A program made the translations under genes and the position numbers. A DNA stretch of 33,946 nucleotides from a virus: the IMG/VR virus record IMGVR_UViG_3300037069_001770, positions 1 to 33,946 of that record; one strand, written 5' to 3'. Under the pieces are notes generated by a model. That model ran no database searches, was not told the origin of the DNA, and saw nothing but the letters and a program-made list of their open reading frames with translations. Positions within the stretch are counted from its first letter, which is position 1; every line of letters begins with the position of its first letter. This document shows, one piece after another, positions 1 through 33,946 of the stretch.

Positions 1-1035
1 AATGCGCACGTGTTCCTCACCGACGACGGCACCGACCTGCGGGACCTCGCCGGGATCAGCTCAACGACCATGCCCGGTGTTATCGACAACAATCAGGCCC
101 TGGTCGATGACCTGGACAAGCTGGATCTGCCCCTGGCCGAGGGCGCGCACGCCCTGTACCGGCGATGGAACGACTACACCTATGAGGCCCCGGACTACAC
201 GAAACCCTATGAGGAGCGGGAGCGCATCGCCCAGGCGAAACGGGACAAGGTCAAGGCCGTGGAGGCGGGGGACAAGGCCGCGATCCGGGCGGTGTTCGCC
301 CGGCACATGGTGGCCGACACGACCCCGGCGAAGACCGGGGTGGAGCTGGCGAAGGTCAACGCCGCGCGGGCCGCCACGGGCACCCGCATCGGGGATCTGG
401 CCAAGAAGCGGTTGCAGCGGTTCGCGAAGGCCAGCAAACGCATCGAGCACTACTCATCGGATGACGGCACGATAGCGGCGGTGGCCGACACCAGCGGGAA
501 CCTGGAGTACTTCCCGACCGGTAACGGCAGGCCGCTCAACGACCCATCGTTGGAGCGGCCGATCGCCGACCCGCAGGCCGTGGTCAACGACCTGGCCGCC
601 CTGAACATCCCCCTGGGCGACAACGACGCCCTGCGGGAACGGTGGGGCAAGGGCGACGGGCAGCAGCAAAAGGACTTAGAGGCGATCAAGGCGGTCTATC
701 GTCGCCACATGGAGCCCGAGGAGAAGGCCCTGATCAGTCCCATGGACCTGCTGAGGGCGCACCGTATCGGTGTTGAGGTCAAACTGCGCGCCGATACGGG
801 GGCTAAGCCCGCACCGGACGCCGGAGACGCCGGGCTGGAGCCGTTCACCACGATCGTCGCTGATGACGTGCGCTACACCATGGACGCGTCCGGGGTGCTT
901 CAGCGGCTCGTCGACTGCCCGGAGTGCGGGGCGCAGATGACCGTCCCGGCCTACGGGGGGTCGGTCGCCCCACCGTGCCCCGCGTGCGGTGCGGTGCCCC
1001 AGGGTGTCGACTCGCGCCGGGCGCCGGTGGGCTGA
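1..1035 (+). CDS. Partial head-region protein with internal duplication and C-terminal zinc ribbon
   Basis: The frame is open from the first base, so the true start lies upstream; 344 residues are visible. I do not recognise the family. Two related stretches can be seen. One runs from about residue 39 and carries LVDDLDKLDLPL, an ALYRRW core and an AAIRAVFARHM end. The other begins near residue 196 and carries VVNDLAALNIPL, ALRERW and AIKAVYRRHM. Each is preceded by an S/T-DDGT segment. The C-terminus has two CxxC knuckles, CPEC and CPAC, about 20 residues apart, like a rubredoxin or zinc ribbon. It lies directly upstream of the major capsid gene, where phages carry portal, protease, scaffold or internal head proteins. 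A head-associated role is inferred from that position only. Confidence 0.75.
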   Translation, partial: NAHVFLTDDGTDLRDLAGISSTTMPGVIDNNQALVDDLDKLDLPLAEGAHALYRRWNDYTYEAPDYTKPYEERERIAQAKRDKVKAVEAGDKAAIRAVFARHMVADTTPAKTGVELAKVNAARAATGTRIGDLAKKRLQRFAKASKRIEHYSSDDGTIAAVADTSGNLEYFPTGNGRPLNDPSLERPIADPQAVVNDLAALNIPLGDNDALRERWGKGDGQQQKDLEAIKAVYRRHMEPEEKALISPMDLLRAHRIGVEVKLRADTGAKPAPDAGDAGLEPFTTIVADDVRYTMDASGVLQRLVDCPECGAQMTVPAYGGSVAPPCPACGAVPQGVDSRRAPVG

Positions 1036-1043
1036 AATAAGAG

Positions 1044-1102
1044 ACGACCCCTGGGCGGGGGGTAGTCCCAGGGGCCGTCGGGCCAGGGCTGCGCACCCTG
1101 GC
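1044..1102 (+). terminator. Two adjacent hairpins in the leader of the capsid gene
   Basis: The first hairpin pairs CCCCTGGG with CCCAGGGG, with extra outer CGACG/CGTCG pairing (1044-1080). The second pairs GCCAGGG at 1082-1088 with CCCTGGC at 1096-1102 around a 7-base loop. Neither is followed by a T tract. They may be an attenuator or an mRNA-stability element for the strongly expressed capsid message. The remaining bases up to the capsid start show no gene I can support. Confidence 0.5.
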
Positions 1103-1284
1103 GGGGGGGCCTTCACCATATGCGATTCTCCGGCGTGTCGCCACTTCCCTCTGCGCCACCGGTGATCTACTCCCGGTAACGCGCCTGGTGCTGACCGGTG
1201 CGAGACATCCGGGCGTATTCGCCGGGGGCCTCGCGCTGCCCGACGTGACGCCTTCCCTCACACCGATCACAGAGGAGGGCGGCA

Positions 1285-2634
1285 GTGACCGCACCTATCC
1301 TCGACCGCCACGACAAGGATCTGATCAGTCGCGGTCGAGCTGAAGTCAAAACCCTGAACACCAAACTCGATGAGATCACCAAATCCGGGTGGCTCGATTC
1401 CGACGGCAACATGCACGTCGAGCCCGGTGCGCTGGCCGAGTTCAAAGACACCCTGGCCAAGGCTGAGGAGGCGCACGGTATCGTCGCCGCGCTGGAGCGC
1501 AAGGGTGCTCTGGATGCGTGGCTCGATGCCCCCGCAACCGATTCCCCCGCCGCGCTGGTAGCTGGCGGCGGCAACATGGTCCGCCAGGCCGAGTACAAGT
1601 CGCTGGGTCAGCGGTTCGTGGAGTCGACCGAGTTCAAGGGTCACCGTGATTCCGGGTTCATGGATTCCGCTTTCGTGGTGGAAGACCAGGAGATCACCTA
1701 CGGGGCGCAGTTCAAGGATGTGCACTCCGGGTCGATCGGGGTTGTGACTCACCCCGGTTTCGGCACGGTGCAGCGGGCACCGATGGTGCAGGCCCCCATG
1801 CTCACGTGGCGGGTCCGGGACTTGTTCCCGCAGATGAACACCAACTCCGTGATGATCGAATACATTGAGGAGCTTGGGTTCGTCGACGCGGGCGACAACG
1901 CCGCCGCGATGATCCCCGAGCGTGACGGGGTCGCGCCACCTAACGACAACTTCGGTCTGAAGCCGAAGTCACAGATCCACTTCAACATCAAGACCACGCC
2001 GATCCGGACGCTGGCGCACTGGGTTCCGGCATCACGCAACGTGCTTGATGACGAGCCGCAGTTGCGGGGGATCATCGACACCCGCCTGCTGTACGGCCTG
2101 CGTCTGGTCGAGGACCAGCAGTTGCTGCTGGGTGACGGCACGGGACAGAACCTGCTCGGCATTTTCAACACGCCGGGTATTCAATTGTTCCCTTCCGGCG
2201 GGTATCACGCACCCACCAATGAGACCTATGTCGATGCCATTCGTAGGGGCGCGACTCGCGTCATGTTGGCGCAATATGACCCGACCGGCGTTGTCGTGCA
2301 CCCTTACGACTGGGAGCGCATGGAATTGACCAAGGACACCCAGGGCCGCTATCTGGTCGCGGGGTCGGTCACTTCCGGTGCGGAGAAGCGGCTGTGGCAG
2401 ATGCCGGTTGTGGCCACCCCGGCGTGCCCCGAAGGCACGGCGCTGATCGGCGCGTTCGGTTTGGGCGCGCAGGTCTTCGACCGGATGCAGTCCAATATCC
2501 GGACCGCTGACCAGCACGCGGACTTCTTCGTCCGTAACGCGATCGTGGTCCTGGCTGAGGAGCGGCTCGGTTTGGCCGTCTACCGTCCGGCCGCCATGGT
2601 CAAGGTCAACCTGTCCGCCGCGATCACTCCGTAG
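1285..2634 (+). CDS. Major capsid protein, HK97 fold
   Basis: Forms the icosahedral head shell. The 449-residue protein has a charged, helix-rich N-terminal region (about 1-115) resembling the delta/scaffold segment of HK97-type capsid proteins. The shell domain follows, with family-typical features: a beta-rich stretch around the GVVTHPGFG segment, and a long segment containing the TTPIRTLAHWVPASRNVLDD and LLYGLRLVEDQQLLLGDGTG blocks. The latter is the well-conserved P-domain/spine-helix region ending in a GDG turn before NLLGI. The GTG start is preceded by a strong AGAGGAGGG ribosome site five bases upstream. No separate scaffold or protease gene follows, which fits a scaffold fused to the capsid protein. 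The IPT-domain gene downstream probably decorates the same head. Confidence 0.93.
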   Translation: MTAPILDRHDKDLISRGRAEVKTLNTKLDEITKSGWLDSDGNMHVEPGALAEFKDTLAKAEEAHGIVAALERKGALDAWLDAPATDSPAALVAGGGNMVRQAEYKSLGQRFVESTEFKGHRDSGFMDSAFVVEDQEITYGAQFKDVHSGSIGVVTHPGFGTVQRAPMVQAPMLTWRVRDLFPQMNTNSVMIEYIEELGFVDAGDNAAAMIPERDGVAPPNDNFGLKPKSQIHFNIKTTPIRTLAHWVPASRNVLDDEPQLRGIIDTRLLYGLRLVEDQQLLLGDGTGQNLLGIFNTPGIQLFPSGGYHAPTNETYVDAIRRGATRVMLAQYDPTGVVVHPYDWERMELTKDTQGRYLVAGSVTSGAEKRLWQMPVVATPACPEGTALIGAFGLGAQVFDRMQSNIRTADQHADFFVRNAIVVLAEERLGLAVYRPAAMVKVNLSAAITP

Positions 2635-2667
2635 ATCGTCCCCGGCTAGCGCAAGAGAGGGAATGCA

Positions 2668-3144
2668 ATGGCTATTCTGGCCGCCGACGGCACTACGGTG
2701 TTGAGCAAGTCGGCGCTACAGGCTTTGATGACGACTGTGCCGTCTACGACGTTCACGGTGCAGACCGACATTTATGAGACGTTCAACTACGCCCCGTACA
2801 AGGCCAATTTCAAGACCTTCGACGGGGAGCGGCGCATTAAGTTCAAGGCCGGGCAGACAATTCAACAGGCGGATATCGACGCCTGTTTCCCGGCCGCGTC
2901 GATCACGGCGATCAGCCCGGCGACGGGCGCCGCCGCTGGTGGCACGGCGGTGACCATTACGGGCGTGAACTTCGATGGCGCTTCCGGCGCCGCGCTGGGT
3001 GGCGTGGCGTTGACCAGCTTCACGGTGGTCAACAACACGACCATCACGGGTGTGTCCGGTGCGCACGCCGCTGGTGCGGTGAACGTGACGGTGACCGATG
3101 ACAGCGGGACGTTGACGCTTACGAATGGGTACACGTATGTGTAG
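2668..3144 (+). CDS. IPT/TIG-domain head decoration or head-fibre protein
   Basis: A 158-residue protein in two parts. Residues 1-76 form a unique N-terminal domain, presumably capsid-binding. Residues about 78-158 form an Ig-like IPT/TIG domain with the ISPATGAAAGGTAVTITG opening, followed by GVNFDGA and a closing NGYTYV strand. Ig-like domains at the C-terminus of small proteins next to capsid genes are common on phage heads, where they face the medium and may bind surfaces weakly. The ATG at 2668 sits eight bases after a GAGAGG ribosome site. An alternative ATG five bases upstream is out of frame. A T-trailing hairpin just after the stop would end the capsid transcript here. Confidence 0.8.
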   Translation: MAILAADGTTVLSKSALQALMTTVPSTTFTVQTDIYETFNYAPYKANFKTFDGERRIKFKAGQTIQQADIDACFPAASITAISPATGAAAGGTAVTITGVNFDGASGAALGGVALTSFTVVNNTTITGVSGAHAAGAVNVTVTDDSGTLTLTNGYTYV

Positions 3145-3156
3145 GTGCTACGTCTG

Positions 3157-3441
3157 ATGAGCACGCGGGACGGGGCCTGCCTGAGTGTGGGCGGGCCCCG
3201 TTTCGTGCGTCTGCGTGCAACATGGGCACTACCAGCGACGTGGCGGCGAGTGCACGCCACGCTAACGATCTTCTGGTTCCTAGCGATCATTCCAACAGTA
3301 CTGTGGTGGCGAGACTCGGTGTTCTGGGTGGCCCTGCTGAGCTGCTACGCGAACGCTGCCGGACATTTCGCTGCCTGGCAGGGTTCCCGAGCCGAGGACA
3401 ACGCGACACCGAGCGACAGTGACGACCCCGGCCCTTCATGA
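3157..3441 (+). CDS. Small two-helix membrane protein
   Basis: Not assigned to a family. The product of about 94 residues begins with a basic segment rich in Arg. Two hydrophobic spans follow, one around LTIFWFLAIIPTVLWW and one around VFWVALLSCYANAAG, and then a polar acidic tail. The ATG at 3157 has an AGGTG nine bases upstream. A GTG directly after the preceding stop, or GTG at 3205, are alternatives. The 5' end overlaps a terminator-like hairpin and the stop lies in a second strong hairpin, so expression may be low. It could be a holin-like or superinfection-related protein; the sequence does not decide. Confidence 0.55.
   Translation: MSTRDGACLSVGGPRFVRLRATWALPATWRRVHATLTIFWFLAIIPTVLWWRDSVFWVALLSCYANAAGHFAAWQGSRAEDNATPSDSDDPGPS
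3161..3207 (+). terminator. Probable intrinsic terminator after the capsid/decoration genes
   Basis: ACGGGGCC (3170-3177) pairs with GGCCCCGT (3194-3201). The stem extends outwards through G-T and C-G pairs and is followed by a short T-rich stretch (GTTTCG). It overlaps the first codons of the downstream membrane-protein frame, so that gene may depend on readthrough or start further in. Confidence 0.6.
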
Positions 3442-3461
3442 GAGGGCCGGGGTCCACTGTC
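3415..3461. terminator. Strong bidirectional terminator between convergent operons
   Basis: A perfect 12-bp stem, GACCCCGGCCCT (3424-3435) with AGGGCCGGGGTC (3443-3454), has a 7-base loop. GACAGTG and CACTGTC extend it beyond a 2-base bulge. It lies between the rightward head genes and the leftward accessory genes, where it can stop transcription from both sides. Confidence 0.75.
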
Positions 3462-3540
3462 ACCGATTCGGCGGGGTCCGGGCTTCACCGGGCCACCTGG
3501 CCAGATGCCCTCTCACCGTGGCAGGGATCGGGGCGGGTGT

Positions 3541-3849
3541 CTACCCGTCCTGCTCCGTCCAGTGGTCGGTGCAGTGGTAGCACGGTGCCATGCGCACCAC
3601 GTGGCAGGCGCACCCCCCGCAGTCGAGGTCAACGGCGCAGCCGTAGGGGCTGGGCATGGGCCGGTAAGAATCGTCGGGCACCTGGGGGCGTGCGTCCATG
3701 GCGGCGGCCGAGCCCGCATCCAACACGGCGGGTGTAGCTGCGAGAGTCGTGGTCGGTGTTATGTCCCACGGGTTGATCGCACACGACGGGGCGGCGATGA
3801 GCCAGTCCAGGTTGACCAGGAGAGCGTCGAGTTCGGGCCGGGCGGTCAC
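3541..3849 (-). CDS. Small protein with Cys-rich C-terminus
   Basis: A 102-residue product whose GTG start overlaps the stop of the DUF2786 gene by four bases (GTGA), indicating translational coupling. The family is not recognised. The N-terminal half is an ordinary helical/hydrophobic mix. The last 40 residues contain clustered Cys and His: a CAVDLDCGGCACH segment, then CYHCTDH. This could bind zinc or form disulfides. Because it is co-translated with the DUF2786 protein, the two may work together. No signal peptide is visible, so the Cys cluster is more likely metal-binding than secreted and disulfide-linked; that is inference. Confidence 0.65.
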   Translation of the reverse strand: MTARPELDALLVNLDWLIAAPSCAINPWDITPTTTLAATPAVLDAGSAAAMDARPQVPDDSYRPMPSPYGCAVDLDCGGCACHVVRMAPCYHCTDHWTEQDG

Positions 3850-4589
3850 CGGATCGCCGCCCGACCGCTGCCGCCGACACGGTTCTGCCCGAGGTCGGCG
3901 CGACCCCCGGCCGTCTTCCCGGCGTAGTAGGCGTCGGGGTGCAGGCGGGCGCGGTTCTTCACTTTGGGCAGGTCCCCGAACAGGTCGTTGTAGGCGAGAT
4001 CGACGGCGGTCTTGCGGTCGACGAGCACGAGCTCGGTGGATTTGCCGCTCGTACTGGCGGCCTGCGCGGTTTGCGCGGCGGCCTGGGCTTCGATGCGTTC
4101 CAAACGGGCGCGTACTTCGTGGGCGAACCCGATGAACCACGAGCGCCGGTAGGACGCGACGCTGACCTCCGGGTCGCCCCACATGTCAGTGGGGGGCCGC
4201 TGGCGGTGGAGCTGCCCGGAGGCTTGCAGTAGCAGCGAGGTGTAGAGCAGTTCGACGCGGGCGAGGTCGGTGTCGTGGCCGACGACGTCGACGTAGTTGA
4301 CGACGGAGGATCGGGCGGTACTCCAGCGGACGGTGCGGCATCGGCAGGCCAGTGCGATACCGGCGAGCAGTTTAGTTTTCTCGCTGGTGTAGGAGCCGGT
4401 CATGTCGATCCGCATGGTCCGGATCGTGTCCTTGATCCGGCCGGTGGCGGCGAGGTGGGCCTGTTCGATGCCGTAGGTGGCCATGAGTTCGTGCGCTTTG
4501 GCGGTGAGCGCTTCGGCTTCGGCCGGGTATTCGGTGGATTCGGCTTTGGCCAGCAGTGCGCGGACCCGGTTGAGCAGTTTGTCGTCCAT
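3846..4589 (-). CDS. DUF2786-family protein
   Basis: Of 247 residues, the first 45 or so match the DUF2786 pattern: LLNRVRALLAKAESTEYP followed by EAEALTAKAHELMATYGI. This short helical motif is common in actinobacterial and phage proteins of unknown function. The middle contains YTSEKTKLLAGIALACRCR and a central helical region with many Arg and aromatic residues. The C-terminus is basic and may contact nucleic acid. The ATG has AAGGGAG nine bases upstream. A TAGGCT -10-like sequence lies just before the leader in a 22-bp element shared with the YdjM-like gene. It is the first gene of a two-gene leftward unit. No biochemical function is established for the domain. Confidence 0.85.
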   Translation of the reverse strand: MDDKLLNRVRALLAKAESTEYPAEAEALTAKAHELMATYGIEQAHLAATGRIKDTIRTMRIDMTGSYTSEKTKLLAGIALACRCRTVRWSTARSSVVNYVDVVGHDTDLARVELLYTSLLLQASGQLHRQRPPTDMWGDPEVSVASYRRSWFIGFAHEVRARLERIEAQAAAQTAQAASTSGKSTELVLVDRKTAVDLAYNDLFGDLPKVKNRARLHPDAYYAGKTAGGRADLGQNRVGGSGRAAIR

Positions 4590-4616
4590 GCGGTCGGGCT
4601 CCCTTGAGGTGTCGGT

Positions 4617-4638
4617 CGGAACACCACGGAGCCTACCA
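4617..4638 (-). promoter_or_regulatory. 22-bp promoter-like element upstream of the DUF2786 gene
   Basis: Read leftward, this is TGGTAGGCTC followed by CGTGGTGTTCCG. It matches the element at 8020-8041 in 20 of 22 positions. It contains a TAnnnT -10-like hexamer (TAGGCT) and ends 27 bases before the ATG. No good -35 is visible. Intergenic placement and recurrence on the other strand support a regulatory role. Confidence 0.5.
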
Positions 4639-4640
4639 CA

Positions 4641-5559
<919 letters not shown>

Positions 5560-5604
5560 GGTTACTTTCCGGACCCGACCGGCTCAACGACGAGGGGACA
5601 ACCC

Positions 5605-6486
5605 ATGAACACCCGCAAGACACTGGCGGCATTCGCCACCGCGACCGCACTGGCCCTACCACTGGTCCTGGCCGGTGCCACGCCCGCTCTCGCGTGCGGC
5701 AACGACAACACCTGCAACACCCCCCCGACCAGCACCGGTACCGCACCCCCACTGCTCGACGCCCGCGTTCACCTCGGCGTCCGGGGCAGCACCTGTGGTG
5801 ATGACACTCTGCTGCTCATTCAGGTCGAGGCCAAAGCCGGTGGCGTGCACAAGTCCTACCTCGACGCACAGGCCGCCGACAGCAGCGCCCAGACCGGACT
5901 GACCAACGCGAAGGCCACCGACCTGGCCGACGAGAACGCCGTGGTCGCCGCGCAGAACAAGGTCAACGCCGACAATGCCGCCATCGCAGCGGACAACGAC
6001 GGCGCGGAGAGTTCCCTCGACACGCAAGACACCGCCGCTGCCAAGGCCACCGCAGCGTTGTCCGGCGACACGACAGCACTGGGTAAGGCCAACACCGCTG
6101 AGGGGCAGGCCGACACCGCGCTGGAAGCCGCCCGCCACAACGCCGACGCCACCCACGCGGCGCTGGTCAGCGCCCGCAACGCCAACACCGACATCGTCGC
6201 GCGGATCCGGCTGCTCACCGACCGGATCAACGGGGAATGCCACACCCCGCCGCCCACGACCACCCCGCCGCCCACCACCGTGACGATCCCCCCGACGACC
6301 GACACCCCGGCCCCACCGCCAGCGGCGATCGTGCCCCCGTCGAGTAGCAACAACACCCAGGTGATCGTTCAGGGCCCGCAGCCGGTGATCGTGCCAGGTA
6401 CCCCCCAGGTCGTCCAGGCCCCGCAGGGGTTCGTCAGTGCCGGTGGTGGCGCTGACGCTGACGCCGTCGCCGGGTTCAGCTCTTGA
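5605..6486 (+). CDS. Secreted coiled-coil protein with Pro/Thr-rich hinge, possible sortase partner
   Basis: A 293-residue exported protein. It begins with a typical signal peptide (MNTRKTLAAFATATALALPL and on to ALA before Cys). A short Cys-containing domain carries LGVRGSTCGDDTLLLIQVE. A long Ala/Asp-rich helical stretch (about 90-210, heptad-like, few aromatics) follows and probably forms a coiled coil. A PPTTT-type hinge leads to a C-terminal tail with VVQAPQGFVSAGGGADA. There is no LPXTG motif and no C-terminal membrane anchor. The stop overlaps the TTG start of the sortase-like gene, so the two are co-translated, and a substrate/enzyme relationship is plausible but unproven. The ATG is chosen for its GAGGGG ribosome site and intact signal peptide. 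Confidence 0.8.
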   Translation: MNTRKTLAAFATATALALPLVLAGATPALACGNDNTCNTPPTSTGTAPPLLDARVHLGVRGSTCGDDTLLLIQVEAKAGGVHKSYLDAQAADSSAQTGLTNAKATDLADENAVVAAQNKVNADNAAIAADNDGAESSLDTQDTAAAKATAALSGDTTALGKANTAEGQADTALEAARHNADATHAALVSARNANTDIVARIRLLTDRINGECHTPPPTTTPPPTTVTIPPTTDTPAPPPAAIVPPSSSNNTQVIVQGPQPVIVPGTPQVVQAPQGFVSAGGGADADAVAGFSS

Positions 6487-7172
6487 GCCGAATCCGGGCC
6501 GCCCTGTTGGCGGTGCTGGTGTGTGTGATCGCCCTCGTCGCCGGGTGTTCCGGTGGCGGGGGCGCTCCCGCGCCAGCGGGGCAACCCCCGGTGCACAATC
6601 AGGCGGCCCCACCGCCGCTACAGCCGGTGCGCATCGACATCGCGCAGATCAACGCGCACTCCACGCTGATCCCCTTGGGTTTGCTCACCAGTGGGCCACG
6701 CAAGGGGGCCATCGACGAGCCGGACGTCAAACACCCGCAGCAGGCCGGGTACTTCTGTTCCACGACGGCCACGGTGGTTCCGCCGCCGTCGTGTGACTCG
6801 GGGGTGGCTCCGGGGCAGGTCGGTCCGGCCATCGTCATCGGTCACGTTGACGGGTCGATCGCCCCGGGCACGAACACCCACCAACTCGGGGTGTTTTTTC
6901 GGCTTCACGAGCTGCGCGGTGGGGACAAGATCGACGTGACCCGCACGGATGGCAGCGTGGTCACTTTCGCGGTGTATCGCAGTGTCCAGTTGTCGAAGTC
7001 GGCGTTTCCGACGCAGCAGGTTTACGGCAACACCGCGACCCCGGAACTGCGGTTGATCACGTGCTCTGGGCAGTTCGTGGGTGGGCAACTCGGCTACAAT
7101 GACAACATCATCGTGTTCGCCCGGCAGGTGGGGGTCACCCCGCCGACGACCGAGCCGACGGTGCACCCGTAG
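6483..7172 (+). CDS. Class F-like sortase lipoprotein
   Basis: A 229-residue extracytoplasmic transpeptidase homologue. The N-terminus has a lipobox (LVAGC, Cys22), so the protein is probably lipid-anchored rather than membrane-spanning. The sortase beta-barrel carries PVRIDIAQINAHSTLIPLGL near its start, the catalytic His121 in VIGHVDG, and Cys194 in the LITCSG motif. A YNDNIIVFAR strand follows. In many actinobacterial relatives the equivalent loop reads Y-R-D-N with the catalytic Arg; here the residue is Asn206, and the nearest Arg is 214. The enzyme may be altered or use another Arg. Sortases attach exported proteins to the cell wall. The TTG start overlaps the upstream stop by four bases (TTGA). 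A phage location is unusual. Confidence 0.85.
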   Translation: MSRIRAALLAVLVCVIALVAGCSGGGGAPAPAGQPPVHNQAAPPPLQPVRIDIAQINAHSTLIPLGLLTSGPRKGAIDEPDVKHPQQAGYFCSTTATVVPPPSCDSGVAPGQVGPAIVIGHVDGSIAPGTNTHQLGVFFRLHELRGGDKIDVTRTDGSVVTFAVYRSVQLSKSAFPTQQVYGNTATPELRLITCSGQFVGGQLGYNDNIIVFARQVGVTPPTTEPTVHP

Positions 7173-7212
7173 ACTTGAGGCGCACGATCCGAGCCGGGTC
7201 TTCAGGGTGCCT

Positions 7213-7247
7213 CTCGACCCCCGCAGGCAACAGATGCGGGGGTCGAG
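7213..7247 (+). terminator. Hairpin terminator after the sortase-like gene
   Basis: A perfect 13-bp stem, CTCGACCCCCGCA with TGCGGGGGTCGAG, encloses a 9-base loop. It lies between the sortase stop and the next start. No T tract follows. Confidence 0.65.
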
Positions 7248-7275
7248 TGCTGGACGGGGGCGCTACGCTGCGTCG

Positions 7276-7845
7276 ATGACCGGTTCCCGTGGGTTGGTGC
7301 TCGCCATTGCTGGCGGTTCGGTCACGTTCGCCACCATGGGTTTGCTCACGGTGTTCGCTCCGGCGACGGATGCGGCGGCACCGTGCCCGGTGGGGCAGGT
7401 GATCGGGGCGCGTCTGGTCTGTGAACCGATTTTCACTCCTGGGGATGGGTTGCCGCCCGTGGCTGCGGTCACGCCGGTGTGCCAACCGGGCCGGGTGTTG
7501 TCTGGGCTGCTGTGCGTCCCGGATCGAAGTGTCGCGCCACCGGTGGCCGCGCCTCCACCGGTGGTGGCGACTCCCCCGCGCTCGGCGCCAGTGGTGATCG
7601 CTCCGCGCCGGGTCGCGCCGGTGCGCCGTCCGGAGCCGGTGGTGGTTCCGCGTCCGGCCGCGCCGGTTGTGGCCGCGCCGAGGCCGGAGCCCGCGCCCGC
7701 ACCGTTGCCTGCTCCGGTGGTTGAGCCGGAGCCTGTGCCGTTGCCGGAGCCGGTGACCGAGCCCACGCCGGTGACCGATCCGGACTGCCCGAATCGGCCG
7801 ATCGGGGTGACGGTCACCGCTGAAGTGGTGATCTCTCCGAGCTGA
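7276..7845 (+). CDS. Secreted Pro/Val/Ala-rich protein with two small Cys modules
   Basis: A 189-residue exported protein of unknown function. The N-terminus is a signal peptide or anchor (about 1-38, ending ATDAAA). Two similar short modules follow: CPVGQVIGARLVC and CQPGRVLSGLLCV, each with two Cys that could form a small disulfide loop. The rest (about 85-175) is a low-complexity Pro/Val/Ala/Glu repeat of the kind that spans the cell wall. A short end contains PDCPNRPIGVTVTAEV. The ATG has only a weak GGGGGC upstream, and a strong hairpin separates it from the sortase. It may be wall-spanning or a sortase partner; no sorting motif is visible. Confidence 0.7.
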   Translation: MTGSRGLVLAIAGGSVTFATMGLLTVFAPATDAAAPCPVGQVIGARLVCEPIFTPGDGLPPVAAVTPVCQPGRVLSGLLCVPDRSVAPPVAAPPPVVATPPRSAPVVIAPRRVAPVRRPEPVVVPRPAAPVVAAPRPEPAPAPLPAPVVEPEPVPLPEPVTEPTPVTDPDCPNRPIGVTVTAEVVISPS

Positions 7846-7978
7846 GCACGGGGGCGCCGGGTGCTAGCCCGTAGTCGGCGCGGATGACGGCGAGTATCTG
7901 GTCGGGGGTGAGGTCGGCGTGGACTCGTTGCGGGGGCAGGGTGGTCATTTCGTGCCAGGCGGTGCGGTAGTCGTCCAT
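7814..7978 (-). CDS. Small leftward protein of 54 residues, possibly leaderless
   Basis: A short frame beginning MDDYRTAWHEMTTLPPQR with a helical LTPDQILAVIRADYGL core. It is supported by a strong G/C third-position bias over nearly its whole length. Its 3' end overlaps the end of the convergent secreted-protein gene by 32 bases. No ribosome site is visible, but a TACCCT hexamer (7987-7992 on the plus strand as AGGGTA) ends eight bases before the ATG, which fits a leaderless actinobacterial transcript. Family and function are unknown. Confidence 0.5.
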   Translation of the reverse strand: MDDYRTAWHEMTTLPPQRVHADLTPDQILAVIRADYGLAPGAPVLSSERSPLQR

Positions 7979-8019
7979 GCGTGGTCAGGGTAGTTCACTC
8001 ACCCCGCAACGGGTCCTTC

Positions 8020-8041
8020 TGGTAGGGTCGGTGGTGTTCCG
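8020..8041 (+). promoter_or_regulatory. 22-bp promoter-like element upstream of the YdjM-like gene
   Basis: TGGTAGGGTC followed by GGTGGTGTTCCG has a TAGGGT -10-like core (8023-8028). It is 20/22 identical to the element before the DUF2786 gene on the other strand. It ends 17 bases before the ATG, overlapping the start of the leader that carries the AGGAGG. Confidence 0.5.
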
Positions 8042-8058
8042 GTCCGTAGGAGGCGCCC

Positions 8059-9069
8059 ATGATGTCACCGAACCACTCCCTGTCCGGGCTGCCCGTCGCC
8101 TACGGCGGGTGCCTGCTCTACGAACTGACCACCGGCATCCAGCTCGCCTGGGGCGTCCCGCACATCGTCGCGGTCATCGTCGCCGGGTGGTGCAACTGGC
8201 CCGACTGCGACTCTCTGAAATCCACCGTCACCTCATCACTGGGCATCATCACCCGCGCTCTACACGAGCTCGTCGTCGTGGCGTGTGCTCTGATCTACTA
8301 CGCCACCCGCAGTGAGAAGGACGATCCTAAGAAGCCCGTCATCCACCGGGGCGCCACCCACACCTGGCCGGGTGCTGCGTTCATGGGCGCTCTGGTCGCC
8401 GCGATCTGCCTGATCTGGCCCCACTGGGGCACCGTCGGCGTGCTCGGCATCTCCCTGCACTGGGCTGCGCGCGGCCTGTACTTCCCCACCTCACCCGACA
8501 AACAACTCGGCAAAAACGCCCTGAAAGACAAAGGCCTGCTCGCCCGCATCGGGATCGTCACCTACCACCAGATGGGCGTGGCCCTGAAACGCAACGCCGT
8601 CGACGTCCTACGCACCCTGCCCATGCCCGGGAAGTACCTACGGGCCTCCGGCCGCACCGGCACCGCCGCGATCTGTTTCGGGGTCGCCTACCTCGCCGTC
8701 GACGCCACCCGCGTCATCGCAACCCCGTGGGCAGGGCTGCTCGGTTTGGCCGCGTTCGTCGGGATCATCACCCACATGGTCGGCGACTCGATCACCGAGT
8801 ACGGGATCTGCTGGTTCTTCCCGTTCAAGCATCCCCGCACCGGTCGCCGGTGGGAGTTCGTGCACCTGCCCAAATGGTTGGCTTTCAAGGCCGGGCATGC
8901 TTTCGAGTACTGGGTGATGTCACCTCTGTTGATCGCCTCAGCACTGATCCTCATGCCTGGCGGGTTCGCCCTGTTCTTAGAGGTCACCACCGCGTGGCGA
9001 GCCAATCACCCGCACATCACGGCGCTACGGTTCGCGCCATGGCAGAAGACACCCCCGTTACTGACGTGA
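8059..9069 (+). CDS. YdjM-like membrane-bound metal-dependent hydrolase
   Basis: A 336-residue polytopic membrane protein. The family signature is visible in order: an early His (H6), a PDCDSLKS Asp pair (49-51), HRGATHTW (96-103), and THMVGDSITEYG (238-249) followed by FFPF. These His/Asp residues are the putative metal ligands of the YdjM (DUF457) family, whose members are integral inner-membrane proteins; substrates are not established. Several hydrophobic helices separate the motifs. An AGGAGG ribosome site sits six bases before the first of two adjacent ATGs. It is the last gene of the accessory island and overlaps the next head gene by 31 bases. It may alter the host membrane or wall during infection; that is inference. 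Confidence 0.8.
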   Translation: MMSPNHSLSGLPVAYGGCLLYELTTGIQLAWGVPHIVAVIVAGWCNWPDCDSLKSTVTSSLGIITRALHELVVVACALIYYATRSEKDDPKKPVIHRGATHTWPGAAFMGALVAAICLIWPHWGTVGVLGISLHWAARGLYFPTSPDKQLGKNALKDKGLLARIGIVTYHQMGVALKRNAVDVLRTLPMPGKYLRASGRTGTAAICFGVAYLAVDATRVIATPWAGLLGLAAFVGIITHMVGDSITEYGICWFFPFKHPRTGRRWEFVHLPKWLAFKAGHAFEYWVMSPLLIASALILMPGGFALFLEVTTAWRANHPHITALRFAPWQKTPPLLT

Positions 9070-9512
9070 TCGACGAGGACAAAACCCCGGAGACTGACGC
9101 CGCAGCGGCGGTGAAGTCCCGTCGGGTGCGCCGCCCCCAAGCCGTGCTCGACCAGCAGGACACCGAGCCCGAGCCCGAGGCCAGCTCGCACCCCCTGGAG
9201 CTCGCCGCGCACCGCCCCTCAGCGCCGCACACCCTGACCGGATCGTGGGTCGCCGGGCACGTCAGCTCCGCCGACTACGTCGTCGCTAAGGACCACGCTT
9301 ATCTCACCTGGTACCCGGAGGGCTGCCAGCAGACCTCGACACGGCTGCTGTGGACCCGGGGTCAGCACGTGCTGCGGGAGTACTACGACCGTTTCGGTGG
9401 CGACGACACCCCCAACGAACCGCACCTGGCGATGCCGGTCAATGAGCCCGGTGGCGGTCTGTTCGATGAGGGCCGGGGTTTGCAGTCACTGGGTTCGGTC
9501 ATTCTCGAATGA
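9039..9512 (+). CDS. Head-region protein of unknown function
   Basis: A 157-residue product. The first 65 residues are polar and acidic with a basic patch (KSRRVRRPQ) and probably disordered. The C-terminal half is more ordered, with VAGHVSSADYVVAKDHAYL and a Trp/Tyr-rich stretch. The start at ATG 9039 lies inside the end of the YdjM-like gene without a clear ribosome site, consistent with coupling. The stop overlaps the next start (ATGA). From its place just before the head-tail connector it may be a head completion or minor head protein; I cannot name the family. Confidence 0.65.
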   Translation: MAEDTPVTDVIDEDKTPETDAAAAVKSRRVRRPQAVLDQQDTEPEPEASSHPLELAAHRPSAPHTLTGSWVAGHVSSADYVVAKDHAYLTWYPEGCQQTSTRLLWTRGQHVLREYYDRFGGDDTPNEPHLAMPVNEPGGGLFDEGRGLQSLGSVILE

Positions 9513-10135
9513 ACCCGGTAGTCACGGTCGATCAGGTCCGTGCCTACCTGTCGAGTCCACCGTGGTCAGGGGCACAGGAGGCGGCGTGCGCTCTGCTGAT
9601 CCTTCAGCGCCAGCGTGAGCTTCAGAACTACCTCAACTGCCCGATCGACCCGCAGGCTCGCACGGAGCTGGTGGCCATTTTGGAGTCCGGCCTGCTGGTG
9701 ACGACCTGGCCGGTGTTTCAACTGCTGGCGATCGACACGACGACGTTGTCGCCGGGCGCGTTCTACGGCCAACCCCTGCCCACCCCGTACACGTGGCGTG
9801 ATGAGGGGTGGGTGACGGCTCCGCCCCTTGCGGCCGGGGGGGCGTTGATGTCGCGCCCGTACAGTCTGCTCGCCGGGGACACCGCGCCGACGAAGGTGGC
9901 GACCACCTATCTGGGTGGGTGGGGGCCGCAGCCCGACCTCACCGGGGCGATCATTCAGAAGGTGGCGGCGGTAATGCTCAACCGCCACGATGACACGGTC
10001 ACCGCCCGCGCACTGGACACCAAGGCACCACCGCCGTTGAAAGAGGAGTGGACCCCGGGCGAGCTGAAGGCCCTGTCTTACCGGCGTCGCCCGCGCGGCG
10101 GGATGCACCCGACGCCCCTGGGGAGCGGCTGGTGA
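9509..10135 (+). CDS. Head-tail connector (gp6/adaptor-like) protein
   Basis: A 208-residue protein whose N-terminal half is helical: it begins VVTVDQVRAYLSSPPW and continues through EAACALLILQRQRELQNYLN, as in gp6-type adaptors of the portal. A beta segment and a late helix (LTGAIIQKVAAVMLNRHDDT) follow. Such adaptors form a ring beneath the portal to join head and tail. Start and stop both overlap neighbours by four bases (ATGA, GTGA). The assignment rests on fold-like features and gene order, not on a unique motif. Confidence 0.65.
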   Translation: MNPVVTVDQVRAYLSSPPWSGAQEAACALLILQRQRELQNYLNCPIDPQARTELVAILESGLLVTTWPVFQLLAIDTTTLSPGAFYGQPLPTPYTWRDEGWVTAPPLAAGGALMSRPYSLLAGDTAPTKVATTYLGGWGPQPDLTGAIIQKVAAVMLNRHDDTVTARALDTKAPPPLKEEWTPGELKALSYRRRPRGGMHPTPLGSGW

Positions 10136-10620
10136 CGATTCGGGTGAGCGTCGAGGGCTTGACCGGGGTCAAGGAACACTTCGAGGAGATGCGGCAGCGC
10201 GCGCAGGACGTGTCCCCGGCGTGGGAGGAGTTCCTGAACTGGTGGGTGGTCACCAACGTTGAGCAGTTCACGTCACGCGGGGCCCGCTGGCGCACCCCGT
10301 GGAAGCCGCTTGCGCCTTCTACGGTGTCGGAGAAGCGCAGGGCCGGGTATTTGTCCGAGCCGCTGGTGCGCACGACGCGGTTGCGCAATGCGATGACCAG
10401 GCGTCCCCTGGAGGTGGAGCGGGTTTCGGCGACCGACGTGGAGGCGGGGACGGACTTGTACTACGCGAAGTATCACCAGTCGGGTACCCGGTACATGCCC
10501 GCCCGTAAGTTGATCAACGCTGAGGCGATCGCCAGAGAGGGCGCGGCCGGGTCCGCCGTGCTGTCATGGATCATCGACGGCGTGCCCAACACGGGCGGCA
10601 TCCAACGACTGGAGCGCTGA
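10132..10620 (+). CDS. Virion morphogenesis / tail completion protein (gpG/gpS-like)
   Basis: A 162-residue protein resembling the phage virion morphogenesis family (Mu gpG, P2 gpS). The family core is WRTPWKPLAPSTVSEKR followed by a leaving-group-like LVRTTRLRNAM block and a YYAKYHQSGTRYMPAR beta-hairpin near the end, which matches the usual W-x-P-L / T-x-x-x-K / LR / YA-x-x-H-Q-x-G order. These proteins act in head or tail completion before the two join. The GTG start at 10132 overlaps the upstream stop. Confidence 0.75.
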   Translation: MTIRVSVEGLTGVKEHFEEMRQRAQDVSPAWEEFLNWWVVTNVEQFTSRGARWRTPWKPLAPSTVSEKRRAGYLSEPLVRTTRLRNAMTRRPLEVERVSATDVEAGTDLYYAKYHQSGTRYMPARKLINAEAIAREGAAGSAVLSWIIDGVPNTGGIQRLER

Positions 10621-11004
10621 ATGGACTACCTGGACTGCCCATTCTGTGAACGGGTTCTCAATGAGGACTACGATCGCAACCGCTCCGATGACTACGGGGT
10701 GTGCTTCGAGCCGCTGAACCCGGTGACCCCCGGGCACCTACTGGTGGTCTCGCGCGTCCACCTTGAAACCCCGGTGTCGTCGCCTTACATCACCGGCAAG
10801 CTAATGGACCTCGCCGCGCAGATCACCGCGCGCCTCAACACCGACGCGAACATCATCACCTCCAGTGGTCCGGCCGCCACCCAGACGGTGCGGCACTGCC
10901 ACCTGCACATCGTGCCCCGCCACGCCGGGGACGGCCTGAAGCTGCCGTGGACCGACCAGCCCAAGACGGTGGCCGTGGACTGGAGAGGTGACGCCGGTGC
11001 TTGA
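10621..11004 (+). CDS. HIT-family nucleotide-binding hydrolase/transferase
   Basis: A 127-residue histidine-triad protein. A zinc-knuckle-like CPFC opens it (residues 6-9). Then come FEPLNPVTPGHLLVVSRVH, the conserved substrate-pocket strand, and the triad His92-x-His94-x-His96 in TVRHCHLHIVPRH, with His94 the expected nucleophile. HIT enzymes hydrolyse or transfer nucleoside monophosphates (AMP-lysine, Ap4A and similar). Length and motif spacing look intact, so it should be active. The gene starts directly after the upstream stop and overlaps the next gene, within neck and tail genes. A nucleotide-metabolism or anti-defence role is possible; a structural role is less likely given the full active site. 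Confidence 0.88.
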   Translation: MDYLDCPFCERVLNEDYDRNRSDDYGVCFEPLNPVTPGHLLVVSRVHLETPVSSPYITGKLMDLAAQITARLNTDANIITSSGPAATQTVRHCHLHIVPRHAGDGLKLPWTDQPKTVAVDWRGDAGA

Positions 11005-11293
11005 CTCGATGCACCGTGCCCGCGTCGGCCAGACCATCAAGGTGACCCTCTACGCCCAGCTCGGCACGTGGCCCGACGACACCGACCCGCTGCTGGGCTT
11101 GTTCAATAATCCGCAGCTCGCCCAGACCGCGCAGGATGCCCTCAACGGTGCGACGGCGCGCGGGGTGCCGTGGATCGCCGTCGGGCGTCTGATCTACCCG
11201 ATGGTCAACCCGATCATCCCCGGTGAGTTCCTGGGGGTGGCGATCAGTGATGAGGTCGCCGAGCGGATCGCTAGCGCGGTGTCCGGTGGCTGA
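10997..11293 (+). CDS. Small neck/tail-region protein
   Basis: About 98 residues with alternating hydrophobic strands (VGQTIKVTLYAQLG, PWIAVGRLIYPMVNP) and a final helix (AISDEVAERIASAVSG). The family is not recognised. GTG 10997 is preferred because GAGAGG lies eight bases upstream; GTG 10988 is in frame and possible. It overlaps both neighbours. A tail-terminator or neck role is inferred from its place between the gpG-like gene and the sheath. Confidence 0.6.
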   Translation: MLDSMHRARVGQTIKVTLYAQLGTWPDDTDPLLGLFNNPQLAQTAQDALNGATARGVPWIAVGRLIYPMVNPIIPGEFLGVAISDEVAERIASAVSGG

Positions 11294-11924
11294 GCACGGC
11301 GCGAAACCTGTCCGTGATCAGGTCACGGCGCTACTGGCGGCCGACCTGCCAAACCGGATCCCCGCTGTCACCAATCTGTGGGCGCTGGACGCGGCGGAAC
11401 TACCCACCCCCGACATGATCCACTCCGGGGACATCGCCGACGGCGCGCTCGACCATCGGGGCGAAACATGGATCGAGGTCATCACCCCCCGGCTGATGCC
11501 CCGCACCCGCACCATGGGCCTGAACCCCAGTGGCTACATGACCCACCGGTACCGGTACTCGGCGCGGATCTACGTGTGGGTGATCTCTCCGGTATGGGAT
11601 GACGCCGTGGACATCCGGGACCGCACCGCCACCGTCACCCGCGACTCCCTGATGGCCTACCCGACGCTGGCTGTGCCCCCCGCCAGCGGTGACACCGGCT
11701 TCCTGGTGCGCTACGACACGATCTCTGAGGAGTTCGGGGAGCCGTTTCGGGTGGGGCAGCGCAACGGTGGTTCCCCCCGGGTGCGCGCCGGTGCCCTGCT
11801 CAACTATGAGATCGAGCACGAGTACGCGGCCGGTGACCCGCTGACCACCGCCGCGTGGGGCACGTTTAACACCCTGAACCTGAAGGTGACGCTGGTACCG
11901 GTTTTGACCCGCATCGGAGGATGA
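11286..11924 (+). CDS. Neck/tail-terminator-region protein
   Basis: A 212-residue protein. An N-terminal helix (RDQVTALLAADLPNRIP) leads to strands that include RYRYSARIYVWVISPVWDDA and a helical segment with RDRTATVTRDSLMAYPTLA. It ends in long beta strands. This helix-then-sheet order resembles tail-terminator proteins that cap the tube, but no diagnostic motif is visible. The GTG start overlaps the previous stop by eight bases, and the stop overlaps the next ATG. Confidence 0.6.
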   Translation: MAEHGAKPVRDQVTALLAADLPNRIPAVTNLWALDAAELPTPDMIHSGDIADGALDHRGETWIEVITPRLMPRTRTMGLNPSGYMTHRYRYSARIYVWVISPVWDDAVDIRDRTATVTRDSLMAYPTLAVPPASGDTGFLVRYDTISEEFGEPFRVGQRNGGSPRVRAGALLNYEIEHEYAAGDPLTTAAWGTFNTLNLKVTLVPVLTRIGG

Positions 11925-12130
11925 CCATGATAACTTTGATCAACACCGGCCGTAGTGGCGTCGTCTACGACGAGTCAGGTCATTCCGTCGGCGGCGGCGA
12001 CCGGGTCGAAATCGAGGAAATCAACCCCGTCGCCCAAACCGCCATCGACATCGGGCAACTGCGCTGCGAAGACAACACCCAAGACGAACCCGCTGATGCG
12101 CCGGAGCCCGGCGCGTCGCAACCGGAGTAG
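11921..12130 (+). CDS. Small acidic protein preceding the tail sheath
   Basis: A 69-residue acidic product, unrecognised. Its N-terminus carries a predicted beta hairpin (ITLINTGRSGVVYDESG). The C-terminal third is rich in Asp, Glu and Pro and probably disordered. Small proteins in this position directly before the sheath are common in Mu-type myoviruses. The start is ATG 11921 (ATGA overlap); a second ATG six bases on is equally possible. Confidence 0.6.
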   Translation: MTMITLINTGRSGVVYDESGHSVGGGDRVEIEEINPVAQTAIDIGQLRCEDNTQDEPADAPEPGASQPE

Positions 12131-12179
12131 CGCCGCGACCCTGCGATGATCCGCCCGTGCCGATCCACGGGAGGACCGC

Positions 12180-13643
12180 ATGGCTGTAGGTGTCACCGTC
12201 ACGCGGACCGCATCAGCGGGATCGCTGTACCCGATTCCGGTGCCCTCGGCCCGGTATTTCGTGGTCGGCCTATCCGATCGTGGCCCCCTGGCTGACGTGG
12301 TCCGCGTGACCAGCATGGCGCAGTTCGAGGCGTCATTCGGGGTGCGCCAGTCCTACGGGAACCTCTACGACGACGTCGCTACGTTCTTTTCCGAGGGCGG
12401 CGGGGAGGCCTTCGTCGCTCGCGTGGTCGGCCCGGCCGCCACCCAGGGCTCACTGGCGACCCCGTTGCAAGACCGCGCCGGTACCCCGGTGAACACCATG
12501 CAGGTGACCGCCAAAGGCCCCGGCGCGTGGTCGTCGAACGTCACCATCTCGGTCATCGCCGGGACGGTGCCCAACACGTTCACTTTGTCGATCGTCTATC
12601 TCGGTATCGAGGTGGAGCGTTACGCCAACCTGGTCTCACCGCAGGACGCGGTGACCAAAACGGCCGGGTCGGCGTGGGTCACGATCACCGACCTCGCCTC
12701 GGCGACGGCCGCCCCGAACAACAACCCGGCAGTGTCCGGACCGACGGCACTGTCGGCCGGTGCTGATGACCGGGCGTCGGTGACGGCCGCGATGATGGTG
12801 ACGGCCCTGGCCCGTTTCGGCACTCAGTTCGGGGACGGTTGTGTGGCCATCCCAGGTGGTGGGGACGCCACTCACGCGGGTTTGATCGCTCACGCCACCG
12901 CCAATAACCGCACCGCGATCTGCGTGTCGTCCCGGGGGGCGACCTCCACTCAGTTGGCGACCCTGGCGGCTTCCTACGCCAGTGAGTACGCGGGCCTGTT
13001 CGCCCCGTGGATCCAGACCCGGGACGCCTACGGGGGCATTCTGGTCATCCCCCCGGACGGGTATGTGGCCGCCGTGCGGGCGCGAGCACACCGCGACGTC
13101 GGTCCGTGGCAGGCCCCGGCCGGTGAGCGTGCCCGGTCGTCGGTGGTGGTGGGTGTCGATCAGATCTTCGATGCGGTCACCGCCAACGGGCTCGACGACG
13201 CGAAGGTCAACGCGATCCTGCCGACCACTACGGGGGTCCGGCTTTACGGGTGGCGGTCACTGTCGGCCGACCCGGCGAACTGGCGCCTGCTCACGGGAAT
13301 CGACACGATCAACCGGATCGTCATCGCCGCCCAGAATGAGCTGGCCGATCTGGTGTTCTCCACGATCGACTCCAAGGGGCACCTGCTGGCCCGCGTGGAG
13401 GGCGCCCTGATCGGCATCGTGGCGCCCATGGCGGATCAGGGTGGCCTTTATGAGTGGGTCGACGCCGACCCCAACGGGGGGAACCCGATCTTGCGTGACC
13501 CCGGTTACCAGGTCACTACCGACCCGACGCGGGAGGTGGCCTCGGCGAACATGGTCAAGGCCACGGTCGCGGTGCGGGTCGCCCCGACCGGTGCATTGAT
13601 CGCATTGACCGTCACCAAAGTCGGCGTGACCCGGCGATTCTGA
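12180..13643 (+). CDS. Contractile tail sheath protein
   Basis: A 487-residue protein that forms the outer sheath. The start of the conserved fold is seen in the N-terminal SARYFVVGLSDRGPLADVVR segment. The ADFEA-like VTSMAQFEASFG and the YDDVATFFSEGGGEAFVARV block are characteristic of sheath proteins. The C-terminal sheath domain carries ARAHRDVGPWQAPAGE, then LYGWRSLSADPANWRL and a last tail with VATDP-like and GALIALTVTKVGVTRRF strands. Downstream lies the tube gene, the usual order. A GGGAGG site precedes the ATG by five bases. This gene fixes the phage as a myovirus. Confidence 0.93.
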   Translation: MAVGVTVTRTASAGSLYPIPVPSARYFVVGLSDRGPLADVVRVTSMAQFEASFGVRQSYGNLYDDVATFFSEGGGEAFVARVVGPAATQGSLATPLQDRAGTPVNTMQVTAKGPGAWSSNVTISVIAGTVPNTFTLSIVYLGIEVERYANLVSPQDAVTKTAGSAWVTITDLASATAAPNNNPAVSGPTALSAGADDRASVTAAMMVTALARFGTQFGDGCVAIPGGGDATHAGLIAHATANNRTAICVSSRGATSTQLATLAASYASEYAGLFAPWIQTRDAYGGILVIPPDGYVAAVRARAHRDVGPWQAPAGERARSSVVVGVDQIFDAVTANGLDDAKVNAILPTTTGVRLYGWRSLSADPANWRLLTGIDTINRIVIAAQNELADLVFSTIDSKGHLLARVEGALIGIVAPMADQGGLYEWVDADPNGGNPILRDPGYQVTTDPTREVASANMVKATVAVRVAPTGALIALTVTKVGVTRRF

Positions 13644-13654
13644 GGGAGTAGAGG

Positions 13655-14068
13655 ATGAAGGCTGCTGCCAGGCAGTGGTTGGTCACGGTGGCCGCCCTGG
13701 GCAATCGGACGTTCGCCGAGAAGTCAGGCGGGGAAAAGAAGTCCGAGACGTCGAAGTGGCGCGACGGTGGCGCCGTCTACTCCGATGTGATCACCGCGCC
13801 ACCGGAGATCTCTGACGTGGTGCTCACCAACGCCTATGACCCGGCTCTCGACGCGGCCATGATCTCCACCCTGATCGAGCAGGTCGGGGTGCTGACCACC
13901 ACGATCACCCAGATCCCCCTGTATGGGGACATGACCCGCACCCCGGGGGTCAAACCGCTGGTGTATTCGGGTGCGGTGCTCACGGCGGTGACCCCACCGG
14001 AGCCCAACGCCAACTCGGGTGACCCGTCGACGTACAAGCTCACGTTCTCTGTCAACGCCTTGGACTAG
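13655..14068 (+). CDS. Tail tube protein
   Basis: A 137-residue product placed 11 bases after the sheath gene, with a GAGG ribosome site. The expected tube features can be seen: an N-terminal strand after ARQWLVTVAALGN, a loop with KSGGEKKSETSKWRDGG, then paired strands YSDVITAPPEISDVVLT and a C-terminal TYKLTFSVNALD strand. Tube proteins of this size polymerise around the tape measure and are enclosed by the sheath. The assignment combines gene order, length and beta pattern. Confidence 0.8.
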   Translation: MKAAARQWLVTVAALGNRTFAEKSGGEKKSETSKWRDGGAVYSDVITAPPEISDVVLTNAYDPALDAAMISTLIEQVGVLTTTITQIPLYGDMTRTPGVKPLVYSGAVLTAVTPPEPNANSGDPSTYKLTFSVNALD

Positions 14069-14089
14069 CACCCCCGTCCACGGGTGGTG

Positions 14090-14133
14090 CGGGCCGACCT
14101 CGGATAGCACGCACAGGGGTCGAGGTCGGCCCG
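14090..14133 (+). terminator. Hairpin between tube and chaperone genes
   Basis: A perfect 13-bp stem has CGGGCCGACCTCG (14090-14102) on the left arm and CGAGGTCGGCCCG (14121-14133) on the right. No T tract follows. It can reduce transcription into the tail-assembly genes, which are needed in lower amounts than sheath and tube. Confidence 0.65.
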
Positions 14134-14164
14134 GACTGCCCGTGACCCCTGTGAGGAGACCCCT

Positions 14165-14719
14165 GTGACTACCTACGATCCTGGCTTCACCCATCAGACT
14201 CGCGACGTTGAGGACCCGGCGCCCGGCGTCGAGCAGGCCGACCGCGCCGAACCGCTGTCGAGTCTCGACGAGCTCCAGATGGCGCTACAGCAGTCCGATG
14301 CGGTCGCCGAGTGCGAGTTCGAGGACTACGTGCTCTACGGGCCGGGCAAGGTGATCCGGTTGACGTGTTCCACGGAGCTGGATCAGGCCGACCTGAAGGC
14401 TGACCAACTGGCCGCGATCCCCCGTTCTTATCGGCGCAAGCGCATCCCTGACGCCACGAAAATGGATGAGGCTGAGGCGTTCGCGCGGGTCATCGGGCGC
14501 CAGACCCGGGAGATCGCCCTGCTGAAGGACGGTACTTACCGGCCGCTGGATGGCACGTTCGAGGACCCGGCTGTGCTGGCCGCGTTCGGGGCCGCCGAGC
14601 CGTATGTGGCGGTGGGTCGCATCTTTGTCAAGGACGCCTATCTGATGCGCGCCGGTGAGGAGCTGATCGAAGCGTGCGGCTACGGGGAGACCAAACCGGG
14701 TGAGGCGGACCCTACTTAG
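14165..14719 (+). CDS. Tail assembly chaperone, short product
   Basis: A 184-residue acidic protein between tube and tape measure, the standard place for the first tail assembly chaperone. It contains a disordered acidic N-terminus, LSSLDELQMALQQS, a strand block with VIRLTCSTELDQADLKADQL, and a helical C-terminal part. The GTG start has GTGAGGAG upstream. It ends at TAG 14717-14719. The -1 frame opens at 14704, so ribosomes slipping within 14704-14719 (probably at GGACCCT, 14707-14713) would make a longer fusion, as in lambda G/GT. Confidence 0.75.
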   Translation: MTTYDPGFTHQTRDVEDPAPGVEQADRAEPLSSLDELQMALQQSDAVAECEFEDYVLYGPGKVIRLTCSTELDQADLKADQLAAIPRSYRRKRIPDATKMDEAEAFARVIGRQTREIALLKDGTYRPLDGTFEDPAVLAAFGAAEPYVAVGRIFVKDAYLMRAGEELIEACGYGETKPGEADPT

Positions 14720-14949
14720 TTCCCGGTCCGCGCGAGCGCTACCGGGAGTCGGTGATCGAGTGGCTGGCGGGGTTGGGTCCGGTGCAGGAGGCCGGGATGG
14801 TGGCCCGGTTGTTTCATCAGGACCCGGTGGCGCTGCTCGATGACGGTGGGAACGAGTGGCCGATGTTGGTGCGGGTCGCCGCTGCCCGCTATGTGGCGCG
14901 TGTGGAGGAGCGGGAGGCTAAGCGGGCGCAGGAGCAGGCTAAGGACTGA
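14704..14949 (+). CDS. Tail assembly chaperone, -1 frameshift extension
   Basis: This frame has no start codon before GTG 14752, yet it reads as sensible coding sequence from just after its stop at 14701-14703: GPRERYRESVIEWLAGLGPV, then a helix-rich segment ending EEREAKRAQEQAKD. It is shifted -1 from the upstream chaperone and lies before the tape measure, exactly as gpT follows gpG. The extension is about 75 residues. Independent initiation at GTG 14752 after GGGAG is an alternative. Confidence 0.7.
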   Translation, partial: GGPYLVPGPRERYRESVIEWLAGLGPVQEAGMVARLFHQDPVALLDDGGNEWPMLVRVAAARYVARVEEREAKRAQEQAKD

Positions 14950-15017
14950 CGGCCGCGTGTCGCGCCTCCTGGGGGCTGCTGGCGCTGCCACGATCACCGG
15001 GACTCGGGAGGTGATCG

Positions 15018-17555
15018 GTGGCTGACGACGAAGTCCATGTGCATGCGTCCATGGACGGCGACGTGTCCGAGGCGTTGCACCGCACCACTGAGGCGGCCGG
15101 GGAGACCGAACACGAGCTGGGCAAGTTGGGGCGCACCGGTGAGCGGGCCGGTGAAGAACTTGACCGGGGGATGGAGAAGTCCAAGCGGGGCACCGATCGT
15201 GCCCGTGACGCGTTGGGGCGGTTCATTCCGACGGCGAACGCGGCCGGTAATGCCGCCGCGACGTCGGGGGCGAAGGCTGCGGCGGCCAGTGTCGGTTACA
15301 CGAAGCTGGCGAGCGCGGTGGGTAAGGCGAACAACGCCAGCGGCACGTCGGGTAAGAACGCGAAGGCGAACGCCACGGGGTTGTCGCTGTGGGCGAAGAA
15401 CGCGGAGAAGGCGGCTAAGGCCACCGGTGGTCTCCACGCCATGATGATGCTGATCAAGTGGGGGACGATCCTCACCGGTGGTCAAGCCGTCGTCGGCATG
15501 CTGGTGTCCCTGGGTTCCGGGGCAATGATGGCCGTCGGTCACATGGGGCCGCTGGTGGGGGTCGCCGGGGCGTTGGGTCCAGCGTTTTTCCTCGCCGCCG
15601 CTGGCATGGCCCTGATGAAGATCAGCGGCAAGGACATCGGGGCGCTGCTGCGTCCGTTGACCAATGACTTCCGTGCGATGCGCATGGAGATCTCTCAGTC
15701 GATGGTGCCCGGCTTTCAGGCGTTCAACCGGGAGATCCACGACCGGCTGATGCCGACCCTGCACGCCGGGCTGGTGGGACTGTCCGGTGCTTTCGGTGCG
15801 GCGGTCGCCCATGTCGGCGACATGGTCTCCCAAGGCCGACAGGTCAGTCAGATCGGTGTCATGTTCGCCGGGGTCACCCCTCTGGTGGGGCTGATGGGCA
15901 ACTCCCTGGGCCACGTGCTGACGACCCTGCTCAACCTGGCTGTCGCCGCGCTGCCCATGACGACGTCGATGGCTCAAGGGCTCGACCGGGTCACCACCCG
16001 ACTGGACGCGTGGTCGAAACGCATGACCGACTCCGGCAAGGCGCAGGCATTCATGAGTCGGGCGTGGAATCAGCTCAAGACCGATGGGCGGATCCTGGCC
16101 GACATCATTGTCGGGCTGTTCCACGTTTTCTCTATCGCCGGGGGCGTGGCCCGCGACCAGCTCGGTGGCGGCATGGAGCACGCGGCGGCGAAGTTCCGGG
16201 ACTGGACGTCTTCCGCTGAGGGTGCTAAACGGATCACGAAGTTCTTCATGGACACGGTGCCCACCCTGCGCGAGACCGGGATGCTGCTGATGGCCATCCT
16301 GCGGGGCATCGGCGGTATCGGCGCCAACCCCAACGTCGCCGCTTTGATCAGGCAGATCCGCACGGAGCTGCTACCGGCCCTGGGGGCGCTGTTCCACAAC
16401 CTGTCCGGGGCGAACACCGGTGGGTTCGGGTCGGCGCTGGTCGGCGCGTTCACCCAGATCGCCCTGGCCTTGTCGAAGATCCCCCTGGGTGGGCTGACCG
16501 ACATCATCAAGGCGATCGGGGCGCTGGCGGGGGTGGTGTTGTGGCTGGTGAACAACGTTCCCGGGCTTGGACCGGCGATCGGTGTCTTCCTGACCCTGTT
16601 CACTGTGTTCGGTGCGGGGGCGAAGGTCACCGGGGTGGTGCTGCGAGCATTCGAGAAGGTCGAGTCGATCGTCAAGTTCGCTAAGGCGACTAGCGCTCTG
16701 GGGCTCGTGCTGAAGTGGGTCGCACCGGTGATCGACACGGTCGGCTGGGCAGTCACCGGGCTAGGTCGGGCGATCGCTTTGGCGTGGGCCACCAGCCCCT
16801 TCGGCGTGATCATTTTGGGGCTCACTTTGCTAGTATTGGCTTTCATCTACGCGTGGAATCACTTCGCATGGTTCCGCGACGGCGTTAAGGCCATCGGCCG
16901 GGCCGTGGTCGACGTGTTCATATGGATCGCCAAAGCCGCCGCAGCCCCGTTCGTGGAGCTGTGGAACATCATCAAGGGCGCCTACAACCTGATCGCCAAA
17001 GGTTGGAATCTCATTCCCTCGATCACCGTGCCAACATGGATCCCCCTGGTGGGTGGCTCCAATTTCACGCTGCCGAAAATGCCACTGCTCGCCGAGGGCG
17101 GGGTGATCCAGTACAGCACGGCGATCGTCGGCGAGCAGGGGCCGGAAGCGCTGGTCAACGGGGGCCGGTTCCTGGGCATGGTCGGCATGAACGGTCCGGA
17201 GCTGCGCACCGACCTACCCCGGGGCGGCTATGTGGTGCCCAACCTCTCGACCCTGAACAAGTTCCCGGTGCTCGCCGACCGGCTACCCGGCTCGGTCGCC
17301 GACGCCGTGGCTGGTGCACTACCGGGCTACGGGGCACTACTCGGTCGGAGTAACAGTGCCCCGTCGGGATCGGGCGTGCACGTCAACGTCGACACAGGCT
17401 CGGACGCGGTGGTCGACGCGATCCGCGACCTGACGGTCGCCGTGATGGCCTCCAATCGTCGGCCACCGGAGCCGGTAGCGACGGTGTCGGCTGGTGGGGA
17501 GCGGTTGGCCGCGCTGTCAGAACGCTACCGTTACAGCTCACCCAGGAGACCGTGA
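15018..17555 (+). CDS. Tape measure protein
   Basis: An 845-residue protein, the longest in the window. It sets tail length and travels through the tube at infection. The N-terminal 140 residues are charged helices rich in Glu, Lys and Ala. A Gly/Ala/Met-rich hydrophobic region follows, with predicted membrane-compatible helices around residues 145-205 and again in the middle (FLTLFTVFGAGAKVTGVV, VIILGLTLLVLAFIYAW). The C-terminus carries the common tape-measure end AEGGVIQYSTAIVGEQGPEA. The GTG start has GGGAGG seven bases upstream. If length scaling holds (about 0.15 nm per residue), the tail would be around 125 nm. Confidence 0.9.
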   Translation: MADDEVHVHASMDGDVSEALHRTTEAAGETEHELGKLGRTGERAGEELDRGMEKSKRGTDRARDALGRFIPTANAAGNAAATSGAKAAAASVGYTKLASAVGKANNASGTSGKNAKANATGLSLWAKNAEKAAKATGGLHAMMMLIKWGTILTGGQAVVGMLVSLGSGAMMAVGHMGPLVGVAGALGPAFFLAAAGMALMKISGKDIGALLRPLTNDFRAMRMEISQSMVPGFQAFNREIHDRLMPTLHAGLVGLSGAFGAAVAHVGDMVSQGRQVSQIGVMFAGVTPLVGLMGNSLGHVLTTLLNLAVAALPMTTSMAQGLDRVTTRLDAWSKRMTDSGKAQAFMSRAWNQLKTDGRILADIIVGLFHVFSIAGGVARDQLGGGMEHAAAKFRDWTSSAEGAKRITKFFMDTVPTLRETGMLLMAILRGIGGIGANPNVAALIRQIRTELLPALGALFHNLSGANTGGFGSALVGAFTQIALALSKIPLGGLTDIIKAIGALAGVVLWLVNNVPGLGPAIGVFLTLFTVFGAGAKVTGVVLRAFEKVESIVKFAKATSALGLVLKWVAPVIDTVGWAVTGLGRAIALAWATSPFGVIILGLTLLVLAFIYAWNHFAWFRDGVKAIGRAVVDVFIWIAKAAAAPFVELWNIIKGAYNLIAKGWNLIPSITVPTWIPLVGGSNFTLPKMPLLAEGGVIQYSTAIVGEQGPEALVNGGRFLGMVGMNGPELRTDLPRGGYVVPNLSTLNKFPVLADRLPGSVADAVAGALPGYGALLGRSNSAPSGSGVHVNVDTGSDAVVDAIRDLTVAVMASNRRPPEPVATVSAGGERLAALSERYRYSSPRRP

Positions 17556-18262
17556 TGACACTGGTCGTGATCCGTGACCCGGTGAGCGGGGTGAGCTTCA
17601 CCGGTGTGCCCGGACGACGGGCCTATTTGGTGACAGAAGACGGTGCGGAGTCGTTCAGTTTCGATTTCGCGCCTCCGGTAATCGAGTATGGGCTGCTTGA
17701 GCAGGACTGGGTTCAGGTTGAGCGGGTGGGTCTGGTGCCGCTGCTGGTACGCAAAGCCGACAAACTGGAAACGATCAAGTTCTCGGTCAATTTGGGCGGC
17801 AAAGGCGGCGACTTCTTCGCCGATCAGGGATTGCACATCGCCGCGCTGCGCCGGGTGGCGAAATCCCGGGCGCGGGTCATGATGCGCTACTCCAGTCACG
17901 AGGCCGGGCTATGGCGGATCACCGCGTGCTCGATCTCCTCAGTCCTGCGCGACCCCGCCACCAGCGAGATCATCCGGGCCACCGCCGAGATCACCATGAC
18001 CCGCGCCAGCGAGACCGCGTTCGCCACCGGGCCGGTGTCAGCCCCCGCCTCACCGCAACCCCAACCGGCGCCCGCGTCGGCGGCGGCGTCAGTCACACCA
18101 GCACGGACCTACACCGTGGTGGCCGGAGACACCCTATGGGGGATCGCCCAACGCTTCTACAACAACGGGGCACGCTGGCCGGTCATCTTCGACGCCAACC
18201 GCGCCAAAGTGGCCAGCCCGTGGACGCTGGCCGTCGGAACACAACTGATCATCCCACCATAG
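17555..18262 (+). CDS. LysM-domain baseplate/tail protein (XkdP/gp53-like)
   Basis: A 235-residue protein following the tape measure, as in PBSX- and P2-like tails. The first 165 residues form a mixed alpha/beta domain (VSFTGVPGRRAYLV, FSVNLGGKGGDFFADQG). A Pro/Ala-rich linker joins it to a C-terminal LysM domain (about 186-235, starting YTVVAGDTLWGIAQRFY, ending with LIIPP). In such phages the protein binds the hub and the tape-measure end, and LysM can bind peptidoglycan. ATG 17555 overlaps the previous stop and has AGGAG six bases upstream; GTG 17552 is a possible alternative. Confidence 0.85.
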   Translation: MTLVVIRDPVSGVSFTGVPGRRAYLVTEDGAESFSFDFAPPVIEYGLLEQDWVQVERVGLVPLLVRKADKLETIKFSVNLGGKGGDFFADQGLHIAALRRVAKSRARVMMRYSSHEAGLWRITACSISSVLRDPATSEIIRATAEITMTRASETAFATGPVSAPASPQPQPAPASAAASVTPARTYTVVAGDTLWGIAQRFYNNGARWPVIFDANRAKVASPWTLAVGTQLIIPP

Positions 18263-18271
18263 GAGGTCGTC

Positions 18272-18454
18272 ATGCCCTGGTACAACGGTTTAGGAATGCT
18301 GATCGTCGGCGTTATTCTCTGGGTGATCAGTAGCCTTTTCCCGCCCCCGATCAGCACCTTGTGCTACGTGATCGGAATCATCCTGGTCGTGGTCGGTCTG
18401 ATCCTGCTCGTGCTCGGCCTGATCCGAGGACCAGGGCCATTCACTCGGGTGTGA
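18272..18454 (+). CDS. Small two-helix membrane protein
   Basis: A 60-residue protein with an excellent ribosome site (AGGAGG) upstream. Two hydrophobic helices are visible: one around LGMLIVGVILWVISSLF, then a loop with PPP, and one around YVIGIILVVVGLILLVLGLI. A short basic tail follows. Family unknown. It sits within baseplate genes, away from the lysin, so it is not an obvious holin. A long leftward frame runs through the same DNA on the opposite strand. Confidence 0.7.
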   Translation: MPWYNGLGMLIVGVILWVISSLFPPPISTLCYVIGIILVVVGLILLVLGLIRGPGPFTRV

Positions 18455-18649
18455 CCGAGTCACGATCTGGAATGTCGCGGGCAGTTTGCGGTGGCGACCC
18501 GGCTTATTCTCACCATTGACTCTGGCCACCCACGCCGGGGGCAACTCGATAGGTACGGTCACGGCCACTTTCGACGGTGCCCCCCGGCGCAAAGGAAACC
18601 GGGGCAGTCGGGCGACCAGCGCACCCAGGCCACCACAAACGTTAATCAT
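18290..18649 (-). CDS. Doubtful leftward frame with antisense overlap
   Basis: 119 codons. The first 70 or so look like a protein, with SKVAVTVPIELPPAWVARVN in a credible composition. The ATG overlaps the stop of the upstream leftward gene by eight bases. The last 50 codons are an Asp/His/Gln-rich string that mirrors the hydrophobic codons of the rightward membrane gene, as expected of a shadow. The N-terminal part may be real with an unusual end, or the whole frame may be spurious. Confidence 0.35.
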   Translation of the reverse strand: MINVCGGLGALVARLPRFPLRRGAPSKVAVTVPIELPPAWVARVNGENKPGRHRKLPATFQIVTRSHPSEWPWSSDQAEHEQDQTDHDQDDSDHVAQGADRGREKATDHPENNADDQHS

Positions 18650-18800
18650 CGTGGCCCCGCTGTCGGGGAATCGTCGCGTAGGCGGGCGGATCAACGGGGG
18701 CGTCGAGGCGCCCGTGGTACCCGTAGAACGTTTCGGCCACGACGAGATCGGCCAATTCTTGGGGCAGGACTGTACGGGGCGTGTCATCACAGGGGTTCAT
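18642..18800 (-). CDS. Small leftward protein of 52 residues
   Basis: A short frame beginning MNPCDDTPRTVLPQELADLV and continuing with ETFYGYHGRLDAPVDPPAYA. Composition is protein-like, and no long rightward gene occupies the same DNA. A TACTCT -10-like hexamer lies 20 bases upstream (plus-strand 18821-18826). The ribosome site is weak. Family unknown. With its neighbour it forms a small leftward cassette within a rightward structural operon. Confidence 0.5.
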   Translation of the reverse strand: MNPCDDTPRTVLPQELADLVVAETFYGYHGRLDAPVDPPAYATIPRQRGHDD

Positions 18801-18885
18801 TCTCGAATGTGACCATGCCAAGAGTAACGAGGCAATCACCTACAGGTGCCCCCTGTCGCCACGCTGCGTGACCGTCTGCGCGGCG

Positions 18886-18908
18886 CCCGGGTGTCGCAAG
18901 CACCCGGG
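18886..18908. other. Inverted repeat in the leader between the leftward pair and the hub gene
   Basis: CCCGGGTG pairs perfectly with CACCCGGG around a 7-base loop. It is followed by TAGGGT (18922-18927), a possible -10 for the rightward hub gene, though no -35 is seen. It could be a terminator for readthrough in either direction or an operator. The rest of this roughly 190-base gap shows nothing else I can support. Confidence 0.4.
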
Positions 18909-18995
18909 GTCGATCTCTGCGTAGGGTACCACCGACCGTGATCTCCCCCGGCCCGTTCGGGCCCTGGAGCAAAGTCGGGAGGTGACGAAGGAACA

Positions 18996-19184
18996 ATGCC
19001 CGCAGGCTCCATTCGCCTCACTGGCCCGCAGGTCGCCCAGTTGGTCGTCGAGGCCAACTTCCCGCCGACCGATCGAGTAACGATGGTTGCTATTGCTAAA
19101 GCTGAGTCCAGTTGGACCGTAGACGCCGTGAACACGGCCAACACCAACGGAACAGTCGACAGGGGATTGTTCCAGAGACCCTAG
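18996..19184 (+). CDS. Baseplate hub lysin, N-terminal fragment (transglycosylase start)
   Basis: 62 residues ending at an amber codon. It begins the lytic transglycosylase fold: RVTMVAIAKAESSW holds the likely catalytic Glu37. NTANTNGTVDRGLFQ follows, where the family continues with I-N-S. Here the frame reads R-P-stop, and the expected I-N-S starts immediately after the TAG in the same frame. The fragment is therefore the first part of a longer hub protein (next entry), separated by a 9-base insertion. The ATG has a GAAGGA ribosome site. On its own it lacks most of the domain and should not fold as an enzyme. Confidence 0.75.
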   Translation: MPAGSIRLTGPQVAQLVVEANFPPTDRVTMVAIAKAESSWTVDAVNTANTNGTVDRGLFQRP

Positions 19185-19193
19185 ATCAACTCG

Positions 19194-20870
19194 GTGCACT
19201 CGCAATACAATGCGCAGCAGCTTCTTTCCGACCCCCGATACAACACCAAGGCCGCGAAAGACATTTACGACTCTCAAGGTCTGAAAGCGTGGTCGACCTA
19301 TAACGCCGGGGCGCATACCCCCTACATGGCCGAATCCGCCCAGGCGTTGGCCAACGCCGGGGGACTCACCGGCCTGCCCCCCGTGCCCGGCTCGGACCCC
19401 GCGAGCCAAACCGTGGTCTACGGTCCGCTCGGCGGGGAGGAGGTGCGCGCAGGCAAAGCGTTCCCCCTGGAGTTCAACACCCCCACCGCCGACGGGTCGA
19501 TCGGGATCATCCGCATCATGGGCACCCAGATCGCCGACAGCATCGGCCTGAAAATCATCGGGTCGCCCACCTTTCGGGCCGCCATGGATCAAGTCCCGCA
19601 CATCACCTTCAGTGTCATCGACCCCGGCTACACCAACGCCAGCAAGAAACTGTTCACCCCCGGCAATCTCGTGACCTGGCGCGACGCGTCCCTGCGCACC
19701 GACACCGTGTCTTACGTGCCCGGCGAGCACGGGCAAGGCCAGGCCGACGTCACCGCCGAAGACGACATCGTCCACGCCCTGAAGCAATTACGCGGACCGC
19801 ACACCGCCAGCAACATCGACGCCGTGACGTGGCTGTTTCAGGAGATCTCCACGGTCGGGTTCGATCCGACGAAGTTCCTGCTCGGCGAGTCGGTGCCCAC
19901 CCAAACCACCATCGCCCGCGACATTTGGGATCCGTCCATGGGGGTGGTCGCCGACACTGAGTTCCCGTCGGCGTGGACGACCATCGTGCGCCTGGCCCGC
20001 GAGCTGGGCAAGTGGGTGTTCGTCTCCGGGCGCCGGATCATTTTCGGTTCCGCGCAGTTCGCGATGGCCTGGGCAGCCGCCACGCCGGTGCGCATCGGCT
20101 GGGACGGCGCCCCGCCGACGGAGTCGTTCATCACCATGCCCACCACGGTGCGCGCCACCATCGCCGACCGGGTGCAAACGTTGCAGGTTAAGGGGCGAGT
20201 GCCGCACGCCCGCGCAGCACTGTTCCGTCCCGGTGTCCCGGTGGACGTCTACGGGATCCTCGGCATCGACAACACCCCGTCGATCAATAAGCCCAACACT
20301 TTCGCGGCCCCGATTCGCATGGTCGTCTCCGATCTCGAACACGTGCTGGCCACTGACACCGACGGCGCCGACGTGACCCTGATCGAGCCGGTCAACCCCA
20401 TTCCGCAACCCCCCGGGCAGACGAACAACCCCAACGCCCCCGGTGGTCCCGGTGGGGCGGTCGGGGTGACCGGTGGCGGTGCTGACGGACAGGTGGAGAC
20501 GTTCGTGCGCAACGCCCTGCAAGAGACCGGCAAGACCTACGTTTACGGCGCCACCCCGGCCGCGTCGGACCCCAACCCGCGCGCTTTCGACTGCTCGTCG
20601 CTGGTGCAGTGGGCGGCGACGCGGGCCGGGATTCTGGGTTGCCCGCGCACGTCAGAGCAGCAAATCGCCTGGTGTGACCAGATCAGTGTGCCGACGGCAA
20701 TCAACACTCGGGGGGCGCTGCTGCACCAGCCTGGGCACATCGCCATCTCGCTCGGCAACGGACGCACGATCGAAGCCAGCCAGGACGGGGTTCCGGTGGG
20801 GCAGCTCAACGCCACCGGTCGCAAATGGGACCTGGGCGGCAAGCTCAAAGGTGCGAAGGGCTACCTGTGA
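19194..20870 (+). CDS. Baseplate hub protein with transglycosylase remainder and C-terminal NlpC/P60 domain
   Basis: 558 residues from the first in-frame GTG; the frame is open from just after the amber at 19182-19184. The opening segment completes the transglycosylase domain (HSQYNAQQLLSDPRYN, ending KAWSTYNAG). The central 300 residues form a hub domain like XkdQ or gp27 (SQTVVYGPLGGEEVRAGKAF, VLTWRD-type LVTWRDASL, long beta blocks). A Pro/Gly linker leads to an NlpC/P60 peptidase, with Cys467 in FDCSSLVQWAA and His515 in PGHIAISLGNG. The intact protein would open the cell wall during injection. The stop overlaps the next gene's GTG. Confidence 0.85.
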   Translation: MHSQYNAQQLLSDPRYNTKAAKDIYDSQGLKAWSTYNAGAHTPYMAESAQALANAGGLTGLPPVPGSDPASQTVVYGPLGGEEVRAGKAFPLEFNTPTADGSIGIIRIMGTQIADSIGLKIIGSPTFRAAMDQVPHITFSVIDPGYTNASKKLFTPGNLVTWRDASLRTDTVSYVPGEHGQGQADVTAEDDIVHALKQLRGPHTASNIDAVTWLFQEISTVGFDPTKFLLGESVPTQTTIARDIWDPSMGVVADTEFPSAWTTIVRLARELGKWVFVSGRRIIFGSAQFAMAWAAATPVRIGWDGAPPTESFITMPTTVRATIADRVQTLQVKGRVPHARAALFRPGVPVDVYGILGIDNTPSINKPNTFAAPIRMVVSDLEHVLATDTDGADVTLIEPVNPIPQPPGQTNNPNAPGGPGGAVGVTGGGADGQVETFVRNALQETGKTYVYGATPAASDPNPRAFDCSSLVQWAATRAGILGCPRTSEQQIAWCDQISVPTAINTRGALLHQPGHIAISLGNGRTIEASQDGVPVGQLNATGRKWDLGGKLKGAKGYL

Positions 20871-21853
20871 GCATGCAACTGGCCGACTTCGGCACCCTGC
20901 ACCGGGCGATCGTCAACTCGGTCACCGCCAACGGGGTCATCGTGGAGATCCCCACGTTGGCGCCCAACGCCCCGTGGGGGCCGATACCGACCTGCGTACC
21001 AAACTTGGCCCCCGGCGAAGCGGTGGTTTGTGCGCAGATCTCCACCTCCCGCGACACTCTGATCATTGTGGGCCGGGTGCCGGGCCGGGCGCCGACGATC
21101 GCCGAGATCGCCACCCTGGCCACCACATTGACGAACATTCAGAACGCGGCGACCGCGCTGACCGGGCGAGTAACCACCACTGAGACCAACATCGCGACCA
21201 ACACCGCCGCGATCACCGCGTTGCAGGGCCGGGCGACCACCGATGAAACGAACATCACCACCAACACCACGGCGATCGCCGCGCACGGCACGCGTTTGAC
21301 CACCGATGAAACGAATATCACCACCAACACCACGGCGATCGCCGCTGCGAACACCGCCGCGACCGCTCTGGCTGCGCGGGTGACCACTTTGGAGGACACC
21401 ACGCGGATCGGGGCGACCCGGTATGTCTTCCAGGCCGCTGACACGGCGGGGATCACCAACCAAACAACTCCGCAGGCGACGAGTCTGACGTTGCCGGTAC
21501 TGGCGGGCGCGACGTACGAGTGGGAGGCGCTGATCATTGTCAACGCCCAGCCCGCCGCCAACTGCAAGATCACTTTCGCGGTGCCGACGGGCACGGCCGT
21601 GCCCCGTGTCGCACCGTGGTTCTCCGGCGATCCGGCAGGCAACGCCGCGATCTGGCACGACGTATTCGACGGCTCCACCTACGTCATGGGCGGCAAGACC
21701 GGTGGCGGCATGATGTCGTCACGCCCATGCGGTGGGATCATCATCGGCACCACCGCTGGCAACTTCGCCATCCAGTACAGCCAGAACGTCTCCGACCCGT
21801 CGAGTGTCGTATTCAACGCCGGGTCGAAACTGAAAATGACCCGGGTCGCTTGA
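20867..21853 (+). CDS. Baseplate spike or short fibre with coiled-coil repeats
   Basis: A 328-residue protein. The N-terminal 80 residues form an OB-like beta domain (HRAIVNSVTANGVIVEIPTL, DTLIIVGRVPG) resembling the gpV/gp5 spike base. Residues about 95-180 are heptad-like repeats of T-DETNITTNTTAIAA type, probably a trimeric coiled coil. The rest is a beta-rich C-terminal domain (YVFQAADTAGITNQTT, then WEALIIVNAQPAANC). Two copies of a 63-base unit lie in the coil. GTG 20867 overlaps the hub stop; ATG 20873 is an alternative. It likely binds the hub and may contact the host surface. Confidence 0.7.
   Translation: MSMQLADFGTLHRAIVNSVTANGVIVEIPTLAPNAPWGPIPTCVPNLAPGEAVVCAQISTSRDTLIIVGRVPGRAPTIAEIATLATTLTNIQNAATALTGRVTTTETNIATNTAAITALQGRATTDETNITTNTTAIAAHGTRLTTDETNITTNTTAIAAANTAATALAARVTTLEDTTRIGATRYVFQAADTAGITNQTTPQATSLTLPVLAGATYEWEALIIVNAQPAANCKITFAVPTGTAVPRVAPWFSGDPAGNAAIWHDVFDGSTYVMGGKTGGGMMSSRPCGGIIIGTTAGNFAIQYSQNVSDPSSVVFNAGSKLKMTRVA
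21241..21346 (+). repeat. Two-copy 63-bp tandem repeat in the spike coiled coil
   Basis: The segment from CGATGAAACGAA through ACGGCGATCGCCGC occurs near 21241-21283 and again at 21304-21346 with almost no change (63-base period). It encodes the DETNITTNTTAIAA unit. A looser copy lies just upstream. Unit number could vary and change coil length. Confidence 0.7.
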
Positions 21854-21938
21854 CGGTGCGTTGTAACGCTGCGGCGCCCAGCGCGATACACCGAGTGTTC
21901 GGCCAGTTCCGGCCAACCCGACCTGAAGGAGAACCACC

Positions 21939-22277
21939 ATGTCCGACGCAACACCATTCGACGCGCCCCTGCCCGCCACGGCCGCGCCCGTCTACATCAC
22001 GCCCGCCACGGCGCCCGCCCCATCGAACGGCCTGGGCGTGTCAGCGCTCGTGCTCGGAATCGTGGGTGTCGTACTAGCTTGGGTGCCGTTCCTGGGTTTC
22101 ATCCTGGGAGTCCTGGCCACCGTATTCGGCGCCGTCGGACTGTCCTACGCCCGCAAAGGTAAGGCCACCAACAAGGGCATGGCGATCGCCGGGCTCGTGC
22201 TGGGCATCATCGCCATCGTGTTCTGGCCGCTGGTCTTAGGCACGATCGTCGCCAGCGTGCCGCCCGTGACCCCCTGA
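21939..22277 (+). CDS. DUF4190-like membrane protein
   Basis: 112 residues: a Pro/Ala-rich cytoplasmic or exposed N-terminus of 35 residues, then two hydrophobic helices. The first carries LVLGIVGVVLAWVPFLGFIL and the second AIAGLVLGIIAIVF. They are linked by GLSYARKGKATNKG, a loop typical of the DUF4190 family, which is very common in actinobacteria. Function is unknown. A GGAGAA ribosome site precedes the ATG, and a strong terminator follows. It has its own end and lies between spike and wedge genes, so it is probably a host-acquired accessory gene. Confidence 0.75.
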   Translation: MSDATPFDAPLPATAAPVYITPATAPAPSNGLGVSALVLGIVGVVLAWVPFLGFILGVLATVFGAVGLSYARKGKATNKGMAIAGLVLGIIAIVFWPLVLGTIVASVPPVTP

Positions 22278-22286
22278 CCCGCTCCG

Positions 22287-22322
22287 CAAACGCCCCACCG
22301 GCACTTCCAGGTGGGGCGTTTG
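22287..22322 (+). terminator. Intrinsic terminator after the DUF4190-like gene
   Basis: A perfect 13-bp stem, CAAACGCCCCACC (22287-22299) and GGTGGGGCGTTTG (22310-22322), has a 10-base loop and a T run at the end of the right arm. It is the clearest terminator in the window. Confidence 0.8.
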
Positions 22323-22368
22323 CGCGCGCCCGCCCGAAGATCACCGCCAGACATGCCAGGATGCCCGC

Positions 22369-22689
22369 GTGGCGGCTGTGTGGGATTTTCCGTTCGGGCT
22401 AGGCCCCGGTGGTGCCGTGGCCGTGGTCGACCAGGACTCCGACAAGGACATCGAGAATCAGATAGCCGCAGCCCTGCTCACCAGACCCGGTGAACGCATC
22501 CAAGCACCCACGTTCGGGATCTCCGACCCGGCGTTCGCCGGATGGGAGGCCCCAGCCCTGGCCCGACACCTGCTCGACTTCGGTCCGCATGTCGACGTGA
22601 CCTCAGTGATCGTGGCCCGGCGTGGCGGGGACGCCCGTGGCGACCGCGAAGAGGTCGCAGTGTCCTGGACTCGGCGGGAGACCGTGTGA
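22369..22689 (+). CDS. gp25-like baseplate wedge protein
   Basis: 106 residues of the GPW/gp25 family (T4 gp25, P2 gpW). The family core can be seen: DQDSDKDIENQIAAALLTRPGER, then a hydrophobic APTFGISDPAF strand and a late VTSVIVARRG strand. It joins tube, sheath and wedge in the baseplate. The next gene encodes baseplate J, the regular partner, and its GTG overlaps this stop. The GTG start lacks a strong ribosome site. Confidence 0.88.
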   Translation: MAAVWDFPFGLGPGGAVAVVDQDSDKDIENQIAAALLTRPGERIQAPTFGISDPAFAGWEAPALARHLLDFGPHVDVTSVIVARRGGDARGDREEVAVSWTRRETV

Positions 22690-23846
22690 GCGCGCCTCTA
22701 ATTAGGCCCCCGGTCGACCTAGGCGCCTACGTCGACCTGCGAGTTTTCGACGTCCCAGACCAAGATCTGATCTCGGCGATGACCGCCTACTACGGGATCG
22801 TCAACCCCGGGTGGGTGCCCCGCGAAGGCAACACCGAAGTGTTGCTGATGGAAGTGATCGCCCTGGCGATCGCCGAGAACGTCGCCACGATCAACCGACT
22901 GCCCGGCGCCGTCGTCGAAGCCGTCCTGCACCTCGCCGGGGTGGATCGGGATTTCGGTGCCCCCGCCGTGGCCACCGCCACGATCAACCTCGCCGACGGT
23001 CTGGGTTACACCATTCCGACCGGCACCCGCTTCTACCTACCCCTGGCCACGGGCACGGTGGTGTTCCTAGCACAGGCCCCCGACACTCAGATCGCCCCCG
23101 GGGCGACCAGCGCCACGATCAATCTCATTTCTCAGATCAACACCGCCGCCGCCAACGGGGTGCTCGCCGGTACCCGGCTTGTGCTCGCCGATCAGTTGTC
23201 CATGGTGCAGACCGTGGTGTTGGCGTCGACGGTGGCCAGTGGTCGTGACCCGGAGACCGACGCCGCGTGGCGTGATCGTGGCGTGGCCCGGCTGCAACGC
23301 CTTTCCGACGCGCTGGTGGTGCCAACCCAGTTCAATGCGTTCATCGACGAGGACGTGCGCGTGGGCCGGGTCATGACCGTGGACCTGTGGGACGGGTCGG
23401 TGGGCACCCCCGGCGCGGTCGGCTCCAATCCGGGGCACATCACCTCCTGCGTGCTCGATCCCACCGGGCTACCGTTGAGCACCCCGACGTTGACCGACCT
23501 CCAAGCCCAGGCGCAAGCCAAATCGGCCGCCATGCTGGCCGTGCACGTCATCAACGCCACCCTGGACACCATCGCGGTGGTGGCCAGTATTCGTACCGCA
23601 GCGGGCTTCGTGGCCGCGACCGTGGCCGCGTCGGTGACCTCGGTGATCCGCAACTACATCAACCCGCTGACGTGGGCGGCGGGGGCACCCCTGCGACACA
23701 ATGAGTTCATCTCGGTCATCGACCAGACCCCCGGTGTCGACTACGTGGTCAGTGTGACCCTCAACGGCGGCACGGGTGACGTCGCGGCGAGCACCCCCCG
23801 GTCACTGCCCCAGGCGGGGACGGTCACTGTCACGGAGGCTCCGTGA
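22686..23846 (+). CDS. Baseplate J protein
   Basis: A 386-residue wedge protein of the P2 gpJ/T4 gp6 type. It contains LLMEVIALAIAENVATINRL near the start, the core VVEAVLHLAGVDRDFGAPA with typical TINLADGLGYTIPTGTRF, then RDPETDAAWRDRGVARLQRL, the strongly conserved J region. The C-terminal INPLTWAAGAPLRHNEFISV follows. The start overlaps the gp25-like gene (GTGA) and the stop overlaps the next gene. Together with gp25-like and tail protein I it builds the baseplate periphery. Confidence 0.92.
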   Translation: MSAPLIRPPVDLGAYVDLRVFDVPDQDLISAMTAYYGIVNPGWVPREGNTEVLLMEVIALAIAENVATINRLPGAVVEAVLHLAGVDRDFGAPAVATATINLADGLGYTIPTGTRFYLPLATGTVVFLAQAPDTQIAPGATSATINLISQINTAAANGVLAGTRLVLADQLSMVQTVVLASTVASGRDPETDAAWRDRGVARLQRLSDALVVPTQFNAFIDEDVRVGRVMTVDLWDGSVGTPGAVGSNPGHITSCVLDPTGLPLSTPTLTDLQAQAQAKSAAMLAVHVINATLDTIAVVASIRTAAGFVAATVAASVTSVIRNYINPLTWAAGAPLRHNEFISVIDQTPGVDYVVSVTLNGGTGDVAASTPRSLPQAGTVTVTEAP

Positions 23847-24145
23847 CGGTCGCTGACTTCATTCCCGAGGATGACTGGATCGACATCGGCAACGATTGCG
23901 CGATCGTGTTCACCACCTGGAATCGGCACATCCACGCGGGACTGATCCACTCCCATCAGCGCCCGGACAATGGACAGCCCTGCGCGGGCGCGATCATGTT
24001 CGACCTGCCCGGGGCGGCGGAAGCGTTCCCCGGGCGCCCATTGTGGACGCTGGTGAGCTTGGACCCGCTGACCTTGTCGCCGTCGCTGCTGTGCAGTTGC
24101 GGGCATCACGGGCACATTCAGGGCGGTAAGTGGGTGCCCTGTTGA
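23843..24145 (+). CDS. DUF6527-like small Cys/His protein
   Basis: 100 residues. The C-terminal LTLSPSLLCSCGHHGHI and GGKW pattern matches DUF6527, a family with a C-x-C-x-x-H-x-H metal-like cluster and no assigned function. The N-terminus carries DDWIDIGNDCAIVF. It sits between baseplate J and tail protein I with overlaps on both sides, so it is co-translated with them. It could be a metal-binding baseplate accessory. The assignment relies on the C-terminal pattern only. Confidence 0.65.
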   Translation: MTVADFIPEDDWIDIGNDCAIVFTTWNRHIHAGLIHSHQRPDNGQPCAGAIMFDLPGAAEAFPGRPLWTLVSLDPLTLSPSLLCSCGHHGHIQGGKWVPC

Positions 24146-25341
24146 CCACCGCCATCCCCACCTTGCCCCCGGCGCCGGTCGTCAACCACTTCGCGGCGCG
24201 GGTCTTCGCCCGACTCCCGCAGGCGTACCAGGTTTTCGACGCCAACTCCGGGTATCCGTTCCTGCTCTACATCGACGCCGTGACCCGCAAGCTGGGTGAC
24301 ATCGACGTCGTCATTGACCGGATCACCGGGCAGCGTCCGGTGGGTCCGGCGTCGCCGGTGCCGTGGTCCCTGCATCCGTCGGTGGTGGCCGACTACAACG
24401 CTAACCGGGTGTTGCGCTGGTCCGAGCTGGCCGACCCGCTCGCTGCGGACCCGGGGTGGTTGCCGTGGCTGGTGCAGCTCGTGGGAGGTCACCTCGATCC
24501 GGCCGCCTCAGTGGCCGAGCAGCGCGACACGATCCGTTACGCCACCTCGGGGTGGCAGGCCGGTACCGCAGCGAGCATCGAGTACGCGGCCCGATCAGCG
24601 TTGACCGGTTCGCAGTACGCGCGGTGCATCCCGCACATGATCGAGGGCGGGGCCGCTGGCGGCCCCTGGGATGTTGCGATCATGACCCGGTCGTCGGAAA
24701 CCCCGGACCCGACACTGGTGCTGGGCGCGATCCTGCGCAAGGGCGTCAAACCGGCCGGGGTGATCTTGCATCACGTGCCGTTCGGGGCGTCGTGGGACAA
24801 GCTGGAATCCGTTCGACCCACCTGGGACCTGTGGGAGTCCGACACGTTCGGTGCCGTGTCGTGGGACCGCCTGGCCGACACGGGCCTGTCCTACGCTGAT
24901 GTGCCCGGCAACCTCGTGCCCAACGCCTCCTACGAGGCGAACGTCACCGGCTGGACGGCGGGGGCGAACACCACGACAGCGTGGCTGACCGGGGGCGTCG
25001 ACGGGCTAGGCCAGTGTCGCCTGACCGCGACCGCCGCTGGACAGATCAAGGTCACCTCGGGGACGTTCCCGGTGACCGCGCTGCTCGACTACCGCTCGGC
25101 GTGCTCGGTGAACCCCTCCAATACGCGCACCGGTCGCCTGATCCGCACGTGGTCGACGGGGGCGACAGTGACCAGCCCCGACTTCACCGTCGCGGCCGGG
25201 GTGTGGACGCGGGTGCCGCAGTTCATTGCGACCGCACCGACGGGGGCGACCACGGCGAGCGTGTCCCTTCAGGTCGATGGGATGGGTGCGGGGGAGACCC
25301 TGCTGGTGGATGCGTGGGATGCTCGCGCGTATCACGGTTGA
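24130..25341 (+). CDS. Tail protein I-like baseplate protein with C-terminal carbohydrate-binding-like domain
   Basis: 403 residues in two parts. The first 230 resemble P2 gpI/tail protein I: FARLPQAYQVFD, a WLPWLVQLVGG segment, and RDTIRYATSGWQAGTAASIE. The last 145 form a jelly-roll-like domain opening with NLVPNASYEANVTGWTAGAN and ending in DAWDARAYHG, as seen in CBM4/9-type binding modules. The protein links wedge and fibre, and the second part may bind wall sugar. Starts at GTG 24130 and TTG 24142 (TTGA overlap) are both possible. Confidence 0.8.
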   Translation: MGALLTTAIPTLPPAPVVNHFAARVFARLPQAYQVFDANSGYPFLLYIDAVTRKLGDIDVVIDRITGQRPVGPASPVPWSLHPSVVADYNANRVLRWSELADPLAADPGWLPWLVQLVGGHLDPAASVAEQRDTIRYATSGWQAGTAASIEYAARSALTGSQYARCIPHMIEGGAAGGPWDVAIMTRSSETPDPTLVLGAILRKGVKPAGVILHHVPFGASWDKLESVRPTWDLWESDTFGAVSWDRLADTGLSYADVPGNLVPNASYEANVTGWTAGANTTTAWLTGGVDGLGQCRLTATAAGQIKVTSGTFPVTALLDYRSACSVNPSNTRTGRLIRTWSTGATVTSPDFTVAAGVWTRVPQFIATAPTGATTASVSLQVDGMGAGETLLVDAWDARAYHG

Positions 25342-25595
25342 TCGTCGGCACCCCCCGATACACTGCCCGCAATGGTCGCGTGGGGGTCAAGGTCGGCTCT
25401 CACGAAGTAAGTTCGGGCGCTGCTTTTCGGTACCGATTAAGGTTCGTTCGGCCGGGTTCCTGTTGGTGAGAGGCTCCTTACCGGCTGAAGCACAACCGCC
25501 GTTGGCGCGGTGGTTGCCATGAACGTTCCTGCCCCCCGCGACCTTCCCAGCGTGTCACTCCCAGCGCGAGCACACCGGCCTGACACGATCACGCG
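25342..25595 (+). other. Non-coding or weakly coding leader of the tail-fibre gene with nested hairpins
   Basis: This 254-base gap is the longest break in the baseplate genes. CGGCCGG and CCGGCTG can pair around a 25-base loop, and CAACCGCC pairs with GGTGGTTG (one G-U), directly before ATG 25519. From that ATG a 26-codon frame ends in a GTGA overlap with the fibre start, but its codon bias is weak. Nothing here resembles a known tRNA or riboswitch class on inspection. It may hold a promoter or RNA control element. Confidence 0.45.
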
Positions 25596-27365
25596 GTGAC
25601 GGTGACCCGGACAACCCGCGTGAGCCTTGAGCAGTGGGGCTCTGGCAGCGACTCCCCGTCGCGCACCGGGTTCAATCAAGACCTCGCCAACATCGAGGCG
25701 AAAGTCGCCATCGACCAGCGCACTCCGGCCGCCGCACTGCCCACCGCCGCCACCGTGCTGCCGGTCGGGGGCACGACACCACTGGTGTCGGCGGAGCTGT
25801 TTCAGCGGACCTTGGACCTCGGTGGCGGCGTCACCGCCTACGGCCTGTACCGCACCGACGCGGGTGGAACCTGGCGCGCGCAGTCGTGGATACCGGAGCG
25901 GCTGCTGGTCCGGCCGCCCGACGCTGTTCCGGCTGTCGGCGCCGAGGCGCTGCGGGTGGAGCACACCGGGGTTGCCAACGGGCCCGGCCTGTCGGTGTCC
26001 TGGGATGGTGGGGCGACGCTGCGCCGCCAGTTGATCCTGGGTGGCACCGCCGACCCGTCTGTTGGTCGACTTTCAGTCGGTGGCTTGGATTCAATGCCAG
26101 CGGCGGTTCGCGCGAGAATCACCCCGACCGGCGCCGAGCGCGGCCTGGAAATCAAGGCCGGGGACGTCAATGTCACCGAGTTGCTGCGCCTGATCGAGGT
26201 CGGCGGGTCCACGGTGCTCACGGTGACCGCCGCTGGCCAGTTGTCCAGCTCGCAGGGCGCGGCGTTCGGTGGCACCCCACCAGCGATATCGGCGGCGCTG
26301 GCGATCGCCCCCAACGCGGTGGGTGCGATCAACACCGGCCTGTTGGGTTACGGGCAGGAAACGGCGCAGTCGCGGGCGATATGGCAGGTCAACCGGTATC
26401 AGCCGGGCGGCTCGGACACTGCCGCGATCTTGTCGGTGCTGCCGAACTACATCACCATCGGCCGCACGGGGGCGTGGTCGGGTGGTGCGATCGACTTGGG
26501 TGCACCCACGATGCGCGTGTTCACTCCGCGCCTGGCGTGGTTCCCTGATTTCGGGTCGGTCGCCGGGGAGGCGGGGTTTGCACCGTTCCCGAGCTTCACC
26601 GGTTACGGCGGGTTCGACAGTGTCAACGGTTCCTATTCCACGATCGGAACCCAGTTTAATAACTTCGGCAACCCCGCCAATGACGCCTCGCATTTCGCGT
26701 CGTATTCTTCGGCCCCAGCGGTGTGGTCGGGTGACATTCTGCGGGGGTATCAGGCGGAGTTGATCTCCGGGGCACCCGATTTGGCTTTGGTGACCCGCAT
26801 CGACCCGCAGGGGCGAATGTCGTCCAACGCGTCGTGGCGGGGCAGTGGCGGGAAGCCCGCCCAGTTGCGGGATGTGCGCCAGGGCGTGGTGCACACGTCG
26901 AAGAAAATATGGGTTGTTCCGGGGGATTACCCGGATGGCCAGTTCATTGGAAGCAACGGATCGTTTACCTACGACTGGCCAACGATGACGGTGCGGTCTT
27001 CGTCGATCACGCAGCTTGAGGTCGAAATGCGGATGGAGGCCCTGTTCTTTAAGCAAAATTCGGGCGCCAACCCTGACCGGCAAGTCTTGCAGATCCGTTG
27101 GTATTACCAGATCGCCGGGGGTTCGTGGACGCTAGCCGACACTGACTACCAGGAGGCCGCATCTCTGGTCGCGGATTCGCAGTGGCCGCAGGCGCCGGGG
27201 GTGCAGAACACGTGGACGGTGGTCATTCCTGTCACCGCCGCTGCCGGTACGACGTTCCGCATGCGTTTCCAGGCACTGCTCTACGCCTACGCCAGTGACG
27301 CCCGGCTGCGTCGGGCGGACCTGAAAGTCAGGGAATCAATTGTCGAGACCTATACGGCGGCCTGA
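25596..27365 (+). CDS. Tail fibre / receptor-binding protein
   Basis: 589 residues. The N-terminal 50 (VTRTTRVSLEQWGSGSDSPS, then FNQDLANIEAKV) resemble the attachment domain of actinophage fibres. The middle is beta-rich and repetitive with many Gly, Thr and Ser (GGTTPLVSAELFQRT, LGAPTMRVFTPRLAWFPDFG). The C-terminal 150 contain NWYYQ-like IRWYYQIAGGSWTLAD and a final helical/beta segment. Its place after tail protein I fits a host-range fibre. The GTG start lacks a good ribosome site but overlaps the small upstream frame (GTGA). Confidence 0.8.
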   Translation: MTVTRTTRVSLEQWGSGSDSPSRTGFNQDLANIEAKVAIDQRTPAAALPTAATVLPVGGTTPLVSAELFQRTLDLGGGVTAYGLYRTDAGGTWRAQSWIPERLLVRPPDAVPAVGAEALRVEHTGVANGPGLSVSWDGGATLRRQLILGGTADPSVGRLSVGGLDSMPAAVRARITPTGAERGLEIKAGDVNVTELLRLIEVGGSTVLTVTAAGQLSSSQGAAFGGTPPAISAALAIAPNAVGAINTGLLGYGQETAQSRAIWQVNRYQPGGSDTAAILSVLPNYITIGRTGAWSGGAIDLGAPTMRVFTPRLAWFPDFGSVAGEAGFAPFPSFTGYGGFDSVNGSYSTIGTQFNNFGNPANDASHFASYSSAPAVWSGDILRGYQAELISGAPDLALVTRIDPQGRMSSNASWRGSGGKPAQLRDVRQGVVHTSKKIWVVPGDYPDGQFIGSNGSFTYDWPTMTVRSSSITQLEVEMRMEALFFKQNSGANPDRQVLQIRWYYQIAGGSWTLADTDYQEAASLVADSQWPQAPGVQNTWTVVIPVTAAAGTTFRMRFQALLYAYASDARLRRADLKVRESIVETYTAA

Positions 27366-27367
27366 TC

Positions 27368-27601
27368 ATGGAATACGAGAATCTGACCGGGAAAGACATC
27401 AACGCACTGCGGGCTGAGCGGATCACCCTCTTGGAGGGTGAGCATTTTCGGCTCGCGTTGCGCCGTGAGGAGGCTGTGGAGGTCGCCGAGTTCGAGGCGT
27501 TGAGCGCGCAGATGGTGGAGCTGGAGCGGCGCATCGGTCTGCACCGGGGGCAGGGCGCCCCCGTGCTCTCAGAATCCGAGTCGGCCGATGTCCAAGCCTG
27601 A
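27368..27601 (+). CDS. Small coiled-coil protein after the tail fibre
   Basis: 77 residues, mostly one amphipathic helix (KDINALRAERITLLEGEHF, then a run with EAVEVAEFEALSAQMVELE). The C-terminus is short and polar. Family unknown; small helical proteins after a fibre often act as fibre assembly chaperones, which is inference here. The stop overlaps the next start. Confidence 0.65.
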   Translation: MEYENLTGKDINALRAERITLLEGEHFRLALRREEAVEVAEFEALSAQMVELERRIGLHRGQGAPVLSESESADVQA

Positions 27602-28025
27602 CGAAACGTCGGCCCCGGCAGCATCGACTCAGCCGACCGTGAGCCGGGAATGGCCTCCTGGTCCGACGGTGTTCATTACCGCCGTCCTGTTCGCCTTCGG
27701 GCTGGCCCTGGTGTTCCAGGCTAGTCGGTGGGCTCGCACCCCCGCTTATGGGAACCTGCTGAACATCCTGCTCGCGCCCACCTGGGGGTATGTCTATCTC
27801 GCAGTCGCGGCATTGATGGTATTAGCGATGGTCTTTTGGACATACGGCCAGTTGAGCGTAGCAGCGCATACCGCAGCGTTCGCTCTACTGCTCGTATGGG
27901 AGGCGGCTTTTTTCATCCGGTACCGCACTGATTCGGCGACCACCGTCGCCAATGTGCTTTCATGGTTGGCCTATCTTTATATCCTTCTGCTGTCCGCTAA
28001 GCTCAGCAAGCGGCACTCTCAGTGA
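27588..28025 (+). CDS. Four-helix membrane protein
   Basis: 145 residues: a polar N-terminus of 25, then four hydrophobic helices (around FITAVLFAFGLALVF, YVYLAVAALMVLAMVFW, TAAFALLLVWEAAFFIRY and VLSWLAYLYILLLSA). The family is not recognised. G/C at third positions drops through its second half compared with neighbouring structural genes. It is co-translated with its neighbours through overlapping ends. A superinfection-exclusion or holin-type role is possible. Confidence 0.75.
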   Translation: MSKPDETSAPAASTQPTVSREWPPGPTVFITAVLFAFGLALVFQASRWARTPAYGNLLNILLAPTWGYVYLAVAALMVLAMVFWTYGQLSVAAHTAAFALLLVWEAAFFIRYRTDSATTVANVLSWLAYLYILLLSAKLSKRHSQ

Positions 28026-28399
28026 ATGCCACCGTACTCACCACCGTGATAGGACTCGTCATCACTGCTGTTGCCACGATTGGGTTCCCCCTTTACCTCA
28101 ATCGCAGCAGGACTACCACTACCGCAGTCGCGCAGGAGTCGGTCGACAGCCGCGAGGTAGCGAGGATGTTCAAGGGGGAAAGAGACCGACTTCAGCTTCG
28201 GCTGGACACGATGCAGGCCGACTATGAACGACGGATGGCGGCGTTGCGCGTGGAGAATGCTCAGGCCATGGCCGTAATGAAGGCGACCTGGGACAGTCAA
28301 CATGAGCGGGACCAGACTCAGATCACCGAACTGCGCGCTGAGCTTCAGGGAGTTTACCGCCAGTTGTACCAGCAGAATCCGCCACCTCGTTCACCGTGA
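28022..28399 (+). CDS. Single-span membrane protein with coiled coil
   Basis: 125 residues. An N-terminal helix (TVIGLVITAVATIGFPLYL) is followed by a polar coiled coil of about 75 residues (REVARMFKGERDRLQLRLDT and onward). The topology suits an anchored periplasm- or cytoplasm-facing coil, like i-spanin-type or membrane tether proteins. The GTG overlaps the upstream stop (GTGA). Family unknown. Confidence 0.7.
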   Translation: MNATVLTTVIGLVITAVATIGFPLYLNRSRTTTTAVAQESVDSREVARMFKGERDRLQLRLDTMQADYERRMAALRVENAQAMAVMKATWDSQHERDQTQITELRAELQGVYRQLYQQNPPPRSP

Positions 28400-29223
28400 G
28401 TGTCGCGCTGCAAGGAATACTGCTTCTGGCGGTATCTGTGGTCAGCGTCGCGATCTACATGAGTGCCCTGGGGCAACTCCTGACGTCGAGGCGACGTCCC
28501 GGACTCATCCGCACCGGACTGTGTCGCCTGTTCGCCGCCCTACTGTATGTGGGTGTCGGTCTAGCTACTGTGGAATACCATTCGGGGGGACCGCTGGTCG
28601 GTGTCGGAGTAATAACGATTGTCCAATTGATGTGGTGGGTTAATTCTGTCAGCGACGTGCGATTGGCGCGGAGATCGGAGGATGACGTAGTGGCAGATTC
28701 GGAGCAGGACTCGTTCGGTGTGACGAACCCGGTAGCGAACTACGCCATGCCCCTGGCCGACGCGGTGGTGTCGGCCGAGATAGATCGACTATCCGAGCAG
28801 GCCAATAAGATGACCCGACGAGTAAGCAAGATAGAAGAGGCCCGCAACGACGATAAAAGGAATGCAAGGTACGTCCGTGCGGCGGTGGCATTCACGTTCA
28901 TCATAGCGATTTGCGGCCTACTATTCAGCTTGGTCATATATAATCGCGCGGATCAGACGGCGAAGCTCGTCGAAGAAAACGCCCGGATTCTTGCCACCGT
29001 GCAAGCCACTCAGGCCCGGCTGGATGCCACCACGGCTCGACTAGATGTCAGTGTTCACGAGTCATGCGTGCTCTATGCACTGCTGCTGTCGCAGTACAAC
29101 GCGAAGTCCAGGGCGTTGTCCCCTCGGGGTCCTGACGGCTACGACAACGACTTCCGCAAGCTCTACGCCAGCTCGCAACACCAGAACTGTGGAATCGGCG
29201 AGCCCCCGGACCTGGTTCGCTGA
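28396..29223 (+). CDS. Membrane protein with three or four helices and a coiled coil
   Basis: 275 residues. Hydrophobic helices occur near the start (LQGILLLAVSVVSVAIYMSA), at about 50-75, and at about 155-180 (AVAFTFIIAICGLLFSLVIY). A coiled coil follows (LVEENARILATVQATQARLD). The last 60 residues contain two Cys. The base composition is lower in G+C than most of the window, including ATAAAAGGAATGC-type stretches. Family unknown. It is the last of three overlapping membrane genes. Confidence 0.75.
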   Translation: MSVALQGILLLAVSVVSVAIYMSALGQLLTSRRRPGLIRTGLCRLFAALLYVGVGLATVEYHSGGPLVGVGVITIVQLMWWVNSVSDVRLARRSEDDVVADSEQDSFGVTNPVANYAMPLADAVVSAEIDRLSEQANKMTRRVSKIEEARNDDKRNARYVRAAVAFTFIIAICGLLFSLVIYNRADQTAKLVEENARILATVQATQARLDATTARLDVSVHESCVLYALLLSQYNAKSRALSPRGPDGYDNDFRKLYASSQHQNCGIGEPPDLVR

Positions 29224-29252
29224 CCCGCTACGGCGCGTCGCGCCGGGTCAGC
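29219..29252 (+). terminator. Hairpin after the membrane-protein cluster
   Basis: GCTGACCCG and CGGGTCAGC form a perfect 9-bp stem that starts at the stop codon. An alternative inner GGCGCG/CGCGCC pairing lies in the loop. It is a plausible attenuator between this cluster and the next genes. Confidence 0.5.
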
Positions 29253-29267
29253 ACCGCCCACTCCTCG

Positions 29268-29792
29268 ATGATGGCGGGCGTGACCGAAGCCCACCTGTTT
29301 GACGACGAGGTTCCCGAACACGGCCGTCACGAGGCGGCCACTTCGGGCTCGTCGATTGTGCGACTGATCCAACGGATTCAGTCCCAACATCAGATGATTG
29401 GAGACCTTGTGGCTACCGAGAGCGAGCAGATTCAGCGCCTGAAGGACGACGTTGGCGGTTACGTCAGCGCCATGCGGACCAAGGTGACGTCCCTTCAGGA
29501 CCAGATCGCCTCCCTAGGTGGACAGGTGTCGACCGCGAAGGCCGACCAGATGACGGCTGACGCCGACGAGTTGAGTCAGACTCTCGACACGCTGGAGCAG
29601 GCGTTCGCGCAGGACAACCCGCCTCCGGCCCCCAGCCCGGCTCCCGCTCCGGCCCCAGCTCCCGCTCCGGCGACACCGGGCACCGACCCCACCGGAGGCG
29701 GCACCACTCCGGCAACCGACCCCACCGGAGCGCCGATCGCTGCCCCCCCGTCGGTGGACCCTACCGGGGGAACCACCCCCCCAGCTCCGTGA
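29268..29792 (+). CDS. Coiled-coil protein with Pro-rich tail
   Basis: 174 residues. Residues about 35-110 form a long helix (VRLIQRIQSQHQMIGDLVAT, then LQDQIASLGGQVSTAKADQM). The rest is a low-complexity Pro/Ala then Thr/Gly/Pro tail (APAPAPAPAPATPGTDPTGG). Family unknown. The start is uncertain: ATG 29268 and 29271 are adjacent. It precedes a tiny peptide gene and the lysin. It may be a scaffold for fibres or a secreted/wall-spanning protein; no signal peptide is visible. Confidence 0.6.
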   Translation: MMAGVTEAHLFDDEVPEHGRHEAATSGSSIVRLIQRIQSQHQMIGDLVATESEQIQRLKDDVGGYVSAMRTKVTSLQDQIASLGGQVSTAKADQMTADADELSQTLDTLEQAFAQDNPPPAPSPAPAPAPAPAPATPGTDPTGGGTTPATDPTGAPIAAPPSVDPTGGTTPPAP

Positions 29793-29878
29793 TCAAGAAG
29801 CTGCTCGAACTGGCGGCAATCAAAAGATTGATCGAGTGGTGGCGCAACCGTCACCAGCCGCGCAACACCGGTAGCTGA
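29789..29878 (+). CDS. 29-residue basic amphipathic peptide
   Basis: A very short frame reading IKKLLELAAIKRLIEWWRNR followed by HQPRNTGS. The GTG start overlaps the previous stop (GTGA). The helix is amphipathic with Lys/Arg on one face and Leu/Ile/Trp on the other, as in membrane-interacting peptides. Small frames of this kind occur just before lysis genes in some actinophages. It is too short for any homology claim. Confidence 0.5.
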   Translation: MIKKLLELAAIKRLIEWWRNRHQPRNTGS

Positions 29879-29885
29879 CCGCCGC

Positions 29886-29914
29886 GCCGGGGAAGTGGCA
29901 GCGACTTCCCCGGC
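29886..29914 (+). terminator. Hairpin before the endolysin gene
   Basis: A perfect 11-bp stem, GCCGGGGAAGT with ACTTCCCCGGC, has a 7-base loop and is followed by TTCGG. It separates the preceding genes from the lysis block. Confidence 0.65.
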
Positions 29915-29936
29915 TTCGGCACCGACAGGAGGACTC

Positions 29937-30893
29937 GTGCATCCCTACCTCGGGGACGTCTTGTGGTCCGACGTGTCGGAGTTCCAAACCGAGGTCACCG
30001 ACGTCTACCCCTACAACACCCTGTGCATCCGGGCCAACGACGGCACCTACCGTGACCACCACTTCATGGACAACTATGCGTGGGCGTTGCGGAGCCTGGC
30101 CAGTGGGCGACTACGCCTACTGATGATCTACATGGTGTACCGGGAGAGCTGGCAGCAAACCCTCGACACCACCAAGTCGATGGTCGGCACTCCGCACCCC
30201 CGCAGTGCCTACATGATCGACGTCGAGTCGTGGTCCGGGCAGATCACCGGCAACCACTCCTCCACCATCAACGCGCTACGCGACGGGCTCACCGCGTGGG
30301 TCGGTGACCCCCGACGGGTTATCGGCTACGGCAACGCCGGTGACCTCAACGCCCTATGGCCGACCAAACCACCCGGCACGCACATCATCGAAGCCGCCTA
30401 CGGGTCCAACCCGGACTACCCGGGCAAGATCGGTCACCAGTTCACCGACGGGCAAACCCGCGACCGGATCAACGTGCCCCCCTTCGGTTACGCCGACGTC
30501 AACTCCGCTGACGGTCTCGACATCGACGCCCTGTGCGCGGCTCTGGGCATCGCATCGGATCACCCCCCACTAGGAGACGGCGACATGCCAGCCAACGAAT
30601 GGAAAACCACCCCGCTGCCCGAGCAGCACTGCGTGTGCTTCCCGATCGGCAAGGTCTCCGGGCTGGTCTCCCAAGGCTGGCTGAGCATCTTCCCCGCGCA
30701 GGACGCGCAACTACACGTCGAGGTCTACGGCGGTGGCGTAAAGCTAACCGAGTTCACCTCGGTCGCCCCCAAGGCGCAGCGCTGGTGGCGGGAACTACCC
30801 GACGGCACCGAGGGCTGCCTAGTGACCATCTCAACCAACACCAACAGCGTCGCGGGCTGGTGTTTGGAACCGAAACCGAGAGTGGGTGCCTGA
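29937..30893 (+). CDS. GH25-like endolysin (lysin A type)
   Basis: 318 residues. The first 205 resemble glycoside hydrolase 25 muramidases: DVSEFQ (12-17) at the first strand, then the acidic pair Asp95/Glu97 in MIDVESW, and RVIGYGNAGDLN and a late DVNSADGLDID strand. GH25 enzymes cleave the MurNAc-GlcNAc bond. After a short linker, the last 95 residues form a separate beta domain with two Cys pairs, probably a wall-binding module. An AGGAGG site lies four bases before the GTG. The adjacent holin candidate overlaps its stop. Confidence 0.82.
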   Translation: MHPYLGDVLWSDVSEFQTEVTDVYPYNTLCIRANDGTYRDHHFMDNYAWALRSLASGRLRLLMIYMVYRESWQQTLDTTKSMVGTPHPRSAYMIDVESWSGQITGNHSSTINALRDGLTAWVGDPRRVIGYGNAGDLNALWPTKPPGTHIIEAAYGSNPDYPGKIGHQFTDGQTRDRINVPPFGYADVNSADGLDIDALCAALGIASDHPPLGDGDMPANEWKTTPLPEQHCVCFPIGKVSGLVSQGWLSIFPAQDAQLHVEVYGGGVKLTEFTSVAPKAQRWWRELPDGTEGCLVTISTNTNSVAGWCLEPKPRVGA

Positions 30894-31453
30894 TGGTGCG
30901 TTGGCTCGGTCGCGAAGCCGCCCAATGGCCGCACCTGATCGGTGCCCTGCTCATTTTGGGCATCCCGTTCCTCAACCTCACCCCGGACCAGACCGGGACG
31001 ATCATGGCTGCCGTCGTCGCCGCGTCCGGCGGCGCCACCGCGCTGACCGTGTCCGGCGAAAAGGCCGCCCCGCTGGCCGCTGGCCTGCTCAAGGCGGTCA
31101 TCGCCCTGGGCTTGGCGTTGCATTTCAGCTTCTCTCCCAGCGCCCAGGCGGGAGTGATGGTGTTCATTGAGGCCGGGGTCGCGTGGTATCTGCGCACTCA
31201 GGTCGTCGCAGCGGTGGCGCCGTTGCCCGCGAAAACCCTGCCGGTGGCGCAGTACCCGGCAACACCAACACCGGTGGTGGTCACCCCCACGCCCGAACCT
31301 CTGCCGGTCGCGGTGGTCGAGAACACCGCGAGCGTGGTCGAGACAGGCGAGCCGGTGCAGATCATTCACGATCAGCCGACCGACGCCAGTTTCCTCGATG
31401 CCCCGGATCCGCTGATGCGCGGCCCGCGCCACGGGGAGTCGCATCTGCCATGA
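30893..31453 (+). CDS. Holin candidate with Pro-rich C-terminus
   Basis: 186 residues. Three or four hydrophobic helices lie in the first 105 (PHLIGALLILGIPFLNL, TIMAAVVAASGGATALTV, LLKAVIALGLALHFSF, GVMVFIEAGVAWYL). They are followed by a Pro/Val-rich exposed tail of about 80 residues. The ATG overlaps the lysin stop (TGATG), which is classic lysin/holin coupling. The family is not certain; membrane genes upstream (27588-29223) are competing holin candidates. Confidence 0.65.
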   Translation: MVRWLGREAAQWPHLIGALLILGIPFLNLTPDQTGTIMAAVVAASGGATALTVSGEKAAPLAAGLLKAVIALGLALHFSFSPSAQAGVMVFIEAGVAWYLRTQVVAAVAPLPAKTLPVAQYPATPTPVVVTPTPEPLPVAVVENTASVVETGEPVQIIHDQPTDASFLDAPDPLMRGPRHGESHLP

Positions 31454-31806
31454 GGGATCGGATCACGCAGGGCACGTCGCGGGTGGTCAACTCCCGCAAC
31501 ATCGTTGACGCCAACGGGGCGCCACTGGTGGTCACCGGGTGGCAGGTGCGTGCGGTCGCGCGGGCCAACCACGAGGCGGGTGCGCTGCTCACGGAGTGGT
31601 CGGACACTCCCACGGGGAGCCAGGGCAGGGCGACGGCGTTGGGGCGCACGGTGAGCCTGTTCATCACTCCGGCGATGTCGGAGGGCTGGAACTGCGATCG
31701 GGTCGCGATCCAAGCGAAGATCATCAATCCGGGTGATCCGGACAACCAGACCGAACGCATCATCGACGAAGTCTTCGACCTTGACCGAGAGGCCCTCTAC
31801 ACGTGA
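31450..31806 (+). CDS. Small beta-rich tail or baseplate accessory protein
   Basis: 118 residues. Beta pattern around GTSRVVNSRNIVDANGAPLV and ITGWQVRAVAR, with an NLxxGDP-like IINPGDPDNQTERIIDEVFD near the end. This pattern recurs in small phage structural proteins ending with an RI-x-E-G/V-F-x strand. The start overlaps the holin-candidate stop (ATGA), so it is co-translated with the lysis genes. Role not assigned. Confidence 0.6.
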   Translation: MRDRITQGTSRVVNSRNIVDANGAPLVVTGWQVRAVARANHEAGALLTEWSDTPTGSQGRATALGRTVSLFITPAMSEGWNCDRVAIQAKIINPGDPDNQTERIIDEVFDLDREALYT

Positions 31807-32105
31807 ACAACCCCGTGACCCTGCACCGCGACTGGGTGTGCGCCGACGGCTGCCCCAGCCATGCGCGCACCTTCGACGACAAGCTGCCACACCACCCGTG
31901 CAGGAACCGGGCCGGGCTAATGGTGGCGCTGATCCCAGCGGGCACGAAGGCGAAAGTGCAGATTCACGACCGAGGCGACTACCTCGGCAGAGACATCCCC
32001 CATCGCGACGCGGACGGCAAGGTCGTCATGTCGAGCACGGTGACCAGGGACGACGGGCAGGACTGCACGGTTTACGTGCCGACAGCGGTAGCGGAAAGGG
32101 AGTAG
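31803..32105 (+). CDS. Small protein with Cys/His residues
   Basis: 100 residues. Cys and His are scattered in the first 35 (WVCADGCPSHART, HHPCRNRAG), then a beta-type stretch with LMVALIPAGTKAKVQIHDRG and a polar end. The family is not recognised. The GTG start overlaps the upstream stop. It belongs to a tail-end operon of small structural proteins. Confidence 0.6.
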   Translation: MNNPVTLHRDWVCADGCPSHARTFDDKLPHHPCRNRAGLMVALIPAGTKAKVQIHDRGDYLGRDIPHRDADGKVVMSSTVTRDDGQDCTVYVPTAVAERE

Positions 32106-32109
32106 GGAC

Positions 32110-32418
32110 GTGACCGAGCAGGAAGAGCAGACACGGCGCGAGCATGTGGCCGCCGTCGAGGTCCACGAGCGGCAGGTGGCCGCCGCTCAAACCCGAGTCG
32201 ACGTGGTTCACCGCAAGATCGAGCAGTTCGATCGGCTCCGCGAGAACCTCGAAGTGGATCTGAAGGCAGCGCAGGAAAACCTCGCCGCCGAGCAGGAGGA
32301 ACTGCCCAAGGTTCGGGCCCGGGCGGAAGCCGCCCTGGAGCACGGTCCGGTCACGCTCAACGGGGAACATGTCGAGGCTTTGGCGGGCACCGCCAGCGTC
32401 GCAGGGAGCGTGAACTGA
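32110..32418 (+). CDS. Coiled-coil protein
   Basis: 102 residues, nearly all helical and charged (REHVAAVEVHERQVAAAQTR, then IEQFDRLRENLEVDLKAAQE). A short C-terminal non-helical part contains LNGEHVEALAGTASVAG. Family unknown. Start at GTG 32110 follows GGGAGTAG; the stop shares its last base with the next ATG. Perhaps an assembly chaperone for the next protein. Confidence 0.65.
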   Translation: MTEQEEQTRREHVAAVEVHERQVAAAQTRVDVVHRKIEQFDRLRENLEVDLKAAQENLAAEQEELPKVRARAEAALEHGPVTLNGEHVEALAGTASVAGSVN

Positions 32419-32894
32419 TGGCCTGGTCAGCTAGTCACATCTTCCGCGCTTACCTGGCGGACGTCCTGCACAACACCACTGCTATCGACATCGGGTCGGA
32501 CGTCCTGAAGGCCGCGCTGTTCAACAACTCGGTCACCCCCGACGAGAACGCGACCTCCGCGCTGTCCGCGTACAACGCCGCCACCTCGCAATGGTTGACC
32601 GCCAACGAGGTCTCCCAGGCGGGCCAGTGGGCCGCTGGCGGAGTCGCGATCACCGGCACAGCGGTCAACTCCGGCACGGCAGACGTGGTGTACCTCCCGG
32701 CGTCGAACACCGCCAGCGGGTCGGCGGCGACCCTGGCCAACGCCTACGGGGCGCAGGTCTACGACACCACGGTGGCCACCCCGGTAGCGAATCAAGGTGT
32801 TTGTTTCAACTACTTCGGTGGCCCCAACTCGGTGACTAACGGAACGTTCACCGCCGTATGGAACGCCTCGGGCATCCTGCGCTTCACTCTGTGA
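32418..32894 (+). CDS. Minor structural protein, beta-rich
   Basis: 158 residues. The N-terminus has SASHIFRAYLADVLHNTTA and a KAALFNN strand. The remainder is Ala/Thr/Ser/Val-rich beta sequence (GGVAITGTAVNSGTADVVYL, VCFNYFGGPNSVTNGTFTAV). Such proteins are common virion components of actinophages, though the exact part is unknown. The ATG overlaps the upstream stop by one base. Confidence 0.65.
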   Translation: MAWSASHIFRAYLADVLHNTTAIDIGSDVLKAALFNNSVTPDENATSALSAYNAATSQWLTANEVSQAGQWAAGGVAITGTAVNSGTADVVYLPASNTASGSAATLANAYGAQVYDTTVATPVANQGVCFNYFGGPNSVTNGTFTAVWNASGILRFTL

Positions 32895-32928
32895 CCTGGG
32901 GGGACGCAGCTAAAAATCGGGAGTAGAC

Positions 32929-33946
32929 GTGGGCCTCGCGACCGACCCCACCCATACCCCCGCAAATATCAAGCTGACCGGCACCGGCACGGTCACCAGC
33001 GCCAGCTTCACCCCGCAGGACGGCACAATGGTCGTGCTGCTCATCTCGTCGGGATGGAGCGGTGGCAGTGGCACGGTCAGCTTCACTGTCTCCGACTCCG
33101 GATCACACACTTGGCAGCGCCCGGTCACCGCCACCGGCACCAGCTCAAACGGTGGCACCGCCGCTGTCGCTTACTGCTATTTCGCCACCTCACCTGGGGC
33201 GATCACCGTTTCGGTCGCCTTCTCCGGGTTCGCTTCCGGTGGCGGTGGCCGGTACGTCGACTTCTACCTGCTCACCGGCGCGAAATCCTCCCAGAGCGGT
33301 GCAGGTACCGGCACCGCGAACAACACCACCAGTCAGACGGCCGCCACGGTCAGCGTCACCACCACCGCCAACGGGTCCTGGGTCCTGGGTGCCTACAGCG
33401 AACCGACCGGCACTCGAACCTGGACCGCGAACGCCAACTCCCAGGTCAGTGACACCTACTCGGACACCACAGATGTGTGTGTCATGGGCAGCTTCGCGGG
33501 CCTGTTCACCACCGGCACACCCGGTGCCACTGTCTTCGGCGGATCGTTCAACACCGCTGCCCAATCCGCTGTCGCCGCATTCGAGGTGCTACCCGCACCG
33601 ACCGCCACCAATGCCCCAGCGGGCAACGCGGCGAGCACCGGGAGCGCCCCGGCGCCCTCGGCGAGCATCAAGCCTGTCCCGGGGGCGGCCACCAGCGCCG
33701 GGAGCGCCCCGACGCCCAGTGTCTCGGTTCGAGCCAACGCCGGGTGCGCCACCGCCACCGCCACCGCGCTGGGCGCGACGGGATCGGTAGCACCCGCCGC
33801 GACCACGGCCACCGGCGCGGGGGTCGCCAACGGGGCCACGGCCACGATCGCCTCCGGCGCGGGAACCGCCACCGGAACGGGCAGCACACCGACCCCGGGC
33901 GGCAACGCCACGGGCGCTGTCGGGGTCGCCACCAGCGCGGGCAGTC
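32929..33946 (+). CDS. Partial fibre-like protein with Ala/Gly/Thr repeats, runs off the right end
   Basis: 339 codons are visible with no stop. The GTG start has GGGAG five bases upstream. The first 220 residues form beta-sandwich-like sequence (NIKLTGTGTVTSASFTPQDG, VSFTVSDSGSHTWQRPVTAT, WVLGAYSEPTGTRTW, GGSFNTAAQSAVAAFEVL). From about residue 224 the protein becomes an Ala/Gly/Thr/Ser/Pro string with loosely repeated TSAGSAPTPS-type units. This is typical of a surface lectin-like or fibre protein with a flexible stalk. The function is inferred from composition and from position after the other structural genes. Confidence 0.75.
   Translation, partial: MGLATDPTHTPANIKLTGTGTVTSASFTPQDGTMVVLLISSGWSGGSGTVSFTVSDSGSHTWQRPVTATGTSSNGGTAAVAYCYFATSPGAITVSVAFSGFASGGGGRYVDFYLLTGAKSSQSGAGTGTANNTTSQTAATVSVTTTANGSWVLGAYSEPTGTRTWTANANSQVSDTYSDTTDVCVMGSFAGLFTTGTPGATVFGGSFNTAAQSAVAAFEVLPAPTATNAPAGNAASTGSAPAPSASIKPVPGAATSAGSAPTPSVSVRANAGCATATATALGATGSVAPAATTATGAGVANGATATIASGAGTATGTGSTPTPGGNATGAVGVATSAGS

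Follow-up and report, generated by a model that had tools for sequence, protein, structure and literature searches.

Fusion of a hub to a cell-wall hydrolase has been described for the diffocin hub-hydrolase CD1368 (8v3w) and for actinophage entry lysozymes, and the gene analysed here shows the same fusion, with the difference that a c-type-lysozyme-like domain is also fused ahead of its hub-like body. The gene is interrupted by an in-frame UAG, and two described cases of ribosomes passing over a stop codon provide a comparison. Bypassing in T4 gene 60 uses matched GGA take-off and landing codons separated by a 50-nt gap, with a UAG right after the take-off codon, together with stem-loops and a KKYK nascent-peptide signal (PMC11194080). 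In the synthetic 'stop hops' constructed in E. coli, matched codons flank the stop, and natural examples of an in-frame stop hop were not known at the time of the 2016 review (PMC5009743). Our locus is like T4 gene 60 in that an in-frame UAG lies within a phage gene and coding resumes past a gap, but unlike it the gap is only nine bases, the candidate codons (CAG and UAG) are unmatched, the UAG lies two codons after the CAG, and no KKYK precedes the stop. It shares with the synthetic stop hops a short in-frame distance over a stop and a rare AGA after the would-be take-off codon, but again differs from them in the unmatched CAG and UAG.

The whole stretch of DNA analysed (the window) is a 33,946-base IMG/VR fragment of an actinophage-like virus. 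It contains a contractile-tail module with genes for sheath (12180), tape measure (15018) and tube (13655), a LysM protein (17552), a baseplate protein (22369) and Baseplate_J (22542). The split gene lies downstream of the sheath and tape measure genes and ahead of the baseplate wedge genes, and both this position and its domain fusion agree with a tail lysozyme or baseplate hub of contractile-tailed phages. An SLT_3/SLT lysozyme-like domain occupies residues 15-107 of the read-through protein (SLT_3 E 2e-13) and an NlpC/P60 domain residues 512-606 (NLPC_P60 E 1e-8), while the C-terminus matched tail PHROGs. The profile of the N-terminal domain matched c-type lysozymes, including the NSNGS-D-GLFQIN stretch, and a structure model of this domain built from relatives (mean pLDDT 82) had c-type lysozymes as its best PDB matches in Foldseek (E 1.7e-5). 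The N-terminus also matched a Rhodococcus phage 'putative entry lysozyme', and the C-terminal NlpC/P60 part matched the diffocin hub-hydrolase 8v3w_H. No family match was found for the hub-like body itself, and its hub role is assigned from gene position together with the match to the hub-hydrolase 8v3w. The identification of the gene as a tail lysozyme with a hub, made in a sequence-only reading of this DNA, thus holds up. The start codon is preceded by a good Shine-Dalgarno sequence, GGAGGTGA. The approximately 540 bases 5' of the gene (18455-18995) contain no plus-strand ORF matched by relatives, and this spacing varies among relatives.

Table 1. Coordinates of the split gene and of the features at its interruption, numbered from the first base of the window.
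Feature	Position	Strand	Remarks
Split gene: tail lysozyme / baseplate-hub-like / NlpC-P60 protein	18996..20870	+	624 codons if amber read; collinear intact homologues
Upstream fragment, 62 aa and TAG: first half of c-type-lysozyme-like domain	18996..19184	+	includes catalytic-type Glu37 and Asp55
9-bp hairpin GGAACAGTC/GATTGTTCC just upstream of the insert	19149..19173	+	not exceptional
Nine-base insertion AGACCCTAG (R-P-stop)	19176..19184	+	absent from every relative spanning the site
In-frame amber codon TAG	19182..19184	+	reading frame from ATG 18996
Downstream frame: remaining lysozyme domain, hub-like body, C-terminal NlpC/P60 domain	19185..20870	+	

The gene reads ...DRGLFQ, AGA CCC TAG, INSVHSQY... 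and remains open until the TGA at 20868-20870, with one frame common to both sides of the split GLFQ-INS motif. Translation and the collinear relatives therefore bear out the initial description of a nine-base insertion whose R-P-stop interrupts this motif and divides the hub gene without a change of frame. Alignment with c-type lysozymes placed the interruption between Q and I in the active-site strand, a pair that we take to be Q57-I58 in hen lysozyme numbering. Aligned gene by gene, 7,380 residues of conserved genes contained six stretches of residues found in the window alone, and only the one at the amber site contained a stop or sat in a highly conserved region (13 of 16 flanking columns invariant, compared with 4-8 of 16 for the other five). 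The insert is not a duplication, is flanked by a repeat of three bases (AGA twice) and is untemplated, the longest copy elsewhere in the window or the relatives being 8 bases. With AGA on each side, it can be placed at four equivalent positions, from 19174-19182 to 19177-19185. By our negative-binomial estimate about 5% of random insertions would be equally ambiguous, so the AGA flanks are weak evidence of slippage. The earlier suggestion that loss of nine bases would restore the motif is matched by relatives that differ by exactly that length, whereas the slippage it drew from the flanks is not strongly indicated.

Nine IMG/VR contigs spanning the site (about 70-90% protein identity) had exactly nine bases fewer and no internal stop, and were otherwise collinear. 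With distant relatives added, none of approximately 20 spanning records (a few near-identical pairs included) had the nine bases or a stop there. Several relatives read GLFQILWSVH instead of GLFQINSVH; an extra residue shortly after GLFQ is thus natural, but nothing resembling R-P-stop was observed. An IMG/VR scan for the exact flanks, allowing 0-30 bases between them, returned no other record, and a search for near-identical contigs spanning the site found none. Purifying selection acted on both sides of the stop until very recently, since the lysozyme domain and the body gave dN/dS values of 0.08 and 0.14, respectively, against the nearest relative (L003). The neighbouring genes are intact and, together with these low ratios, indicate a loss, if any, that is recent and limited to the amber site. 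The lysozyme domain has a lower GC3, which was rejected as a sign of decay because L003 shares it. All homologues whose 5' end is complete carried the domain, so that a hub lacking it is without natural precedent. A dehydrogenase-like sequence unrelated to the lysozyme domain precedes the hub-body homologue at the edge of one contig (L058:1-232), which is probably chimeric. Synonymous divergence of the hub body (19371-20440) was below that of the lysozyme domain in most relative pairs, a possible sign of recombination or of constraint on synonymous sites.

A separately assembled contig (G003) matched the window with 99.6% identity over 11.1 kb, including 8.3 kb without any difference (21390-29653), which shows the assembly to be accurate where it can be checked. 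It reaches no further than 19452, leaving 268 bases to the amber codon, and the comparison covers sequence downstream of the site. The differences between the two contigs cluster in two patches (21241-21389 and 29654-30542), the latter with an 18-base indel at 29654-29671.

We consider it highly probable that the insertion is recent, private and non-programmed and that the phage behind this assembled record carries, in its working form, an intact lysozyme-hub gene. Its source would be either a real indel mutation in some or all of the sampled molecules or a library or assembly artefact. Taken as written, translation would end after 62 residues, and the lysozyme and hub body would not be made efficiently. 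The interruption is like an ordinary loss-of-function indel or nonsense mutation affecting a phage tail gene, or an indel error of metagenome assembly, in being a private, recent and single lesion with relatives and neighbours intact, but unlike an ordinary indel its in-frame length of nine and its exact placement in the catalytic motif look designed. The nine bases are probably without function, and a population with this allele alone would not be expected to multiply normally. Counting against this explanation, it would be odd for a virulent phage to have, as its consensus, a null allele of a gene that is likely essential, given the good assembly quality as checked against G003. If the lesion is ordinary, a tail gene can turn up as a dead copy in a single environmental contig, and one record is insufficient for a claim of recoding.

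A fresh mutation and an assembly error had both been listed as options at the outset; both survive with roughly equal weight. That the sampled population recently acquired a true mutation, with a null or partly tolerated effect, has somewhat less than an even chance. The high consensus identity with G003 elsewhere favors it, as does the strain variation within the population exemplified by the 18-base indel. Tolerance would come from a low level of readthrough, from occasional internal initiation or from complementation where cells are co-infected. However, no convincing internal in-frame start, and none with a well-spaced Shine-Dalgarno sequence, was found between 19194 and 19671, and the retention of the lysozyme domain in all complete homologues also counts against this reading. 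An error of library preparation or assembly, or one aberrant molecule captured at low local coverage, with the real virus intact, is a comparably serious candidate. The insert is private, untemplated, lethal-looking and the only one of its kind in the window, the near-identical contig breaks nearby, and a null allele of a probably essential gene is hard to square with a thriving virulent phage. On the other side stand the 8.3 kb of perfect identity and the length of the insertion, as nine-base insertions are an unusual type of short-read error.

A decaying prophage carrying a pseudogene would account for the broken reading frame, but we regard this as improbable. The intact neighbours and low dN/dS contradict it, no integrase was found among the window genes scanned, and scans of 84,980 bacterial and archaeal genomes with two profiles, both relying on short conserved peptide patterns, turned up no homologue. 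This absence argues for a virulent phage.

Programmed amber readthrough, with R-P-X inserted into a minor full-length product, is very unlikely. The frame is maintained and the codons on either side of the stop are under constraint, but the stop was conserved in none of the relatives, and the three added residues would fall within the active-site motif, between Q60 and I61, which are invariant in the alignment. RNA folding around the stop gave z of -0.4 to -1.3, no structure beyond chance, and Rfam had no match in the window. The hairpin just upstream of the insert was rejected as a signal; it was chosen post hoc, its fold is not unusual, and it was equalled by 133 of 5000 synonymous sequences (2.7%) and 374 of 8594 coding windows (4.4%). 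The amber codon is not reassigned in this phage, as TAG terminates 7 of the 33 window genes. A single internal TAG was observed, and neither the window nor approximately 230 kb of relatives yielded a tRNA gene, so that the check for a phage suppressor tRNA suggested at the outset found none.

A natural in-frame stop hop from CAG (19173-19175) to UAG, with the insertion silent or tuning hub dosage, seems even less credible. The rare AGA codon following the CAG (1.1 per thousand codons here) would stall the ribosome, and peptidyl-tRNA-Gln would leave the CAG, land on the near-matching UAG and restart at AUC, giving exact GLFQ-INS. This is the only in-frame hop yielding GLFQINS, and it carries a mismatch at position 1; neither the matched codons of T4 gene 60-type bypassing nor conservation across relatives was found. 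Were the insertion fixed and the protein still made whole, the locus would provide a rare natural example of a ribosomal hop over a stop codon. Least plausible of all is the proposed phase-variable off switch, gaining and losing nine bases by AGA-repeat slippage, which fits the relatives' motif being that of the window minus exactly nine bases between AGA copies but lacks a mechanism, because slippage cannot create an insert that is not a duplication, frequent slippage would need a repeat longer than three bases, and the relatives showed no alternative lengths or copies.

When the genes of four large relatives were compared with the window and minus-strand shadows removed, the amber codon was the only stop within a conserved coding frame. 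Further stops at 4230 (in-frame amber), 5031 and 5382 (both TGA) were rejected as recoding candidates, being antisense shadows of minus-strand genes at 3846-4589 and 4641-5510. These two genes (DUF2786, and LysM with an Rpf-like transglycosylase) lie among the plus-strand structural genes. The structural region also includes a TIG-domain gene (2668-3144) and a sortase-domain gene (PF04203; 6483-7172), both kept in the large relatives, and a sortase within a phage structural cluster is unusual.
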